NCBI RefSeq assembly: GCF_000403135.1
Contig: NZ_AQPN01000101.1
Coordinates: 1 to 64,000 of the forward strand
Length of the DNA: 64,000 bases
From: Arcticibacter svalbardensis MN12-7
Lineage (GTDB): Bacteria; Bacteroidota; Bacteroidia; Sphingobacteriales; Sphingobacteriaceae
Direction: 5' to 3'
Below, one piece after another: positions 1-64,000 of the stretch. Under the pieces are notes generated by a model that saw only the letters and a list, made by a program, of their open reading frames with translations, made no database searches and was not told the origin of the DNA. Both the position numbers and the translations under genes were made by a program. How positions within the stretch are numbered: the stretch's first letter is position 1; every line of letters starts with the position of its first letter.

Positions 1-1
1 G

Positions 2-265
2 GAAAGAGTCTCCAAACAAGCTATTTCTCAAGTGATCAACCGGCTGTTTGATGCTGGATATGTTCGCCGCGAAATTATTGAAACAGATAAACGGAAAGTG
101 GTGATTTCCTTAACTGACAGTGGTCTCAACAAATTAATGGAGACTCGCCGGATAAAAGAGGAATGGCTTGCGGGTGCCATGTCCGAAGTGTATTCTAATG
201 AGGAACTTGCTTTAATCAAAGCTTTTCTTCCACTTTTAAAACGGATAACGGATTATAATGGTTAA
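2..265 (+). CDS. MarR-family regulator, 3' part only
   Basis: The gene enters from the left edge, so the start and first helices are missing. The visible 87 residues hold the recognition helix (SKQAISQVINRL), the beta-wing (VRREIIETDKRKVVISLTDSG) and a C-terminal helix of the dimer interface, the usual order in MarR winged-helix repressors. MarR proteins bind palindromic operators and often respond to small phenolic ligands or oxidants. No ligand or target can be inferred, since the divergent or upstream neighbour lies outside the window. About 210 bases without a gene follow. Confidence 0.8.
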   Translation, partial: ERVSKQAISQVINRLFDAGYVRREIIETDKRKVVISLTDSGLNKLMETRRIKEEWLAGAMSEVYSNEELALIKAFLPLLKRITDYNG

Positions 266-479
266 ACCATTTTTATCAATCTCTTACCTGAGCAGACCTA
301 TCTTTTTACATCGATTAGAGTAAATTCAATCCTTATTCTGAATAATTCTTTACTTCAGTAACACAATCGTCCATCATATTGCATCGTTCTAAACCCGGAG
401 GATGCGTATATTTACTCCGTTACATAATACGAAAATCTTGGCTTGCAGGTTTTAAGAGTAACAGTAGAAATATATTTAA

Positions 480-929
480 ATGTCCTATATTAAAATAACA
501 AAACGTTTTCAGGATTTAAGTCTGGAGCAATTATACCAGATACTGCACCTCCGAAATGAGGTTTTTATCGTGGAGCAAAATTGTGCCTTCCAGGATATTG
601 ATCATATCGATCAGCAATGCCATCATTTTATGTTGTACGGAGATGGTAAACTAATTGCTTATGCCCGTATTGTACCTGCTGGTGTGGTGTATGAAGAGGC
701 TTCAATTGGGCGTATCATCACCCATCTTTCCGTCAGAGGGACAGGGGTAGGAATTAGAATGATGGACATGATTCTCTCTGATGTAGAGGAATTGCTTGGC
801 GCCCAGCCTCTCCGTATAGGTGCTCAGGTTTGGGCACAGAAATTCTATGAGAAATTTGGCTTTGTCAAGAGTAGTGAGATCTACGATGAAGATGGTATTG
901 ATCATATTAAAATGATCCGGAAAAGTTAA
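480..929 (+). CDS. elaA: ElaA-type GNAT N-acetyltransferase
   Basis: 149 residues, the full length of the ElaA group of GNAT acetyltransferases. Seen: the N-terminal ElaA signature with LRNEVFIVEQNCAFQDID, a central strand with RIVPAG, and the acetyl-CoA loop after beta-4 (IGRIITHLSVRGTGVG), followed by an AQVWAQKFYEKFGF segment that forms the C-terminal part of the fold. GNAT enzymes transfer acetyl from acetyl-CoA to an amine; the natural substrate of ElaA is unknown. The enzyme is cytoplasmic. It lies 18 bases upstream of the AraC-type gene on the same strand, so the two may be cotranscribed. Confidence 0.88.
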   Translation: MSYIKITKRFQDLSLEQLYQILHLRNEVFIVEQNCAFQDIDHIDQQCHHFMLYGDGKLIAYARIVPAGVVYEEASIGRIITHLSVRGTGVGIRMMDMILSDVEELLGAQPLRIGAQVWAQKFYEKFGFVKSSEIYDEDGIDHIKMIRKS

Positions 930-947
930 TCCTTTAAGATCATTAAG

Positions 948-1526
948 ATGAAAGAGCTTTATATTAAAAATATGGTTTGTCCCCGTTGTGTATTTGCCAT
1001 TGAGCAGGTACTTGAACAGCAGAGCCTGGAATTTGAAGAAGTCAAACTAGGCTATGTACGCCTAAAAGTGGATCTTATTGACACACAGAAAATTGAAAAG
1101 TTACGGACAGAAATAAAGTCTCTAGGTTTCGAACTGTTAGACGATTCAAAGGAAAAGCTGGTGGAGAAAATCAAGACATGTATCATTAACAAAATATTCT
1201 ATCAGTCAGGCGAAGCTCTTCAATTGAATTGGTCTGATCTGATTGCGCAAGAACTGTCGCACGATTATAATTATTTAAGCGCCTTATTTTCATCATCAGA
1301 AGGAACTACAATTGAACAATATATTATCAGGCAAAAAATAGAGCGGGCAAAGGAGCTCATTTCTTATAAAGAGCTTAGCTTAAAAGAGATTGCCTGGCAG
1401 CTGGATTATAGCAGTGTGGCTCATTTGTCTTCACAATTTAAACGGATTACTACTTTTACACCATCACAATATAGGGCTGGTATGGACAGCACTCCCCAAC
1501 GCAACAACCTTGATTCAGTCATCTGA
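948..1526 (+). CDS. HMA-like domain fused to AraC-type DNA-binding domain
   Basis: 192 residues. Residues 1-65 look like a ferredoxin-like heavy-metal-associated domain with a metal-binding MVCPRC motif at residues 9-14. The C-terminal ~100 residues form an AraC/XylS double helix-turn-helix: the second HTH reads LSLKEIAWQLDYSSVAHLSSQFKR and is followed by TPSQYR. The usual cupin-type sensor domain of AraC proteins is absent, so the small CxxC domain is the likely sensor. Inference: a regulator that reads a soft metal ion such as Cu(I) or Zn(II), or a thiol state. No metal transporter of the CopA type is adjacent, though a Mn/Fe-type transporter gene lies two genes on. The DNA target is unknown. 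Confidence 0.8.
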   Translation: MKELYIKNMVCPRCVFAIEQVLEQQSLEFEEVKLGYVRLKVDLIDTQKIEKLRTEIKSLGFELLDDSKEKLVEKIKTCIINKIFYQSGEALQLNWSDLIAQELSHDYNYLSALFSSSEGTTIEQYIIRQKIERAKELISYKELSLKEIAWQLDYSSVAHLSSQFKRITTFTPSQYRAGMDSTPQRNNLDSVI

Positions 1527-1548
1527 GCAGCGTGTTAAAATTGAAACT

Positions 1549-2160
1549 ATGAAATATATTAAAATTATAATTACACTATTTTTTATGGGTACTCTGGCTT
1601 CTTGTGGTGTTAAAACACAAGTTAGTCAGTTGGAAGCCCTGAAAAGCTGCGTTTTTAAAGTAAAAACAGTAGACAGTATTTATTTGGCCAATACGCCTAT
1701 AGAAAAATTGTATAATAAAAATGGCTTAGACCTTTCCAGGGCACCGAGTCTTGCTTTCTCCATGCTTCAACAAAAACTGCCTTTAAAAGCGAGAATAAAT
1801 TTAGGAATTACCAATCCAGGTTCTGAAGATGCAGGTATTAATGCATTTGAATATATTGTTATGATTGCCGATCAGGAATTAATGAAGGGCCTTTACAATC
1901 AGGCGATTAAGGTTCCAGGTAATGGTGGTGACGTTATTGTACCCTTTAAAATCGATACCGACATTTATCCTGTCATGTCTAAGCCGGAGAATCAAAAAAT
2001 AATATCAAGTTTTTTTTCGTCTTCGAAAGATACTACAGTCACGATCATTGTTAAGATAAAACCAAATATTATCGTGGCTGATAAAAAAGTAGAATACCCC
2101 GGCTATATTGATATTAAGAAAGTTCTTAGCAATAAAGAATTATTACCCTATCTTAAATAG
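1549..2160 (+). CDS. Predicted lipoprotein with LEA2-like fold
   Basis: 203 residues starting at the ATG at 1549, chosen because it begins a lipoprotein signal: a basic MKYIK, a hydrophobic stretch, then the lipobox LASC with Cys near residue 19. An in-frame reading starts further upstream inside the AraC gene but has no signal. The mature part contains a strand pattern (LGITNPGSEDAG ... IVMIADQEL ... IKVPGNGGDVIVPFKI) like LEA type 2/WHy domains, whose proteins bind hydrophobic ligands or membranes. The protein would be anchored in an envelope membrane. Function unknown. It starts 22 bases after the AraC gene stop, so it may be in the same operon. Confidence 0.65.
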   Translation: MKYIKIIITLFFMGTLASCGVKTQVSQLEALKSCVFKVKTVDSIYLANTPIEKLYNKNGLDLSRAPSLAFSMLQQKLPLKARINLGITNPGSEDAGINAFEYIVMIADQELMKGLYNQAIKVPGNGGDVIVPFKIDTDIYPVMSKPENQKIISSFFSSSKDTTVTIIVKIKPNIIVADKKVEYPGYIDIKKVLSNKELLPYLK

Positions 2161-2178
2161 AGTAATAACGCTCTTTAT

Positions 2179-4035
2179 TTAGCGAACAATTAATATTGGA
2201 ATTTTAACACGATGCCGTACCGAGTTAAGGGTACTTCCAAAGATCATATCCTTCAGTGTCTTATGTCCGTGAGCACCCATCACCAATAGGTCCAGATTGT
2301 TTTTATTCGTCAGCTTGGCTATTGCTCTCGCTGTATTTCCATAACCGATTAAAACAGTGGAGTGGTAGCCGAGTTTTTCCAGATTTAAGCGATAAATTTC
2401 CAGGTTATCCTCGTCACTTCTTGTTTCAAAATCCAACACTTTATCCCCGTAATAACGTGCACCCGCAGTTTCAACAATATGGATCAGATAATAATGGGCA
2501 AGTTTACCACCCTGTAATAATGCATGCCGGATAGTTGCTTTGTCATGTGAAGAAAAGTCAACCGGAATCCCTACTGCTGTATACAATACTGTTTCTACTT
2601 CAGGAATTTCCAATGCTTTACCATGTGGAACATTTGATGGTATAATACTGCTCTTCTTAAATAAAGGATGGAAGGATACATACAACAAGAGGAAGATAAT
2701 TGCCAGTATAACGGGAATCAGAATAGCGATTACCCACCAGTTATTATCTCCACTTAACCAGGTACGAAGGAATTCATAAACTAGTTTAATATTCAACGAT
2801 ACAATGATCAGGGCACTAAACCAGGCAAGAATTTTCACCCATGGTTTGATGGCGAAGTCACCCATTAGCTTCTTATCAGAAGTGAAATGGATCAATGGAA
2901 TCACGGCAAAGCCAAGCTGTAAACTGAGCACGACCTGACTAAGGATCAATAAAGCACCCAGGTAATCTTCTCCATAATAAACTATAGTGAAAAACGCAGG
3001 AATAATAGCAAGCAGTCTGGTGATTAGTCGCCTTAGCCACGGTTGAATCCGGAGCTTTAAATGCCCCTCCATGATAATCTGTCCCGCCAGTGTTCCGGTA
3101 ACTGTTGAACTTTGTCCTGCAGCAATTAAGGCTATCGCAAATAATGCAGGAGCAAGTGATCCGAATATGTTTTCAAGAAGTTTATACGCATCTTGTATTT
3201 CAGCGATTTCAAAATAGCCGTTTTTATAAAAGGCAGTGGCTGCAAGGATAAGTATAGCCGCATTAACAAAAAATGCAAGGTTCAATGCCACTACTGTATC
3301 AATCAGGTTGTACTTAAGTGATTCTTGAATGCCTTTTTTTGTCCGCTCAATTTTTCTGGTCTGTACCAGCGAAGAATGCAAATACAGATTATGAGGCATC
3401 ACCGTTGCCCCAAGTATTCCTATTGCGATATAAAGGGCATTTCCCTCCAGAACGGAAGGTTGCAGTCCCTTAAATATATCGTTTAGAGATGGCTCAACAA
3501 TAAACATCTCCGTTAAAAAGGCAATGCCTACAATGAATACCATCGAAAGAATGAAACTTTCCATGGCCTGCATCCCCTTGTTGAGTAAAAAAAGAAGTAA
3601 TACGGTATCCAGAATAGTGATGGAAATTCCCCAGATCAGCGGTAAGCCAAATAAAAGGTTCAAACCGATAGCCATACCGATTATTTCGGCAAGATCACAG
3701 GCAACTATTGCTATTTGAGCTAAAATATATAAGGGTAAATTTGCCCAGCGCGGATAAGCATTTCTCGATGCCTGAGCTAAATCGAGTCCCTGAACAATTC
3801 CAAGTCGCGCACTTAAAGATTGAAGTAGCAGTGCTATTAAGTTGGACATCAGCAGTACCCAAATTAATTGATAACCGAACTGGCTTCCTCCAGCTAAATC
3901 GGTTGCCCAGTTTCCCGGATCCATATAGCCCACGCTAACGAGATAAGCGGGACCAAGGAATGAAAGTAATTTACGCCAACCTGTTTTACCAGCAGTTGTT
4001 ACTGTAGAATGTACTTCCCCTAAAGATTCGTTCAT
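2179..4035 (-). CDS. mntH: Nramp manganese/divalent metal transporter fused to a C-terminal universal stress domain
   Basis: 618 residues. Residues ~20-440 are an Nramp transporter with about eleven membrane segments, including the TM1 metal-binding motif DPGNWATD and the TM6 motif MPHNLYLHSS, both diagnostic of proton-coupled Mn2+/Fe2+ uptake. After a last membrane helix, residues ~475-618 form a cytoplasmic UspA-like domain with the nucleotide-binding signature GAHGHKTLKDMIFGSTLNSVRHR near the C-terminus. Standard MntH proteins end near 410-420 residues, so this is a true domain fusion. The Usp part could couple transport to ATP level or stress state (inference). The gene is divergent from an Lrp-type regulator, and a palindrome covers its promoter region. 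Confidence 0.9.
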   Translation of the reverse strand: MNESLGEVHSTVTTAGKTGWRKLLSFLGPAYLVSVGYMDPGNWATDLAGGSQFGYQLIWVLLMSNLIALLLQSLSARLGIVQGLDLAQASRNAYPRWANLPLYILAQIAIVACDLAEIIGMAIGLNLLFGLPLIWGISITILDTVLLLFLLNKGMQAMESFILSMVFIVGIAFLTEMFIVEPSLNDIFKGLQPSVLEGNALYIAIGILGATVMPHNLYLHSSLVQTRKIERTKKGIQESLKYNLIDTVVALNLAFFVNAAILILAATAFYKNGYFEIAEIQDAYKLLENIFGSLAPALFAIALIAAGQSSTVTGTLAGQIIMEGHLKLRIQPWLRRLITRLLAIIPAFFTIVYYGEDYLGALLILSQVVLSLQLGFAVIPLIHFTSDKKLMGDFAIKPWVKILAWFSALIIVSLNIKLVYEFLRTWLSGDNNWWVIAILIPVILAIIFLLLYVSFHPLFKKSSIIPSNVPHGKALEIPEVETVLYTAVGIPVDFSSHDKATIRHALLQGGKLAHYYLIHIVETAGARYYGDKVLDFETRSDEDNLEIYRLNLEKLGYHSTVLIGYGNTARAIAKLTNKNNLDLLVMGAHGHKTLKDMIFGSTLNSVRHRVKIPILIVR

Positions 4036-4061
4036 ATTGTACTACCTTTTTCCATGTTTTG

Positions 4062-4094
4062 CAAATCTAATAAAATGAATTAGATTAATCTAAT
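4062..4094 (-). promoter_or_regulatory. Promoter and palindromic operator candidate of the Nramp gene
   Basis: On the minus strand TAGATTTG (4069-4062) matches the Bacteroidota -7 consensus TAnnTTTG. Just upstream, where the -33 element should lie, is the perfect 16-bp palindrome ATTAGATTAATCTAAT (4079-4094). Its core TTAGATTAATCTAA resembles operators of DtxR/MntR-family metal repressors (TTAGG-type half-sites). Placement over the -33 region fits metal-dependent repression of mntH. No DtxR-family gene is in the window; the divergent Lrp-type regulator is an alternative binder. Confidence 0.55.
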
Positions 4095-4143
4095 ATATAC
4101 TTTCTTTTTAATTTGTTTTAAATTCGCTTCATAAATTACGCTT

Positions 4144-4614
4144 ATGTCATTTCAACCGGATAAAACAGACTTACAAATCATCAAAAGACTCCAGGAAAGT
4201 GGACGAATAACCAACTTACAGCTCTCCAATGAAATTGGACTTTCACCAGCACCCACGCTGGAACGAGTAAGGAAATTAGAGAATTCAGGTATTATTAAAA
4301 GTTATCATGCGGTTGTAGATGAAGAGGAACTCGGTTTAGGCATTAAAACATTTATACAGATCCAACTTGATTTTCATCATAATAATACCATTCAAACCTT
4401 TATCGATGAAGTGAAAAAAATAGATGAAATCACAGAATGTCATCATGTAACCGGTGGCTGTGATTTCATTTTAAAAGTATATGTTAAAGATATTAAATCC
4501 TATGAGAAGCTAATTATGGAAAAGATTGGAAAAATTCAGGTTGTGAAGACATTTCAGACGATGATGATCCTTTCTACAAGTAAGAAAGAAGCTGTTTTGC
4601 CTTTCAACTATTAA
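4144..4614 (+). CDS. Lrp/AsnC-family transcriptional regulator
   Basis: 156 residues, usual length for Lrp/AsnC. Residues ~5-65 form the winged HTH (DLQIIKRLQESGRITNLQLSNEIGLSPAPTLERVRKLENSGII), with YHAVVD leading into the RAM/ligand domain (~70-150), where GGCDFILKVYVKD is the conserved core strand. Family members form octamers and sense amino acids. It is divergent from the Nramp-Usp gene with about 110 bases between them, so it could control that gene or itself. Its 3' end overlaps the convergent ung gene by 4 bases. Confidence 0.9.
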   Translation: MSFQPDKTDLQIIKRLQESGRITNLQLSNEIGLSPAPTLERVRKLENSGIIKSYHAVVDEEELGLGIKTFIQIQLDFHHNNTIQTFIDEVKKIDEITECHHVTGGCDFILKVYVKDIKSYEKLIMEKIGKIQVVKTFQTMMILSTSKKEAVLPFNY

Positions 4615-5285
4615 ATCTGCCAGTCAATTTTTGTTAAACCTTGTGCTTCTAAAAGCTCATTTGCTTTAGAAAAATGCTTGCAACCAAAAAATCCATTGTA
4701 TGCGGAATAGGGGGATGGATGTGCTGCCGTTAAAATACTGTGTTTAGTTTCATCTATCAGCGGTATTTTAGCCTGTGCATTTTTCCCCCAAAGAAGGAAA
4801 ACGAGTCCTTTACGATTTTCAGATAGGGCTTTAATAGCCTGATCCGTGAAGATTTCCCATCCTTTTTTATGGTGTGATGCAGGTTCCCCTTTTCGGACCG
4901 TTAATGTGGCATTTAAAAGTAAAACACCTTGCTCTGCCCAATGTGTCAATTCTCCATGAACGGGAATCTCAAATCCAGGTATATCCGTTTTTAATTCCTT
5001 ATAGATACTCCGTAAGGAGGGAGGTATCCCTATACCCTTTAAAACTGAAAAAGAGAGGCCATGCGCTTGCCCTTCTCCATGATAGGGATCCTGACCCAGA
5101 ATAACTACTTTGACGGACTTAAAAGGAGTTTGATAGAAAGCATTAAAGATGAGTGCTCCGGGAGGGAATATCACTTTGCCGCTCTTTCTTTCTTCGACCA
5201 GAAAGTTTTTCAATTGTTTCATATAATCCTTTTCAAATTCCTCGGCAAGTGCCTCTTTCCAGGAATCCTCAATTTGTACTGTCAT
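4611..5285 (-). CDS. ung: Uracil-DNA glycosylase (family 1)
   Basis: 224 residues, full length for family-1 UDG. The water-activating motif GQDPYHGEGQAHGLSF is at residues ~63-78, the uracil-recognition strand LLNATLTVRKG in the middle, and the DNA minor-groove loop HPSPYSA near residue 190. The enzyme removes uracil from DNA to begin base excision repair in the cytoplasm. The start MTVQIEDSW is the first in-frame ATG and agrees with homologues. Convergent with the Lrp gene, with a 4-base overlap of the 3' ends. Confidence 0.96.
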   Translation of the reverse strand: MTVQIEDSWKEALAEEFEKDYMKQLKNFLVEERKSGKVIFPPGALIFNAFYQTPFKSVKVVILGQDPYHGEGQAHGLSFSVLKGIGIPPSLRSIYKELKTDIPGFEIPVHGELTHWAEQGVLLLNATLTVRKGEPASHHKKGWEIFTDQAIKALSENRKGLVFLLWGKNAQAKIPLIDETKHSILTAAHPSPYSAYNGFFGCKHFSKANELLEAQGLTKIDWQI

Positions 5286-5357
5286 AATTCTATATTTATT
5301 GCTTTAGATGCTAAATAAAAGCAGATATTTGCATTCAATCATCAAAGAAATAAATAT

Positions 5358-5909
5358 ATGCCGAATTTTGTTAGATTAATAATAGGTTTTGCCTTATTAG
5401 GTGCAACTGTTGCTTTAATGTTCTTTAGTTTCTGGGGAACGGGAGTTCTTGTGCTATTGTTGTCTATTCTTGTTTTTGTTACCTTCTTCTTCAACGAAAA
5501 GATGCTGATCGCTCAATTCTACCTGCGCAAGGAAAATATGGAAGGTGCCGGAAAGTGGCTTAAGATGATTAAAAATTATGAATCTGAACTTTTGAAAGCG
5601 CAGCATGGTTATTTCCATCTGCTGGTTGGATTAATAGAATCTCGTAAAGCTCCTTTACAGTCCGAAAAATACTTTAAGAAAGCGCTGACTTTAGGCATGA
5701 CCATGGATCATAATATTGCTTTAGCAAAATTAAGCCTGGCAGGAATAGCCATGGCAAAGCGCAATAAGAGAGAAGCAACCATGTATCTGCAGGAAGCTAA
5801 AAAAGCCGATAAAAATAAGCTTTTAGCGGAACAGATAAAAATGATGAAGGATCAGATGGTACAGATGGACAAACAACAGGTTCAAACCAGAGGATTCAGA
5901 CCAAGATAA
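5358..5909 (+). CDS. Small membrane protein with TPR-like helices
   Basis: 183 residues. Two closely spaced hydrophobic segments lie at residues ~5-22 and ~28-46, followed by a cytoplasmic helical part in which SEKYFKKALTLG ... ALAKLSLAGIAMAKRNKREATMYLQEAKK reads as tetratricopeptide-like helix pairs. The tail is rich in Lys, Met and Gln. The family is recognisable as conserved in Sphingobacteriaceae but has no known function; a role as an adaptor at the inner membrane is only a guess. A weak promoter candidate lies upstream (TTG at 5299-5301, 22 bases, GATATTTG at 5324-5331). Confidence 0.7.
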   Translation: MPNFVRLIIGFALLGATVALMFFSFWGTGVLVLLLSILVFVTFFFNEKMLIAQFYLRKENMEGAGKWLKMIKNYESELLKAQHGYFHLLVGLIESRKAPLQSEKYFKKALTLGMTMDHNIALAKLSLAGIAMAKRNKREATMYLQEAKKADKNKLLAEQIKMMKDQMVQMDKQQVQTRGFRPR

Positions 5910-5956
5910 TAAAGAGGGAATAAAAGATAATAAGATAAATAAGCAGATAGCTCTGC

Positions 5957-6169
5957 TTATTTATCATCTAAATGGTCAAAGTAATTCACTCTTGGAGAGT
6001 TCACTCTTTTGCTGATGATATCTTCTTCGTCATCATATCTTTTATATGAGAAAAAGTGTTCTGCCTGAATTCGTTTTAAAAGTGTGCTGATCAAAGAAAG
6101 ATCAAAATCACTTTTGTTTAGTTTAATCAGGTATTCATTTTCTGTTATTTCAATGCTTGATAAATTCAT
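5957..6169 (-). CDS. Small hypothetical protein
   Basis: 70 residues from the ATG at 6169; an upstream in-frame TTG would add seven residues that look like non-coding A/T sequence. The composition is typical of a real cytoplasmic protein: mixed charges, a helix around LSLISTLLKRIQAE, and an acidic tail with DDEEDIISKR. The size and layout resemble small antitoxin-like or regulatory proteins, but no toxin partner is adjacent. Function unknown. Confidence 0.5.
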   Translation of the reverse strand: MNLSSIEITENEYLIKLNKSDFDLSLISTLLKRIQAEHFFSYKRYDDEEDIISKRVNSPRVNYFDHLDDK

Positions 6170-6197
6170 GTTATATATTTTATATAACAATAATAAG

Positions 6198-6230
6198 AAA
6201 GGCCTGTAAACTTAGTGTTTACAGGCCTTT
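6198..6230 (-). terminator. Hairpin terminator downstream of lysS
   Basis: A perfect 14-bp stem AAAGGCCTGTAAAC / GTTTACAGGCCTTT with a 5-base loop sits 24 bases beyond the lysS stop. On the minus strand it is followed by a T-rich stretch. It lies between lysS and the small hypothetical gene, which reads in the same direction, so it separates the two transcripts. Confidence 0.8.
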
Positions 6231-6253
6231 AAGTTTAAGTTAAATTCTTTTAG

Positions 6254-7975
6254 TTATTCAAACCATTCCAGCACCGCTTCCTTCGAAGGAATAGCGATAT
6301 CCAGTTTTAGTTTCTTACGCATTCCCCCTAAATCATTGAATACTTTATTCGGATTTGCCGCTTTCAGCTCTTCCACAGTATTGAATCCCATTTTTAATAA
6401 TACCGGGACCCATTCGGTTGGAACACCCAAAGCTTCATAATCAGCTACAGAAGCTACTTTCATTTTTTTCTCTGCGCGCATCTGAGGAAAGAAGAGTACC
6501 TCTTGTATCGTGCTCTGATTGGTCATCAGCATCACCAGGCGGTCAATTCCAAATCCTAATCCAGCAGTTGGCGGCATTCCATATTCCAATGCTCTCAGGA
6601 AGTCCTCATCCGTTGCCATTGCTTCCTCGTCCCCGCGAGTGGCCAACAACAGCTGATCTTCAAACCGTTCACGCTGATCAATAGGGTCATTTAACTCGGA
6701 ATAAGCGTTACCGATTTCCTTGCCGTTTACAAATATTTCGAACCGTTCAACAAGGCCATCTTTACTTCTATGTTTCTTTGCTAAAGGAGTCATCTCCAAA
6801 GGATAATCAGTGATAAAAGTAGGCTGAATCAAATTTCCTTCCACTTTCTCACCAAAGATCTCATCAATCAGCTTGCCTTTACCCATAGATGGATCTGTTT
6901 CAAGCTTCAAATCAATACAAACCTGTCGTAAGCCTGTCTCATCCAGTGCTGAAACGTCGACACCTGTATATTTCTTAATAGACTCAAACATGGTCAGCTT
7001 TTCATAAGGACCAGCGAAGTCAATTTCATATGTACCCACCGTTACTTTAGTGGAACCATGAATAGCTAAGGCTACTTTCTCCAGGCACTCTTCTACCATG
7101 CCCATCATCCAGATATAATCCTTGTAGGCTACATAAATCTCCATGCCGGTATACTCAGGATTATGCGTCCGGTCCATTCCTTCATTCCGGAACATTTTAC
7201 CAAATTCATATACACCATCAAATCCGGCAACAATCAGACGTTTTAAATACAGCTCATTCGCAATACGAAGATACAAAGGCATGTCCAGCGTATTGTGATG
7301 CGTTTTAAAAGGTCTTGCAGCTGCACCACCATGAATGGGTTGCAAAATAGGCGTCTCCACTTCCATCCATCCCTGTGCGTCAAAATAATTACGCATGGTA
7401 CTAATCACTTTGGAGCGATTGATGAAAATTTGTTTCAGATCAGGATTCACCGTAAGATCGACATAACGCTGACGGTACCGCATTTCAGGATCAGTAAATC
7501 CATCAAATATATTTCCTTCCTCATCGCGTTTTACAATAGGTAGTGGTTTAAGCGATTTAGATAATAACTTGAGTTCTAATACATGAATGGAAATTTCACC
7601 AGTCTGGGTAGTAAAAACATATCCCTTCACACCAACAAAATCTCCAATATCCAATAGTTTCTTAAATACCGTATTGTAAAGTGTTTTATCTTCTCCCAGG
7701 CATATTTCATCCCGTTTAATGTACACCTGCATTCTTCCGGTAGAATCCTGAAGCTCTGCAAATGAAGCACTTCCCATAATACGGCGACTCATGATCCGAC
7801 CGGCAAAGCTAATGTCCTGATATAAAGTTTTATCCTCAGGGTAATTTTTAAGGATTTCTTCAGTAGTAACATTAACTTCATAAGCTTCAGCAGGATAAGG
7901 ATTGATCCCTAGATTGCGGAGCTGTTGTAAAGCCTCACGGCGTATAATTTCCTGTTCGGACAAACCAATACTCAT
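6254..7975 (-). CDS. lysS: Lysyl-tRNA synthetase, class II
   Basis: 573 residues. The N-terminal OB-fold tRNA anticodon domain (~55-165) contains [19 protein letters not shown]. The class II catalytic core has motif 1 near [21 protein letters not shown], motif 2 [20 protein letters not shown] and motif 3 [16 protein letters not shown]. The last ~70 residues are an extension with a helix-hairpin-helix look ([31 protein letters not shown]), seen in LysRS of Bacteroidota and longer than the ~505-residue E. coli enzyme. It charges tRNA-Lys in the cytoplasm. A TAnnTTTG box (TAAGTTTG, 8000-7993) 18 bases upstream is the likely -7 element. Confidence 0.97.
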
Positions 7976-8020
7976 TATGTTGTAATTTTTGCAAACTTAT
8001 GTAAAATTCATGTATAAGCA

Positions 8021-9934
8021 TTACTCACCGAAACTTTCCTCCATATAGAGTGTGTCGATGTCCTCTGCATATTTTTTCTCTATAATTTTTCGCTTTGCTT
8101 TTAAGGATGGAGTCATCTCACCAGCTTCAATAGAAAACGGGTTCCGTTTCACTTTAAACTGTTTAATTCGCTCAAATTTAGCAAGCTCATTGGAAAGCCT
8201 TTTAATATCCTGAGCAATCCAGGAAACCACTGCTTCATCTTCTATAAACAGTTCAGGCTCCTGGAAAAATTCATCCTTATAGCCAAAAGTTTCCTGCAAA
8301 GCCTCTCTTGAAGGAACAACAATCGCCGTAATATATTCCCGTTTATCTCCAATCAGGAAAATCTGTTCAATTTTAGTGCTTTTCAAATAGGTGTTTTCTA
8401 CAGGAGTAGGGTAGATATTCTTCCCGTAAGAGTTGACCAGTATGTTTTTTATCCGATCGGTGATCTTCAGATTTCCCTCATAAAACTGACCTACATCACC
8501 GGTATGAAACCAGCCATCCTGATCAATCACAATCGAAGTTTCTTCCGGTTTGTTCCAATATCCTTTCATTACACAATGACCCCTTACAATAATTTCTCCT
8601 TCCGGAGATACAAAGTCTTTGTTGAAAGTAAGATACGTTTGTATAGTATAGATCTTCTTGCTGTCTACGTTTTGAATTCCCACCTCAATACCCGGTATAA
8701 TCCGGCCAACTGTACCATAGATCTGACGGTCAAATTCGGTAACTGACATTACCGGTGATGTTTCCGTTAACCCGAAACCCTCCAGTACCACAATATCCAG
8801 ATTACCGAAAAATTCACCTATATTTTTAGGTAAAGCAGCCCCTCCGGATATAAAGAACTTTAACCGTCCCCCTGTCTTTTCTTTTATTTTGCTGAACACC
8901 AGTTTATTAGCAATTGATTGTTGCATATTCAGCAACATACCCGGCTTACTATCGGTTGCTTTCGCTTTTCTGAATTCTTCTCCAATCTGCAGGGCCCAAT
9001 TGAAAATTTTTTCCTTAATACCGCCATCTTGCGTTCCTGTTTTAATGGACTTGTCGTGGATCCGCTCCAAAAGTCGGGGCACACAAGCCATAATCGTAGG
9101 TTTCACTTCTTCCATATTCCGCGCCAGCAGTTCCAAACTTTGTGCAAAAGCAATTTTACAGCCCTTTGTACAACAGATCAGGTAGCTACACGTACGTTCA
9201 AACACATGGGAGAGGGGTAAAAAGGATAAAAACAAATCATCTTTGTCTACTATGGTAATCATTTCCAGACATACCCTTGCATTTTCGACAAAATTGCCGT
9301 GAGTCAGCATAACTCCCTTAGGAATTCCTGTCGTTCCGGAGGTATAGATCAGCGCAGATAAGTCAGTAGGCAGTATCGCTTCCCTGCAGGCATCAATCTG
9401 TTGTTTCCGGTCATTCAGGCAGGCCTTTCCTTCCTTTATTAACTGATTAAAGCCAATTACTCCCGCAGTGATATTCAGATCTACAGTATGTTTATCGAAA
9501 TCGTCAAAGGTTGGAATAATACGTTCCAATCCAGGACAATTATTAGCAATTTTTAAGATTTTTTTAAGCAGAAAAGGAGTACCGACAATGATGGTTTTTA
9601 ATCCTGCATCATTGATGATGTATTCAATTTCACTTTCCGAAAGGGTAGGATAGATGGATACATTTACCCCGCCAATTTGCTGAAGTCCCTGATCGTAATA
9701 CACATAAGCAGGCGAGTTTTCCAGAATCAAACCCAAACGATCTCCCTTTGAGATTCCCATTCCCAAAAAATAGGAAGATACCGCATCTGCCCGATCAAGT
9801 GTTTCCTTATAGCTGATGTTAAGCCATTTATCAGCCACCTTATCCATCAGGAAGGTGTTAGTTTCAGGATGGATATTTGCTACTACATTACGCAATAGGG
9901 AAGGTACAGTATTATATTTGCTTTTTAAATGCAT
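8021..9934 (-). CDS. Long-chain fatty acid-CoA ligase (AMP-forming)
   Basis: 637 residues of the ANL adenylating superfamily. The ATP-binding P-loop YTSGTTGIPKGVML is at residues ~195-208, a GFGLTETSPVMS motif (A5) is in the middle, and the A7/A8 region WFHTGDVGQFYEGNLKITDRIKN near residue 490. The catalytic lysine region follows at the C-terminus. These proteins activate long-chain fatty acids to acyl-CoA on the inner face of the membrane for lipid synthesis or beta-oxidation. The layout matches the FadD15/bubblegum-like group rather than E. coli FadD, so no symbol is given. It ends 45 bases before the lysS start and may be cotranscribed with it. Confidence 0.9.
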   Translation of the reverse strand: MHLKSKYNTVPSLLRNVVANIHPETNTFLMDKVADKWLNISYKETLDRADAVSSYFLGMGISKGDRLGLILENSPAYVYYDQGLQQIGGVNVSIYPTLSESEIEYIINDAGLKTIIVGTPFLLKKILKIANNCPGLERIIPTFDDFDKHTVDLNITAGVIGFNQLIKEGKACLNDRKQQIDACREAILPTDLSALIYTSGTTGIPKGVMLTHGNFVENARVCLEMITIVDKDDLFLSFLPLSHVFERTCSYLICCTKGCKIAFAQSLELLARNMEEVKPTIMACVPRLLERIHDKSIKTGTQDGGIKEKIFNWALQIGEEFRKAKATDSKPGMLLNMQQSIANKLVFSKIKEKTGGRLKFFISGGAALPKNIGEFFGNLDIVVLEGFGLTETSPVMSVTEFDRQIYGTVGRIIPGIEVGIQNVDSKKIYTIQTYLTFNKDFVSPEGEIIVRGHCVMKGYWNKPEETSIVIDQDGWFHTGDVGQFYEGNLKITDRIKNILVNSYGKNIYPTPVENTYLKSTKIEQIFLIGDKREYITAIVVPSREALQETFGYKDEFFQEPELFIEDEAVVSWIAQDIKRLSNELAKFERIKQFKVKRNPFSIEAGEMTPSLKAKRKIIEKKYAEDIDTLYMEESFGE

Positions 9935-9987
9935 CTACGTATAATAGGTTAGTAATACAAGGTACATAAATTATGCCTTATATACGA

Positions 9988-10008
9988 AAAGGGGCATAAA
10001 GCCCCTTT
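9988..10008 (-). terminator. Hairpin terminator downstream of the iscA-like gene
   Basis: Perfect 8-bp stem AAAGGGGC / GCCCCTTT with a 5-base loop. On the minus strand it lies 20 bases after the stop of the HesB/IscA gene and separates it from the acyl-CoA ligase gene. Confidence 0.75.
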
Positions 10009-10028
10009 ATATGTGAAATTTGGTATTT

Positions 10029-10355
10029 TTAAACGGAAAAACTTTCCCCACAACCGCATGTACGGGTTGCATTCGGGTTAATAAAATTAAAACCTTTACC
10101 ATTTAACCCATCTGTGAAATCCAACTCTGTACCGGCAAGGTAAAGGAACGATTTCATATCCAAGGCGATTTTTAAACCTTTATCCTCGAAAAACTGATCA
10201 TCAGATTTCGCTATGTTATCAAAATCCATCTTATAAGATAATCCTGAGCATCCGCCACCCTGAACAGAAACCCGTAGGAAGTAAGACTCATCATAATTCG
10301 ATGTTTTAATCAAATCGTCGATTCTAGCTTTTGCTTTCTCTGTTACTGTTATCAT
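10029..10355 (-). CDS. HesB/IscA-type iron-sulfur cluster assembly protein
   Basis: 108 residues, the standard size for A-type carriers. The three conserved cysteines are present: one in VQGGGCSGLSYKMDF (~residue 36) and two in the C-terminal TRTCGCGESF. These ligate a cluster that is passed on to target apo-proteins. It lies 86 bases downstream of iscS in the same direction, and the pair is a minimal ISC-type set; iscU is not adjacent. Assignment to IscA, ErpA or SufA cannot be settled from sequence alone. Confidence 0.93.
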   Translation of the reverse strand: MITVTEKAKARIDDLIKTSNYDESYFLRVSVQGGGCSGLSYKMDFDNIAKSDDQFFEDKGLKIALDMKSFLYLAGTELDFTDGLNGKGFNFINPNATRTCGCGESFSV

Positions 10356-10441
10356 ACTCTTTTATTTGCTTTTTAATATGTGCAGAATAAAAACGGATGT
10401 ATCCGTTTAGCTATTCTGTATGTTTACAAATTTACAAAAAA

Positions 10442-11638
10442 TTATACTTTATTTAACTCATTTTCATCTTTGTACATCTGCCAAAGTGGAGAAATTGCTC
10501 TTAAATGATTTACTGCCTTTGTCATTTGTTCAATCGTATAATCAATCTCTTCTTCAGTATTGAAACGGCCAATTCCTAATCGAATAGCCGAATGTGCAAG
10601 ATCGTCCGATAATCCCAGACTTTTTAACACGTAAGAAGGCTCCAGTGAAGCAGATGTACATGCTGAACCCGATGATACCGCAATGTTTTTTAGTGCCATC
10701 ATCAGCGCCTGTCCGTTTACATGCTGAAATGATATATTCAATACACCAGGTAACCGCGATGTCCTGCTTCCATTTACAAAAGTAGCTTCAATCTGCAAAA
10801 GAGCCCTTTCCAGTTTATCCCTTAAAAAAGTAATCCGCAACGTCTCGGAATCTGATTTTTGCGAGCAGAGTTCAGCGGCTTTACCCAAGCCTACAATACC
10901 CGGGACATTCAAAGTTCCGGAACGCATTCCTCTTTCGTGACCACCACCATCAATCTGCGCCGTGATTTTAACTCTCGGATTTTTCCTGCGTACATATAAG
11001 ATGCCAACTCCTTTAGGACCATACAGTTTATGAGCTGAACAGGCCATCAGGTGGATCCCATCACTCAGCACATCTACAGGTACTTTACCTACAGCCTGTG
11101 TAGCATCACAAAAAAATAACAAATCATTCTTTTTCGCAATTTTAGCAATCTCTTTTATGGGTTGAATAACTCCCGTTTCGTTATTCGCATACATGATCGC
11201 AATCAGTATAGTTTGAGGAGTAATCGCCTTTTCCAATTCCTCAGGAATGATTAATCCATCTTCATCTACCGGGAGATAAGTGATGTTGCCGCCAGATTGC
11301 TCAAGATGCTTGCAAGTATCCAACACCGCTTTATGCTCCGTAACACAGGTGATAATATGATTACCCTTGCCTTTGTACATTTCATAAACTCCTTTTATGG
11401 CCAGGTTTACAGCCTCTGTCGCCCCGGAAGTAAACACCAGTTCAGTTTCCTGCGCGTTAATCAGAGCCGCAATTTGTTTCCGTGCATGATCTACAGCCTC
11501 TTCGGCAATCCAGCCAAATGAATGATTCTTACTGGCAGCATTACCGAACTTCTGCATAAAATAAGGCAACATCGTTTCAAGCACCTCAGGATCCATCGGT
11601 GTAGTCGCATTGTTATCCAGATAAACAGGAAGATTCAT
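10442..11638 (-). CDS. iscS: Cysteine desulfurase (IscS/NifS class)
   Basis: 398 residues from the ATG at 11638. An in-frame reading continues 45 residues upstream, but those residues lie in the promoter region, and homologues begin with the PVYLDNNATTPMDPEVL seen here. The PLP-binding lysine is in SAHKLYGPKGVGILY, and the catalytic cysteine in the mobile loop SSGSACTSASLEPS, the class I desulfurase pattern. It frees sulfur from L-cysteine as a persulfide for Fe-S clusters and tRNA thiolation. A promoter candidate lies on the minus strand between 11678 and 11650. Divergent from the L31 gene. Confidence 0.95.
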   Translation of the reverse strand: MNLPVYLDNNATTPMDPEVLETMLPYFMQKFGNAASKNHSFGWIAEEAVDHARKQIAALINAQETELVFTSGATEAVNLAIKGVYEMYKGKGNHIITCVTEHKAVLDTCKHLEQSGGNITYLPVDEDGLIIPEELEKAITPQTILIAIMYANNETGVIQPIKEIAKIAKKNDLLFFCDATQAVGKVPVDVLSDGIHLMACSAHKLYGPKGVGILYVRRKNPRVKITAQIDGGGHERGMRSGTLNVPGIVGLGKAAELCSQKSDSETLRITFLRDKLERALLQIEATFVNGSRTSRLPGVLNISFQHVNGQALMMALKNIAVSSGSACTSASLEPSYVLKSLGLSDDLAHSAIRLGIGRFNTEEEIDYTIEQMTKAVNHLRAISPLWQMYKDENELNKV

Positions 11639-11649
11639 AGTGTATAGTA

Positions 11650-11678
11650 CAAGTTTAAACCAACACAAAGTTAACAAA
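11650..11678 (-). promoter_or_regulatory. Promoter candidate for iscS
   Basis: On the minus strand TTTG (11678-11675), a 17-base spacer, then TAAACTTG (11657-11650), one mismatch from TAnnTTTG. It ends 11 bases before the iscS start codon. Confidence 0.35.
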
Positions 11679-11722
11679 ACAAATGCTTTAGTCATTTTAA
11701 TGACGCATAAAGGGGTCATAAG

Positions 11723-11753
11723 TTTGACATAATGAATGATTATTCTATATTTG
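11723..11753 (+). promoter_or_regulatory. Upstream promoter of the L31 gene
   Basis: TTTG (11723-11726), a 19-base spacer, then TATATTTG (11746-11753), an exact match to the Bacteroidota TTTG–TAnnTTTG promoter. It would give a leader of about 90 bases before the L31 start at 11848. Confidence 0.6.
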
Positions 11754-11788
11754 CAACTTAAACCGGTAAACAATTTAAATAAATGGCA

Positions 11789-11826
11789 ATTACATTTTGA
11801 TGTAATGAAAATTTATTTCATATTTG
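11789..11826 (+). promoter_or_regulatory. Second L31 promoter overlapped by a palindrome
   Basis: A second promoter has TTTG (11796-11799), a 19-base spacer and CATATTTG (11819-11826, one mismatch). Its -33 TTTG is the centre of the perfect inverted repeat ATTACAT-TTTG-ATGTAAT (11789-11806). A repressor bound there would block this promoter and also lie downstream of the first. Type B (zinc-free) L31 genes are commonly repressed by Zur in other bacteria, so this is a Zur-box candidate (inference). Confidence 0.5.
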
Positions 11827-11847
11827 CGCCCTGAAAAAGTTTAGATC

Positions 11848-12096
11848 ATGAAGGCTGATTTGCATCCAAAAAATTATAGATTAGTTGTTTTTAAAGATAT
11901 GTCAAACGACTATTCTTTCATTACAAAATCTTGTATTGACACAAAAGAATCCATTAAATGGGAAGACGGTAATGATTACCCTCTTATTAAATTGGAAATT
12001 TCTCATACCTCTCACCCGTTTTATACAGGTAAGATGAAGCTGGTAGATACTGCCGGTCGTATCGATAAATTCCGTACACGTTATCCTAAAAAGTAA
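11848..12096 (+). CDS. rpmE2: 50S ribosomal protein L31 type B (zinc-free)
   Basis: 82 residues. It begins [20 protein letters not shown] and has the type B signature SHPFYTG ... [10 protein letters not shown]. Only one cysteine is present (in KSCID) and the CxxC zinc-ribbon pairs of type A L31 are missing, so this is the form that needs no zinc. It binds 5S rRNA and bridges the ribosomal subunits. Two promoters and a palindrome lie upstream, and a strong terminator follows, so it is a single-gene transcript. Confidence 0.96.
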
Positions 12097-12120
12097 TATT
12101 TATCAAAATATTTTTTAAAA

Positions 12121-12141
12121 GTCCCGGTATACAGCCGGGAC
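12121..12141 (+). terminator. Rho-independent terminator of rpmE2
   Basis: Stem GTCCCGG / CCGGGAC with a 7-base loop, directly followed by a run of seven Ts, then ATTTTT. It lies 24 bases after the L31 stop codon. Confidence 0.9.
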
Positions 12142-12147
12142 TTTTTT

Positions 12148-12155
12148 TATTTTTG
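12148..12155 (+). promoter_or_regulatory. -7 box just before the GlmU-like gene
   Basis: TATTTTTG matches TAnnTTTG exactly and ends 5 bases before the ATG at 12161. The usual start site 5-7 bases downstream would be the ATG itself, implying a leaderless mRNA. No clear -33 TTG is present, and the box overlaps the T-tract of the rpmE2 terminator, so it may be chance. Confidence 0.3.
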
Positions 12156-12160
12156 CCCTA

Positions 12161-13345
12161 ATGACCATTATCTTATTTGATGATTCTGCACGCGATAGTC
12201 TGTTACCTTTAACATACACGCGGCCAATAGCACTATTAAGGGTTGGCATACTTACAATAGCTGAAAAATGGGCTAAATATCTTAAAAGTGATACAGCTTA
12301 TCTGACGGTGCCCTATCTCCAGGAAAAATTCCCGTTTAACCCTACACCCGATAATATATTTATTAATGGATCTGTCTGTCCGGATGACGCACTCCTGGAA
12401 GCCATAACTGCGCTGAAAGACGGAGATGCGCTATATACACAGGAAGTCTTAATCGCCGTAAAAAACGGGGTAGCACAAAGTGGTATTCCCGATCTGAATC
12501 TGGATGGCTTTAAACTCATCCATTACCCGCTTTCTATTACCCGTCTCGTTTATCCTGAACATATCTTCATCAATAACGGTCAAGAAATTATCCGCGACTT
12601 TAAATTGCTGACCAGCAACCGAAGTTCTGCTCCTTTAAGCGGTACAAACACCATTCTTGGAGATAATATTTTCGTAGAAGAAGGTGTAGTGGTCGAATGC
12701 AGCATTTTAAATACCCTGAACGGCCCTATTTATCTTGGTAAAAACGCACAGATCTGGGAAGGCAGTATGGTTAGGGGAGCTTTTGCTTTATGCGAAGGGT
12801 CGCAACTCAAAATGGGCACGAAGATCTATCCCAAAACCACCATCGGCCCTTTTTGCCGGATAGGAGGGGAAGTGAATAACGCAGTGATCCTGGGCAACTC
12901 TTCCAAAGGTCACGAAGGATATCTTGGAAATTCCGTCATCGGTGAATGGTGTAACATGGGAGCAGATACCAATAACTCAAATCTTAAAAATAACTACACT
13001 GACGTCAAATTGTGGAATTATTCCACAGGTCACTATCGAAACACTGGCTTACAGTTCTGTGGTTTGGTGATGGGCGACCACGCAAAGTGTAGTATAAATA
13101 CCATGTTTAATACCGGAACAGTAGTCGGGATTTGCGCTAATGTCTTCGGTGCTGGATTTCCTGCTAACTTTGTACCTGACTTTTCATGGGGCGGAGGAAA
13201 ACATAGTATAGAATACCAGCTCGATAAAGCCATGGAAACTATAGAGCGTGTATTTGACCGCAGGAATAAAGACCTGGACGATATAGACAGGAAAATATTG
13301 TCCGAAGTATTTGACTTAACTAAACATTATAGAAATTTTAATTAA
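12161..13345 (+). CDS. GlmU-like sugar nucleotidyltransferase / acyltransferase-like protein
   Basis: 394 residues, a Bacteroidota protein usually annotated as a GlmU-family or putative sugar nucleotidyltransferase. The N-terminus (ILFDDSARDSLLPLTYTRPIALLRVGILTIAEKW) is a reduced nucleotidyltransferase-like part. From ~175 on there is a left-handed beta-helix of hexapeptide repeats (NTILGDNIFVEEGVVVECSI ... GPFCRIGGEVNNAVILGNSSKGHEGYLGNSVIGEW) as in the acetyltransferase half of GlmU. The canonical LAAGxGTRM pyrophosphorylase loop is not seen, so bifunctional GlmU activity is doubtful. A role in cell-wall or surface sugar metabolism is likely. It precedes tpiA by 4 bases, so the two form an operon with prmA. 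Confidence 0.8.
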   Translation: MTIILFDDSARDSLLPLTYTRPIALLRVGILTIAEKWAKYLKSDTAYLTVPYLQEKFPFNPTPDNIFINGSVCPDDALLEAITALKDGDALYTQEVLIAVKNGVAQSGIPDLNLDGFKLIHYPLSITRLVYPEHIFINNGQEIIRDFKLLTSNRSSAPLSGTNTILGDNIFVEEGVVVECSILNTLNGPIYLGKNAQIWEGSMVRGAFALCEGSQLKMGTKIYPKTTIGPFCRIGGEVNNAVILGNSSKGHEGYLGNSVIGEWCNMGADTNNSNLKNNYTDVKLWNYSTGHYRNTGLQFCGLVMGDHAKCSINTMFNTGTVVGICANVFGAGFPANFVPDFSWGGGKHSIEYQLDKAMETIERVFDRRNKDLDDIDRKILSEVFDLTKHYRNFN

Positions 13346-13349
13346 AATT

Positions 13350-14117
13350 ATGAGAAAGAAAATTGTTGCAGGAAACTGGAAAATGAACCTTGATTATTCA
13401 GCAGGACTTAGTTTGTTCTCTGAAGTGCTTAACATGGCTAAGGATGAAATTATCGGCGATCAACTGTTAGTAGTTTGTCCTCCAAGTCTTTATGTTTATA
13501 GCTTGAGCCAAATGGCTAACCAATCTACTAACGTAAGTGTTGGCGCACAAAACTGTCACCAGGCAGAATCAGGAGCGTATACAGGTGAAATCTCCGCTTC
13601 TATGGTAAAATCTGTAGGTGCCGAATATGTCATCTTAGGCCATTCAGAACGTCGCCAGTATTTTGGCGAAACGGATCAGTTATTAGCTGAAAAAGTAAAA
13701 GCGGTTATCAAAACCGGATTAAAACCAATCTTTTGTATCGGTGAAACTTTGCAGGAAAGAAATGCCAACAGCCATTTCGATGTCATCAAAAGACAACTTA
13801 CTGATGGTGTATTTGACTTGTCAGCAGGTGATTTTTCTACCCTGGTATTGGCTTACGAACCAATTTGGGCTATCGGTACAGGTGTAACAGCTAGTCCGGA
13901 ACAAGCACAGGAAATTCACGCATTCATCCGTAAAGAAATTGAAGCCAGATATGGTGATGCTGTAGCTGAAGACACTACAATTTTATACGGTGGAAGTTGT
14001 AACCCTAAAAATGCTGCTGAGCTTTTCTCTCAGAAAGATATTGACGGTGGATTAATTGGTGGAGCTGCACTTAAATCACGTGATTTTACCGATATTGCTA
14101 AAGTCTTTAATAAATAA
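13350..14117 (+). CDS. tpiA: Triosephosphate isomerase
   Basis: 255 residues, normal length. The substrate-binding N-terminal motif is AGNWKMN (Asn, Lys near residues 10-12), the electrophile histidine is in ILGHSERR, the catalytic glutamate in LAYEPIWAIGTG, followed by the flexible loop and the phosphate-binding YGGSCNP and GGLIGGAAL. It interconverts dihydroxyacetone phosphate and glyceraldehyde-3-phosphate in glycolysis. It starts 4 bases after the GlmU-like gene and ends 3 bases before prmA. Confidence 0.98.
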   Translation: MRKKIVAGNWKMNLDYSAGLSLFSEVLNMAKDEIIGDQLLVVCPPSLYVYSLSQMANQSTNVSVGAQNCHQAESGAYTGEISASMVKSVGAEYVILGHSERRQYFGETDQLLAEKVKAVIKTGLKPIFCIGETLQERNANSHFDVIKRQLTDGVFDLSAGDFSTLVLAYEPIWAIGTGVTASPEQAQEIHAFIRKEIEARYGDAVAEDTTILYGGSCNPKNAAELFSQKDIDGGLIGGAALKSRDFTDIAKVFNK

Positions 14118-14120
14118 AAA

Positions 14121-14957
14121 TTGGATTATTACGAGTTTGTATTCACAGTAAAACCAACAGACGAAGTACATCAGGACCTGCTTATCCATTCATTAGGAGA
14201 AGCAGGTTTTGACACTTTTGAAGAGTCGGAAACCGGATTTAAGGCCTACATTTCCCTTGAACAAGCTAAAAGTCTGAACATGGACGAAGTTTTATCCCCC
14301 TTTAAGGAGCAATTTGACTTCTCTTACGAGAAAAATCTGATCCCGGGAAAAAACTGGAATGAAGTATGGGAAAGTAACTTTGAACCTTTAACAATCAAAG
14401 ATGCCTGCTACATTCGTGCTACCTTTCATGAGCCGCATCCCGAATACCCCTACGAGATCATAATCGATCCTAAGATGGCTTTCGGTACAGGGCATCATCA
14501 AACCACTGCCATGGTCATGGAGTTTATCTTAGAAATGGATTTCGTAGGTAAAAGCGTATTGGATATGGGTTGTGGAACTGGTATTCTGGCTATACTGGCT
14601 GCAAAAAGAGGAGCGACAGATCTGACCGCCATTGATTATGATGAGCTTTGTTATGACAGTACACTAGAGAATACAAGTCATAATGGTGCAGGTTTCATTA
14701 AGGTCCTGTTAGGGTCAAAAGAAGCCATTCCAGCGGTTCAATATGACTATTTATTGGCCAACATCAACCGGAATATCTTATTAGACCAGATGGAGCGTTA
14801 TTCGGAAGCTCTGGTAAAAGGAGGAATATTGATCCTGAGTGGATTTTTTAAAGCCGACTGCGAAATGCTCCTTCAGGAAGCCGGGAAACATTCGCTTGTT
14901 CTATCCGATCAGAAACTGACCGATGATTGGGCTTCCCTGAAATTAGTAAAAGGATAA
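14121..14957 (+). CDS. prmA: Ribosomal protein L11 methyltransferase
   Basis: 278 residues, beginning with TTG (14121), the only start that keeps the conserved N-terminal DYYEFVF substrate-recognition domain. A linker leads to the class I SAM domain with motif I VLDMGCGTGILAILAAKRGA; the upstream IIDPKMAFGTGHHQTTAMV segment is diagnostic of PrmA. NINRNILLDQ occupies the motif IV region. It trimethylates ribosomal protein L11. Tightly packed behind tpiA and 11 bases before mpl. Confidence 0.96.
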   Translation: MDYYEFVFTVKPTDEVHQDLLIHSLGEAGFDTFEESETGFKAYISLEQAKSLNMDEVLSPFKEQFDFSYEKNLIPGKNWNEVWESNFEPLTIKDACYIRATFHEPHPEYPYEIIIDPKMAFGTGHHQTTAMVMEFILEMDFVGKSVLDMGCGTGILAILAAKRGATDLTAIDYDELCYDSTLENTSHNGAGFIKVLLGSKEAIPAVQYDYLLANINRNILLDQMERYSEALVKGGILILSGFFKADCEMLLQEAGKHSLVLSDQKLTDDWASLKLVKG

Positions 14958-14968
14958 ATTTAATTTTT

Positions 14969-16351
14969 ATGCGCGTACATTTTATTGCAATCGGAGGTAG
15001 TGCAATGCATAATCTTGCTATTGCACTTAAATTAAAAGGTTACCATGTAACCGGTTCAGACGATACCATTGAAGAACCCTCTGCATCCAGACTAAAAAAG
15101 CATGGTATTTATCCCGCTAAGTTGGGTTGGGATCCCGACCGGATTGATCCTGGTTTAAAGGCTGTTATTTTGGGGATGCATGCGCGTCCAGATAACCCTG
15201 AGCTGTTAAAAGCACAGGAGCTGGGAGTTAAAGTATATTCATATCCGGAATACATCTTTGAACAATCGCGGAATAAAAAGCGTGTTGTTATTGGTGGAAG
15301 TCACGGAAAAACTACTATTACGTCCATGATCCTGCATGTATTACATGCATGTGGAACCGATTTTGATTACCTCGTAGGCGCTCAGCTTGCCGGATTCGAG
15401 ACGATGGTGCGAATTACAGATGCCCCTTTAATTATTATTGAAGGGGACGAGTATCTGTCCTCACCAATAGACAGAAGACCTAAGTTTCATTTATACCATG
15501 CCGATATTGCCGTTTTAAGTGGAATAGCCTGGGATCACATTAATGTTTTCCCTACGTTTGAAAATTATGTAGAGCAGTTTAGTTTGTTCCTTAAAACGAT
15601 GGAGCCCGGCGGAACAGTTTTCTATAACCAGGATGATGAAACGGTACAATCTGTTATAGACAAAGATGAGTCACCGTTAACCAAAAAAGGATACACCGCT
15701 ATTGAAAGTGTCACCCGAAAAGGCATCACTTACCTCAATTACAAAGGAAAAGAAGTTCCTTTATCTGTATTTGGTGCTCACAATCTGTACAATATGGAAG
15801 CTGCTCATTCCGTTTGCAAAGCGCTTGAGATTTCCGACGACCAGTTCTATCAGGCTATAGGGACCTTTAAAGGAGCATCGCGGAGATTGGAACTTTTAGC
15901 CAGTAGTGGAAACACTGCAGTATATAAAGATTTTGCACATTCCCCTTCAAAACTTAAAGCAACCATACAGGCCGTAAAGGATCAGTTTGAAGACCGCGAA
16001 TTAGTGGCTGTGATCGAATTACATACTTTTAGTAGTTTAAACAAGAATTTTCTGGCCGAATATAAGGGCAGTATGGATCGTGCCGATTTGCCTGTTGTGT
16101 TTATAAATAAAAAAACTTTCGAAGAAAAACAGTTGGAACCATACGACGAATCAGTCGTTAAAGAAGCTTTTGGTAATAATAAGTTACTATTTTTTAACAA
16201 TTGTGAAATATTGGACGAGTTTTTGAGTTGTATTAATTATAAAGGGAAAAACTTGCTTCTTATGAGTTCTGGTAATTTTGGTGGATTGGATTTAGATCGG
16301 ATCGCCCAACGTACCATTGCTCAGGCAAAACAATATAATATACAAACATGA
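14969..16351 (+). CDS. mpl: UDP-N-acetylmuramate:L-alanyl-gamma-D-glutamyl-meso-diaminopimelate ligase
   Basis: 460 residues from the ATG at 14969; an in-frame ATG 14 codons upstream lies inside prmA and is not needed. The Rossmann start MRVHFIAIGGSAMHNLAIAL is typical of Mpl rather than MurC. The ATP P-loop is GGSHGKTTITSMIL, and the central Mur-ligase motif includes EGDEYLSS. Mpl reattaches the recycled murein tripeptide to UDP-MurNAc, saving peptidoglycan precursors; it is cytoplasmic. Its stop TGA overlaps the ATG of the next gene (ATGA), suggesting translational coupling. Confidence 0.93.
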   Translation: MRVHFIAIGGSAMHNLAIALKLKGYHVTGSDDTIEEPSASRLKKHGIYPAKLGWDPDRIDPGLKAVILGMHARPDNPELLKAQELGVKVYSYPEYIFEQSRNKKRVVIGGSHGKTTITSMILHVLHACGTDFDYLVGAQLAGFETMVRITDAPLIIIEGDEYLSSPIDRRPKFHLYHADIAVLSGIAWDHINVFPTFENYVEQFSLFLKTMEPGGTVFYNQDDETVQSVIDKDESPLTKKGYTAIESVTRKGITYLNYKGKEVPLSVFGAHNLYNMEAAHSVCKALEISDDQFYQAIGTFKGASRRLELLASSGNTAVYKDFAHSPSKLKATIQAVKDQFEDRELVAVIELHTFSSLNKNFLAEYKGSMDRADLPVVFINKKTFEEKQLEPYDESVVKEAFGNNKLLFFNNCEILDEFLSCINYKGKNLLLMSSGNFGGLDLDRIAQRTIAQAKQYNIQT

Positions 16352-16689
16352 ACACTTTAGGAAAGAAAATCAGACTTCTGCGCCACCAGAATGGCTGGAG
16401 TCAGGAGGATGTGGCGAAGCGGTTGGATATTTCAATTCCTGCATTTTCAAAAATTGAAACGGGAATAACAGATATCAATTTATCCAGACTCGAACAAATT
16501 GCCAAGTTATTTAACTTGTCAATTATTCAATTACTTACTTATAACGATACTGAAGAACAGGAAAAGTATATTTCTGACCTGGAAACCAGTAATAAAAAAT
16601 TAAGGGAGCGAGAATCTGAAATTATTGCCTTACAAAAAAAGATCATTGATCTATTCGATGAACTAAGACAATCTAAAGTATTGTCTTAA
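16348..16689 (+). CDS. XRE-family helix-turn-helix regulator with coiled-coil tail
   Basis: 113 residues. Residues ~5-60 are a Cro/CI-type HTH (GKKIRLLRHQNGWSQEDVAKRLDISIPAFSKIETGITDINLSRLEQIAKLFNLS). Residues ~70-108 are a charged coiled coil that probably dimerises the protein. The start overlaps the mpl stop. The target is unknown. Coupling to a peptidoglycan-recycling gene is a hint, not proof, of a cell-wall link. Confidence 0.88.
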   Translation: MNTLGKKIRLLRHQNGWSQEDVAKRLDISIPAFSKIETGITDINLSRLEQIAKLFNLSIIQLLTYNDTEEQEKYISDLETSNKKLRERESEIIALQKKIIDLFDELRQSKVLS

Positions 16690-16690
16690 T

Positions 16691-16720
16691 AATGTTCCCG
16701 ATAATATTATCGGGAACATT
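16691..16720. terminator. Bidirectional terminator
   Basis: A perfect 30-bp palindrome (15-bp stem with half AATGTTCCCGATAAT) sits 2 bases after the XRE gene and 2 bases before the stop of the convergent GNAT-like gene. A/T-rich sequence follows on both sides, so it can end both transcripts. Confidence 0.8.
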
Positions 16721-16722
16721 AT

Positions 16723-17841
16723 TTAAAATATTTTACGCATAGTTACATGTCTTTTTCCAAAAGAAGCACCAGTGGCTTCATGCAACGAAAGCATTTTATC
16801 GTTAAAGTCACCTACCCAGGACAGTTCCAGTTCATGATATTGGTTGCGAGGCAAAACATATTCACCAAGTTTAATAAACAAGGCTGATTCCAGCCCATGT
16901 TTCTGATAGGCCTGTTTTGTTCCCATCACAATCGCACGCATACGCGACACCCCTCTCCATCTGAAATAGAGAAATTTCAATTTTTCAATAATTCCAAGCT
17001 TTCCCTTAAAAGATTTAATAATCTGGTTCGCATCAGGCAGAATAACCACGAATGATGCAGGCTCATTGTTGACGTAAGCAAACCAAATCAGATTAGGCTC
17101 CATGATGATCTTCATCTGATTGAAAGTCTCCATGATCGTAGAGTTTTTAATCGGTACGAAACTATCAAAGTTTTTCCAGGCATCATTATAAATCTCCATG
17201 AAATCCAAAGCGAACTCATCTAATTTTTTAGGATCTAAAGGCTTGAACGTATACCCCGGCTTTTTAATCACCCAATTGGCAATTTTTGTAAAACGTTCAG
17301 GAAAAGGTTTACTCAAGTCCAGATGATTCGTTATTTGCTCATAAAGCGCTTCAAAGCCGTAATGAGTAAACAAATTCTTATAATAAGGATGGTGGTAATT
17401 CATTCCGTATGAAGGTTGAGTAAAGCCTTCCACGAGCAAACCCCAAAATGTATCATTCTCACCAAAATTAATTGGTCCATCCATGGCTTGCATACCATTT
17501 TCGATTAGCCAGGCTTTTGCTGTGTCAAACAGAAGATCGGCCGCAAGCTGGTCATCAATACATTCAAAAAAACCAATTCCACCCGTAGGCTGTGCATAAG
17601 TAAAGGCTTTTTCTTCATTAATAAAGGCAGCAATGCGCCCTATAGAATCACCAGATGCGTTTTTTAAAACCCATCTGGTGATTCTGCCATGCTTATGAAA
17701 ATTGTTCTTCTTCGGATCAAAAACAGCCTCAATGTCATTATCAAGAGGGGACACCCACACTTTACAGTCTTTGTATATGATTCTCGCTACATCTAAAAAT
17801 TGCTTCTTTGCGTTTTTTTCTTTTACTTCAGTAATAATCAT
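16723..17841 (-). CDS. GNAT-fold protein of unknown substrate
   Basis: 372 residues from the ATG at 17841 (MIITEVKEKNAKKQFLDVARIIY); twelve more in-frame residues upstream are less likely. The first half has a degenerate acyl-CoA-binding pattern (GRIAAFINEE ... TGGIGFFECIDDQLAADLLFDTAKAWLIENGMQAMDGPINFGEN), as in a Bacteroidota family often labelled hypothetical or, misleadingly, GTP cyclohydrolase. The second half repeats a GNAT-like arrangement (WFAYVNNEPASFVVILPDAN). It is probably a tandem GNAT protein acting on a peptide or aminoacyl group. It shares a bidirectional terminator with the XRE gene. Confidence 0.65.
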   Translation of the reverse strand: MIITEVKEKNAKKQFLDVARIIYKDCKVWVSPLDNDIEAVFDPKKNNFHKHGRITRWVLKNASGDSIGRIAAFINEEKAFTYAQPTGGIGFFECIDDQLAADLLFDTAKAWLIENGMQAMDGPINFGENDTFWGLLVEGFTQPSYGMNYHHPYYKNLFTHYGFEALYEQITNHLDLSKPFPERFTKIANWVIKKPGYTFKPLDPKKLDEFALDFMEIYNDAWKNFDSFVPIKNSTIMETFNQMKIIMEPNLIWFAYVNNEPASFVVILPDANQIIKSFKGKLGIIEKLKFLYFRWRGVSRMRAIVMGTKQAYQKHGLESALFIKLGEYVLPRNQYHELELSWVGDFNDKMLSLHEATGASFGKRHVTMRKIF

Positions 17842-17924
17842 ATTTAACAGGTTGTCAGGTGTATCCTCTGCATGCATCGGTTTGCAGATCCTGAATGAAG
17901 ACGATGCGTAATAAATTTCAATGT

Positions 17925-18062
17925 TTAAAAATCATCCTCCTCATCGAAGTCGCTAAAATCATCCAATCCCCCAATGTCGTCAATAGAGGTCTCAAAATCA
18001 TCATCGTCATCGGTAAAAAGTTCGTTATCTAATTTTTGGGGGTCAATTGCTGAATTTTTCAT
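17925..18062 (-). CDS. 45-residue acidic protein
   Basis: A short open frame from ATG (18062) to TAA (17925) encodes 45 residues. Roughly 40 percent are Asp or Glu, with DDDDDFE and FDEEDDF clusters, and Lys occurs only near the N-terminus. The frame is uninterrupted and precedes the GNAT-like gene by 83 bases in the same direction. Nothing in the sequence gives a function; such proteins can be DNA mimics, chaperone tails or cation buffers. Its being a real gene is inferred from its position between two co-directional genes and its strong composition. Confidence 0.5.
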   Translation of the reverse strand: MKNSAIDPQKLDNELFTDDDDDFETSIDDIGGLDDFSDFDEEDDF

Positions 18063-18213
18063 AATGCTCTTTGCTCTAAATTTTGAATGGAGTAATCAAT
18101 AAGTTCAAGCCTTGTTGCTTCACATAAAAATAGCAATAAATCAATAAATTATATTCGTTTTGTTGTTATCGTTGAATTAAATAAAACCTTTCTATAATAA
18201 GGGTAGAGGGGCA

Positions 18214-18777
18214 TCAGTCATCCTTGTAGTTTCCAATCTCGTTAATCTCTGTAGGTAAGTCTTTTAATTGCGGAAGGTCGGCAAATGTGTTGATGCCAAA
18301 GTAATCCATAAATAGGGTACTGGTGCCATACAAAATTGGTTTTCCTACACTTTCAGCCTTTCCGGTAATCGATATCAGGTCTTTCTCGAGCAGTTTTTGA
18401 ATGGTATAATCACAATTTACGCCTCTGATCTGTTCAATCTCCAATTTAGTAACCGGCTGCCGGTAAGCAATTATAGAGAGCGTTTCCATTGCAGCCTGAC
18501 TTAATTTTCTTTTAGACCGGTTTACCTGGAGCTGATTGATACTTTTATAATAGGTGGGTTTGGTTAAGAACTGGTAACCACCATTTAAAGCGACAAGTGT
18601 CAGGGCAAATTCAGGCTGATCATATTTTTGCTTAATTTGGGCGATCATGCTTTCAACCTCCTGCTCTGAAAGTACTTGCTCATGAACCTCCAGCAGTATA
18701 GGGCAAATATCCTTCGCAGAAATACTTTGCTCAGAGGCGAATATCAAAGCTTCAACATGTAAAATTAGTTCTTCCAA
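18214..18777 (-). CDS. scpB: Segregation and condensation protein B
   Basis: About 187 residues from the TTG at 18777, chosen because family members begin near LEELILHVEALIFASEQ. The in-frame ATG 30 codons upstream adds a hydrophobic, family-foreign segment. Two winged helices are seen; the second contains the signature LSQAAMETLSIIAYRQPVTKLEIEQIRGVNCDYTIQKLLEKDLI. ScpB binds ScpA in the SMC condensin complex for chromosome segregation. scpA is not in the window. TACCTTTG (18791-18784) on the minus strand matches the -7 consensus and would place the RNA start almost on the TTG. Confidence 0.9.
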   Translation of the reverse strand: MEELILHVEALIFASEQSISAKDICPILLEVHEQVLSEQEVESMIAQIKQKYDQPEFALTLVALNGGYQFLTKPTYYKSINQLQVNRSKRKLSQAAMETLSIIAYRQPVTKLEIEQIRGVNCDYTIQKLLEKDLISITGKAESVGKPILYGTSTLFMDYFGINTFADLPQLKDLPTEINEIGNYKDD

Positions 18778-18968
18778 AGCAAACAAAGGTACGAAAAAGA
18801 AAAAACGGAGTAGGCTATAAATAAAAAAGCGGTGAAACTTTTGGGAAGCTTCAACCGCTAAACACACACTTAGATAAAAATATCTTAAATTTCTTTACAT
18901 CCTGCGATGAACAGCACAAGTATAAAGTCTGACCATTAAATTTTTATTTCTCAATGAGTAATCGGTCA

Positions 18969-21926
18969 TTATGATTGAGTAAACGGTTTTAAAGAAATTT
19001 TAACCCGCACTATTGTACCCCCTGAATCCATTTGAGCCACGGAAATAGAGATACTATCCTGATTGAACTTATTCAACAAACTGATGCGTTGCTGAGTCAA
19101 TTTCATGCCCCTACTTACGTGATCACTGCTTTTTGAATTGATGGAGTTATCAATTCCCACGCCATTATCCCGTATAATTAAAAGAAGCTCTTGCTTATTA
19201 TTCGTCAACGTTACATTAATCTCCCCGGGGTTGTCCATAGGCATCAATCCATGCCAAATTGCATTTTCCACATAGGGTTGCAACAGCATAGAAGGGATAT
19301 AAGTCTCCTGCAGATCGATATCTGTATTCACCTGGATGTTGTAGCTCATTTTTTCACCAAATCGAAGCTTTTCCAATGAAAGATATAACTTCAGATAGGA
19401 GAGTTCTTCTTCCACACTGATATAGCTTTTGGTACAGATATCCAGATTTTTTCTGATCAGTCTGGCAAAACCCGTTAAGAGCTGGTTTGCCATTGCATTA
19501 TCCCGGGTATTAATGAAATACTGGATCGAGTTCATCACATTGAAGATGAAGTGCGGGTTCATCATCGCTTGTAATGCCTGCTGCTCCAAGGACATAATGT
19601 GCGACTTCACCAGAAGCTCCTCTTTTTCCTTATTTTGTTTTACCCGATAGTAATAGCGGATTAGCAAAAATAAAATGAGTGTTACTAACAATAGTAAAGC
19701 CGCTATAAACCACCAGGTTTTATAATAGGGACCACTGATATATATAACCAGCTGGGTAGGCCTTGTCCAGGCCGTATTCATACTCCTTGCCCTTAATTCT
19801 AAAGTATACTGACCGGGCTCCAGCGCACTAAACTCGATAGTTTTCTCAATAGTTTCAGTCCATGGGGAACGTTTATCCAGGCGATAACTATAGATCACCT
19901 CCAGGGGATGCGTAAAATCCAGACTGATGAAATTAACGGTAATGTTGTTTTGCTGGTAATGTAAATCCTGAGCCTCCTTTAATGTAAGCTGGTTTTTATT
20001 CACCTCAATCGACCTGATGATGACATCAGGCAAAGAAAGTTGCCTGGTTCTTTTGGTTTCTTTAAAAATTGTCAGTCCGCTGTTACTTGCCACATAAGCA
20101 GTATCATGATCCACATATAAATCGTTGATTTCGTTAGAAAGAAGGCCATTTTCTGAGTTGTAATTTGCGATAGAATAACTAGTAGAATTAAATTTAATTT
20201 TACTGATTCCTTTACCCGTAACTACCCAGGCAGCAGTGCCTTCCACAAACAGATTTTTGCAAATGTTACTCGAAAGACCGTTTTTAGCGGTAATAATGTG
20301 GATCAGTTTAAAGTTTTTGAGAACCAGGACGCCAAAACCATATGTAGAACATACGATCATGTTTCCCGGAAGTTCAGCAATATCCGTAATCCGCTGTTGA
20401 AGCAATGGATACTTTTTATATACATATTCCAGTTTGCCAGACTGATAATAATGTAATCCTTGTATGTTTGAAAACCATAATCCGTTATGTGAGTCGTAAA
20501 AAACACAATAGGCCCTATTAGGAAAACTTGTTGATTTAAGCAAGTTGGCAGGAGGATAGGAAGATCCTTTTTTTGAATTCTTATTTAAAATATACACACC
20601 TGATGCTAAAGCAACAGCTATTTTGTTCGAACTGCTCAGGCTAAATGATTTTAACGCATAGGATACCCATTTAGGATCATTTAAATAATGTTGCTGTTCC
20701 CCATTTTTTTGGATCTCAATCAGGCTGTTTTCAGATCCATACCAAAACGAACCGTTTTTTTTCTCAAAGAAAAAGTCCTGAACCGGATTATATAAATGAT
20801 CAGAATGCAGTGCAAATTTCTTTACTTTATTATGCTGAATGAGATCGACATTTCCGTTATTATAACCCAGAATAAGTTTGTCATTAATTTTAAATACCTG
20901 GTTAATCGCATTAGCTGCCAAGCCATCTTCTTCCGTAATATGCCGGGTAAAGTTATTATGATAAGGCAACATAAAGATGCCGTTTCCAATGGTGGAAAAC
21001 CAGGTATTACCTTGCTTGTCCCGAATGATATGCGATATCGTATAATTGTTTAAATAATGTTCAGGTTGCTTGTCAAATGATTTGTAGCGGTATAAACCCA
21101 TACCCATGGTACCAATCCACATTTCCTTTTTATCCAGGATGAAACTCCCCACGTCCCAATTCTTTAGGCCTTTGATCGTTGCCAAAGGAATGGCTTCTTT
21201 CCCACGGATCTTAAGAAGCAGTGTGGCCGAGAGAAAATAAACTTCTTGAGATGTACTTTCGTGTGTGATAGATTTGGATGAAAGAGGGTAGTCCTTCAGT
21301 GGATTTTTGATGAATTTATTATTCTCCAAATAATACAAGCAGTGTTCCGAAAGAGCAGCTATCTGATGTTGAAGTGTTTCAAATAGAAAGGCATTGACAA
21401 AGGAATGCGTAGTGGAAGAAAAGAAGCTGACTTTATTACCAGAATCTATGGAGAGGATATTATTTCGATTAGTCGAAAACCAAAGGCGATGAGTCGAGTC
21501 TTCAAAAAAAGAAGTATAACTGCCCCGACCCGCAGTTTTTTTTAGTACCGGATCATTACTGGCATTATAAAACTTACCATTCCAGTAGTAGCTCAGTTTG
21601 CCATTTAAGGTTAAAAACCATATTTTCCCTTTAGAATCCTGATGGATCTCAAGTACTTCATTATCCGACAGGCCATTATCCATCGTGAAAAGCTCAAAGC
21701 GTTCCCCGTCAAACCGGTTGACACCACCTTCCGTGGCGATCCAGATAAAACCTTTCCGATCCTGAAATATAGAATAGACATTTGAATTTGCTAAGCCATC
21801 TTTAACCGTATAGTTTTTGAAATTTAGGGTCTCGGCAAAAACAGGAATACGGCTTAAAAATAGCAGGCTAAGTAATAAGTACCTGATCAACCCTTTGAAA
21901 CCAATATCTTTAAAAAGCCGATGCAT
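18969..21926 (-). CDS. LytS-type sensor histidine kinase with two-component propeller domain
   Basis: 985 residues. A signal or membrane segment (LLLSLLFLSRIPVFAE) is followed by about 600 residues of Reg_prop beta-propeller repeats, e.g. VYSIFQDRKGFIWIATEGGVNRFDG, then a Y_Y_Y domain ending near residue 725. A membrane helix (WFIAALLLLVTLILFLLIRYYY) leads to a LytS-type kinase: the phospho-accepting His is in MMNPHFIFNVMNSIQYF (~residue 790), and the ATPase has PYVENAIWHGLMP and the G box IIRDNGVGI. The periplasmic propeller probably senses a ligand. The adjacent LytTR regulator is its partner. This is the split version of the hybrid sensors that often control Sus-type loci, and the glycan island begins about 2 kb away. 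Confidence 0.93.
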   Translation of the reverse strand: MHRLFKDIGFKGLIRYLLLSLLFLSRIPVFAETLNFKNYTVKDGLANSNVYSIFQDRKGFIWIATEGGVNRFDGERFELFTMDNGLSDNEVLEIHQDSKGKIWFLTLNGKLSYYWNGKFYNASNDPVLKKTAGRGSYTSFFEDSTHRLWFSTNRNNILSIDSGNKVSFFSSTTHSFVNAFLFETLQHQIAALSEHCLYYLENNKFIKNPLKDYPLSSKSITHESTSQEVYFLSATLLLKIRGKEAIPLATIKGLKNWDVGSFILDKKEMWIGTMGMGLYRYKSFDKQPEHYLNNYTISHIIRDKQGNTWFSTIGNGIFMLPYHNNFTRHITEEDGLAANAINQVFKINDKLILGYNNGNVDLIQHNKVKKFALHSDHLYNPVQDFFFEKKNGSFWYGSENSLIEIQKNGEQQHYLNDPKWVSYALKSFSLSSSNKIAVALASGVYILNKNSKKGSSYPPANLLKSTSFPNRAYCVFYDSHNGLWFSNIQGLHYYQSGKLEYVYKKYPLLQQRITDIAELPGNMIVCSTYGFGVLVLKNFKLIHIITAKNGLSSNICKNLFVEGTAAWVVTGKGISKIKFNSTSYSIANYNSENGLLSNEINDLYVDHDTAYVASNSGLTIFKETKRTRQLSLPDVIIRSIEVNKNQLTLKEAQDLHYQQNNITVNFISLDFTHPLEVIYSYRLDKRSPWTETIEKTIEFSALEPGQYTLELRARSMNTAWTRPTQLVIYISGPYYKTWWFIAALLLLVTLILFLLIRYYYRVKQNKEKEELLVKSHIMSLEQQALQAMMNPHFIFNVMNSIQYFINTRDNAMANQLLTGFARLIRKNLDICTKSYISVEEELSYLKLYLSLEKLRFGEKMSYNIQVNTDIDLQETYIPSMLLQPYVENAIWHGLMPMDNPGEINVTLTNNKQELLLIIRDNGVGIDNSINSKSSDHVSRGMKLTQQRISLLNKFNQDSISISVAQMDSGGTIVRVKISLKPFTQS

Positions 21927-21928
21927 GG

Positions 21929-22711
21929 TTAGGTGTTTTTCTTGAAATAAAGTTTGGATTTTTCCTGAAACTCATTCGACTTTCTTCTGGAAACGGGAAG
22001 ATAAGTATCATTTTTCAATACCACCTGTAAGCCATTTTTATTGGAGTATTCTTTCAGGAAATTAAAATTCAGGATAATTGATTTATGAATGCGCATGAAA
22101 CCATTTGCTTCCAGTAAGATCACAAATTCCTTAAGAGGCTTGGAAGTGATGATTTTTTCGCTGGTTTTTAAATGAAATATGGAGTAGTTGCTGTCCGCCT
22201 CCACGTACATGATATCTTTTATATCAATAACATTATATCCATGGGTATGAGGGATGGTAATTTTAGAAGACCAGTTGATATCTTTCGTGTTTTCGGCAAG
22301 TAAACCAGGATGGGAAGGGGTTCCTCCTGTCTTCTTTAATGCAATCAGCTCATTCAGTTTTACTGCTTTCTGAACGGACTCCTTTAATTCATCAATATCT
22401 ATGGGCTTCAAAAGATAGTCCAGCGCATTTGCTTTAATAGCTTTTAAGGCATACTGATCATACGCAGTGGTGAAAATTACCATGATATCCTCTTGATGCA
22501 GTGTGGAGAATAGCTCAAAGCCATTTTCGCAGGGCATAGCGATGTCTAAAAAGGCAAGGTTAACAGGATGCTTGGCAATATATTCTCTAGCCTGCTGAAC
22601 GGATTGAGCAATATAGTCAACCTGAACATCCGGACAGTGTTCCTGAATTAAGAAATACAGTGATTTTCTGCTGTACTCTTCGTCATCAACAATAATTGCA
22701 TGAAGAACCAT
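21929..22711 (-). CDS. LytTR-type response regulator
   Basis: 260 residues. The receiver domain (1-120) has acidic DDEE at residues 9-12, phospho-Asp56 in LAFLDIAMP, and Lys in LDYLLKPID. The LytTR DNA-binding domain (~150-255) contains YVEADSNYSIFHLKTSEKIITSKPLKEF and FMRIHKSIILN. It lies 2 bases before its cognate kinase gene in the same direction, so both are translated from one mRNA. LytTR proteins bind paired short repeats upstream of their targets; no such site was clear near the SusC gene. Confidence 0.93.
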   Translation of the reverse strand: MVLHAIIVDDEEYSRKSLYFLIQEHCPDVQVDYIAQSVQQAREYIAKHPVNLAFLDIAMPCENGFELFSTLHQEDIMVIFTTAYDQYALKAIKANALDYLLKPIDIDELKESVQKAVKLNELIALKKTGGTPSHPGLLAENTKDINWSSKITIPHTHGYNVIDIKDIMYVEADSNYSIFHLKTSEKIITSKPLKEFVILLEANGFMRIHKSIILNFNFLKEYSNKNGLQVVLKNDTYLPVSRRKSNEFQEKSKLYFKKNT

Positions 22712-23096
22712 CGGATAATTTTTGTGAAAATAGTTAAAATAATGGTGATTGAGGAAAATGGGTTGAATGGAGGTGAAGAGGAGGGGGAATTTCGCTGTGT
22801 CTATATACGGATTTAGTTTAGGAGTTAATGGTAGAGTGCTGGAGTTGCATATAATGATGCTGATAAGAATGCAATAAGAATCCAGAATGAGACCGAAGTA
22901 GGGTAGTTTAAGTCGGACTTATAGGGGCATTTTAATAGGTTGTTTTTGCTTTGAATGATAGTCATTGTATGGGTGTTCTGGTTAAGTTGTCCTTTTTGGT
23001 TGTTTTATGTTGTATTGTGGAAGATATGAGAAGATTTAGGCTTTCTTTTCTCCATATGAATCTTTAGAGGTTACTTTGCTGAAATATATAAGCAGT
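22712..23096. other. Intergenic stretch, nothing recognised
   Basis: This divergent spacer holds the promoters of the response regulator (minus) and the DUF6266 gene (plus). It is rich in G and T on the plus strand. No hairpin, repeat or short coding frame stood out, and no exact TTTG–TAnnTTTG pair was found. Confidence 0.5.
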
Positions 23097-24083
23097 ATGG
23101 CAACTATAGATAATAAAGGAATGGTACATGGAACTGCAGGTTCGGTGATTTACAGGGAGTACCGGGGAAAGAACATTATCCAGGGGAAAGCAAAGTCATT
23201 TAAACAAACTGAAAAAACTAAAAGGAGTGCTACTGAGTTTGGACTTTCGAGTTCTTCGGCAGCGGTTATCAGGACGGCATTTCAACCGGCTTATTTCTTT
23301 AAGGATGGGACGGCAGCTTACAGGAGTACGCAAATGGTGTACCGGTCGATATTGAATAATGTGAGTGGAGAGAAGGGGAAAAGGGATTTTCATGATGGAG
23401 ATTTGTCTTTAATTGAAGGATTGGACTTTAATGCGAATAGTAAATTGCATGATGTGCTGCAGATGAGCCATTCTGTAAGTAAAGATCTTGAAGGTTTGGT
23501 GCGTGTTACTTTGGGTTCTTTGAACACTCAATCAGGGATTAAAAGGCCCAAAGGAGTTAGTGGAGCCTATATGAAACACCGTTTAAGGCTAATGCTGGTA
23601 GCATTTAACTTCAGGGAAGAGTATTATATGAATTTGGGCTTTCAGGATGTTGATCTGGAAGGGTATCAAAGTTTCGAAGGGCAGGTTATTACTTTTACGG
23701 AGGCAGTGCCAGAGGATTGTTTAGCATTGGTGAGTATGTCGCTGATACTGTACTCCACAATAAGCCAAACTAATGAGCGTATTTTGTTAAATAATGTAGC
23801 TTTTAGTCCCTGTGCAATTATAGGTGTGTTTCAATCCGAAAAACCATCAGATTATCCTTTAAAGAAAGTTGATGTGCAACCATCTGATTATCCGGGCAGG
23901 GAAGAAAAGATCAACGTGATGTTTTATAAAGGGAATCTCCTGATGCTGGGTCTGGATTCGCGGTTCAGTGAACAGGCTAAGTTGAATTTTAAAATGGTAA
24001 AATCAAAGCAGGTGAGCCAGGATGTTTTGCCAGGAAAGCGGGTTTCATTCAAAAAAAATGAGGGAATTGGCTTATTGTATTGA
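23097..24083 (+). CDS. DUF6266-family protein
   Basis: 328 residues from the ATG at 23097, chosen because family members begin MATIDNKGMVHGTAGSVIYREYRGKNIIQGKA; a TTG seven codons earlier is less likely. The N-terminal third, with its basic stretch and SATEFGLSSSSAAVIRTAF, is the recognisable conserved block; the rest is mostly beta-strand. The family is common, often in several copies, in Sphingobacteriaceae and Flavobacteriia. Its function is unknown. There is no signal peptide or membrane segment. It stands alone between the two-component system and the mobile-element remnant. Confidence 0.75.
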   Translation: MATIDNKGMVHGTAGSVIYREYRGKNIIQGKAKSFKQTEKTKRSATEFGLSSSSAAVIRTAFQPAYFFKDGTAAYRSTQMVYRSILNNVSGEKGKRDFHDGDLSLIEGLDFNANSKLHDVLQMSHSVSKDLEGLVRVTLGSLNTQSGIKRPKGVSGAYMKHRLRLMLVAFNFREEYYMNLGFQDVDLEGYQSFEGQVITFTEAVPEDCLALVSMSLILYSTISQTNERILLNNVAFSPCAIIGVFQSEKPSDYPLKKVDVQPSDYPGREEKINVMFYKGNLLMLGLDSRFSEQAKLNFKMVKSKQVSQDVLPGKRVSFKKNEGIGLLY

Positions 24084-24144
24084 GCTATTTTAGTTTTTCA
24101 ATTTCCCGAAAGCCTAAAGTAAAGTTGACAATTGTTTGCTTTGG

Positions 24145-24337
24145 AATTTTCAAAATATGATGGGCAATTGTTCATGATACAGTAAAGCATACACATCAAG
24201 TGTTCCTAAGATTTGCAACGTTTGCGGTATTAGTCAGCTGCACGCTCTGGTATCAGGCTGGCAAATGTTGACCTATTGATCATGCCAGTCAATTGGGCGA
24301 ATACAGGCTGTCCGGAAAATGTTGCACCTTTAAGCAT
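24145..24337 (-). pseudogene. IS4-family (DUF4372) transposase, N-terminal remnant
   Basis: On the minus strand from the ATG at 24337, the frame reads MLKGATFSGQPVFAQLTGM, INRSTFASLIPERAAD, stop, YRKRCKS, stop, EHLMCMLYCIMNNC. This is the N-terminal DUF4372 domain of IS4-family transposases (consensus: FSGQPVFAQL ... Y.KRFK..DHL..MLY). It has two in-frame stops and ends after about 65 codons, so it is dead. It marks the left edge of the AT-rich glycan island. Confidence 0.75.
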
Positions 24338-24365
24338 ACTTTTTTGTGTGGTACCTTAAAGGTGC
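24324..24365. repeat. 11-bp inverted repeat at the IS4 remnant start
   Basis: GCACCTTTAAG (24324-24334) and its exact complement CTTAAAGGTGC (24355-24365) with a 20-base loop overlap the first codons of the IS4 transposase remnant. It may be a translation-limiting hairpin or part of the element end. Confidence 0.55.
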
Positions 24366-24629
24366 CAAAATTTTAAGAGTCTGCCCTGAATTTAAAGATA
24401 ATAGGAAGAGAATATAATTTACTAATTGATATAATAATGGCAATAAAAGCTGAAAAATTTTTAAATATTAAGTGGTGAGAAGGGATTATTCAATTAAAAA
24501 ATGGAAAAATTTAAGAATAATACTAAACCGATTTATGATTTATTATATTTGAAAATCATTTATCAAATATAATAAATCAATGATTAGAAGGAACTTAAGG
24601 TTACTTTTAACCGATAAATCAAATTACAT

Positions 24630-24956
24630 ATGAATAGTATTTTACAAAGAAGCTTATGTTTTCTCTTTCTATTTTTGGTATGGACAAACATACCGGCCTA
24701 TGCACAACAGGTCGTAAAGGGAAAAATTAGTAATGCAAAAGATAATTTGCCTGTTATAGGTGCATCTCTACAAGTCAAAGGGACTAAAATAGGAGTACAA
24801 ACCAATGTAGATTGTAATTTCCAATTAAATGCTCCTATGAGAGCCGTATTGGTCATTACATATATAGTGCGGTCCGAAGGTGGTGGTGGTAATTTTGGGC
24901 CTAATAGCGTTGGTTCTGATCAACTTGGTTTTGAAACTTTGATTTATTCTAAATAA
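24630..24956 (+). pseudogene. Truncated SusC/RagA-type receptor, N-terminal fragment
   Basis: 108 codons. It has a signal peptide (residues 1-25, ending AYAQQ) followed by the start of a CarboxypepD_reg-like domain: VVKGKISNAKDNLPVIGASLQVKGTKIGVQTN. Homology breaks after VLVITYI, where SusC would continue with the end of that domain, plug and barrel. The last ~30 residues are unrelated and Gly-rich. The plug and 22-strand barrel are missing, so it cannot be a receptor. It may be the leftover of a duplicated susC removed by deletion; the intact susC follows 460 bases later. Confidence 0.75.
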
Positions 24957-25415
24957 CGATTGAGTTAAATGATAAAAATTTTATATAAAGTATATCATTC
25001 GGATTAATCAATTTTGAATAAAATTTACATCAAATTATTCTTTAAAGAATGGGAAATGTGAAATTATTTTTTGGAGATTCGTTTTCTAAATCGGTTTAGT
25101 ATTAGTATCTTTGAAATACCAATTTACAGCAGTATGAATTGTAAGCATACTACTGCGAAAAAATAAATTATTAATTCGACAATGACTTCAATTATAAAAA
25201 AAGGGATGTTGCCTTGCAGTTTTTTTCCGATTCCACTCGAATATAAGTATTTAGAATAAACTAATAGACCTAATAAGCGTAAATTTGCCTTAAAAATTAA
25301 TTGGCACATATTGGAGCCTCGTTAGAAATGTCAATATCAATTTATTCTATATACTGGTCTTAATATTTAAACGTATTAAGCCAAAAATTATCGTTAACTA
25401 TAAATTCTAATTATT
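24957..25415. other. AT-rich leader region of susC
   Basis: 458 bases without a gene between the truncated and the full SusC genes. Two exact -7-type boxes are visible on the plus strand, TATCTTTG (about 25106-25113) and TAAATTTG (25280-25287), but neither has a convincing TTTG at the right distance upstream. No terminator-like hairpin was seen. Confidence 0.4.
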
Positions 25416-28400
25416 ATGATGCAACACAGTCTGCAATTTCAGAAAGGAGACACATTTTCTTTCAAAATGAACTTGATACTTTTACTCTTTATGTGTATTT
25501 CATTTGGTGCATTTGCACAAAGTGAATTTACCGGAAAAGTAACAGATCAAATAGGTGAACCTATTATAGGGGCAACTATCAGAGTAAAGGGGACAAAATC
25601 CGGTACTGTGACAGATGTTTCCGGTTCCTTTAAACTTAAAGGAACGGGAAAAGAAACTATCCAGATTTCCTACATTGGATTTCAAACGCAAGAAATTGCA
25701 CTAAATGGTAAGTCCAACATTATGGTACAACTTAAAGATGATAAGCAAGCGCTTGATGAAGTTGTAGTGGTTGGTTTTGGTACGCAAAAAAAAACTACAC
25801 TTACTGGTTCAGTTTCTCAAGTGAGCGGTGATGAAGTAATGAAAGGAAAAGGTACTTCAAGTGCAGCCCTGGCTTTACAGGGAGAAGTTTCGGGATTGGT
25901 TGTTACTCGCACATCATCGCGCCCCGGAAATGAAGGTATTGCAATCCAAATTCGTGGGGATATATCTGTGAATGGTGTGAGCCCTCTTATTTTGCTGGAT
26001 GGTTTAGAAATTCCACTTTGGCAACTTTCTACTATAAATGCAAATGATATTGCAACTTACTCAGTGTTAAAAGATGGTGCTGCAGCAATTTATGGAACAA
26101 AAGCAGCAGGAGGAGTTATCCTTATTACTACAAAAAAAGGGAAAACAGGTGCTCCTAAAATAAACTATAGTGGAGTGTATCAACTAAACCATCCGAATTC
26201 ATTTCCGGTTGCAAACTTTAAAGAGTGGTCTCAGATGTGGTTACAAGCAGGAGATAATGGAGCACCTTCGTATGTGGATGCTACTGGTGCGGCCCAAACA
26301 GGATCCCCAAATTATCGCTTTTTTACAAGACAAAATCTGTTAGATATTATTGATGGTACTTTTCCAATGTCACCAAATGCATATACCGGAGGCACATGGA
26401 TCAATCAACGATTTGCTGATGTTAGTAATTACGATGCAATATATGGGACAACAGCATCGCAACGACATGATGTCTCACTTTCAGGTGGTAATGAAAAGGT
26501 TACTTACAGATCGTCATTAGGATATTCGGATGAAAGATCACCCATAGCTTATGTTTATGATGGTGCTAAAAAATATAATTTCCGAACTAATATAACTTAT
26601 AAATTAAACGACTTGTTAAGCACTGATTTTAATGTTTCGTATGACAATCGATTCATTAATTCGCCAACTCAAGGTATTGGAACAGGTGTACATGATGCGG
26701 CTATGTTCCCATTGTATAACCCACAGGGAGAATTTTACGATATATTTGGTGGTAATAACCCATTGGCTTTATTGTCTCAAGGGGGCCGTACAAAGACAAC
26801 TGATCAAATATTTCGTTTAGGAGGAAAGATAACATTAGATTTCAACAAGTATATAAAAGGATTGTCGCTGAATTACCTTGGAAATATTAGTGAACGCAAT
26901 AGCATCGCTACAACAAGAACAACCTCTGTAACCATGTACGATTGGGATGGAACTGTTTCCTATACACCGACCACTTTATTAGGCTCAGGTGTAAAAAATG
27001 ATCAGGACACTCAGTTCTTTCAAAATCACGTTCTTCAAGCCAATTACAATCGATCAATTGACAAACACAATATAGGCTTAATGATTGGTGCTACAGCAGA
27101 ACAGGACCAGATAAATTCATATACTATGTCCCGTAAGAATATGGCATCTGATGATTTGGATGATATAAATACCGGTGATGTTACCACACAGACAACAAGT
27201 GGAGGGGCAAGTGCCGTTGGGCTGATGTCCTACATTGGTAAAGTAAATTATGATTATAATGGTATCTATTTATTAGAAGGTTTGGGACGTCGTGATGGTT
27301 CATCACGTTTAGCTCCAGATTACAGATGGAAAAACTTTTTCAGTGCTTCTGCAGGTATCCGCCTTTCGGAATTGGGTGTTATAAAAGATCTTGAAATTTT
27401 TGACAATTTGAAGCTTCGTACTTCTTACGGTGAAACCGGATCTGTTACTGGCATTGGCAAGTATGACTATATATCCAATATAAGTGCAGGAACTGCATTG
27501 TTTGGTTCCAGTCCGGCTTGGGCAAACACAGCCTATATTGGTTCTATGACCTCAACCGAGCGTACCTGGGAACGTATAGCAAACACTAACTACGCGCTAG
27601 ATTTTTCAGTATTACACAACCGTTTAAGTGGAACTATTGAATTATATCATCGTAAAAATATTGGAATGTTGGTCAATGTTACTTACCCACAAGTATTGGG
27701 TGCAACGGCTCCTTCCACTAATAGTGGCGACTTTACGAATGATGGTACGGAATTTACTTTGAATTGGAGAGACAATATTGGCGATTTAAAATATAATATT
27801 GGATTTATGTATTGGGATAGCCGTAGTAATGTAACCAAAATGACCGGCAAAACAGCCATATCTTATGGAACTAATTCAATTGTTGAAGGGAAACCTCTGA
27901 ATGCAATTTATGCCTACAGAACAGACGGATATTTGCAATCGGAAAATGATGTGTTGGACTATTATAATAAGTATAGTTTTGTTGATCCATCCAATCAAAA
28001 TGTGTTGAAATCTAATTCACTACTGAATGCTGCTCCTTATACAAGTGCCTATAGGCTGGTTCCAGGGAGTGTTAAACGTGTTGATGTAAATAATGATGGT
28101 ATTATTAGTACAGCTGACTTGGTTTATCAGGGTGATGCAAATCCTCACGACAATTTCAGTATTAGCCTTGGACTGGACTATAAAGGATTCGATTTTAGCG
28201 CATTCTTACAAGGAGTTGGACAGCAAAATATAGTCCGAACCGGATATTTATCAGGTCCTTTTGTAACCTGGTTTGCAAACCAAAATTCTACTTTTTTAGG
28301 CAAAACATGGACAACAACCGACACCAATGCTCCATATCCAATAATGACTTACGCAAACAATGGTGCTGTCACTACATGGAATTATTCTAATACCAATGAT

Positions 28401-28643
28401 ATTAATGTAATCCATGCGCGTTATCTGCGTGCCAAAGTGCTTACGTTGGGATATACCCTTCCAAAAAATATTGTAGACAAAGCAGGGATTGAAAAGGTTC
28501 GTTTTTCTGTTACCGGCAACGATTTATTTGTTATTTCCAACGTGAAAGATGGTCTGGATCCTGAAATGAATAGCAGCGCTACTAACGGAACTATTTTGCC
28601 CTATACTAAAACATTGCTGTTTGGTGTAGACGTTACATTTTAA
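25416..28643 (+). CDS. susC: SusC/RagA-family TonB-dependent outer-membrane transporter
   Basis: 1075 residues from ATG 25416; an internal ATG at 25467 (MNLILLLFM) would start directly at the signal peptide and is equally possible. Order: signal peptide ending AFAQ, CarboxypepD_reg-like domain (EFTGKVTDQIGEPIIGATIRVKGTKSGTVTD), TonB-box-like DEVVVVGFGTQKK, plug (~120-235, with SPLILLDGLEIP and GVILITTKKGKTG), then a 22-strand barrel ending in LLFGVDVTF with the terminal aromatic residue. It imports oligosaccharides bound by its SusD lid, powered by TonB. It lies 24 bases upstream of susD and heads the island. More A/T-rich than the core genes. Confidence 0.95.
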   Translation: MMQHSLQFQKGDTFSFKMNLILLLFMCISFGAFAQSEFTGKVTDQIGEPIIGATIRVKGTKSGTVTDVSGSFKLKGTGKETIQISYIGFQTQEIALNGKSNIMVQLKDDKQALDEVVVVGFGTQKKTTLTGSVSQVSGDEVMKGKGTSSAALALQGEVSGLVVTRTSSRPGNEGIAIQIRGDISVNGVSPLILLDGLEIPLWQLSTINANDIATYSVLKDGAAAIYGTKAAGGVILITTKKGKTGAPKINYSGVYQLNHPNSFPVANFKEWSQMWLQAGDNGAPSYVDATGAAQTGSPNYRFFTRQNLLDIIDGTFPMSPNAYTGGTWINQRFADVSNYDAIYGTTASQRHDVSLSGGNEKVTYRSSLGYSDERSPIAYVYDGAKKYNFRTNITYKLNDLLSTDFNVSYDNRFINSPTQGIGTGVHDAAMFPLYNPQGEFYDIFGGNNPLALLSQGGRTKTTDQIFRLGGKITLDFNKYIKGLSLNYLGNISERNSIATTRTTSVTMYDWDGTVSYTPTTLLGSGVKNDQDTQFFQNHVLQANYNRSIDKHNIGLMIGATAEQDQINSYTMSRKNMASDDLDDINTGDVTTQTTSGGASAVGLMSYIGKVNYDYNGIYLLEGLGRRDGSSRLAPDYRWKNFFSASAGIRLSELGVIKDLEIFDNLKLRTSYGETGSVTGIGKYDYISNISAGTALFGSSPAWANTAYIGSMTSTERTWERIANTNYALDFSVLHNRLSGTIELYHRKNIGMLVNVTYPQVLGATAPSTNSGDFTNDGTEFTLNWRDNIGDLKYNIGFMYWDSRSNVTKMTGKTAISYGTNSIVEGKPLNAIYAYRTDGYLQSENDVLDYYNKYSFVDPSNQNVLKSNSLLNAAPYTSAYRLVPGSVKRVDVNNDGIISTADLVYQGDANPHDNFSISLGLDYKGFDFSAFLQGVGQQNIVRTGYLSGPFVTWFANQNSTFLGKTWTTTDTNAPYPIMTYANNGAVTTWNYSNTNDINVIHARYLRAKVLTLGYTLPKNIVDKAGIEKVRFSVTGNDLFVISNVKDGLDPEMNSSATNGTILPYTKTLLFGVDVTF

Positions 28644-28666
28644 TCATAAATAACAATATTAATTAT

Positions 28667-30592
28667 ATGAAAACATTAAATAAATATCTTAATATAACTT
28701 TTCTGACCATTTTGCTTTCAGGACTTTTTCTGAGTAGTTGTCAGGAATATTTGGATCAAGATCCACAATCTGTAGTTAGTGAAGCAGTATATTATAAGAA
28801 TGCAACTCAATTTACAAATGCTTCCAATAATTTTTACACCCGTTTAGGTTTTGATTATGATGGAGACCAGCATACTCAAGGAGATGCTGGGTCGGATTTA
28901 TCAAATAATCTATCTGTAACTCCTGTATATGGGGGAGGTTTAACTGCTATTCCAACCACTGATGCCATCTGGACAAAAAATTACAGTAATCTCAGGGCGG
29001 TTAATCAACTAATCGAAAAGGCTGCTATTTATCCTGGGAATCAGACAGAGATTGCTGTTCCATTAGCTACTGCTTACTTTTTCAGGGCATGGCATCATTA
29101 TAATTTACTGAGACGATTTGGTGGTGTACCCATTGTAACCAAATCGCTCGATGTAAATTCTGAAGAGGTTTATGCCAAAAGAAATAGCCGCTACGAAGTA
29201 GTATCACAGATTTTGAAAGATTTGGATATGGCCATTGCTGGCTTGCCAACTGCTAGTACGCTTGGTCTTACTGGTCAAGGTAAACTTTCAATCACTGCAG
29301 CTCAATCATTTAAAGCCCGTGTATTACTTTACGAAGCTACTTGGGATAAATATGTTGCTACAACTACCGATGGTGATGGGGTTACAAGTGGAGTTGGTTC
29401 TGCAAAACCTGCAGATTATCCAAGCGTAACGAGTATGTTAACTGAAGCAAAGTCGTTATCATTGGCAGTAATAAGTGGTACTTATTTCTATTTGTGGGAT
29501 CATCGTTCAGACATAGTTCAAGGTGGAACTACTGATTATAGTCATCTATTTTATTTGTATAACTTAGAAGATGCGGGTTCTAATCCGAAAGGATTAACTA
29601 AAGCTGACAATCATGAATTTATTTTCCAAACAGTTTATGATTTTACTTTAAGACAAATTAGAAAGAACCTTTCACATTCTCACCCTGTTGGTCCGTCACG
29701 GAAATTGATGGATATGTACTTGTGTACCGATGGTTTACCTGTGCAACATTCTGCAGTATTTCAGGGATATTCAAGCATGATTTCTGAGTTTACGAACCGT
29801 GACCTTCGTTTAACGAGTTTTGTTAACATTCCATTGCAACAATATTGGGGATATGGTTCTGCCACAACTGGTGGTGGTGCCCAATATTCAAAAACGTTTG
29901 CAACTGCTGGAACAGGATATGATTATCGCTATATTCCTGTATTGACTTCTCCGACTGGAGGTAGAGGTGTTGGCTATATGGGAAATAAATTTGTGACGGA
30001 ATATAAATTACGGGAAGATCTTACGGAGTCGTTTAATTATCCCCAAATAAGATTGGCGGAGGTGATGCTCATTTATGCAGAATCAACCTGCGAATTAGGC
30101 AATGGTTCTATTTCGGATGCCGATCTTAATCTCTCTATCAATAAAATAAGAGCTCGTTCCGGTGTGGCATCATTAACCAATGCATTGATTGCACCATTTC
30201 CAGATATGAACATGTTAGGTGAAATACGTCGAGAACGTGCTATTGAATTAGATGGTGAAGGTTTCCGTTTTGATGATTTAAAACGTTGGAATATAGCTCC
30301 TCAAGAATTGAATAAAAACGTATGTTCCTGCTATATCGCAGGTACTGAGTACGCAACAGTATTAAATCCAAAAACAGGAACTCCTATTTATCTCGCTAGT
30401 GGTTTTTCAAACGGTTTAACGACATCGGAACAAAGTGTATCGAGTTATAGTGGTATTGCAACTACCAAAGCCGGAGCTTTAATTCTTGATCCAGCTGGCA
30501 ATCGTAATTTTACAATTAAAAACTATTTGGATCCAATTCCTTCAGATCAAATAACTTTAAATCCTAATTTAAAACAAAATCCAATTTGGTAA
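28667..30592 (+). CDS. susD: SusD/RagB-family surface glycan-binding lipoprotein
   Basis: 641 residues. The lipoprotein signal has lipobox LSSC (Cys near 25), then QEYLDQDPQS typical of SusD. TPR-like helices bear the family block ATAYFFRAWHHYNLLRRFGGVPIVTKSL, and the C-terminal half has the LAEVMLIYAES ... INKIRARSGV ... IRRERAIELDGEGFRFDDLKRW block, ending in the usual YLDPIPSDQITLNPNLKQNP. It forms the lid of the SusC transporter and binds the glycan at the cell surface. The transcript probably ends at the strong hairpin 26 bases later. Confidence 0.95.
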   Translation: MKTLNKYLNITFLTILLSGLFLSSCQEYLDQDPQSVVSEAVYYKNATQFTNASNNFYTRLGFDYDGDQHTQGDAGSDLSNNLSVTPVYGGGLTAIPTTDAIWTKNYSNLRAVNQLIEKAAIYPGNQTEIAVPLATAYFFRAWHHYNLLRRFGGVPIVTKSLDVNSEEVYAKRNSRYEVVSQILKDLDMAIAGLPTASTLGLTGQGKLSITAAQSFKARVLLYEATWDKYVATTTDGDGVTSGVGSAKPADYPSVTSMLTEAKSLSLAVISGTYFYLWDHRSDIVQGGTTDYSHLFYLYNLEDAGSNPKGLTKADNHEFIFQTVYDFTLRQIRKNLSHSHPVGPSRKLMDMYLCTDGLPVQHSAVFQGYSSMISEFTNRDLRLTSFVNIPLQQYWGYGSATTGGGAQYSKTFATAGTGYDYRYIPVLTSPTGGRGVGYMGNKFVTEYKLREDLTESFNYPQIRLAEVMLIYAESTCELGNGSISDADLNLSINKIRARSGVASLTNALIAPFPDMNMLGEIRRERAIELDGEGFRFDDLKRWNIAPQELNKNVCSCYIAGTEYATVLNPKTGTPIYLASGFSNGLTTSEQSVSSYSGIATTKAGALILDPAGNRNFTIKNYLDPIPSDQITLNPNLKQNPIW

Positions 30593-30617
30593 TCCTTTTT
30601 TAAATTATACTTTTCTT

Positions 30618-30650
30618 ACCCGGCAGGTCATTTTGATCTGCCGGGTTTTT
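30618..30650 (+). terminator. Terminator of the susCD transcript
   Basis: Stem ACCCGGCAGGTCA / TGATCTGCCGGGT (13 pairs with one G-T) around a 3-base loop, followed by TTTTG. It lies 26 bases downstream of susD. Confidence 0.88.
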
Positions 30651-30700
30651 GTAGTGCGCCGAGCATGAAGATTGTATTTGACAGTTCAAAATTAACAAGG

Positions 30701-31105
30701 ATATTATGGACGGCGGCGTTGATGGACTGGAGGTAGATGACCTTGACTATCTATTAATCCACAAAGATGAATTACTACAATCTATAATCAGGGGAAATTA
30801 CAAACCTAAACTCTTAGGCGCGTAGAAATACCAGAAGAAGGAGGGTAGAAACGATAATTGGTAATACCACCTGTTTTTGATAGTGTTATTCAGCAATCCA
30901 TAGCACAAATACTATCTCCGGTTTACGAATCCCTTTTCTCAAACACCAGTTATGGATTTCGTCCAAAACTGAGTGTACATGATGCTTTGAAACTGTCAAG
31001 AGTAAATTAGCAATTGTTATAAATACACCGTTAATATGGAAGTAGAGAATTGCTTTGACACGGTTTGCCATAGCAATGAGAGGTTGTTCAATTTGCTCGA
31101 TTGTT
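30701..31105 (+). pseudogene. Group II intron reverse transcriptase, decayed fragment
   Basis: Conceptual translation in shifting frames gives GGVDGLEVDDLDYLLIHKDE, LLQSIIRGNYKPK, then a stop, VIPPVFDSVIQQSIAQIL, SPVYESLFSNTSYGFRP, and VNMEVENCFDTVCHSN. These match RT domains 0-2 of group II intron maturases (G.DG...L; Y.P.PV; R..QQ; YGFRP; FFDTV). At least one stop and two frameshifts separate them, and everything after domain 2, including the YADD active site, is gone. It is a dead remnant between susD and the GH30 gene. Confidence 0.8.
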
Positions 31106-31189
31106 AAATGCGCATTATTATAAATTTGAATTGATGTGAAATGAATAGACTTCATTATATTTAGTGTAAAACCTAATTCTTACGTACTA

Positions 31190-31223
31190 AACCTTAGTCT
31201 ACTATTATTAGTTGACTAAGGTT
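31190..31223. repeat. 10-bp inverted repeat before the GH30 gene
   Basis: AACCTTAGTC (31190-31199) and GACTAAGGTT (31214-31223), perfect complements around 14 bases, lie 64 bases upstream of the GH30 start. It could be an operator or the edge of lost mobile DNA; no T-run follows, so a terminator is unlikely. Confidence 0.5.
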
Positions 31224-31286
31224 CTGTAATCTTGAATCAAATGAATTAATAACAAAAAAATAAATCATAAATAATTTTATTATAAC

Positions 31287-32768
31287 ATGAAGACAATGCT
31301 TTTAAAAACAGCCTCCCTATTCTGCGGCTTATTATTGTGTATGAGTGCCTTTGGCGTAAGTAAATCAAAGGTAAAAGATAAGGTCAAAGATAAGGTCCAA
31401 GATATAGAACAAATTTATTCAACACCAACTAAACATTGGGTAGAGCTTAAAAAACCAACTGCATCGATTAACAAAAATCAGGTAAAAGCCGATATTGTTA
31501 TTTACTCTGACAGTTTATTACAGAAAATAGATGGCTTTGGTGGCGCATTCAATGAAATGGGCTGGACATCTCTTAAAACAATTCCTGACGCAGAAGCTAA
31601 AAAAGTAATTGAATCGCTTTTTTCAAAAGAAGGTTGTAATTTGTCGATGGGACGTATGCCTATTGGCGCAAGTGATTATGCACTAAGCTATTATTCTTTT
31701 GATGATGTACCTGAAGATTTCGTTATGCGTGATTTTAATATCGACCGGGATAAGTTTATTTTAATGGCATATATTAAAGAAGCATTAAAAGTTCGTCCCG
31801 ATATGAAATTATGGGGATCACCCTGGACACCACCGGCATGGATGAAAGTGAATGAACATTATTCAATGCGAAATGGTGATTTAAATGGACGTACAGGTGG
31901 TAATAGAATGACCGATGGTGCTCAAATTTTGAATAATGCCACCGCTTTTAAAATGCAGGAACGCTATTTGAAAGCTTATGCTTTGTATTTTTCTAAATTC
32001 GTAAAAGCCTATAAAGCTGAAGGTGTTAATGTTTATGCTATAATGCCTCAAAACGAAATAGCATATACACCTAACTGGCCTGCATGTACCTGGCGTCCGG
32101 AAGATTTAGCCTATTTTATTAAAGATTTTATGGGTCCTCAAATGGAAAAAGATTCATTGGGTACTGAAATTTGGTTGGGTACTATCAACTATGCAAATCC
32201 AAACTATGTAAAAACTATTTTGGATGATAAAAAAGCAGCAAAATACATCAAGGGAGTTGGATTCCAATGGGCTGGTTCTAAATGCATTCCTACAATAAGC
32301 AAAGATTATCCACAATATAACTTTATGCAAACCGAGAATATTTGTGGCGAGGGTGAAAATAACTGGACCTCCCTTCAAAGATCATGGGGAACCATGATAC
32401 ATTATTTTAACAATGGAGTAAGTTCATATATGTATTGGAACATGATATTGGACGAGAATGGCATGAGCGCATGGGGATGGCCTCAAAATTCTATGGTGGT
32501 AATTGATAAAAACGAAAAAACGGTAAAATATACCGACGAATTTTATTTGTTCAAACACTTCTCTCATTTTGTGCAACCGGGCGATCATTTATTAAAATCG
32601 TCGACAGGTGAAAATCACATTGCTTTCAAATTAAAAGATGGTAGAGTTTTATTGTTGATCAATAATCCCAAAGAAACTGAAGAATCTTTGAATGTTCAGG
32701 TTGGTGCAAAATCATTGAATGTAAAACTACTACCAACATCAATCAACTCATTTGTGTTACGAAACTAG
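31287..32768 (+). CDS. Glycoside hydrolase family 30
   Basis: 493 residues. A signal peptide (ending near SAFG) is followed by a short Lys/Asp repeat (KVKDKVKDKVQD) and the GH30 (beta/alpha)8 barrel with its side beta-domain. Seen: IDGFGGAFNEMGW near 81, LWGSPWTPPAWMK near 175, the acid/base Glu257 in MPQNE and the nucleophile Glu350 in FMQTENICG, then a C-terminal beta-sandwich. GH30 enzymes are retaining beta-glycosidases of several specificities (beta-glucosidase, beta-1,6-glucanase, beta-xylosidase, xylanase). The subfamily cannot be set here. The protein is probably periplasmic. It begins the plus-strand enzyme run of the island. Confidence 0.92.
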   Translation: MKTMLLKTASLFCGLLLCMSAFGVSKSKVKDKVKDKVQDIEQIYSTPTKHWVELKKPTASINKNQVKADIVIYSDSLLQKIDGFGGAFNEMGWTSLKTIPDAEAKKVIESLFSKEGCNLSMGRMPIGASDYALSYYSFDDVPEDFVMRDFNIDRDKFILMAYIKEALKVRPDMKLWGSPWTPPAWMKVNEHYSMRNGDLNGRTGGNRMTDGAQILNNATAFKMQERYLKAYALYFSKFVKAYKAEGVNVYAIMPQNEIAYTPNWPACTWRPEDLAYFIKDFMGPQMEKDSLGTEIWLGTINYANPNYVKTILDDKKAAKYIKGVGFQWAGSKCIPTISKDYPQYNFMQTENICGEGENNWTSLQRSWGTMIHYFNNGVSSYMYWNMILDENGMSAWGWPQNSMVVIDKNEKTVKYTDEFYLFKHFSHFVQPGDHLLKSSTGENHIAFKLKDGRVLLLINNPKETEESLNVQVGAKSLNVKLLPTSINSFVLRN

Positions 32769-32843
32769 AAAAACAAACCCATACCCCTAAAGGGGATTAA
32801 AAATTCAATTCTATGGTTTTTGTATCAAAATACATTTATCATT

Positions 32844-33400
32844 ATGAAATTCAAAGTATTACTATATTTTAGTTTTTGTATTATCATTACAACAAACAAA
32901 TGCAAAAGTACGTTTAAACTGGCTTTTTGCAGATAAAATGGTTGTACAACGCGAAAGTAATAATCCGGTGTGGGGCTGGGCTAATCCAAACGAGAAAATT
33001 ACCATCACTACCAGTTGGGGGGCTAAATCTGAAGGGATTGCTAAGGTCGATAGTACCTGGAAAATGAAACTAAAAACTCCAAACAGGTCCTCTTTATAAA
33101 AATTCAATAGTGTTGGGCAACAAAATGCTTGTGTATTTTAGTCATGTTGGTTCGGGTCTAATGGTTGGTCATAAAGAACTGACCAATGATGCAGAATCGG
33201 TGAATGAATCACTCGCATGGTTTGAAATAGCCAGTGATGATGGAAAATGGATAAAAGCGGAAGCAAAAATAATTTCTAAAAATGAGGTTGAAGTTTATTT
33301 CAGCGAAGTTGCAATACCTGTAAATGTACGTTATGCCTGGTACTCATATCCCGAAAAGGAAGGTTTTCCTGCTGCAATACTCAGCTCAGAAAAGCTGTAG
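32844..33400 (+). pseudogene. Sialate O-acetylesterase-like protein, internally deleted
   Basis: The N-terminal part reads (after one frameshift) KVRLNWLFADKMVVQRES and PVWGWANPNEKITIT, the usual start of secreted sialate O-acetylesterase-like SGNH esterases. Near 33075 it jumps, with a frame change, into the family's C-terminal block GPLYKNSIVLGNKMLVYFSH and VGSGLMV, ending VRYAWYSYPE. About 350 residues including the catalytic Ser and His blocks are missing. These enzymes remove acetyl groups from glycans, so the intact ancestor would have deacetylated the island's substrate. Confidence 0.85.
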
Positions 33401-33433
33401 AAAAAAATAAATGAAAAATAATGTAAAAAAGCA

Positions 33434-35998
33434 ATGAAAAAAATCATTTTTCTAAGTATGGTAATTATGTTGATGCCCATTTTGATATTGGCTTCCGATA
33501 TAAAACAGGATATTACAATAATGGAGAATTCGGTTACAATACAGCTTGTTAAATCAACGATTGAGTTGGAAGTTATGAATAACTCCATTATACATGTGAA
33601 AAAAAAATTAAAAAATAACGATAAGGCTCAGAGTTTACCTGATTATGTAACCGTTTTAACACCGCAGAAAACCAAATTTAAAGTTTCTCAGAATAAAACA
33701 CAAACCATACTGAAGACTGATTTGGTAAAAGTAATTGTGAATAATGACGGAGTTATTGAATTTGAAACTAAAAAAGGTAAAGGACTTTTATCGGAAACAA
33801 ATGAAGTAACATATATAAAACCAGACAACACAAAAGGTGATTTAGTATCACAATCTTTTGTGGCAGGTGACGAAGGTTTGTATGGTTTGGGTCAGTTTCA
33901 GAGTGGCGTAATGAACTGGAAAAACACGTCTATTCGTTTGCAACAAGACAATCAGGAAATTGCCATTCCTTTTATTGTTTCTACCAAAGGTTACGGAATC
34001 TATTGGCACAATTACAGTGTGACTGATTTTAATTTACCGGAGCACGAAATTGCTTTTGCAAACACTTCTGACGAAAAAAAGAACGTACGTGAGGCTACAT
34101 TTACTCCTGCAAAAACAGGGATGTATAGTTTTATGGCAGAAACAAATAGTGCAAATAAAAGAACAAAAAAGCCAGTGATTCAGGTAGATATAGATGGTGA
34201 AAATATCATTAACTATACTACTTTTTGGGCACCGGTTTGTTTTTCTGGTAAAAAATACTTAGAAGCCGGTAAAAGCTATAAAGTAATGTTCCAAAATACT
34301 GGTTCAAAAGAGCAGGGACGTTTGCTTTATAACGAACCCGATTATAATAAAACAGTTTTCAGCAGCGAAACAGGAAATTCCATTGATTATTATTTTGTTT
34401 ATGGCGAAAACCCTATGCAAGTAATTTCCCAATATCAGCTACTAACTGGCAAAGCTCCTATGTTCGATAAATCGGCATTAGGATTTTGGCAATGTCGTGA
34501 ACGATACCACGACCAAGCCGAATTGTTGGAAAATGCCCGCGAATATCGTAAAAGAGAAATTCCTGTTGATTATATTGTACAAGATTGGTTTTATTGGCCT
34601 AAAGGTACAAAAGGTCCGGAGTGGGACAGAGAAAAATATCCGAACCCTAAATCCATGGTCGACTCATTAACAAAAATGCATTACAAATTAATGGTATCGG
34701 TTTGGCCTGAGGTGAATAATGAACCCATGATGAAGAAATATAATTTGGACAAACAGGTAATGACCGGAACTCACTTCCTCGATTTATACAACGAAGATGT
34801 TCAAAAGAGATATTACAAAATGATTAGTGATTCAATGTTTCACATAGGTGTTACTTCTATTTGGTTAGATGGTTCTGAACCAGAAAACAAACCGGCGAAT
34901 GATTATCAAACAGCAGTTGGTCCATTTGGGGCAGTTGCCAATCCGTATTCTATTATGGTTACTAAATCCATGTACGAAGGAAAACGGAAAGAGTTTCCTA
35001 ACCAGAGGGTGTTTAATTTGACTCGTTCGGCTTATGCTGGTCAACAACGTTATGGAGTGGCCTCGTGGTCGGGTGATGTAAACGGAACTTGGAGACAATT
35101 CTCCGAGCAAATTGCTTCCGGATTGAATTTTGTAATGGCTGGTGTGCCTTATTGGACTACAGATATAGGCGGATTTTTCAGGGATTCGAAATCATTGAAC
35201 CCAGTTTATGATGATCAGTATACAAATGTTGAATACAAAGAATTATTAACGCGTTGGTTCCAGTTTGGTGCTTTCTGCCCGGTTTTTCGTATTCATGGTT
35301 ATGTTTCAAATACAGAAATTTGGCGATATGGTCAGGAATTTGAAGATATGGCTCGCAAATTTATTGACATACGTTATCAGTTAATGCCATATACTTATTC
35401 AGAAGCCTGGAAAGTAACTACCCAAGGTAAATTGTTGTTAAGCCCAATGGTGTATCAATATCCAAACGATAAAAATACCTGGGGAATTAAAGATCAATTT
35501 TTCTTTGGAGAATCGATGCTGATTTGTCCAATAACTGAATACAATGTGAGAAATAAAGAAGTGTATTTGCCAAAAGGTGAATGGTTCGACTTTTGGACTG
35601 GAACGAAAATTCCTAGTGGTGCAAAAGTAAATGCTATAACACCATTGAATCAATTACCTGTCTACGTAAAAAGTGGATCTATCATCCCAATGGGACCAAA
35701 AGTGCAATATGCCAACGAACCAACTAAAGAGCCTTTGTTGATTAAAATTTATTCGGGCAAAAATGCAGAATACACGCTTTATTTAGATGACAATACGAGC
35801 TATAATTACGAAAAAGGAATTTATTCGGAGGTTAAATTTATCTATTCGGAATCTGAAAATGAAATTACAATGTCCAAAGGAAATGGTAATTATATTGATT
35901 TTACTAAAAATCCAATGATTTTCAATATCCAAAAAGTGGGTAGCGAAAGCATTAAAAAAGTTATATTTAATGGCATTAAAAAAGTTGTTAAGCTTTAA
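33434..35998 (+). CDS. Glycoside hydrolase family 31, alpha-xylosidase-like
   Basis: 854 residues. Signal peptide 1-20, an N-terminal beta-sandwich, a PA14-like insert (~220-290, ATFTPAKTGMYSFMAE ... YLEAGKSYKVMF), the (beta/alpha)8 barrel, and C-terminal sandwiches. The nucleophile Asp479 is in SIWLDGSEPE and the acid/base Asp548 in SWSGDVNGTW; PYWTTDIGGFF and FGAFCPVFRIHG are conserved barrel blocks. A PA14 insert in GH31 is known from alpha-xylosidases acting on xyloglucan oligosaccharides, so that activity is favoured over alpha-glucosidase. Probably periplasmic. The one long GH gene in the plus-strand run without any break. Confidence 0.92.
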   Translation: MKKIIFLSMVIMLMPILILASDIKQDITIMENSVTIQLVKSTIELEVMNNSIIHVKKKLKNNDKAQSLPDYVTVLTPQKTKFKVSQNKTQTILKTDLVKVIVNNDGVIEFETKKGKGLLSETNEVTYIKPDNTKGDLVSQSFVAGDEGLYGLGQFQSGVMNWKNTSIRLQQDNQEIAIPFIVSTKGYGIYWHNYSVTDFNLPEHEIAFANTSDEKKNVREATFTPAKTGMYSFMAETNSANKRTKKPVIQVDIDGENIINYTTFWAPVCFSGKKYLEAGKSYKVMFQNTGSKEQGRLLYNEPDYNKTVFSSETGNSIDYYFVYGENPMQVISQYQLLTGKAPMFDKSALGFWQCRERYHDQAELLENAREYRKREIPVDYIVQDWFYWPKGTKGPEWDREKYPNPKSMVDSLTKMHYKLMVSVWPEVNNEPMMKKYNLDKQVMTGTHFLDLYNEDVQKRYYKMISDSMFHIGVTSIWLDGSEPENKPANDYQTAVGPFGAVANPYSIMVTKSMYEGKRKEFPNQRVFNLTRSAYAGQQRYGVASWSGDVNGTWRQFSEQIASGLNFVMAGVPYWTTDIGGFFRDSKSLNPVYDDQYTNVEYKELLTRWFQFGAFCPVFRIHGYVSNTEIWRYGQEFEDMARKFIDIRYQLMPYTYSEAWKVTTQGKLLLSPMVYQYPNDKNTWGIKDQFFFGESMLICPITEYNVRNKEVYLPKGEWFDFWTGTKIPSGAKVNAITPLNQLPVYVKSGSIIPMGPKVQYANEPTKEPLLIKIYSGKNAEYTLYLDDNTSYNYEKGIYSEVKFIYSESENEITMSKGNGNYIDFTKNPMIFNIQKVGSESIKKVIFNGIKKVVKL

Positions 35999-36105
35999 TT
36001 TTATTTTTGATTCAGATGTCGTTTAAACTTATGGATTTATTAGTCTAATTATTTCCTTTTAAATACTTCTTGCAAACTACTTTTTTTAAATCAATTTTAT
36101 ACACA

Positions 36106-37841
36106 ATGACCAAAATTTTCAAACTGTTATTTTTAGTTATTTTACTATTGCAATTCGGTTTTATCCAAGCCGGAAATATAGAAAATAAAATCCCGAAAGA
36201 AGAACGCATGGAATGGTGGCAGGAAGCCCGTTTCGGTATGTTTATTCACTGGGGAATATATTCTGTCCCTGCCGGACAATACCATGGCAAGGAAGTGAGA
36301 AATAGTGCTGAGTGGATTATGAACAAAGGTGAGATTCCGCTAGGTGAATACGAAAAATTCTCTGATCAGTTCAATCCAACTCAGTTTGATGCCAAAGCTT
36401 TTGTTGGCTTGGCCAAAGAAGCGGGTATGAAATATATCGTGATAACTTCGAAACATCACGATGGTTTTTCCATGTTCAATTCTAAAAGCAATCCATTTAA
36501 TATTGTGAATGCAACGCCATTTAAACGTGATGTTTTAAAAGAACTTTCTACGGAATGTCAAAAGCAAGGAATCCGTTTTGGATTTTACTACTCACAAGCG
36601 CAGGACTGGAGTCATCCGGGAGGTTTGGGAAACACATGGGACAAAAAAATGCAACACGTTAGCAATGATGTATATGTGCGCGAAAAAGCATTACCCGAAG
36701 TAAATCAATTGTTGACAGATTATGGTCCCATCTCTATTTTCTGGTGGGATACGCCGCGTGAAATGTCCAAAGAAGTGGTGGATAGTTTGTACCGCATCAC
36801 CGGATTGCTTCAACCCGGAATTATTACCAACGACCGTTTAGGCGAAGGTTACGAAGGCGATTATAAAACTTTTGAACGTGGCATTCCAAAGACGAAACCG
36901 GATGATAAGTATTGGGAAATTTGTCAACCAATAAGTGGAAGTTGGGGATATAAAAAATCTGACACCATTTATCAATCAACTTCTAAATTGGTTCGAAATT
37001 TGGTGGACGTTGCCAGTAAAGGCGGGAACTATTTGCTTAATGTAAGTCCTACTGCCGATGGAATTTTGATGCCAGGTGCAGTTGCAAGCTTGAAAGGCGT
37101 TGGATCTTGGATGAAAAAAAACAGTGAAGCCATTTACGGAACTCAAGCTGCTCCGTGTACTAACCCCGATTGGGGCAGAATTACCATGAAAGTTGTTAAA
37201 GGAAAACCTGTCCTTTATTTGCATGTTTTCGACTGGAAAAAAGATGGAAACTGACTATACAATTGAAAAACAAAGCAAAATCTTGTTATTTGCTTTCAAA
37301 CGCCAAACAAAAGTTTAAAGTTCAAACAACGGATGCGGGAATTGTGGTGACGCTCAAAGGCAATGCACCAGATTCAATAGCTTCGGTTATTGTGTTGAAT
37401 TTAAATGACATGCCTCATGCCGTTATGCCAACTGAACTTACAGAAAACAATGCGGGCATTCTTGAATTAACTGCCGAACGTGCTCAGTTTAAAAACTTAG
37501 ATGCACAAGGTGCCGAATATCAAAGTGATAAAAATTGCATTGCTATGTGGACAAGTGAAAAGGCCATGGTATATTGGACATTCACTGTGAAAACACTTGG
37601 TAAATTTAAAGCAACAACCGAAGTGGCTGGACTTAAACCTTCAATGTTTAATGTTTCTGTCGATAATCAGAAAAACAGCATAGATATTCCTGCCAGTGGA
37701 AATTATGGTAAGTTTGTTCCATTGGAGCTTGGAACTTTTAGTTTTGATAAAGCTGGTGTTTACACCCTTATGTTTACACCCGATTTGGATAAATGGGCCC
37801 CTATCAATATGCGAGGAGTAGTTTTAAGTCCTGTAAAATAA
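36106..37841 (+). pseudogene. Glycoside hydrolase family 29 alpha-L-fucosidase, frameshifted near the C-terminus
   Basis: The first part (36106-37254) has a signal peptide (ending IQAG), the GH29 start WWQEARFGMFIHWGIYSVPAG, ITSKHHDGFSMF, and the nucleophile Asp in SIFWWDTPREM. It then hits a stop after DWKKDGN. The frame continues at once as LTIQLKNKAKSCYLL in another register and runs to 37841 with the C-terminal beta-domain. One missing A in the GGAAAC stretch near 37247 explains the break. The catalytic barrel is complete in the first piece, so some activity may remain. GH29 enzymes release alpha-L-fucose. Confidence 0.9.
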
Positions 37842-37899
37842 ATCGTTCACTATAAATTTTGAAATATGAATATTCAAAAATAAAAGTAGAATCAAGCTG

Positions 37900-38688
37900 A
37901 TGTTAAATGCTGGTTTGGTGTTCGTTCTTGCTTTGTTTTTACAAAGTGTAAAAAGTCAGGATGAAAAAGCTTTCAATATGGTGAACCGTTCACTATATTG
38001 GAAGTTGAAACTTAATGATCCTTGCACAAAAAACTGGGAGAAAAATTGGTTCAAAGACGGTTTGATAGCCAAAGTAGAACAATCGGATTCAGGAATGAAT
38101 TTTATAGCTGGACCCAAAAACCGCAATGACGCGCATCATGGCGTTCTTTGGAGTAAAGAATCGTACAAAGGCGATATCAAATTGGAGTATTATTACACCC
38201 GTACCGACAGTGCTGTAGTGAATGTCAATATTCTCTACATCCAGGCACAAGGCATTGGAACGGGTCCTTATGATAAAGATATTTCGAAATGGAATAAACT
38301 TCGTGAAGTACCTGAAATGGGCATTTATTACAATTACATGAATCCGTTGCATATCAGTTTAGCGGCATTCCCTATGGTAAATGAAGATCCCCAAAACGAT
38401 TATATCAGGGTTCGGAAATATCCAATAAGTGAAGGTCGTAAGTTTAGCGAAACTGAAATACCTGAAACTGCATTTAAAACAGGTTTATTTTTGCCCAATG
38501 TCACTTACAAAATAACAGTAATAAAAACTAAAACCAATTTGTATTTTAAAATTGTTGGCAATAAGCAATCCAAGTTGTTTTCATGGAAGCTGAAGGAAGG
38601 TCAATCACCTGAAGAAGGACGAATTGGCTTACGTCACATGTTTACACGTTCTGCTCGTTATAAAGATTTTAAGATCTACACAAAATAA
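37900..38688 (+). CDS. DUF1961-family secreted protein
   Basis: 262 residues with a signal peptide (LNAGLVFVLALFLQSVKSQ). The rest is a beta-sandwich, concanavalin-like fold as in the DUF1961 family: NFIAGPKNRNDAHHGVLWSKESYKGDIKLEYYYTR ... INIL ... ARYKDFKIYTK. Such proteins accompany lyase and hydrolase genes in polysaccharide loci; members are suspected to bind or cleave acidic glycans. A short ATG frame at 37866 ends after five codons and may be a relic of the true N-terminus. Intact otherwise. Confidence 0.75.
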   Translation: MLNAGLVFVLALFLQSVKSQDEKAFNMVNRSLYWKLKLNDPCTKNWEKNWFKDGLIAKVEQSDSGMNFIAGPKNRNDAHHGVLWSKESYKGDIKLEYYYTRTDSAVVNVNILYIQAQGIGTGPYDKDISKWNKLREVPEMGIYYNYMNPLHISLAAFPMVNEDPQNDYIRVRKYPISEGRKFSETEIPETAFKTGLFLPNVTYKITVIKTKTNLYFKIVGNKQSKLFSWKLKEGQSPEEGRIGLRHMFTRSARYKDFKIYTK

Positions 38689-38728
38689 TATTAGATTTCA
38701 AGTTTTAACAAATCAATTTGAAATATCA

Positions 38729-39095
38729 ATGAAAATGCAACTTAGAAGTTTAATTATTGCTGTTTACTTGTAAATATATTCAATATTAAGCGGCAGATAA
38801 AAAGCCTGTAGTTAGTATTCATCTCTTTTAAATGAAATGGTGGATAGAAATGCCATTGCGAAATTTCCAGTAACGCTATTCTATTTAAAACAACAAAGTA
38901 GTTACAATCGTGCTTCGGTAACATCAAATGAGCCTGTCGGTTGGTTTACCAACAAAGATTTTAATTCGAGTGATGCGGATCACAACTTTGTGCGCATTGA
39001 AGAGAAAAATGGCGAGAAGGAATGGGTATTGATGGATCACGAAGATGCAGGAGCTATTGTTCGGTCGTGGATGCCATGGAAACCGGGACGGAGTT
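38729..39095 (+). pseudogene. DUF2961-family protein, N-terminal fragment
   Basis: A signal-peptide-like start (ATG 38729, MKMQLRSLIIAVYL) is cut by a stop. A later frame reads LNEMVDRNAIAKFP, LKQQSSYNRASVTSNEP, GWFTNKDFNSSDADHNFVRI and WVLMDHEDAGAIVRSWMPWK, the N-terminal signature of DUF2961 (a fold later linked to D-arabinan and fructan hydrolases). The family has about 350 more residues, all absent. The fragment runs straight into a GH29 remnant on the opposite strand at about 39095, which marks a deletion or inversion joint. Confidence 0.8.
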
Positions 39096-39770
39096 TTTCA
39101 CCGTATTAAATATTTTATGGGCTTGTTCGTGGTTGATGTTGTTTTTCGGTGTATTCCACCACAGCACAGCAGGGATATTCGAACCGTAATTTATTAGTAA
39201 CTTTTTTACCTGTGGCACGGCGGTCTTATCAATGTAATCATCCATAATGTATTCTTGCGCCGGATCCCACTTGGCACCATTTGTAGCACCGCCATTGTTC
39301 CAGTCCTGCGCTTGCGAATAATAAAAACCAAGCTTGATGCCCGCCATACGGCAAGCTACTGGAAGTTGTTGCAAAAGATCATAGTGCCATGGTGTCGCAT
39401 TCTAAATGTTCCATTTATTGACCTTGGAAGGCCACATGGCAAATCCTTCGTGATGCTTAGCCGTGATAACAATGTATATCATTCCAGCATCTTTGGAGAT
39501 CTTTACCCAATCATTGGTATTGAAAGCCTGTTGGATTGAATTCGTTAGCAAACTGCAGGTATTCGGCTATAGGAATCTTACCGTGGTTCATAATCCATTC
39601 GCCGATAGCTTTGACTGGTTGGCCTTTATTTTATCCGGCAGGTACAGAATAAACAACCCAGTGGATAAACACTCCAAACTTTGCTTCGCTCCACCATTTC
39701 ATTTTGTTTTCTCTTGAGAGAACTACTTAACGGCAGGAAAAAGTGATAATTGGTATCACTATTCGTTTCA
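39096..39770 (-). pseudogene. Second GH29 alpha-L-fucosidase, N-terminal half, decayed
   Basis: Read on the minus strand with several frame changes: KMKWWSEAKFGVFIHWVVYS, IGEWIMNHGKIPIAEYLQFA, MIYIVITAKHHEGFAMWPSK, stop, NATPWHYDLL, then GIKLGFYYSQAQDWNNGG. The nucleophile motif reads VLWWNTPKN, with Asn where active GH29 enzymes have Asp. Two stops and one frameshift are visible and the 3' half is missing. It is more diverged than the neighbouring plus-strand GH29 and oriented against it, so it is not a simple recent duplicate. Confidence 0.85.
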
Positions 39771-39906
39771 TATTCGATTGTTTGTTTTATTTATATTCTT
39801 CCTATCCTGACATTGAATACGCATTAATGTACACATTCGACTGCATTTTACGTACGCTCAGTTTTTGTAATAAATGTAACAATATAATATACTATTTATT
39901 CGAATA

Positions 39907-39932
39907 AATGAAACCTGCATGCAGGTTTCATT
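39907..39932 (-). terminator. Palindromic terminator of the minus-strand lyase operon
   Basis: A perfect 26-bp palindrome with half AATGAAACCTGCA lies 28 bases beyond the stop of the minus-strand gene ending at 39960. It is followed by A/T-rich DNA. Confidence 0.65.
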
Positions 39933-39959
39933 CTTTTCAGAGTTGGCCCAATAATCCTG

Positions 39960-42255
39960 TTATCCAACAAATAATACAACAGTTTGCATAGGTTTAATAG
40001 TTATATTGTCTGTTTTAATACTTTTGGCTTCTACCAAATCCTTAGACCCTTTAAATTTGGTTGGAATTTTAAGGGAGTATGATTTATCTTTGGTGCAATT
40101 CATGGCAATTAAATAAGGACCATATTGCATGGTGTAAAAGTTACCCTTACCTGCAAAAATATTCTCTTTACCGGGTTCATAATCGGTTTGATCAGCAGGA
40201 ACTTTAGCTATCGGTTGTTGTTGGCCAGCTACTGCAAGGTACATACCCACATCTTTATAGTCCTTTTCTCTGCCTTTGCTAAAAGGTGCATCTGTTAGAT
40301 CGGGTAGAGTATATAATAAACCACTGTTGTTGAATTCAGTATGAATATGTATGGTGGCATCTCGTTCAAAATCAGGGCCCAGGTAATGTACCCGGGCAAG
40401 ATTGTTTATGGCATACCTCGCTCTCCAGTACAAGGATACATACATAACATTGTTGCCATTTTTTAAGGCCAACACCCCATCCTGAGGATCAGCAAAAACA
40501 AAGTCGGGCTGGCCAGGAGTCATTGGCAAGCGTGCTGGTTGAGGAGCTTGCGCCATCACCTTGGCATAAGCCTGGGGAGCATCCATCAAGCTGCTTAATT
40601 CGCTGTATCTATTGCCATTCGCTCTTGATTTTAGCGTTTTGAAATATTGTTTGTCGTTTAATATTTGTTGCCCGTATCCAAGCAAAACGGGGTTTAAAGT
40701 TGCGGCAGCTATTTCCAGAGGGCCACCATCGCGAGACGAAAGTTGATCATATGCCACACTTCCCGGGTAGTACCAATCTCTCCATCCAATGATACTTTCA
40801 ATAACCATTGTTCGTTGGTTGTAATCATTTACCAAGGGATAACGAAATATGGTTCTGGCCTTTGCAATTTTTATTAACTGCGCCTTTAACGTAGGATCTC
40901 CTTCCGCTTCCGAAGTTGGTCTGCTGGAATTATACATACCCAAAACAATGTCATTTACTTCACCATAAGCTCCAACATACCCCAGTTCTTTGGTTAAACC
41001 CTTGTCGGTAAGTTGCATGAAATCTTTACCTTTCGACCACGATGGATTGTCATTTTTATCCCAACTTCCACTCCATGGTTGTAGTCCAATGGATTCATAC
41101 AATATGTGAAGTATTTTTTTTTTCGGGCCACGCTTTTTCGGGCGTTAAAACAGCAATCCCTCGGTTGCATTGGTATATATACCAATCAACAATCATGGAT
41201 TGATTTGTGTAGGAACGACGGTTTTGGATATGCCAATTTCGTGAAGCCAGCAACATCTCACTCCATGCTTCTTTGGTGCTTTTGCCAGTGCCTTCAATTG
41301 ATTTGTCTAAATAAGGCTCTAAAGGCTTTGCCAACAACGAAATAGCATCGCCTATTGCGCCATACCCTTCCCATGTTTTTCCAACTATATCGGGATTAGA
41401 TTTAAACTCGGCATAATGAATGCTTATTGCCTTTGCAATTTTATCGATAACCTGTGCCTTGTTATAGGCTGCCGACCATTTTACCAGATATGCTTTAGCC
41501 AGAAAGTGAATGCCTCCGACCTCAATTTTATCCTTCCCATTTAAATCTTTTTCAATGGCCTTATTAACTTTTTCTTTTACATAGTCAAGAACTTCCTCTC
41601 CAGGTTCAGTCGGTGTTTGTAAATCATCCCAAGCCTCCGTGTTTTTAGAGTTATATAGAAGTTCCAGGTATGGTTCGGTATGTATGTAAACAGCGTAAAT
41701 ACCACGAGATGCCTGAGTCATTGGTTTTTGGTATTTCTCAAATGTACCACCGTACCCCCAAATTGGCCCTTGCGCTTCAATAGCCAGTTCAATATTTTTT
41801 TTACCTTTGGTCATGTTTTCAGGCAAGGGGAACGTTTTATAAAAGAAATTAGTGGGATTTCGAGGGTAGTTATACATGATATCTAGTTGGTCGATTTCGC
41901 CCAGATGGCGCTGCCCCACCTGTTTGCCATCGATAAATAGCATCAGGCGGCTTTGTTCTTCATTTATATCGCCCCCCCAAAACCTGGCGGTTATATAATT
42001 GGGATTGTCAGGATCTACGTTCACGTTAAAACTTATCCGACCTCCTCTCCATCCTTCTTCCTTTGGAGGAAGCAATTTTCTGGCAGATAAATTAAATTTT
42101 CCATTAATTATCTCACTTAATTCAGCTTTAACGCCATGCAAATTTTCGGACTGTTGATTTCCAAATTGAAGGGAGTCTTTCACTGTATTCGCACTTGCCA
42201 AAGTAAGCATTGCCATGCTTAACCCGAATAAGGCAACTTTTTTGATATGTGACAT
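39960..42255 (-). pseudogene. Large secreted glycan-active-like protein, frameshifted at an A10 tract
   Basis: The 5' part (42255-41095) encodes a signal peptide (MLTLASANT), a beta-sandwich with GGRISFNVNVDPDNPNYITARFWGG and a helical part, and ends EKAWPEKK + NTSHIV, stop. The 3' part (to 39960) continues in another register as ILHILYESIGLQPWSGSWDK. Removing one A from the run of ten at 41114-41123 restores one reading frame of about 765 residues. The helical middle and C-terminal beta-domain resemble polysaccharide lyases with an (alpha/alpha)n toroid, but I do not recognise the family. Last gene of the minus-strand lyase operon. The break may be real, reversible, or a sequencing error at a homopolymer. 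Confidence 0.75.
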
Positions 42256-42327
42256 GTTCTTATTGTTAGTGTTTTCTACATGTTGTTTTCTCTCATTTTA
42301 AGAAAACTTTTTTAACTAGAAGCTCTT

Positions 42328-43797
42328 TTATCGAAATTTTACATTGTTCTTTCCATAATCAACTATCTTGCCATAGCTTGTAACGTTGTTGTATTCCGAA
42401 TGCTCACCCAATATAACAGGGTATTCTGTTTCATTTATAATAGTATTTTCTTTTGCTTCATAATCGACTTTGTTGCTTTCATAATTTTGCTTATATCCTT
42501 TGGGTACACCCGGGAATTCGGTGGTTAATAACTCAAACTGCGAATAGTAACCCACCACAATGGGGCGTAAAACCGCATCAATTGGACTAGCAGCTTGAGT
42601 GAACTTGAAAATGTTATTCGTTCCACGAATGGCGGCCATCACATGATTGCCTACCGCATGTGGTGAAGGTAACAATTCAAGTTCAATGACACTTCGATGA
42701 GCCGCTTCAACCTGATAAAAATTATCGGCAGGGTGGATGTAGATCAGTGGTCCATAAGCGGCATTTCCTCTGCAATTGATCACTTTACCATCACTGGGCA
42801 TGGAATAACCTTCAACAATACAATCAAGTACGGTGCAATTTCTGGCTATGGCTTTTCCGCTGGTCATATAAAGTTTTATTCCTGACCGGCATTTCTTAAT
42901 GGTGCAATTTTCTACGGTAACATCACCTGATCCAGGATAAGCCCTAATGCCGTCTTCGGTGAGATTCAACATCTTGTCGTGGGGAATGGGTAGTCCTTTG
43001 AGAACATCAAACTGCACTTTGTAGTCAAATCGTTTGGGCAGATCACCATCATTCGTTTCAGAATAAAGATCGTTACTTGGTCTGACCCTACCTTCAATCA
43101 GCGTATTCTTAATCAAGACCTTGTCATATCCACCTCCCATATATATGACATGTCCAAATGCCTGATGTTGAAATTCGCAGCTATCGATGGTTATGTTTTT
43201 TCCGTGGATCAAAAGTCCACATCGCTTGTCCAGACCTGCCGCATTGCCACCCCCTATACCGTAAATATTTCCATAACCATAAGGGAAAGAGCCTCTAGCG
43301 GTCAATTTAATACATATAACCTTGTTGTTATTGCCTGGAATAATGATTAGTGCACCGCCTTTTTGACCCTTTGCTAAATTCACACGATCCTGATTATAAC
43401 TGCCAAAATCAGTGACCTCAGTCATACCATTTTTATATACATCTTCATATTCGCCACCTCTTAGGGTAATCTCGTTGCCAGTCAATCTAAAATAAGCTCC
43501 ATTGGCATCGCCTACTGGGAATTTAATATAAACGCCAGTCATCTCAATGAGGTTATTATTCCCTGAGCAAGGGAAATTTCGGGATTGATCGGGCAATTCG
43601 GTAATGGTGTACTTACCCGGCTTCATAACGATGTGTTGATTGCTGTATTGCACTGCCAAACGCAATTCGGCTAGTGTGGACACGTTTACGGTGGTTTGAG
43701 CAGATGCCAATGATGAGGTTAACACAAGCATCAACAATAATGCTATGCCAATAATTAATGGATTTGATCTTACCTTGATTTTTTTTGTGATAATCAT
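42328..43797 (-). CDS. Secreted right-handed parallel beta-helix protein (pectin lyase-like fold)
   Basis: 489 residues. A signal peptide (ending ASAQ) precedes a beta-helix: repeated short strands with Asn ladders such as GNEITLRGGEYED, GKNITIDSCEFQHQ, YDKVLIKNTLIEG, GDVTVENCTIKKC and KAIARNCTVLDC. The start NVSTLAELRLAVQ and the ladders place it in the pectin-lyase-like superfamily, near PL6/chondroitinase B-like and related proteins, but no catalytic Lys/Arg pair could be pinned down. It lies 27 bases after the heparinase-like gene, in one operon with it. Likely a lyase or epimerase on the same glycan. Confidence 0.75.
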   Translation of the reverse strand: MIITKKIKVRSNPLIIGIALLLMLVLTSSLASAQTTVNVSTLAELRLAVQYSNQHIVMKPGKYTITELPDQSRNFPCSGNNNLIEMTGVYIKFPVGDANGAYFRLTGNEITLRGGEYEDVYKNGMTEVTDFGSYNQDRVNLAKGQKGGALIIIPGNNNKVICIKLTARGSFPYGYGNIYGIGGGNAAGLDKRCGLLIHGKNITIDSCEFQHQAFGHVIYMGGGYDKVLIKNTLIEGRVRPSNDLYSETNDGDLPKRFDYKVQFDVLKGLPIPHDKMLNLTEDGIRAYPGSGDVTVENCTIKKCRSGIKLYMTSGKAIARNCTVLDCIVEGYSMPSDGKVINCRGNAAYGPLIYIHPADNFYQVEAAHRSVIELELLPSPHAVGNHVMAAIRGTNNIFKFTQAASPIDAVLRPIVVGYYSQFELLTTEFPGVPKGYKQNYESNKVDYEAKENTIINETEYPVILGEHSEYNNVTSYGKIVDYGKNNVKFR

Positions 43798-43824
43798 TAC
43801 AGCTTTTTTTGTATTGTGTATCGT

Positions 43825-46800
43825 TTAATGTGTATTTTCTTCTCTTACAAGGGATCCATTAACAAATTCCTTTGTTGAAACTTGCATGCTTTTGCCATCG
43901 CCATCAAAACCAGAAAGGGTTATTTCTTGAACCCTGCCATCCAATAATTCAACAACAAGCACGGTGGCACTTTTTGCTGTAACCGATTTGATAACGGATT
44001 TAGTTTCATAAGGCTCAATAACCGACAAATAGTGTGCATCTTTGCCTTTACTACGCACGGCTATTGTTTTCCTACGAGCCGATTCATCACCCAACGGGAA
44101 ATCACCACCCAATTTTGCTTTGAAACTTACCGCATTTAAACCACTCAAATCAATGGTAATTTCAGCACGTTCATTTTGTTTTTCGGGCATACCAGGCATT
44201 GAATTTTCCATCAATTCGCCTGCTATTTTTATGGGGCCATTGTAATAATCTTTGCCTTTGGCAGCTGGCATAGCCAAGTTTTTATATTTTACAGGCAATG
44301 TTGAAAGATACACTTCGGAACCATCGCTCAAAATCAGTTTAGCGTCGCCCCAGAAAATGGTATTGTTTTCGGGTTTGCTAGTTTTGGTGGTAAGCACCAA
44401 TTCTTTTTTACCCTTCACATTTAACAATATATCTTTACTTCCCAAAATCCATGCACCGGTACTATCGCTTACTAATACTTGATTGTCTGCTTTTACGGTG
44501 TACCAAAGTCTTTTGTTTACACCAAAACTTTCAGGAGCAGTTCCAATCATGATCTCATTTTGCAGCGGCCATGCATTGAAAATATCTATTTTCAACGGAC
44601 CATCTTCGCTAAACGGCAAACGACCGCCTTCAATATCGCAACCTTTACCCCAACACATTTCAAATTTTGCACGCGAATTTCCTACCGTTTTAATCCAGTT
44701 ACAATCGGTAATAAATTGCGCACTACTCAGCGGATCGGTATTCATCTGATTATCATGACGAATAAATTCTTTTTTGTTGGCAGTAATTTCTTTAAAGCCT
44801 TTAATTTGAAACAACCAATCGTAAATATGTTCTTTTTCGGCTTTCATATAATCGGCCAACACTACATAATCATCCATCATTACCATCAAACGGCGTTGCA
44901 AAACAGGTTCAGTATAATCGGTACATTCGCCATAATTTGGAGCATTTTTCGGCACAAAAATGGATCGATTATCCAACATGGTTTTTTGCTCAAAGCTAAT
45001 TCCTTGTTCATCGCCATAACGCATACCGCCATAAGGAGGATTGCTCCAACGAGTATTAGTTTCAACAACAGTAGCTTGCATCATATCGCCAGTATAATAA
45101 AGCGTTTTAAAACTTTCCTTTGGCTCCTGCATTTTTTGATCAACTACCACCATGTTTTTATTGATAGAAGTTTGAACCAAAAATTTATATAAATAAGAAG
45201 AATATCCGTACCAAAACATTTCAGGATTATAAAAACTACGACCATAGCGCATCATGCTCAAGAAATTTGTGCGGTCGAAATGACCGTGATAACCACCGTG
45301 CGAACCATAATGCAAAGCAGCTTGAATTTGCTCACGTTGCTCACGACCTTTGGTTTGTGTACGTAATTGCACTACGCCAATATTATCGGCAAATGTAGAT
45401 TGTTTTGCTTTCTCGGAAACTACATCAGGTAAATTAGGCACGCCATACAATAAACTGCGTTTTTTACTGCGGTTGATAATTACTGCATATTCCGGATCTT
45501 GGTATAAATAATAAGCCAACTCGAAAGGTTCGCCTGCAACTTGATCCTCTTTCGCATCGTTTACAGCTGGCAATACTCCGCGATAATCCAACATAGGCAC
45601 CACTGCATCCCACATATCTTTAACACCAACAGCATTTTTATTTATAGTTCCCCATTTCATAAAATCCATACCGTACAATCCCGGTTTAATTCTATTTGGC
45701 ATTAGGGAATAATGTTTGGTTGTTCCAATAGGAATTTGTTGATCTTTAAAGTTAATTCCCCAAGGTTGAAGTGCAATAGCAATTTCAGAAAACTCACTTG
45801 CCACCCAAATATTATAACCGACTGCACATTCGTACCACCATCCGTCGCTCATTACTCCCTGCGCAAACTGACCATAAATGCCGGTTGGACGATAAAGGAT
45901 ATTTTCTGCCAGATGCCAGTCCTGAATAACTAAAGCACAATACAATGCTCCAGTAAGCTCGGCTACATCCCAGTTTCCAATACCACCGGTTGCATTACCC
46001 ATTTGAGCTGTTTCAATGTATAAACGAAAAGTATTTTCTACCAATTTTCTATCTTGATCGGTAAACAATCCGCTATGATAAACCATATCATAAGCTCGGG
46101 CTACATTCTGAAAAAAACCCCCCTCTTTTACAAAATTGATATTATTAGCCCTTAAAGTTGTTGGATAACCATTTTCAACATTGATCAACCTACGAATAAA
46201 CAAAGCACATTTTTTGGCATATTCATTTTTAGAAGTCAGTTGATAAGCAATAGCACAATTCATTACTTCATCTCCTTCTTCCGAACGAAATAAATTTCGA
46301 CCCATGTATGCATTGGCATTGGAAAGTTCTGCCGCGATTTCGGGCACTTTCCATTTTGTTGCTCTTCTTTCGTATTCTGCTAAACCTTCTTTGGCCCAAT
46401 CGTATTTTACTATTTTGTCTTTTACTTCCTGCCATTTATCAGCACTAAAAACAATATTTGGATAGGGTACAGCAACTGCAGATATAAATTCCAGCGTAGT
46501 AGCAGATGCTCCATTACCATTAGCTATGGCTTTGATTAGTAGTTTTTCACGCGAACCTTGCGGCATTGAAGCTGCCAGTTCAACTACCAGTTGACACTTT
46601 TTTACTTCGTTAGGTGCTAGCTCTACAAATTCAGGATTCAACTTTGTTTTCATCGATTCCCAACCCATTTTAGGGATAGAAAGTTGTACCATTTGCTTTT
46701 GATCGGTTGTATTTCCTATTTCAAACTCATAGCTTAACTTTCCTCCGGCAACAACGGATTTACCTTGTATAGGCGCACTTAATGAAATGCATTGCCCTTT

Positions 46801-47313
46801 TGTGATATTTACATTTCTGATTTTCAACTTAGAACTATTAGCTACATTGGCAACAATATTCAATTCTTTGATACCTTGAAGTGTACCTTCAACTTGTCCT
46901 TTGTTTGTATCAAGAATTTCCCAAGGCACATAAACCGATTGCCAGCCTTTGCCCTGAATTTGAACCGTAGCTTTACTTATCGGATTTAAATCATCGGCAT
47001 CCTCTTCCGCCACTTTTAAAGAAATATCAATTTTGGCAGATGTTGCCGATTTTAAATAAACTTCAAACGATAATCCTTTATAAATGTTCCAGTTGGAAGC
47101 ATTTCCGTAAAATTTACGAAAGCCAGTATTGTAAGTTTTACCCTCTGGATAACGGTATTGAATAGTTTCTCCGCTGTTGAAAACAGCTTCGTTTTTGCTG
47201 ACTTTTGAAATTCCTTGCCAGTCGGAAAAATCAGGCTTCCCAACCGATGTTTTTAGTTGCGCTTGCAATGACATAGTAGCGAAAATTGCAATTACAACAA
47301 TAATTCTTCTCAT
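43825..47313 (-). CDS. Large heparinase II/III-like polysaccharide lyase
   Basis: 1162 residues with a signal peptide (ending LQAQ). Order: a beta-sandwich resembling a carbohydrate-binding module (~25-175), an Ig-like NEW3-type domain (~185-285), an (alpha/alpha) toroid of the alginate lyase/heparinase type (~295-610, with NFVKEGGFFQNVARAYDMVYHSG, GGIGNWDVAELTGAL, GWWYECAVGYN), then the heparinase II/III beta-domain (~645-900) with the hallmark HYGSHGGYHGHFDRTNFLSM, and C-terminal beta-sheet. Such enzymes cleave uronic-acid-containing polymers by beta-elimination. At over 1100 residues it is longer than classic heparinase II (~770). First gene of a minus-strand operon of three. Confidence 0.85.
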   Translation of the reverse strand: MRRIIVVIAIFATMSLQAQLKTSVGKPDFSDWQGISKVSKNEAVFNSGETIQYRYPEGKTYNTGFRKFYGNASNWNIYKGLSFEVYLKSATSAKIDISLKVAEEDADDLNPISKATVQIQGKGWQSVYVPWEILDTNKGQVEGTLQGIKELNIVANVANSSKLKIRNVNITKGQCISLSAPIQGKSVVAGGKLSYEFEIGNTTDQKQMVQLSIPKMGWESMKTKLNPEFVELAPNEVKKCQLVVELAASMPQGSREKLLIKAIANGNGASATTLEFISAVAVPYPNIVFSADKWQEVKDKIVKYDWAKEGLAEYERRATKWKVPEIAAELSNANAYMGRNLFRSEEGDEVMNCAIAYQLTSKNEYAKKCALFIRRLINVENGYPTTLRANNINFVKEGGFFQNVARAYDMVYHSGLFTDQDRKLVENTFRLYIETAQMGNATGGIGNWDVAELTGALYCALVIQDWHLAENILYRPTGIYGQFAQGVMSDGWWYECAVGYNIWVASEFSEIAIALQPWGINFKDQQIPIGTTKHYSLMPNRIKPGLYGMDFMKWGTINKNAVGVKDMWDAVVPMLDYRGVLPAVNDAKEDQVAGEPFELAYYLYQDPEYAVIINRSKKRSLLYGVPNLPDVVSEKAKQSTFADNIGVVQLRTQTKGREQREQIQAALHYGSHGGYHGHFDRTNFLSMMRYGRSFYNPEMFWYGYSSYLYKFLVQTSINKNMVVVDQKMQEPKESFKTLYYTGDMMQATVVETNTRWSNPPYGGMRYGDEQGISFEQKTMLDNRSIFVPKNAPNYGECTDYTEPVLQRRLMVMMDDYVVLADYMKAEKEHIYDWLFQIKGFKEITANKKEFIRHDNQMNTDPLSSAQFITDCNWIKTVGNSRAKFEMCWGKGCDIEGGRLPFSEDGPLKIDIFNAWPLQNEIMIGTAPESFGVNKRLWYTVKADNQVLVSDSTGAWILGSKDILLNVKGKKELVLTTKTSKPENNTIFWGDAKLILSDGSEVYLSTLPVKYKNLAMPAAKGKDYYNGPIKIAGELMENSMPGMPEKQNERAEITIDLSGLNAVSFKAKLGGDFPLGDESARRKTIAVRSKGKDAHYLSVIEPYETKSVIKSVTAKSATVLVVELLDGRVQEITLSGFDGDGKSMQVSTKEFVNGSLVREENTH

Positions 47314-47844
47314 ATTCTTTTTATATTTAAATAGTCGAGCCTTAAAAAGTCCATTTTGTTTTAAAGTTATTAATTTGTTTTGGATCTGATTTTATTTGTA
47401 TTTCAAGCAATTTATTAAAGATGAATATGACAAGCTTGAGCGAGTTAAAAAAGAGGTCAAAAAGAGATGATTTCCATTTGTTCATCATCCTTTTAAAGAT
47501 GAAATCTACGGTAGCAAGCATAATGTTGATGTTATTGCCAAATATCCCTTTGTAATCAAATATTTAATATAATTTTAAGACTCGACTAGTTAACAAAATA
47601 AAGATATACAGTCAATTACTTGAATATTGAGACATTATATTATTCTTATTATTTATTACCTGAAGTTTGTATCTAATCTCAACTACTGATTCGCATTATT
47701 TAAATAACAATGTTATTTGTTTTTGATATATTTCGAACCTAATAGTCCACAATAGTTTTGAATAAAGTGATAAGACCAAGAACACATAGCGAGATTGTCT
47801 CAAAAGAGTTCTATTCAACACAAATTTATGCTGACCGTTGGTTC
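47314..47844. other. Gene-poor AT-rich stretch with possible coding relics
   Basis: Upstream of the lyase operon. Two short in-frame stretches on the plus strand, KDEYDKLERVKKEVKKR and FKDEIYGSKHNVDVIAKY (47405-47565), look protein-like but were not recognised. A segment near 47791-47806 (GAGATTGTCTCAAAAG) resembles ends of some IS elements. Nothing else was seen. Confidence 0.3.
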
Positions 47845-48160
47845 ATGGTTGTAAAGAGATGGTAAATAGAGCTGCTTTTTAAACAGCTAAAGCAGAATTT
47901 TCCTCTAAAATATTTCTTAGGGGATAATGAGAATGCCATTGAAATACAAATATGGGCAGCTATGCTGGCTAATCTGTTGATCACATTGGTTAAAACAAGG
48001 TAAAGCGCGCATGGGCTTTTTCTAATATGGTATCACTGATTCGCAAACAGCTGATGAATTATATTGATATTTATCCCTTCCTGGAAGATCAGGAAGGGTG
48101 CTGGAGAAATGTTATAGGAGAAGACCAGGTCCGCAATCAAAATTTTCTTTTCACATAGAA
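47845..48160 (+). pseudogene. IS4-family transposase, C-terminal remnant
   Basis: Conceptual translation gives KRW, stop, IELLFKQLKQNFPLKYFLGD and NENAIEIQIWAAMLANLLIT, then after a frame change AWAFSNMVSLIRKQLMNYID and PFLEDQEGCWRN. This is the last part of IS4-family DUF4372-type transposases, with the catalytic Glu region RWQIELLFKQLKQ and the following NAIEIQIW. Stops and frameshifts make it dead. It may derive from the same element type as the N-terminal remnant at 24.2 kb. Confidence 0.75.
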
Positions 48161-48264
48161 CAGGGCTTACCTTTTAAAATAACTAAAAAAGGACCCTTCA
48201 AATCAAATGGGACAACTAGAAAATACTAATCCCGGTTTTACCGGACACTAATGATTATTTTCAA

Positions 48265-50223
48265 TTATTTTCCCCAAACTTTTATTCTATTTTTTCCCAC
48301 CTGTAGTTTTTCTATTGGCCCGACAAATGCTTTATTGGCATCTCGACAAGCTCCAGTTATATCTTTATCAAGGGTCAGGGCTGAGCCATCTGCATTCTCG
48401 TATAGCGATTCTGCCTGGAAGGAAGCACCCAACATTTCAGTAGTTACCAATGGGCAATTCTGTTTCGTAAATGTTTCGTCGGAAGTAATATTCAAATAAA
48501 AGTTATTACCTTCTTGCTCAATGCTTATTTCTGGTTTTAAGTTTTTATTTTCAATAGGTGAAATATCAATTTTCGAAGCCAACGCTTTATTTAAATACAA
48601 ATTGGCATTGATAAAAACAGGAAGCTTATGATCATAATAACCAGCACCTTTACCGAATTTCCATTTGTAACTTGCGTCAGGATATTCGTTGTACGCATTT
48701 AAACCTGAGAATGTACTTTTAGGAAAAGTATCCTGCTCTGCAGCAAAAATATTATTGTAATAGCGATCGTCGCCTTGCGGGAAACCCATTACACCCATAA
48801 CTTGGGTTGAATGAGGATAATGGTAGGCTATAAAACGAGTTGTGCCACGCATTTGAATACTGCCTTTGATTAAATTATGTGCAAAGGCTGTTCCTTCGGA
48901 GGCATTTAACAATGATCTTTCGGACAATAACAAATTGTTATCAACAATCAGCGGTCCATGGCAAACCTCGATAAATAAATCTTCGTCGTCGGTATTATTA
49001 TACAACACATTGCCTGTAATTCTTGCACCTTGCGCCTCCCAATCCAACCAAATACCGCGATTGTTATCATGTATACAATTGTTTTTTATAAGCACATCAA
49101 TGCCCACGTGAAGTTTGATGCCTGCCGTTTCGTAACCCCAAAATTGACGCTTTGTATTGATATTATAAATTAAGTTGTTGCTAATTTCACTGAAAGCACA
49201 TCCCATATGTCCCACAATACCCGTCTGACCACAATCACGAATTGTGTTGTTACGAATAATATGAGAACCAATCATTTCTTTGCTCCAACCCAACTGCAAA
49301 GCTTTAAATATCACTTCACGCTCGGTTTGAGTTCCATGTTTGCGTTTGCCTTTTGTCCACATATCTTGCCCCGAAGCTCTTTCTTTGCCTATACTAATAC
49401 CTGAACATTTCGATTCATAAATAAGGTTATTTTCAATAATCCAACCCTTGCTCCAGTTTGGCCCAATTAAACCCAATTGTTCGGAAGTTGGCGGTGCCCA
49501 CTGTGTTGCTGCATGGCACATATTGAACCCTCGAACGGTTATATAATTTAACCCTTGATTTTTTGGAAAAAATACTGCTGGACGAACATTTATCTCCACC
49601 AATTCTTTGTTTGGATTCAGGCCTTTAAAATTGGCATAAATGGTGGTGAATTCTTCGTTGCTTTCGCAGTACCACTTATATTTAGATGCTTCTGGGTTGC
49701 CAGTTCTCTCCATTGGGCTCTCCAACATCACTTTATACAAACTATCGGTTTCGTACAGTGCTTTGTCGTTTAAATACACTTCGCCCAAATGGTGATCCAT
49801 GCCGTAAGTATTTAGCAACCATTCGCCTTCAAGTTTTATTTGATAGGGATTAAAATTACCAAACATAACATTATCAATAACTGTTTTCCAGACATTGCCT
49901 TTGTATTTGACCCATTTTTTAATTTCTTCCGAGCCCTTTATCCACACAGCTTCATTATCGGCAGCCTGATAAGTAATTCTGGTAAAGTTGTTTAATCCAC
50001 CATTTGCCGGACTCACCCACTCGCGATATACACCTTTGTGTACAATCACTTTATCGCCAGCAAAAGCAATTTGTGCTGCTTTCGAAATAGTTTTAAAAGG
50101 TGCACTTTGGGTACCTTTATTTGTAAAATCATTACCATCTTTTGAAACATGATATTCTACAGCTTGCATTTTAAATGAAGTGAACAGGATGCTTAAAAGT
50201 AAAAAACGACTTAATTGATTCAT
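48265..50223 (-). CDS. Glycoside hydrolase family 120 beta-xylosidase-like enzyme
   Basis: 652 residues from the ATG at 50223 (signal peptide ending MQAV); 15 further in-frame codons upstream are less likely. The right-handed beta-helix matches the GH120 beta-xylosidase XylC of Thermoanaerobacterium, recalled from memory, almost block by block: GDKVIVHKGVYREWV, HAATQWAPPT, LIGPNWSKGWIIENN, SHIIRNNTI. The catalytic pair is conserved: nucleophile in GIWLDWEAQG (Asp409 counted from the upstream start, Asp394 from this one) and acid/base in LFIEVCHGP (Glu434/Glu419), 25 apart here against 23 in XylC. It would release xylose from xylo-oligosaccharides. Separate transcript from the lyase operon, with an IS4 remnant between them. 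Confidence 0.88.
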   Translation of the reverse strand: MNQLSRFLLLSILFTSFKMQAVEYHVSKDGNDFTNKGTQSAPFKTISKAAQIAFAGDKVIVHKGVYREWVSPANGGLNNFTRITYQAADNEAVWIKGSEEIKKWVKYKGNVWKTVIDNVMFGNFNPYQIKLEGEWLLNTYGMDHHLGEVYLNDKALYETDSLYKVMLESPMERTGNPEASKYKWYCESNEEFTTIYANFKGLNPNKELVEINVRPAVFFPKNQGLNYITVRGFNMCHAATQWAPPTSEQLGLIGPNWSKGWIIENNLIYESKCSGISIGKERASGQDMWTKGKRKHGTQTEREVIFKALQLGWSKEMIGSHIIRNNTIRDCGQTGIVGHMGCAFSEISNNLIYNINTKRQFWGYETAGIKLHVGIDVLIKNNCIHDNNRGIWLDWEAQGARITGNVLYNNTDDEDLFIEVCHGPLIVDNNLLLSERSLLNASEGTAFAHNLIKGSIQMRGTTRFIAYHYPHSTQVMGVMGFPQGDDRYYNNIFAAEQDTFPKSTFSGLNAYNEYPDASYKWKFGKGAGYYDHKLPVFINANLYLNKALASKIDISPIENKNLKPEISIEQEGNNFYLNITSDETFTKQNCPLVTTEMLGASFQAESLYENADGSALTLDKDITGACRDANKAFVGPIEKLQVGKNRIKVWGK

Positions 50224-50268
50224 TATTGGTTGTATTATTGTTTTATACGAATTATAGTTTATAAACAC

Positions 50269-50620
50269 TCAAAATATATTCACCATCTTTTCATGTAAAA
50301 TTTTATATTTAATGCGATTCAGTTCGTAGAACTTAGATATCAATAGAGTAAGCATATATAAACGATTTTAATTGTCGAGGGACATTCATATTTTCTAAGT
50401 CTATCCTCTACGGGAAATTGTTTCAAGCAATTTTCATGTTCTATCGATATTTATTCCCTACGGGAAATTTTTACCTGACATGTATATCTAATCAATAGCG
50501 TCCTAAACGCAAAAAAGAGATAGGAAAAGTTTTAACACAAAGTCACCTTCGTGTTAAAAAAAAATCCTCTTTTCTCGATGATAAATATAACATTATTTAA
50601 CAAATTATAGCCATTTAGAC
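50269..50620. other. AT-rich spacer with a spaced direct repeat
   Basis: CTACGGGAAATT occurs at 50408-50419 and again at 50458-50469, exactly 50 bases apart. A similar CTACGGTAAATT is at 53105-53116, beyond the IS elements. The spacer holds the GH120 promoter region on the minus strand. No gene was seen. Confidence 0.45.
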
Positions 50621-50623
50621 TGA

Positions 50624-51750
50624 TCAAAGTTCAATAAACTGGCTTCCGTAAAAGGAACAGACAAGCGTAATAAGGGGTATACCAGCTGGACGCATCTGGT
50701 CTTGATTTTTTTCCGCCAATTTGCGAAAAGCCAATCGGTACGTGATATTGGTAATGGTCTTCGCTCTGCTACAGGTAACGTAAATCATATGGGTACAAAA
50801 GGCACCTTCAAAATCAAGTGTCAGCTGCCAGAACAAGCATAGCGATTATACCCTGTTTAAAGATTATTATTTCTGCCTGCTGGAAAGTCTGGAAAAGCAG
50901 GCCGGGTTCAAGCAGGTGAAATTCAGGATCAAGTCCAAAATCTTTTTGCTGGACTCTACAACTATTAGTCTATGCCTGTCCTTATTTGACTGGACAAAGT
51001 ACAAAACAGCCAAAGGAGGTGTTAAAATGCATACCTTATTGGATCAATCTGCCGGCTTACGTGCATATAACAGATGGCAAAACGGCCGATGATAAAGGGG
51101 GCATAGGAGGTTCCTTTCATAAGGGATTGTGGCAGACCGTTTTTACAATGATTTCTATCTGCTGAATGTCCGGGACAGCAAGGGTGTATTTATTGTCATC
51201 AGGCACAAAGAAAACCTTCAGTACGAACCAAAAAGGCGAAATCACCCTTCCTGAAAACAGGCATCAGCATATCATGATAGATAAACGGATTGAACTCAAA
51301 ACTCCTGCCTCTAAGAAAAAAATACGGTAAGAAACTCAGAAGGGTGGCAATCTGGGACGAGAAAAACAAGCAGACCATAGAGCTCATTACCAATCAAATG
51401 ACCTGGACAGCAAACACGATTAGCAAACTTTATAAAAGCCGCTGGCAGGTTGAGGTTTTTTTTTAAGGGAAATTAAACAGGACCTGCATATTAGATCCTT
51501 CGTGGGAACAACAGAAAATGCGGTAATGATACAGATCTGGACCGCACTAATTACGATACTCATCTTAAAAGCGCTCAAGGCTATGGCTCAGTATAACTGG
51601 TACCTATCAAATCTGATCGCCTTCATTAGGCTGAACATTTTTGTTAAAATAAACTTTCAGAAATGCTTGGATAAACCATTTGATGAACCAGCAAAAGTGC
51701 ATCCTAATAACAGCCTACGGGGGATTCTTTTTTGGAAACCCTCCCAATAG
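50624..51750 (+). pseudogene. IS4-family transposase, nearly full length but multiply frameshifted
   Basis: Pieces in changing frames follow the order of a full DUF4372/IS4 transposase: LVLIFFRQFAKSQSVRDIGN, KFRIKSKIFLLDSTTISLCL with the first DDE Asp, LFDWTKYKTAKGGVKMHT, VADRFYNDFYLLNVRDSKG, then KSRWQVEVFF + KEIKQDLHIRSFVG and TTENAVMIQIWTALITILIL. At least four frameshifts and several stops interrupt it. The N-terminal ~60 residues are poorly preserved. No clear terminal repeats were found. Confidence 0.85.
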
Positions 51751-51997
51751 CCTCTTAATTCAATTATAGGTAAGATTTTTATTAATATCTAAAACGTATA
51801 GGACACTATTGGCCTACAGCTAATGATTCAATAAATCTCATTATCACTTTAGAAAACCCTTAACGTAGGTGCTTTTCTGATATAGCGGCTCTATGAAAAA
51901 CAAGAAAATCGCTAACCGTTAACCACTTGCCCTATATTTCAGCGTATGCAGGTTGATAGTTAAGAAGTGCACAATAGCCGATAATATCACTATCACT

Positions 51998-53027
51998 ACC
52001 CTTTGTGCGGTTTAAAACGCCAGTGCATGTTTTAAATGATTAATGGGTTTGTTGTTTTTGAAATTGATGTATTGCACAACAGCTACACTACTTATTTTGG
52101 AACACATTCTGATTAAAAGACCATTTAAGGACTTGGCATAATTCCTCTTGATAAAAAGATGATCACAAAGTTGAGAAAACTAAGTTTCAATTCGTTTTCT
52201 CATATAGCTGTATGCCGGGATTCCAGAGTGAGACTAGCTTCTTCATATTGTTTCTTAATGGCGTAATAAACTTTATTTTATCCTTCTCAAATAATGATGT
52301 CTGGTAAGGATGAGATAGGTATCCAATATCTGCAATTAACTCACAATTAGATCATTACATCTTTTTAAGCTAAGATAAGTAATTCATATCATGCACATTG
52401 CTGCTGTAATTCCCATTGAAACAGGCACTCCTGCTTTAGAAGTAATGAGTTGCATTTTAACCCGTAATAATGGAGCTTGTGCGAAGCATGGTGTCCTCTG
52501 GATGGTTTTACCTGATCTTCTTTACACATTTTAGTTTTTGAGATCCTCACATTCTGACACATGGGTATTGGAATAGAATCAATAATAAATTGATGATTTT
52601 TGGGATTGATTACTTCTGCCATAGGCTGAGCGACCAGGGCAATATAATCCTGCAGCCTTTTGCGCCTCCGGTTATATTGTGACCGGTCTATCAGATTGGG
52701 AAAATCTGCCCGGTATTCAGTTCTTAACTTAGAGAACAACAAATTTTCAGAGTCAATCCCCAATGTCTCTGAGGTAATAGAGAGCGCAACTAATTCAATA
52801 TCAGAGAGTTTATGTAAAAGCCTGTACTTGAAGAAGTTCCCATCTGATACTAAAACATCAGCTTTGCAGATTTTCAAATATCAGGAATCTTCACGAAATT
52901 AGTTCTTAGGTAGTACATATAAGAAAGCTTTGAATCTTTTCTTAAGTTACTGCTTTGCAGTAATATGCACAACTTATTTTCCCCTACTTCCTTCATATTT
53001 GTATCCTATTTAAACCGCACAACGGGT
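51998..53027 (-). mobile_element. IS982-family insertion sequence, degenerate
   Basis: Both terminal inverted repeats are visible: ACCCTTTGTGCGGTTTAAA (51998-52016) and the complement of ACCCGTTGTGCGGTTTAAA (53027-53009), 18 of 19 identical. The length of 1030 bp is right for IS982. The transposase lies on the minus strand inside. A target duplication was not obvious. The element interrupts an open frame whose remainder lies at 53028-53193. Confidence 0.88.
52389..52877 (-). pseudogene. IS982-family transposase, longest surviving frame
   Basis: 162 codons with the family blocks KLSDIELVALSITSETLGID, FPNLIDRSQYNRRRKRLQ and IIDSIPIPMCQNVRISK (first catalytic Asp in IIDSIP). A related reading continues downstream in other frames (NCRYWIPI..., NKVYYAIKKQYEEASLTL) and a possible N-terminal piece lies upstream in another frame, so the gene is broken at both ends. 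Full IS982 transposases have about 290-300 residues. Confidence 0.85.
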
Positions 53028-53193
53028 TGCCACTATAAATCACATAAACATTACCTTGCTTCATGTCATTTTCTAATATGAATTGGTTCGGGTAGCCATA
53101 CTGTTTCCTACGGTAAATTGCGCACTTTATAATTTCCCAAATGTCGCCGAACTGATCAATTTCTGCCTTTCCAAATTTATAATCAATAATTTT
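53028..53193 (-). pseudogene. Fragment of an unknown gene cut by IS982
   Basis: A 55-codon open frame on the minus strand, IIDYKFGKAEIDQFGDIWEI + IKCAIYRRKQYGYPNQFILE + NDMKQGNVYVIYSG, runs without a start codon from a stop at 53196 to the exact right end of the IS982 element. Codon use looks protein-like. The IIDYKFGK stretch recalls the PD-(D/E)XK nuclease core, but that is too short to trust. No matching continuation was recognised left of the element. Confidence 0.4.
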
Positions 53194-53376
53194 TTAATTA
53201 ATCTGTCTATAATGAAACCATGTTCTAATGATTGATTCCTATCCTCCTTTTAAACTTAAAAGTCGATAGGGGGGAGTAGGATTTTAATCTCTACAGAATC
53301 TCTTCAGAATCTCTTCAGAATTGGGTCATAACTTAGATATATAAACAATGATATATCTATTTTGACTCAAATTCAA

Positions 53377-54147
53377 ATGAAATTAAGCCTAATCATAGTT
53401 TGGTTGGCTTTATCCACTTCAACTAGTTACGCACAAAAAATAAATTCTCAAGAAACAGATACCCTGTTAAATGTAAGCGAATTTACTCCCTATCGATCTC
53501 CACAATTAAAAGGATTAATTGTTCCTGCTGTTGCTATCGCTTATGGCTTTTCAGCATTACATAGTAAATTACTAGGTCAGCTTGATTTTAGTACGAATGC
53601 CGAACTTAGAGAAGACCACCCTAACTTTGCACTGCATGCTGATAATTATCTTCAATATGCCCCCATAGTTGCGGTTTATGGATTGGATTTAGCAGGTATC
53701 AAAAGTAAACACAACTTAATAGATCGTTCGGCTTTATTGCTTTTATCTGGGGCAATCATGAGTGTTAGTGTTGGCACAACGAAGTCAGCAACACATCGCT
53801 TACGTCCAAATGGAGATAATTACCATTCTTTTCCCTCTGGCCATACCGCAACAGCTTTTATGTCTGCAGAATTTCTTCATCAGGAATATAAAGATCAATC
53901 TCCATGGTACAGTATCATGGGTTATACTGCTGCTACTGCGACTGGAGCTTTAAGAATGTATAATGAAGCGCATTGGTTTAGTGATGTTATTGCGGGTGCC
54001 GGTTACGGAATTCTTTCCACTAAAATTTCTTACTGGGTCTATCCCTATATTAAATCGAAAATGTTTCATGGTAAGCAAGTAAATACACTAATAAGTCCAG
54101 TACATCAACAAGGATATACTGGACTTATGTTTTTACGTCAATTTTAA
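53377..54147 (+). CDS. PAP2-superfamily phosphatase, exported
   Basis: 256 residues from the ATG at 53377, which begins a signal peptide (LSLIIVWLALSTSTSYAQ); an upstream in-frame TTG is less likely. The three acid-phosphatase motifs are seen: KSATHRLRP (K-x6-RP), FPSGHTA (PSGH) and YNEAHWFSDVIAG (H-x3-D). Membrane-embedded PAP2 enzymes dephosphorylate undecaprenyl pyrophosphate, phosphatidate or lipid A. Here one or two weak hydrophobic stretches follow, so it may sit at the outer membrane or periplasm. Convergent with the cytochrome b561 gene, 11 bases apart. Confidence 0.9.
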   Translation: MKLSLIIVWLALSTSTSYAQKINSQETDTLLNVSEFTPYRSPQLKGLIVPAVAIAYGFSALHSKLLGQLDFSTNAELREDHPNFALHADNYLQYAPIVAVYGLDLAGIKSKHNLIDRSALLLLSGAIMSVSVGTTKSATHRLRPNGDNYHSFPSGHTATAFMSAEFLHQEYKDQSPWYSIMGYTAATATGALRMYNEAHWFSDVIAGAGYGILSTKISYWVYPYIKSKMFHGKQVNTLISPVHQQGYTGLMFLRQF

Positions 54148-54158
54148 AAAATTAAAGA

Positions 54159-54791
54159 TTAGCTATTTTTACCTCCGTTAATCATGTCGGATACAATTCC
54201 GTTACTCTCTTTTCTCTCCGCCATAACCACACCTGCAATATGTACTAGAATGAAGGCGATTATAAGATACATACAAAACCCATGCACTTCTTTTATGCTA
54301 TGGCTCAATGGTTTAGGAATGCCTAGTTCGTTATGAAATGCGAGGGATAAACCGGTTACTACCATGATGGTTAATAGAAGATAGAAAACTAGATATAGAA
54401 TCTTAACCGTTAATCCATGACGTACTAACAAGGTGCGTTGCCGGGCTACAAAAAATCTCTGGTAGAGTTTTTTAAGACTTATGGAAAATTTTTGATCCCT
54501 AAGCTGAAATGCCTCCAAAATAAGCCTGAATAAAAATAGTGTTGCAACGGCATATCCAAAGTAGATATGCACACCCCAAACACGTTCTTGCAGCTCATGC
54601 GATAGCTCTTTAGCAGCCTGCGTTGCTCTCATCGCTGGTCCCTCAAATAAGGTAGAATTGATTAATACCGTAATTAAGGACCCTGAGATAGCAATGGCAC
54701 TAAGCCAATGCCATAATCGGAGTGGGGAAGAATTCTTTATATATTGCGGTAAATTTTCGACATCCTTGTGGACAGGTTCAATAATTGCCAT
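54159..54791 (-). CDS. Cytochrome b561-type di-heme membrane protein
   Basis: 210 residues with four membrane helices. Candidate heme ligands are His28 (LRLWHW), His75 (VHIYFG), His170 (EVHGF) and His184 (LVHIAG), the layout of the Ni/Fe-hydrogenase b-type/b561 family. Such subunits take electrons from the quinone pool to a periplasmic partner. Last gene of the six-gene redox run, 41 bases after the DUF3570 gene. Neighbouring Rieske, thioredoxin and ApbE genes suggest it feeds an extracytoplasmic electron chain. Confidence 0.85.
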   Translation of the reverse strand: MAIIEPVHKDVENLPQYIKNSSPLRLWHWLSAIAISGSLITVLINSTLFEGPAMRATQAAKELSHELQERVWGVHIYFGYAVATLFLFRLILEAFQLRDQKFSISLKKLYQRFFVARQRTLLVRHGLTVKILYLVFYLLLTIMVVTGLSLAFHNELGIPKPLSHSIKEVHGFCMYLIIAFILVHIAGVVMAERKESNGIVSDMINGGKNS

Positions 54792-54832
54792 GATTGAATT
54801 TTTAAATGAATTTAAGAAAAGGTTCCATCTGA

Positions 54833-56056
54833 TTATTTGATTTTCAAGTTTAATGAAATAATATTGGATGTCAAATTTGTGGATCGACTATAATGCCCAT
54901 ATCTTAATTCCAGCATATTCAAATGTTGCCAACCAAAGACACCTTTAGGGGGTGCAAATCGGATCCCAGTACCGTAGAAACTACTGTTTAAAGTTGATAA
55001 ATCATAGTCGGAAGTAAAGTATTGTACAGTTGGATCATGTTGGCCATAAGCAGCAAAGTAGCGCGTTCCTTTTTGATTGTTATACCGATAAAACGGGCTT
55101 ACGGATATAAATGAACTCAATTTAATCGGTACTTCTATTTCTGCAGTATGTGCCCTTATTCCCCAGTTATCCATATAATACCGGTAAAAAGTACGGATTA
55201 CAAATCGATCACCTAAGAAATAATTCAACCTTGCTCCGATAGGTAACTTATATCGGTTGTCGGGTAAGGTTTCTGCGCGTAAAGATCCATCTGTAAAGTA
55301 ATTTCGCTGGTATTTCGTTGCCAGTAAACCATGCTGATAAGCGGGTTCGACAATTAACTCTACCTGCAGACTCTTGTTGATCACTTGGGAGAGACCGAAT
55401 GAAGCATTGAATGAGTTTCTTGGCTCTGACCCTACTCCTCGCGAGTCGCCTTCTGATCCTGATCCATAACCATCTGTTCTGAGCTCAACTGGCAGGATGA
55501 CTTTCCATGTATCTAAAAATGCCTGCAGTTTAAAGTCAAACTGTGTGTTTTTATTTTTTGATAAACGGGTTAAATTAAATCCAGCACCAAGGGATTGGTA
55601 ATCATATTCCTGAGAATAGGAGCCGGTAAAACCATAAGAATTGCCTGTTTCATCATTCGAATGCGTCCAGTTTACGGATGGATAGATCCGGATATCAGAC
55701 ATAGAAGCAGAAGAAATACTATTTGGATCGATTTTATCTGATGAAGCAGAGGTATAATGATCTACGCCTAACTCAAATAGGAAGGTATTTTTTTTGCCTT
55801 GTTTGTTGTACTTAGACAACTGCAAGTCAAATGTATTAGCAATGTCGGTTAACTTTTCAGTACCAATACCACCGGTTACAGCGGAGTTATTACCATCCTG
55901 ATGGTAATAGGCTGAAACGAAGTTGGCTTCGTCGAAATGAAGTTTACGTGATTTATACTGAGAAGTATCACCACTTGGAAGTTGATGTACATTTTGTGCA
56001 TAAGTGCCGAACATACCGAGGTAAAGTGCAGCAATACACAGATAGAGTTTTTTCAT
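54833..56056 (-). CDS. DUF3570 outer-membrane beta-barrel protein
   Basis: 407 residues with a signal peptide (ending GTYAQN). The rest is alternating strands with aromatic girdles, typical of an outer-membrane barrel, e.g. VNWTHSNDETGNSYGFTGSYSQEYDYQSLGAGFNLTR and RFVIRTFYRYYMDNWGI. The last strand ends SNIISLNLKIK. DUF3570 proteins are regularly encoded next to DUF4266 lipoproteins and ApbE, as here. The function is unknown; a surface role linked to electron transfer or cofactor delivery is inferred from context. Confidence 0.88.
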   Translation of the reverse strand: MKKLYLCIAALYLGMFGTYAQNVHQLPSGDTSQYKSRKLHFDEANFVSAYYHQDGNNSAVTGGIGTEKLTDIANTFDLQLSKYNKQGKKNTFLFELGVDHYTSASSDKIDPNSISSASMSDIRIYPSVNWTHSNDETGNSYGFTGSYSQEYDYQSLGAGFNLTRLSKNKNTQFDFKLQAFLDTWKVILPVELRTDGYGSGSEGDSRGVGSEPRNSFNASFGLSQVINKSLQVELIVEPAYQHGLLATKYQRNYFTDGSLRAETLPDNRYKLPIGARLNYFLGDRFVIRTFYRYYMDNWGIRAHTAEIEVPIKLSSFISVSPFYRYNNQKGTRYFAAYGQHDPTVQYFTSDYDLSTLNSSFYGTGIRFAPPKGVFGWQHLNMLELRYGHYSRSTNLTSNIISLNLKIK

Positions 56057-56071
56057 GTTTAGATCAGATAG

Positions 56072-56302
56072 TTAATTACAGCCGCAACCTCCACCACTTT
56101 TCCCTCCGTTAGCACCTGATCCGCCTTCGCGGTACAACTGGAAACTTTGTTCGAACTTTTGTATTTTTCGCGCTGATAAAGCCATATCAGCATCATTTAA
56201 TCGGTTTTTTTGATACGGCTTTACCGTACTACAGGCGCTTAGGAGATTAAGCATGATTAGTCCTGCACAAAACAGGAAAACTCCTTTTTTTGAAAATTCC
56301 AT
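56072..56302 (-). CDS. DUF4266 small lipoprotein
   Basis: 76 residues from the ATG at 56302, one base after the ApbE stop; a longer frame exists upstream inside apbE. The lipobox LLSAC puts the lipid-bearing Cys at residue 24. The mature protein has the family start VKPYQKNRLNDADMAL and the tail REGGSGANGGKSGGGCGCN with two cysteines. The stretch EGGSGAN resembles the ApbE flavinylation motif D-x-x-S-G-A-T but has Glu for Asp and Asn at the acceptor position. The protein would face the periplasm or cell surface and partner the DUF3570 barrel. Confidence 0.87.
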   Translation of the reverse strand: MEFSKKGVFLFCAGLIMLNLLSACSTVKPYQKNRLNDADMALSARKIQKFEQSFQLYREGGSGANGGKSGGGCGCN

Positions 56303-56303
56303 A

Positions 56304-57263
56304 TTAGCGTTTAACATTAATGTTTTTTGAAGTATACATGCGGTCAAAGTCATCAATAATAATACAGGCTACTTGTTTAAGCTGGTTGATCATGTCGAGT
56401 CCTACCCGAACTCCCATTACTACAACCGGAGTTGCCATTGCATCAGCTAACTCGGCGCTTGGGCCAAGTATGCTGACACTTTTAATACCACTTACAGGTA
56501 AGCCTGTTTTAGGGTCAATAGTGTGCGAATACCTTTTCCCGTTTATAGTCGCATACTTTTCGTAATTTCCGGATGTTGCAATGGCCGTATTACTGATATT
56601 TATTGAAGAAAAAGGACGTGTGCATTGGTCTGGGGCGGCAATACCAATCGTCCATGGGGCTCCGTTTAACTGTGTGCCCCAGGTAATTAAATCACCTGCG
56701 GCATTCACTATTCCACTTTTTATGCCTGCGTTTTTTAAAACAAACATAGCCCGGTCGGCAGCATATCCTTTACCAATTCCACCAAAACCTATGCGCATAC
56801 CTGCATGTTTAAGCATGACCGTCGAGTGATCAAGGTCAACTAGTACATTTTGATAATTGATAAGACTCACAGACTGGAGGGCTGTTTCGCAGCTTGGTAA
56901 ACTGGTCATATTCACATCGAAATTCCATAAACTTTTATCTATAGATCCATAGGTAATATCAAATGCCCCCTGAGTCAATTCGGATATTTTTAAAGACCTC
57001 TGAATCAAATGAATCACTTCTTCATCTACCTGAACCGGTTTAATTCCAGCATTTTTATTAATATAATTCGTCTGACTGGTATCTTTAAAAGTGGATAATA
57101 ATTCTTCAATCCTTTGCACTTCAGCAATAGCAGTATCAATTGCTTTGGCACCAGACTCCTGCGTGTCAGAAATTACTGTAAATTCAAACCGGTTGCCCAT
57201 GAGTTTTAGAATTCGATTACTGGATACTTCTGCTAACATACCTGGTTTAATGAATGGATTCAA
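56304..57263 (-). CDS. apbE: ApbE-family FAD:protein FMN transferase
   Basis: 319 residues. The family blocks are GNRFEFTVI near the start, AFDITYG, the FAD-binding GGIGKGYAADRA, GIVNAAGDLITWG, ATSGNYEKY ... YSHTIDPKTGLPV and the C-terminal ADAMATPVVVMG with the Mg-binding Asp. It links FMN to Ser/Thr of partner proteins. Most ApbE proteins carry a lipoprotein signal; this one starts MNPFIKPGMLAEVSSNRILK and has none. Its start overlaps the thioredoxin gene by 17 bases and its end abuts the DUF4266 gene, so the run is tightly coupled. Confidence 0.93.
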   Translation of the reverse strand: MNPFIKPGMLAEVSSNRILKLMGNRFEFTVISDTQESGAKAIDTAIAEVQRIEELLSTFKDTSQTNYINKNAGIKPVQVDEEVIHLIQRSLKISELTQGAFDITYGSIDKSLWNFDVNMTSLPSCETALQSVSLINYQNVLVDLDHSTVMLKHAGMRIGFGGIGKGYAADRAMFVLKNAGIKSGIVNAAGDLITWGTQLNGAPWTIGIAAPDQCTRPFSSINISNTAIATSGNYEKYATINGKRYSHTIDPKTGLPVSGIKSVSILGPSAELADAMATPVVVMGVRVGLDMINQLKQVACIIIDDFDRMYTSKNINVKR

Positions 57264-57672
57264 TCTCTTTCACAAACTTATCTGGTGTTTCATTGGGGTA
57301 ACCATCCCATGACTTTAAGACCTTACCTTGTTCATCAATGAGTAGGGTGTAGGGGAACTTTCCTTCGTTATTATATTTTTCAGCCAGTGCCTCATTCAGT
57401 TTCACCTGTTCTGCCGGAAGACGGTTCTTCTTTTGTCTCGGAAAATCAGCACGCACCAATACAAGATGATCAGAGGCATATCTTTCAAATGTTTCCGATT
57501 CCAGAATCTCCTTGCGAAGACGAATGCAGGGGCCACACCAGTCTGAGCCTGAGAAGTTAAGTAAGATTAGTTTATGGGATGTTGTGGCTTCTTTTGTGGC
57601 CACATTAAAGTTACCAAGCCATACCGTAGGTACAGTAAGCAAGGAAAATAGTGTTATAAATAGTAGTTTCAT
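57247..57672 (-). CDS. Thioredoxin-like exported protein
   Basis: 141 residues. A signal peptide (MKLLFITLFSLLTVPTVWLG) is followed by a thioredoxin fold with the catalytic pair Cys46/Cys49 in SDWCGPCIRLRKE and the cis-proline in KFPYTLLI. It is probably a periplasmic disulfide reductant or cofactor-maturation helper, perhaps for the cysteines of the DUF4266 tail (inference). Its 3' end overlaps apbE by 17 bases; it begins 4 bases after the Rieske gene. Confidence 0.92.
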   Translation of the reverse strand: MKLLFITLFSLLTVPTVWLGNFNVATKEATTSHKLILLNFSGSDWCGPCIRLRKEILESETFERYASDHLVLVRADFPRQKKNRLPAEQVKLNEALAEKYNNEGKFPYTLLIDEQGKVLKSWDGYPNETPDKFVKEIESIH

Positions 57673-57676
57673 GATC

Positions 57677-58105
57677 TTATGAATAAACCCGTAATAAAGT
57701 ACCTGTAACTTGTGTTTTATATGTGGTTAAGGACCTTGATGCTGGTCCCTGTGTAACTGAACCGCTTTCAGAGAAGGTGGCACCATGATTTGGACAGTAA
57801 AATCTACTGCTGCCGCTCTGATAGGTTAAAGTATAGTTTTCATGTGTACATGACCTTTGCACGGCAATATAAGTTCCTGCTTTGGTACGCGCTACAATTA
57901 CTCCATTGGATGCCAAATAACCTCCATTAGCCAGTAAAGTAGCATTTGCTGATGCATTTAAATCTAGGGTGAAATCTACATTGGAAGACCCGGACACACC
58001 CGAAGAAGGGCCATCTGTGCTTTTAGCGCAACCGCCCACACAGTTTAGTAAAGCCAGAGAAGCTACTCCCATTCCCATACTCGTTAAAAAATCTTTTCTG
58101 TTCAT
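57677..58105 (-). CDS. Rieske [2Fe-2S] protein, exported
   Basis: 142 residues. The N-terminus NRKDFLTSMGMGVASLALLNCVGGC is a signal with an RK instead of a full twin arginine and a possible lipobox Cys. The Rieske cluster motifs are C86-T-H88 (SCTHENY) and C104-PN-H107 (FYCPNHGATF). The cluster carries one electron at fairly high potential. It heads the six-gene run after the two-component genes. Electron partner is probably the cytochrome b561 or a flavinylated protein of the same operon (inference). Confidence 0.92.
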   Translation of the reverse strand: MNRKDFLTSMGMGVASLALLNCVGGCAKSTDGPSSGVSGSSNVDFTLDLNASANATLLANGGYLASNGVIVARTKAGTYIAVQRSCTHENYTLTYQSGSSRFYCPNHGATFSESGSVTQGPASRSLTTYKTQVTGTLLRVYS

Positions 58106-58110
58106 TTTTT

Positions 58111-58131
58111 TGTTAATAAGAAGATGTTAAT
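58111..58131 (-). promoter_or_regulatory. Direct repeat just upstream of the Rieske gene
   Basis: TGTTAAT occurs at 58111-58117 and 58125-58131 (plus-strand reading), 14 bases apart, 6-26 bases before the Rieske start on the minus strand. Winged-helix OmpR regulators bind direct repeats, and the adjacent gene pair encodes one, so autoregulation of the run through this site is possible. The spacing is not the usual 10-11 bases. Confidence 0.3.
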
Positions 58132-58186
58132 TGTACTTTTTAAGTAGCCTGTCGTTTCAAATTTTCTGTTTAAGAAAGTGTTGTCC

Positions 58187-59440
58187 TTACTTATTAAATT
58201 GAATGATGAAATGGTGCAAAGGCTTGTCATACGTATATTTAAGATCGTACTGCAGCCGGTTGCAGATTTGCTTCAAAATAGAGAGTCCTAAACCGGTGCC
58301 CTCGGATGTGGTATCTTTGTAAAAGCGTTCAAATATTTTAGCCTCATCTAAACCATCATTTGTACTCGTATTTGAAAAAATAAGTTGTGTGGCGGTTAAA
58401 CTTATATTAATCGTTCCCTTTTCTATATTGTGCCTGATGGCATTACTGAAAAGATTGTTGAGCAGAATTTCTAGCAATTGCTGGCTTATAAATAGGGTAG
58501 TGGGCTCAAGATGAAGATGAATAGTTAATTTTCTTTTCAAAATCAGTTCCTGAAAATGCAGGAGTTTCTCTTCTATGGCCTTACTTATTAAAATATCTTC
58601 CTGATCATTCAACAGATTATTATCAATCTTTACCAGCATCAATAAGGACTGGTTTAATTTAGTCAGCCTGGAAGTTGCTTTGTACATATCTGTCAAAAGT
58701 TCACTTTCTTCCCTGCCCAATAAATTAGATTGCAGCATTGTATCCAGCTTAGAATTAATTACGGCTAATGGGGTCATCATTTCATGAGACGCATTTTCTG
58801 TAAATAATTTAATTTCCTTGTAGTCTGATTTTACTTTTGACGAAAGATCGACAAATGCGTTATTGAGGTCACTGAATTCTTTTATTGATGTTTTAACAGG
58901 TTTGAATGGAACATCCTGATTGACATTGAATGCTTTTATGTTAATTAAGAGTTGTTTGAAGGGATTCCATAAACTCCTTATCATAAATCTATTTACAAGT
59001 AAAAGGATAACCAGTAATGCTAAAACAGGCAATATGATCACCTTTAAAATGCTTTTGATTTGTTCTTCATTTTCGACTTTTGAAGCGATGATAGTAACCT
59101 TGTACTGTTCGCCTTTAAGCGTTATCGTAGATTGAAGGTATCGAGCTGATTCCATACGGTGTTTTTCATCATTATAAAAAACAGTATCGGCAATAATTTT
59201 GGAATTGTTTTCAGCTGTCTTCTTATATTGGATGATAAGCTCTTCAAAACTGTTGGGCTGGTATAAATTATTTTTACCCGCTGTATATTGTTTTACTTCC
59301 ATGAGCTCTTCTTCCAACTGATCATCCATTTGCTGAGCAAGATAATAGCTTAGTGTTCTGTAAAAAAGAAGACCTATAATGATTAATCCAACACAACTAA
59401 CCAAAAACAAAACCCTGTTATACCTGCTGAAGAGTCTCAA
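58187..59440 (-). CDS. Sensor histidine kinase
   Basis: 417 residues. Two membrane helices (~9-28 and ~130-152) enclose a periplasmic sensor of about 100 residues. A HAMP-like linker is followed by the H-box NASHEMMTPLAVINSKLD (His ~218), N-box LNNLFSNAIRHNIEKG, and a shortened F/G2 region FERFYKDTTSEGTGLGLSIL. It partners the response regulator whose stop overlaps its start by 4 bases. The signal is unknown. The run of redox genes downstream in the same direction makes it a candidate controller of them. Confidence 0.94.
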   Translation of the reverse strand: MRLFSRYNRVLFLVSCVGLIIIGLLFYRTLSYYLAQQMDDQLEEELMEVKQYTAGKNNLYQPNSFEELIIQYKKTAENNSKIIADTVFYNDEKHRMESARYLQSTITLKGEQYKVTIIASKVENEEQIKSILKVIILPVLALLVILLLVNRFMIRSLWNPFKQLLINIKAFNVNQDVPFKPVKTSIKEFSDLNNAFVDLSSKVKSDYKEIKLFTENASHEMMTPLAVINSKLDTMLQSNLLGREESELLTDMYKATSRLTKLNQSLLMLVKIDNNLLNDQEDILISKAIEEKLLHFQELILKRKLTIHLHLEPTTLFISQQLLEILLNNLFSNAIRHNIEKGTINISLTATQLIFSNTSTNDGLDEAKIFERFYKDTTSEGTGLGLSILKQICNRLQYDLKYTYDKPLHHFIIQFNK

Positions 59441-60114
59441 GATTCTACGAATTTATACCCAACACCATAAATAGAATGAAAGTAATCCTTACATCCTGCA
59501 TCGGTTAACTTTTTTCTGATATTTTTAATGTGGGTATAGATGAAATCAAAACTATCTGCCATATCTGCATCATTGCCCCAGATATGTACTGCTGCTGCAG
59601 ACTTTGAGATCACTTTAGATTTATTGGTCATGAAATATAAAAGAAGATCAAACTCCTTTCTGGTGAAATATACCGTATGTGAATTCACTTTGACTTCCAT
59701 GGCGTGGCTATCAATTTCCAATTCATTGAAAACAATCCGGTCGCTTCCATTAAACTGGCGTCTTCTGATTATTGACGTAATGCGTGCATATAATTCAGAC
59801 AAGTGAAAGGGTTTAACCAGGTAGTCATCAGCACCTAAGCTCAGTCCTTCAATTCGCTGATCTACAGCATCGCGTGCTGATATGATTAAAACGCCATCCG
59901 GTTTATTCATCTTTTTTATAAACTTCAGCAAATTAAGTCCTTCTCCGTCAGGGAGGGTCAAATCAAGCAACACACAGTCGTAGTCATAAAGGGCGATTTT
60001 CTGATAGGCATCATTGTAGGTCGAAGAGCAGTCACATACATTACCCTCGGCAATCAGGTATTGATGAATACTTTTTTGTAAACTTTCTTCGTCTTCTACA
60101 ATTAGAATTTTCAT
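59437..60114 (-). CDS. OmpR/PhoB-family response regulator
   Basis: 225 residues. The receiver has EDEE at residues 7-10, phospho-Asp51 in CVLLDLTLPDGEG, and Lys in ADDYLVKPF. The C-terminal winged helix contains YFTRKEFDLLLYFM and ends with FIYTHIKNIRKKLTDAGCKDYFHSIYGVGYKF. It acts with the kinase encoded in overlap. It lies 50 bases after the P-type ATPase gene, in the same direction, so either metal stress or redox state could be its input. Confidence 0.95.
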   Translation of the reverse strand: MKILIVEDEESLQKSIHQYLIAEGNVCDCSSTYNDAYQKIALYDYDCVLLDLTLPDGEGLNLLKFIKKMNKPDGVLIISARDAVDQRIEGLSLGADDYLVKPFHLSELYARITSIIRRRQFNGSDRIVFNELEIDSHAMEVKVNSHTVYFTRKEFDLLLYFMTNKSKVISKSAAAVHIWGNDADMADSFDFIYTHIKNIRKKLTDAGCKDYFHSIYGVGYKFVES

Positions 60115-60164
60115 ACTACCAAGATCGATACTAATTCTGTTGACATTTTGTAGTGCCTACTAAT

Positions 60165-62672
60165 TTAACTTTTTTTAACGAATTGCCTGCGGGTGTAAAA
60201 AAGCTTATAAAGTTCGATCCACAGAACTCCGGCAAAGGCGACAGCAAAGCAAAGTAAGAGATCAAGGCCACTTAAAGCCTCAAATTCAAAGATATTTCGA
60301 ATAGCTGGTGTATAAATAGACAGAAATAGGACGATTAATGAGATGCCTATAATGATGGGAATAAATATGTTTTTATATTGAATAGTAGTAATTATGGAGT
60401 AATAGAATGATCTGTTGGCAAAAGTTAGGAAAAGATTAGAAAAAATGAGTGTAGTGTAAATTACGGTACGTACCAGTGTTTCGTTATGATCGTTTGCCAT
60501 AAAATAATAACCTATTCCTAAACAGGCAGCTGTAATAGCGAATCCCTGGATTATACTTACTGATAATTCTTTAAATGAGAAAAATGAAGAACTCATTTTT
60601 CTAGGTTCTTTCTCCATCGATCCCGCTTCTATTGGTTCATTTTCGAATACGATGGAACAAGTAGGACCCATAATAAGCTCTAGAAATATCACATGTATAG
60701 GAGAAAAGATATCAGTAAATTTCCATAGGAGCAGGAGTGGAAGTGTTACGATTAGAATAATTGGAATATGAATAGAGATAATATATTGAATGGCCTTCTT
60801 TAAGTTTTCGTAGATCCTTCTGCCTAAGGCTACGGCGTCGGTCATATGGCTCAGATCATCATCCATTAAAATTAAAGAAGCGGCGCTTTTAGCTACTTCG
60901 CTTCCTCTTAAGCCCATAGCAATACCTATATGTGCGGCTTTAAGTGCTGGCCCGTCATTTACACCATCTCCGGTCATGGCCACTACTTCACCATTGGATT
61001 TCAGGGCTTCTATTACCTTAAGCTTGGCTTCCGGAAACATTCTGGCATACATGTCCACCACTTTTACTTGTTGGCAAAGCGTTGTTTGATCCATATCCAT
61101 TACTTCCTTACCAGTTAATACGGAAGAGCTATTTTTAAAATGAATCTGGTTAGCGATAGAGATAGCGGTATCGGGATAATCACCTGTGATCATTTTTACA
61201 CTGATGCCGGCCTGGTAGAACTGCTGAAGTATTTTCGTCATGTTCGCTTTCGGGGGATCGTAAAAAGCAATCAGACCAATAAAGACAAATTCGAATTCCT
61301 GTTGTGTTTTAGGCAAGTTGGATAGATCCTGATTTGATTTAGCAACAGCCAATACTCTAAAACCCTTTGATGCATAACTCTTTGTTTTGATTACAATACC
61401 GGCTTTCTGCTCATCAGTTAAGTTAGATTGGTTCAATACCCCTTCAACACTGCCTTTCACTGCGATAATGGACGTGCCTTTTTTATTGCTCAGGACATGT
61501 GTCATAATAGGTGGGGTTCCACTCAAAGGATATTCATGTACGAAAACGAAATCTTTCCTTTTATCTTCGGGAGCTACTTCTCCATAAATATGGTGAATAG
61601 ATTTCTCCATTTGATCAAATGGATCGGTTTCTGATGCCCATAAAGCATATTCCAGAACCTCATTTAAGCTGTAGGCATCTTTGGTATAGTCAAAATCTTT
61701 ATCCGAAGCAAAATCATAAATGGCGGAGATTTGCATTTTATTCTCCGTAATGGTTCCTGTTTTATCAGCACATATTACAGTGGCTGCACCTAATGTTTCT
61801 ACGGTATGTGGGCTTCGGGCAATAACTCCTTTTTTGTACAAATGATAGGCGCCTAATGCCATGAAGGTACTGAACGCTACCGGAATTTCTTCTGGCAATA
61901 CAGACATAGCCAGCGTCAATCCATGAAGTAATCCATTCAACAGATTACCTGAGGTATAATAATTAACTCCCCAAACAATGAGGAAAGCAATCAGTCCAAA
62001 AATAACCATGGAACGGATGAAACTTTTTATCTGAATCTGTAGAGGCGTTTTAGTAGTTTCAATTTCCTGAAGGGACTGTCCAATTTTACCTAAAGCGGTA
62101 TTCTTTCCAATGATTTCTACACGAGCAATACTGGAGCCGGACATGACTGTACTTCCCTTAAATAATTGGTTATTCGGTTCATTCAGGTCTTTAGCGATGG
62201 CAAGTGACTCTCCAGTGAGTAAACTTTCATTGACGGAGAAATCATTTGACTTCAAGATCTTCCCATCAGCGGGAACAATATTGCCGTCTTCTACAACAAT
62301 TAAATCACCGATTACGAGTTCTTCAGTATCAATATTTGTTGTAATACCAGCTCTGATGACTTTAGCATGGGGACTAGAGAGCTTTTTTAAAGAATCCACC
62401 GCATTTCTGCTTCTGTTTTCCTGAAACAGAGAGATAGCAGAAATGAAAAGCAAGGCCACCAGCATGATGATGCCTTCTTTGTAATCGCCTAAAATAAAAT
62501 ATATAGATGCCGCGCAAACAAGGATAAAGAATAGGGGCTCAGTCACCACATCTTTTACTATTAACCAAAAAGGGGATTCATTTTCAGTAAAAGCTGAGTT
62601 AGATCCGTTCTTTAATCGGCTGGCAACGACTTCTTCAGGAGACAATCCCTTTAAGTCTATGTTATCTTCCAT
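60165..62672 (-). CDS. P-type cation-transporting ATPase (P2 type)
   Basis: About 835 residues from the ATG at 62672 (MEDNIDLKGLSPEEVVASRL); 20 further in-frame residues upstream are unlikely to be translated. Domains: actuator with LLTGES, phosphorylation motif ICADKTGTITENKM, nucleotide loop, hinge MTGDGVNDGPALKAAHIGIAMG, and about ten membrane segments. The TM4 motif is VLPEEIPVAF instead of the PEGLP of typical Ca2+ pumps, and TM6 has LELIMGPTCSIVFENEP. This group is common in Bacteroidota, and Ca2+, Mn2+ or another cation is possible. The longest gene of the minus-strand run, upstream of the two-component pair. Confidence 0.9.
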   Translation of the reverse strand: MEDNIDLKGLSPEEVVASRLKNGSNSAFTENESPFWLIVKDVVTEPLFFILVCAASIYFILGDYKEGIIMLVALLFISAISLFQENRSRNAVDSLKKLSSPHAKVIRAGITTNIDTEELVIGDLIVVEDGNIVPADGKILKSNDFSVNESLLTGESLAIAKDLNEPNNQLFKGSTVMSGSSIARVEIIGKNTALGKIGQSLQEIETTKTPLQIQIKSFIRSMVIFGLIAFLIVWGVNYYTSGNLLNGLLHGLTLAMSVLPEEIPVAFSTFMALGAYHLYKKGVIARSPHTVETLGAATVICADKTGTITENKMQISAIYDFASDKDFDYTKDAYSLNEVLEYALWASETDPFDQMEKSIHHIYGEVAPEDKRKDFVFVHEYPLSGTPPIMTHVLSNKKGTSIIAVKGSVEGVLNQSNLTDEQKAGIVIKTKSYASKGFRVLAVAKSNQDLSNLPKTQQEFEFVFIGLIAFYDPPKANMTKILQQFYQAGISVKMITGDYPDTAISIANQIHFKNSSSVLTGKEVMDMDQTTLCQQVKVVDMYARMFPEAKLKVIEALKSNGEVVAMTGDGVNDGPALKAAHIGIAMGLRGSEVAKSAASLILMDDDLSHMTDAVALGRRIYENLKKAIQYIISIHIPIILIVTLPLLLLWKFTDIFSPIHVIFLELIMGPTCSIVFENEPIEAGSMEKEPRKMSSSFFSFKELSVSIIQGFAITAACLGIGYYFMANDHNETLVRTVIYTTLIFSNLFLTFANRSFYYSIITTIQYKNIFIPIIIGISLIVLFLSIYTPAIRNIFEFEALSGLDLLLCFAVAFAGVLWIELYKLFYTRRQFVKKS

Positions 62673-62841
62673 AATGGTTATGATAGGATCGTTTAGCTGT
62701 CTTTTGAGAAAGAAAATCCTATTACTGGGCAAATATTACAATCAAAATGATAAGAAAAGATATAAATAAGAGAATGAATAAATAGTATATAATAAATGAA
62801 TGTTGCTATATTGTCTGCAATCAGTTATAAAAAATTAGCAG

Positions 62842-63840
62842 ATGAAGCAAGAATTCGGTATAAAAATAATGGTGTATGAGTTGAGGGATGATGAAAGGAA
62901 TGTGTTTGAGAACCTTGCTCAAGAACTTCATGTAGAATATACTTTCAGTCATAAAATGTTAAATATGGAGACCATTCCATTAGCGCAGGGTTGTCAGGGC
63001 ATATGCATTCTTGGAATAAGTAAAATATCGGCTGATATTCTTCGTCAGATGAAAGAGATGAAGATCAGTTATCTGTCCACACGTTCCGTTGGGTTCAATA
63101 ATATTGACATGGAAGCAGCAAGAAAGTTAAACATTAGGGTTAGTAATGCCGATTACGGACCTGATGGTGTTGCCGATTATACACTGATGCTGATTCTGAT
63201 GTCGCTGAGAAAGTATAAACAGGCCATGTTTCGGGGAAACGTAAACGATTACTCGTTGAAGGGACTCCAAGGGAAGGAAATGAAGGACATGACTGTGGGA
63301 ATTATAGGCACAGGAAGAATCGGTGCTAGGGTTATTGACTTTCTTTCCGGATTTGGTTGCCGTGTACTGGCTTATGATCCTTATCCGCAGGAAAAGGTAA
63401 AAGGAAAAGCAACCTATACGGATTTGGAGACGCTTTATGAAGAATCGGATATTATTAGTTTACATGTTCCATTAATGGAACAAACTTTCAGAATGATTAA
63501 CCGAACTTCGCTTTCCAAAATGAAGAATGGTGTAATTGTGGTTAACTGTTCAAGAGGGGAGTTGATGAATATTCCTGATGTTATTGAAGGTATTGAAACG
63601 GAAAAAATAGGGGCACTAGCCCTTGATGTGTTTGAAAACGAAGATGGGATTTATCATTTCGACAGAAGAACGGACATTATCATTAATCGTGACATGGCTT
63701 ATATCAGACAATTTCCGAATGTGATCATGACCCAACACATGGCTTTTTATACAGAAAATGCGGTTAAAAGTATGGTGAGTTGCGGAGTAAAAAACCTTGT
63801 TTCTTTTATTAAAGAAAGTCGTGCTGATAATGAAATATAA
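62842..63840 (+). CDS. D-2-hydroxyacid dehydrogenase, D-lactate dehydrogenase type (VanH-like)
   Basis: 332 residues. The substrate domain has YLSTRSVGFNNIDMEAA and GVADYTLMLILM; the NAD domain has TVGIIGTGRIGARVIDFL and the Asp after AYDPYP. Catalytic residues: Arg in VNCSRGELM, Glu in VFENEDGIYHF, His in MTQHMAFYTENA. The overall pattern is close to fermentative D-lactate dehydrogenase and to VanH, which makes D-lactate for vancomycin-resistant wall precursors. No vanA or vanX genes are adjacent, so pyruvate reduction in metabolism is the simpler reading. Divergent from the P-type ATPase gene. Confidence 0.88.
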   Translation: MKQEFGIKIMVYELRDDERNVFENLAQELHVEYTFSHKMLNMETIPLAQGCQGICILGISKISADILRQMKEMKISYLSTRSVGFNNIDMEAARKLNIRVSNADYGPDGVADYTLMLILMSLRKYKQAMFRGNVNDYSLKGLQGKEMKDMTVGIIGTGRIGARVIDFLSGFGCRVLAYDPYPQEKVKGKATYTDLETLYEESDIISLHVPLMEQTFRMINRTSLSKMKNGVIVVNCSRGELMNIPDVIEGIETEKIGALALDVFENEDGIYHFDRRTDIIINRDMAYIRQFPNVIMTQHMAFYTENAVKSMVSCGVKNLVSFIKESRADNEI

Positions 63841-63900
63841 TTAGCCAGCTGTTTCTGGATGAATGATCAGGAGCAACTCGCTAATTAAAAATGCGTATTA

Positions 63901-64000
63901 TTAATTATCTCTATTATATGTAGCTATTATAGCATCTACCCAAATGGCATACGTTTTTGCTGAGTAATGTAATCCATCTGAAGCAACTAGTGAAGGATCA
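63901..64000 (-). CDS. SGNH/GDSL hydrolase, 3' end only
   Basis: The minus-strand frame entering at the right edge reads DPSLVASDGLHYSAKTYAIW and VDAIIATYNRDN, stop at 63901. SDGLHYS is block V (D-x-x-H) of SGNH hydrolases, which carries the catalytic Asp and His. Only the last 32 residues are in the window. Substrate unknown; such enzymes are esterases or acetylhydrolases. Confidence 0.75.
   Translation of the reverse strand, partial: DPSLVASDGLHYSAKTYAIWVDAIIATYNRDN

Follow-up and report, generated by a model that had tools for sequence, protein, structure and literature searches.

What does a cell do with six adjacent genes for a Rieske lipoprotein, a thioredoxin, the flavin transferase ApbE, DUF4266, DUF3570 and a cytochrome b561, and where does it attach the flavin? 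We met this question in a 64,000-nucleotide stretch of the Arcticibacter svalbardensis MN12-7 genome (hereafter the window). Judged by its sequence, the locus belongs to the DUF3570/DUF4266 flavinylation system, with b561 and the Rieske protein as lineage additions. In our preferred reading the DUF3570 precursor is probably flavinylated in the cytosol and then exported, and its flavins reduce a metal, probably iron, at the surface.

Gene content and conservation of the cluster

All six genes were verified on the minus strand at the coordinates claimed in a preliminary description of this DNA, which had also named them correctly, and each scores above the cut-off of its own Pfam model (Table 1). 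Its picture holds as well in describing a redox module among whose products are a barrel in the outer membrane, a thioredoxin of the periplasm, a b-type cytochrome and two lipoproteins. The intergenic gaps are 41, 15, 1, about 7 and 4 bases, in line with the 1-41 bases described before; the 17-base overlap given alongside them arose because an upstream TTG was taken as the ApbE start. The most likely ApbE start is the ATG at 57239, equivalent to the start (with a 7-base gap) in L073, a relative with 95% identity, and that of DUF4266 is the ATG at 56302, 1 base past the ApbE stop.

Table 1. Features of the cluster and its surroundings (window coordinates)
Feature	Position	Strand	Details
PAP2-type phosphatase	53362..54147	+	Pfam 59.8 bits; recurrent cluster neighbour
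Cytochrome b561 / Ni-hydrogenase type b cytochrome	54159..54791	-	210 aa; PF01292, 99.6 bits
DUF3570 outer-membrane beta-barrel, presumed ApbE substrate	54833..56056	-	407 aa; Pfam 105 bits
Flavin acceptor candidate 2, Ser118 of DUF3570	55703..55705	-	in N-S-I-S-S-A-S118
Flavin acceptor candidate 1, Ser105 of DUF3570	55742..55744	-	in D99-H-Y-T-S-A-S105
DUF4266 lipoprotein	56072..56302	-	76 aa; Pfam 68.5 bits
ApbE, FAD:protein FMN transferase	56304..57239	-	311 aa; Pfam 263.6 bits
Thioredoxin-like protein, secreted (Thioredoxin_7, CGPC)	57247..57672	-	141 aa; Pfam PF13899, 40.2 bits
Rieske [2Fe-2S] lipoprotein	57677..58105	-	142 aa; Pfam PF00355, 45.7 bits
Two-component system	58187..60114	-	probable regulator; histidine kinase 58187-59440, OmpR-type regulator 59437-60114

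We compared 136 non-redundant loci. The core order thioredoxin-ApbE-DUF4266-DUF3570 is kept in 112 of them, so the cluster is no chance arrangement, and a Rieske gene stands ahead of the core in 49. All six genes in the window order are found at only two loci (the window and one relative). The preliminary description had let its reading depend on a neighbourhood survey showing the gene order conserved in relatives; the order proves conserved for the core and for Rieske plus core, but not for the full set. The b561 and Rieske genes are therefore a lineage variant, and the Rieske protein, being missing from most loci, is not essential to the electron path. The b561 gene is nonetheless in strong linkage with the cluster, lying within 5 kb of it in 15 of 40 family loci (0.11 expected; P about 1e-28). 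DsbD occurs in Chlorobium-type loci, never alongside b561, and has no match in the 16 kb around the window cluster. The lack of overlap between b561 and DsbD is not significant (P = 0.15), and we retain the idea that one stands in for the other only as a suggestion.

DUF3570, earlier called uncharacterised, is not wholly so: Meheust et al. 2021 listed hundreds of Trx-ApbE-DUF4266-DUF3570 flavinylation clusters (316 such clusters without DsbD), and the DUF3570 of Chlorobium luteolum is flavinylated by its own ApbE, the sole demonstrated case in that paper (PMC8238504). This homologue supports the earlier presumption that the window ApbE acts on its DUF3570 partner. A search of a limited text collection found no further literature on DUF3570/DUF4266.

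Location of ApbE and candidate flavin acceptors

The catalytic Ser/His/Asp motifs of ApbE are intact (TSGNYE, HTIDP and ADAMAT), and the genome holds no ApbE other than the one in the cluster. Among other ApbE substrates, FMN_bind, DUF2271 and NqrB/RnfD proteins are all absent from the window genome, and DUF3570 is therefore the only substrate of a known type. The ApbE N-terminus (MLAEVSSNRILKLMGN) has no hydrophobic stretch, signal peptide or lipobox. The earliest ApbE start, the TTG at 57263, is closely preceded by an in-frame stop, which leaves no space for a signal peptide. The enzyme is predicted to be cytosolic. Calling signal peptides by hydropathy instead of a trained predictor, we found none in 121 of 133 cluster ApbEs, whose N-termini are too short and too polar; the remaining 12 bear a signal at a stricter threshold, with L149 and L163 excluded for over-long ORF starts. 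Loci L087 and L105 are among the relatives with a secreted ApbE. A Vibrio ApbE likewise lacks a signal peptide, and 20 of 20 non-cluster ApbEs from the same bacterial family have a hydrophobic N-terminus or signal (also by hydropathy).

DUF3570 itself has a signal peptide, and AlphaFold predicts an all-beta barrel (mean pLDDT 87.7) whose best fold matches are generic porins; no sequence homologues were found in the PDB. Two motifs occur at places homologous to the [S/T]GA[S/T] motifs, reading TSAS and SSAS, with Ser for Gly. Both fall in the loop of residues 102-121 after strand 3, which strand parity puts on the outward side of the predicted barrel. Among 55 aligned DUF3570 proteins, S105 and A104 are each conserved in 54 and D99 in 47, S118 and A117 are each conserved in 49, and position 116 is Ser in 38 and Gly in 13.

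The Ser found in both window motifs, where tested motifs have Gly, counts against the reading of DUF3570 as a flavinylated protein. The same replacement is seen in both motifs at 106 loci with signal-less ApbE, and a Gly-to-Ala motif change in Klebsiella halved flavinylation (PMC12052999). The window locus could belong to a clade whose DUF3570 is no longer flavinylated, where the cytosolic ApbE serves some other cytosolic protein, as the Klebsiella enzyme does (PMC12052999), and thiols and the Rieske/b561 proteins do the work by themselves. Yet the acceptor Ser, the Ala and the Asp are conserved, ApbE adjoins DUF3570 in nearly all loci, and the Chlorobium-type and Vibrio loci keep SGAS despite an equally signal-less ApbE, and we consider loss of flavinylation improbable. 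We note that motif 2 exchanges Gly and Ser between close relatives (e.g. Dyadobacter L171 vs L163). We found no support for a coupling of the Gly-to-Ser change to ApbE signal loss: when independent pairs from the ApbE tree were compared, the two traits were not associated.

Since ApbE appears cytosolic, the DUF3570 barrel would need its flavin before export. A homologous DUF3570 is flavinylated when co-made with ApbE in the E. coli cytoplasm, both proteins signal-less (PMC8238504), which counts for cytosolic loading. In the pathway that we favour, ApbE would take FMN from FAD and attach it to Ser105, Ser118 or both while the DUF3570 precursor is still unfolded. The precursor would then be exported by Sec and inserted into the outer membrane by BAM, and its covalent flavins would end up in the outward-side loop. 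We know of no covalently flavinylated protein that passes through Sec and BAM. We suggest tentatively, as a possibility that falls short of being probable, that FMN loading by cytosolic ApbE before export, passage of the loaded chain through Sec and BAM and a haem-free conduit of outer-face flavins extend over at least Bacteroidota, Chlorobi and Vibrio.

Electron path and metal link

The Rieske protein has a Tat-like/lipobox N-terminus (MNRKDFL...NCVGGC) and the cluster motifs CTHENY...CPNHGA, with relatives alike, and its best PDB match is 5cxm, a b6f-type soluble Rieske protein. The two cysteines that form the bc1/b6f disulphide (CTHLGC...CPCHG) are absent from the window protein and its relatives, and quinol oxidation by the Rieske protein is therefore unlikely, which counts against the previously proposed quinol-to-surface path. 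That path also had an extracytoplasmic ApbE and the thioredoxin maturing a DUF4266/DUF3570 pair; the gene content fits it and some relatives do secrete their ApbE, but the window enzyme has neither a signal peptide nor space for one, and we give the whole scheme very little credence.

The thioredoxin has an intact CGPC and a hydrophobic N-terminal signal, and scores 82 bits against NCBIfam DsbH, under that model's cut-off. Lipobox Cys24 and a C-terminal GGCGC are invariant in DUF4266 (window tail GGCGCN), the CxC being present in 137 of 137 sequences; its predicted structure has no confident fold (mean pLDDT 60). We rejected the idea that DUF4266 also accepts flavin: although the REGxSGAN of its tail resembles a flavinylation motif, this stretch ends in Asn, and Ala can replace the Ser that precedes GA. 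Four membrane His of b561 are common to relatives (in RLWHW, WGVHIYF, KEVHGFC and ILVHIAG), consistent with an accessory electron-transfer membrane protein that may be linked to quinone. We infer that b561, fed by the quinol pool or by some other donor in the membrane, would take the job that DsbD has in Chlorobium and Vibrio, and that the electrons then pass via the thioredoxin and/or the Rieske lipoprotein to the CxC tail of DUF4266 and on to the DUF3570 flavins, which would reduce a metal at the cell surface, most likely Fe(III).

The adjoining two-component system probably turns the cluster on under metal stress. A regulator is found within six genes at 19 of the 28 loci that have b561 and at 10 of the 108 that lack it (Fisher P 8e-10), and that of the window is akin to heavy-metal families (TIGR01387, 152 bits, below that model's cut-off). 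PAP2 is found at 10 of the 136 loci. The VIT1 iron transporter is near 32 of 136 and within 5 kb at 8 of 40 family loci (0.07 expected); it is absent from the window genome, so the iron link comes entirely from the relatives. CusA/CusB metal efflux genes are neighbours at 12-14 of 136 loci and often run in the same direction as the cluster, and a P-type ATPase gene adjoins it in the window, L073 and L198. Together with the regulator, these neighbours would suit a module for protection against copper, zinc or manganese stress instead of a ferric reductase, with the DUF4266 CxC, thioredoxin and flavins maintaining a particular redox state of thiols or metals in the envelope and CusAB, the ATPase and a metal-type two-component system as partners. 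VIT1 is, however, the commoner neighbour, and published neighbours also indicate iron (PMC8238504), which makes the protective role unlikely in our view, if less so than loss of flavinylation.

Comparison with known systems

The window cluster shares with the DsbD/DUF3570 system of Meheust et al. 2021 the PF13899 thioredoxin, ApbE, DUF4266 with its C-terminal CxC and the DUF3570 substrate; VIT1 is occasional in that system (PMC8238504), as it is among relatives of the window cluster. Unlike it, the window cluster has no DsbD, adds the Rieske lipoprotein and cytochrome b561 (both unmentioned in the text of PMC8238504), and carries TSAS/SSAS as its DUF3570 motifs. We found no discussion of the missing ApbE signal in the main text of PMC8238504, figures aside. 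The cytosolic ApbE of Klebsiella pneumoniae, which serves a soluble fumarate reductase, also has no signal peptide, but its substrate stays in the cytosol (PMC12052999), whereas the presumed substrate here is an exported outer-membrane barrel. The cluster type, with flavin attachment to an outer-membrane barrel for outward electron transfer, is already known, but the window ApbE appears to remain in the cytosol.

If our reading is true, covalent flavins can be attached inside the cell to an outer-membrane protein and then carried through Sec and BAM, which would shift the presumed site of extracytosolic flavinylation and the known tolerance of the export machines. It would also provide an outer-membrane electron route without haem, with exact testable residues (Ser105, Ser118 and the CxC tail of DUF4266). 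Porin-cytochrome conduits such as MtrCAB carry electrons out by means of an outer-membrane barrel and a periplasmic redox partner. With no shared ancestry claimed, the working principle would be alike, but the window cluster has no multihaem cytochrome and would use flavins and a CxC lipoprotein in its place.

Gene order of the cluster and its neighborhood

The preliminary description placed six genes, for a Rieske protein, a thioredoxin (Thioredoxin_7), ApbE (FAD:protein FMN transferase), DUF4266, DUF3570 and cytochrome b561, at 54159-58105; this placement is borne out, with all six on the minus strand and all passing Pfam cut-offs. The claimed overlap with the thioredoxin gene is removed by the likely ApbE start (see table), and L073, a related locus from another genome, has the same arrangement. 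The window genome (4.69 Mb, 149 contigs, 99.99% complete) contains a single copy each of DUF3570, DUF4266 and ApbE.

Starts, motifs and neighboring features
Feature	Position	Strand	Remark
ApbE, likely start	ATG at 57239	-	7-base gap to thioredoxin stop
DUF4266, start	ATG at 56302	-	
DUF3570, candidate acceptor motifs	D99-HYTSAS105 and NSISSAS118		both in loop 102-121, which joins strands 3 and 4
Histidine kinase	58187-59440	-	NCBIfam NF052314 'PorY family, T9SS', 426.7 bits (cut-off 350)
P-type ATPase, ion specificity uncertain	60165-62732	-	best TIGR01522, 447 bits, below cut-off of 798
Broken transposase, IS remnant near cluster	50916-51466	+	two short pieces, matching DDE_Tnp_1 in different places

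We collected 136 non-redundant DUF4266/DUF3570 loci, drawn from the family and phylum of the window and from 80 named genomes. Gene order, named beforehand as a test of the proposed module, is conserved for four or five genes, as 112 loci have the exact core order thioredoxin-ApbE-DUF4266-DUF3570 and 49 of the 136 carry a Rieske gene directly upstream of it, and is not conserved for six, an order shown by just two loci, the window and L130 (a Sphingobacteriales MAG). The b561 gene immediately follows DUF3570 in only 4 of the 136 (window, L073, L128 and L130). Despite this rarity b561 is a genuine associate of the cluster: across 151 family genomes, 15 of 40 DUF4266 loci have it no more than 5 kb away (0.11 expected by position), and 8 of 40 have the iron transporter VIT1 that close (0.07 expected), with P values for both linkages overstated because related genomes are not independent. 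DsbD occurs in the three Chlorobium-type loci and in five others and never together with b561 among the loci examined, as if b561 might substitute for DsbD, on numbers too small for proof. Loci L101, L110 and L111 appear to be from Chlorobiaceae.

The histidine kinase beside the redox genes is paired with an OmpR-type regulator, and such a pair accompanies b561 (19/28 loci with b561 versus 10/108 without); from this linkage, it may control the cluster. The name of NF052314 probably covers more than T9SS control. The P-type ATPase gene, upstream of the two-component system, is also kept in L073. PAP2 recurs near the cluster (10/136 loci). A family of secreted proteins (~130 aa) is encoded directly upstream of thioredoxin in related clusters (L176:5780-6169; also L082, L104, L160, L181, L190, L191, L200 and L202), with no Pfam match for the two members tested (L176, L200).

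A signal-less ApbE

ApbE is usually a secreted lipoprotein (PMC12052999), and the preliminary description took this one to be extracytoplasmic. Its frame has a stop codon two codons ahead of the first start that it could use; read from the likely ATG, the N-terminus MLAEVSSNRILKLMGN leads directly into the conserved core, with catalytic motifs intact; judged from its sequence, this ApbE is not exported. A hydrophobic N-terminus is absent from 121 of 133 cluster ApbEs, the main signal-less group forming one well-supported branch of 115 and the Chlorobium-type proteins a separate one; a Vibrio cluster likewise has a signal-less ApbE. Since the 20 non-cluster ApbEs of same-family genomes taken as controls all have a hydrophobic N-terminal stretch (maximal 11-residue hydropathy 2.1 to 3.6) and 12 cluster ApbEs do carry a signal, the lack of a signal belongs to the cluster and is due neither to the genomes nor to the method. 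Across the cluster family, a predicted cytosolic ApbE is paired with a presumed outer-membrane substrate, a pairing not discussed in the literature searched.

DUF3570 and its presumed redox partners

FMN_bind, DUF2271 and NqrB/RnfD proteins are all absent from the window genome, therefore DUF3570 is the only ApbE substrate of a known type. Its AlphaFold model is a confident barrel (mean pLDDT 87.7; low confidence in loop 102-121) with porins as best fold matches. In a barrel with a periplasmic N-terminus, loops after odd strands point outward, and the long loops of the model are mostly these; by strand counting only, the flavins would lie either outside or within the barrel lumen. Of 55 aligned proteins, 54 have Ala104 and Ser105, 47 have Asp99, and 49 have Ala117 and Ser118; at position 116, 38 have Ser and 13 have Gly. 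Close relatives (L171 and L163) interchange the two, which suggests that both function there. In Klebsiella, Gly-to-Ala left about half of flavinylation, and removing the Asp changed little (PMC12052999). On a plasmid of Hymenobacter sp. DG25B (L204:4851-6103), the annotation splits DUF3570 into two neighboring coding sequences, which points to a gene copy that is broken or frameshifted.

In the lipoprotein DUF4266, Cys24 and the C-terminal GGCGC are both invariant, the latter lying on a glycine-rich tail for which no fold is predicted; its CxC was already pointed out by Meheust et al. 2021 (PMC8238504). The Rieske protein carries the two-Cys two-His motif but lacks the disulphide cysteines of bc1/b6f Rieske proteins; it is therefore probably of lower potential and serves as a carrier, not as a quinol oxidase. 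The b561 protein has the family histidines.

Proposed electron path and the published system

We propose that ApbE would attach FMN to the DUF3570 precursor in the cytosol, and the flavin-loaded chain would then be exported and inserted. A non-inserted chain can be a substrate, since Chlorobium luteolum DUF3570, made in the E. coli cytoplasm from constructs lacking signal peptides and recovered mostly in the pellet, was flavinylated on two [S/T]GA[S/T] motifs by the cognate ApbE (PMC8238504). Electrons would enter via b561, Rieske and thioredoxin and reach the DUF3570 flavins, their exit, by way of the DUF4266 CxC tail. The acceptor is most likely iron, given the association with VIT1 (absent from the window genome; in 25 published clusters, PMC8238504). 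A role in metal stress is also allowed, as metal-efflux genes neighbor the cluster; CusA/CusB genes recur in 12-14 of 136 loci. One CusA-type RND transporter (L064:9387-12185) carries a C-terminal outer-membrane efflux domain (ACR_tran and OEP in a single protein). Of the preliminary description, the observation stands and the interpretation is partly supported, without the six-gene order and the exported ApbE.

The core is a known system, since Meheust et al. (2021, eLife; PMC8238504), the only source on DUF3570/DUF4266 in the literature searched, describes clusters in which ApbE and DUF3570 occur with a Thioredoxin_7 protein and DUF4266 (>180 with DsbD, 316 without); neither Rieske nor b561 comes up in its text. 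The window is a variant of this system, which adds Rieske and b561 and has Ser-Ala-Ser motifs, with Ser in place of the Gly of the published [S/T]GA[S/T].
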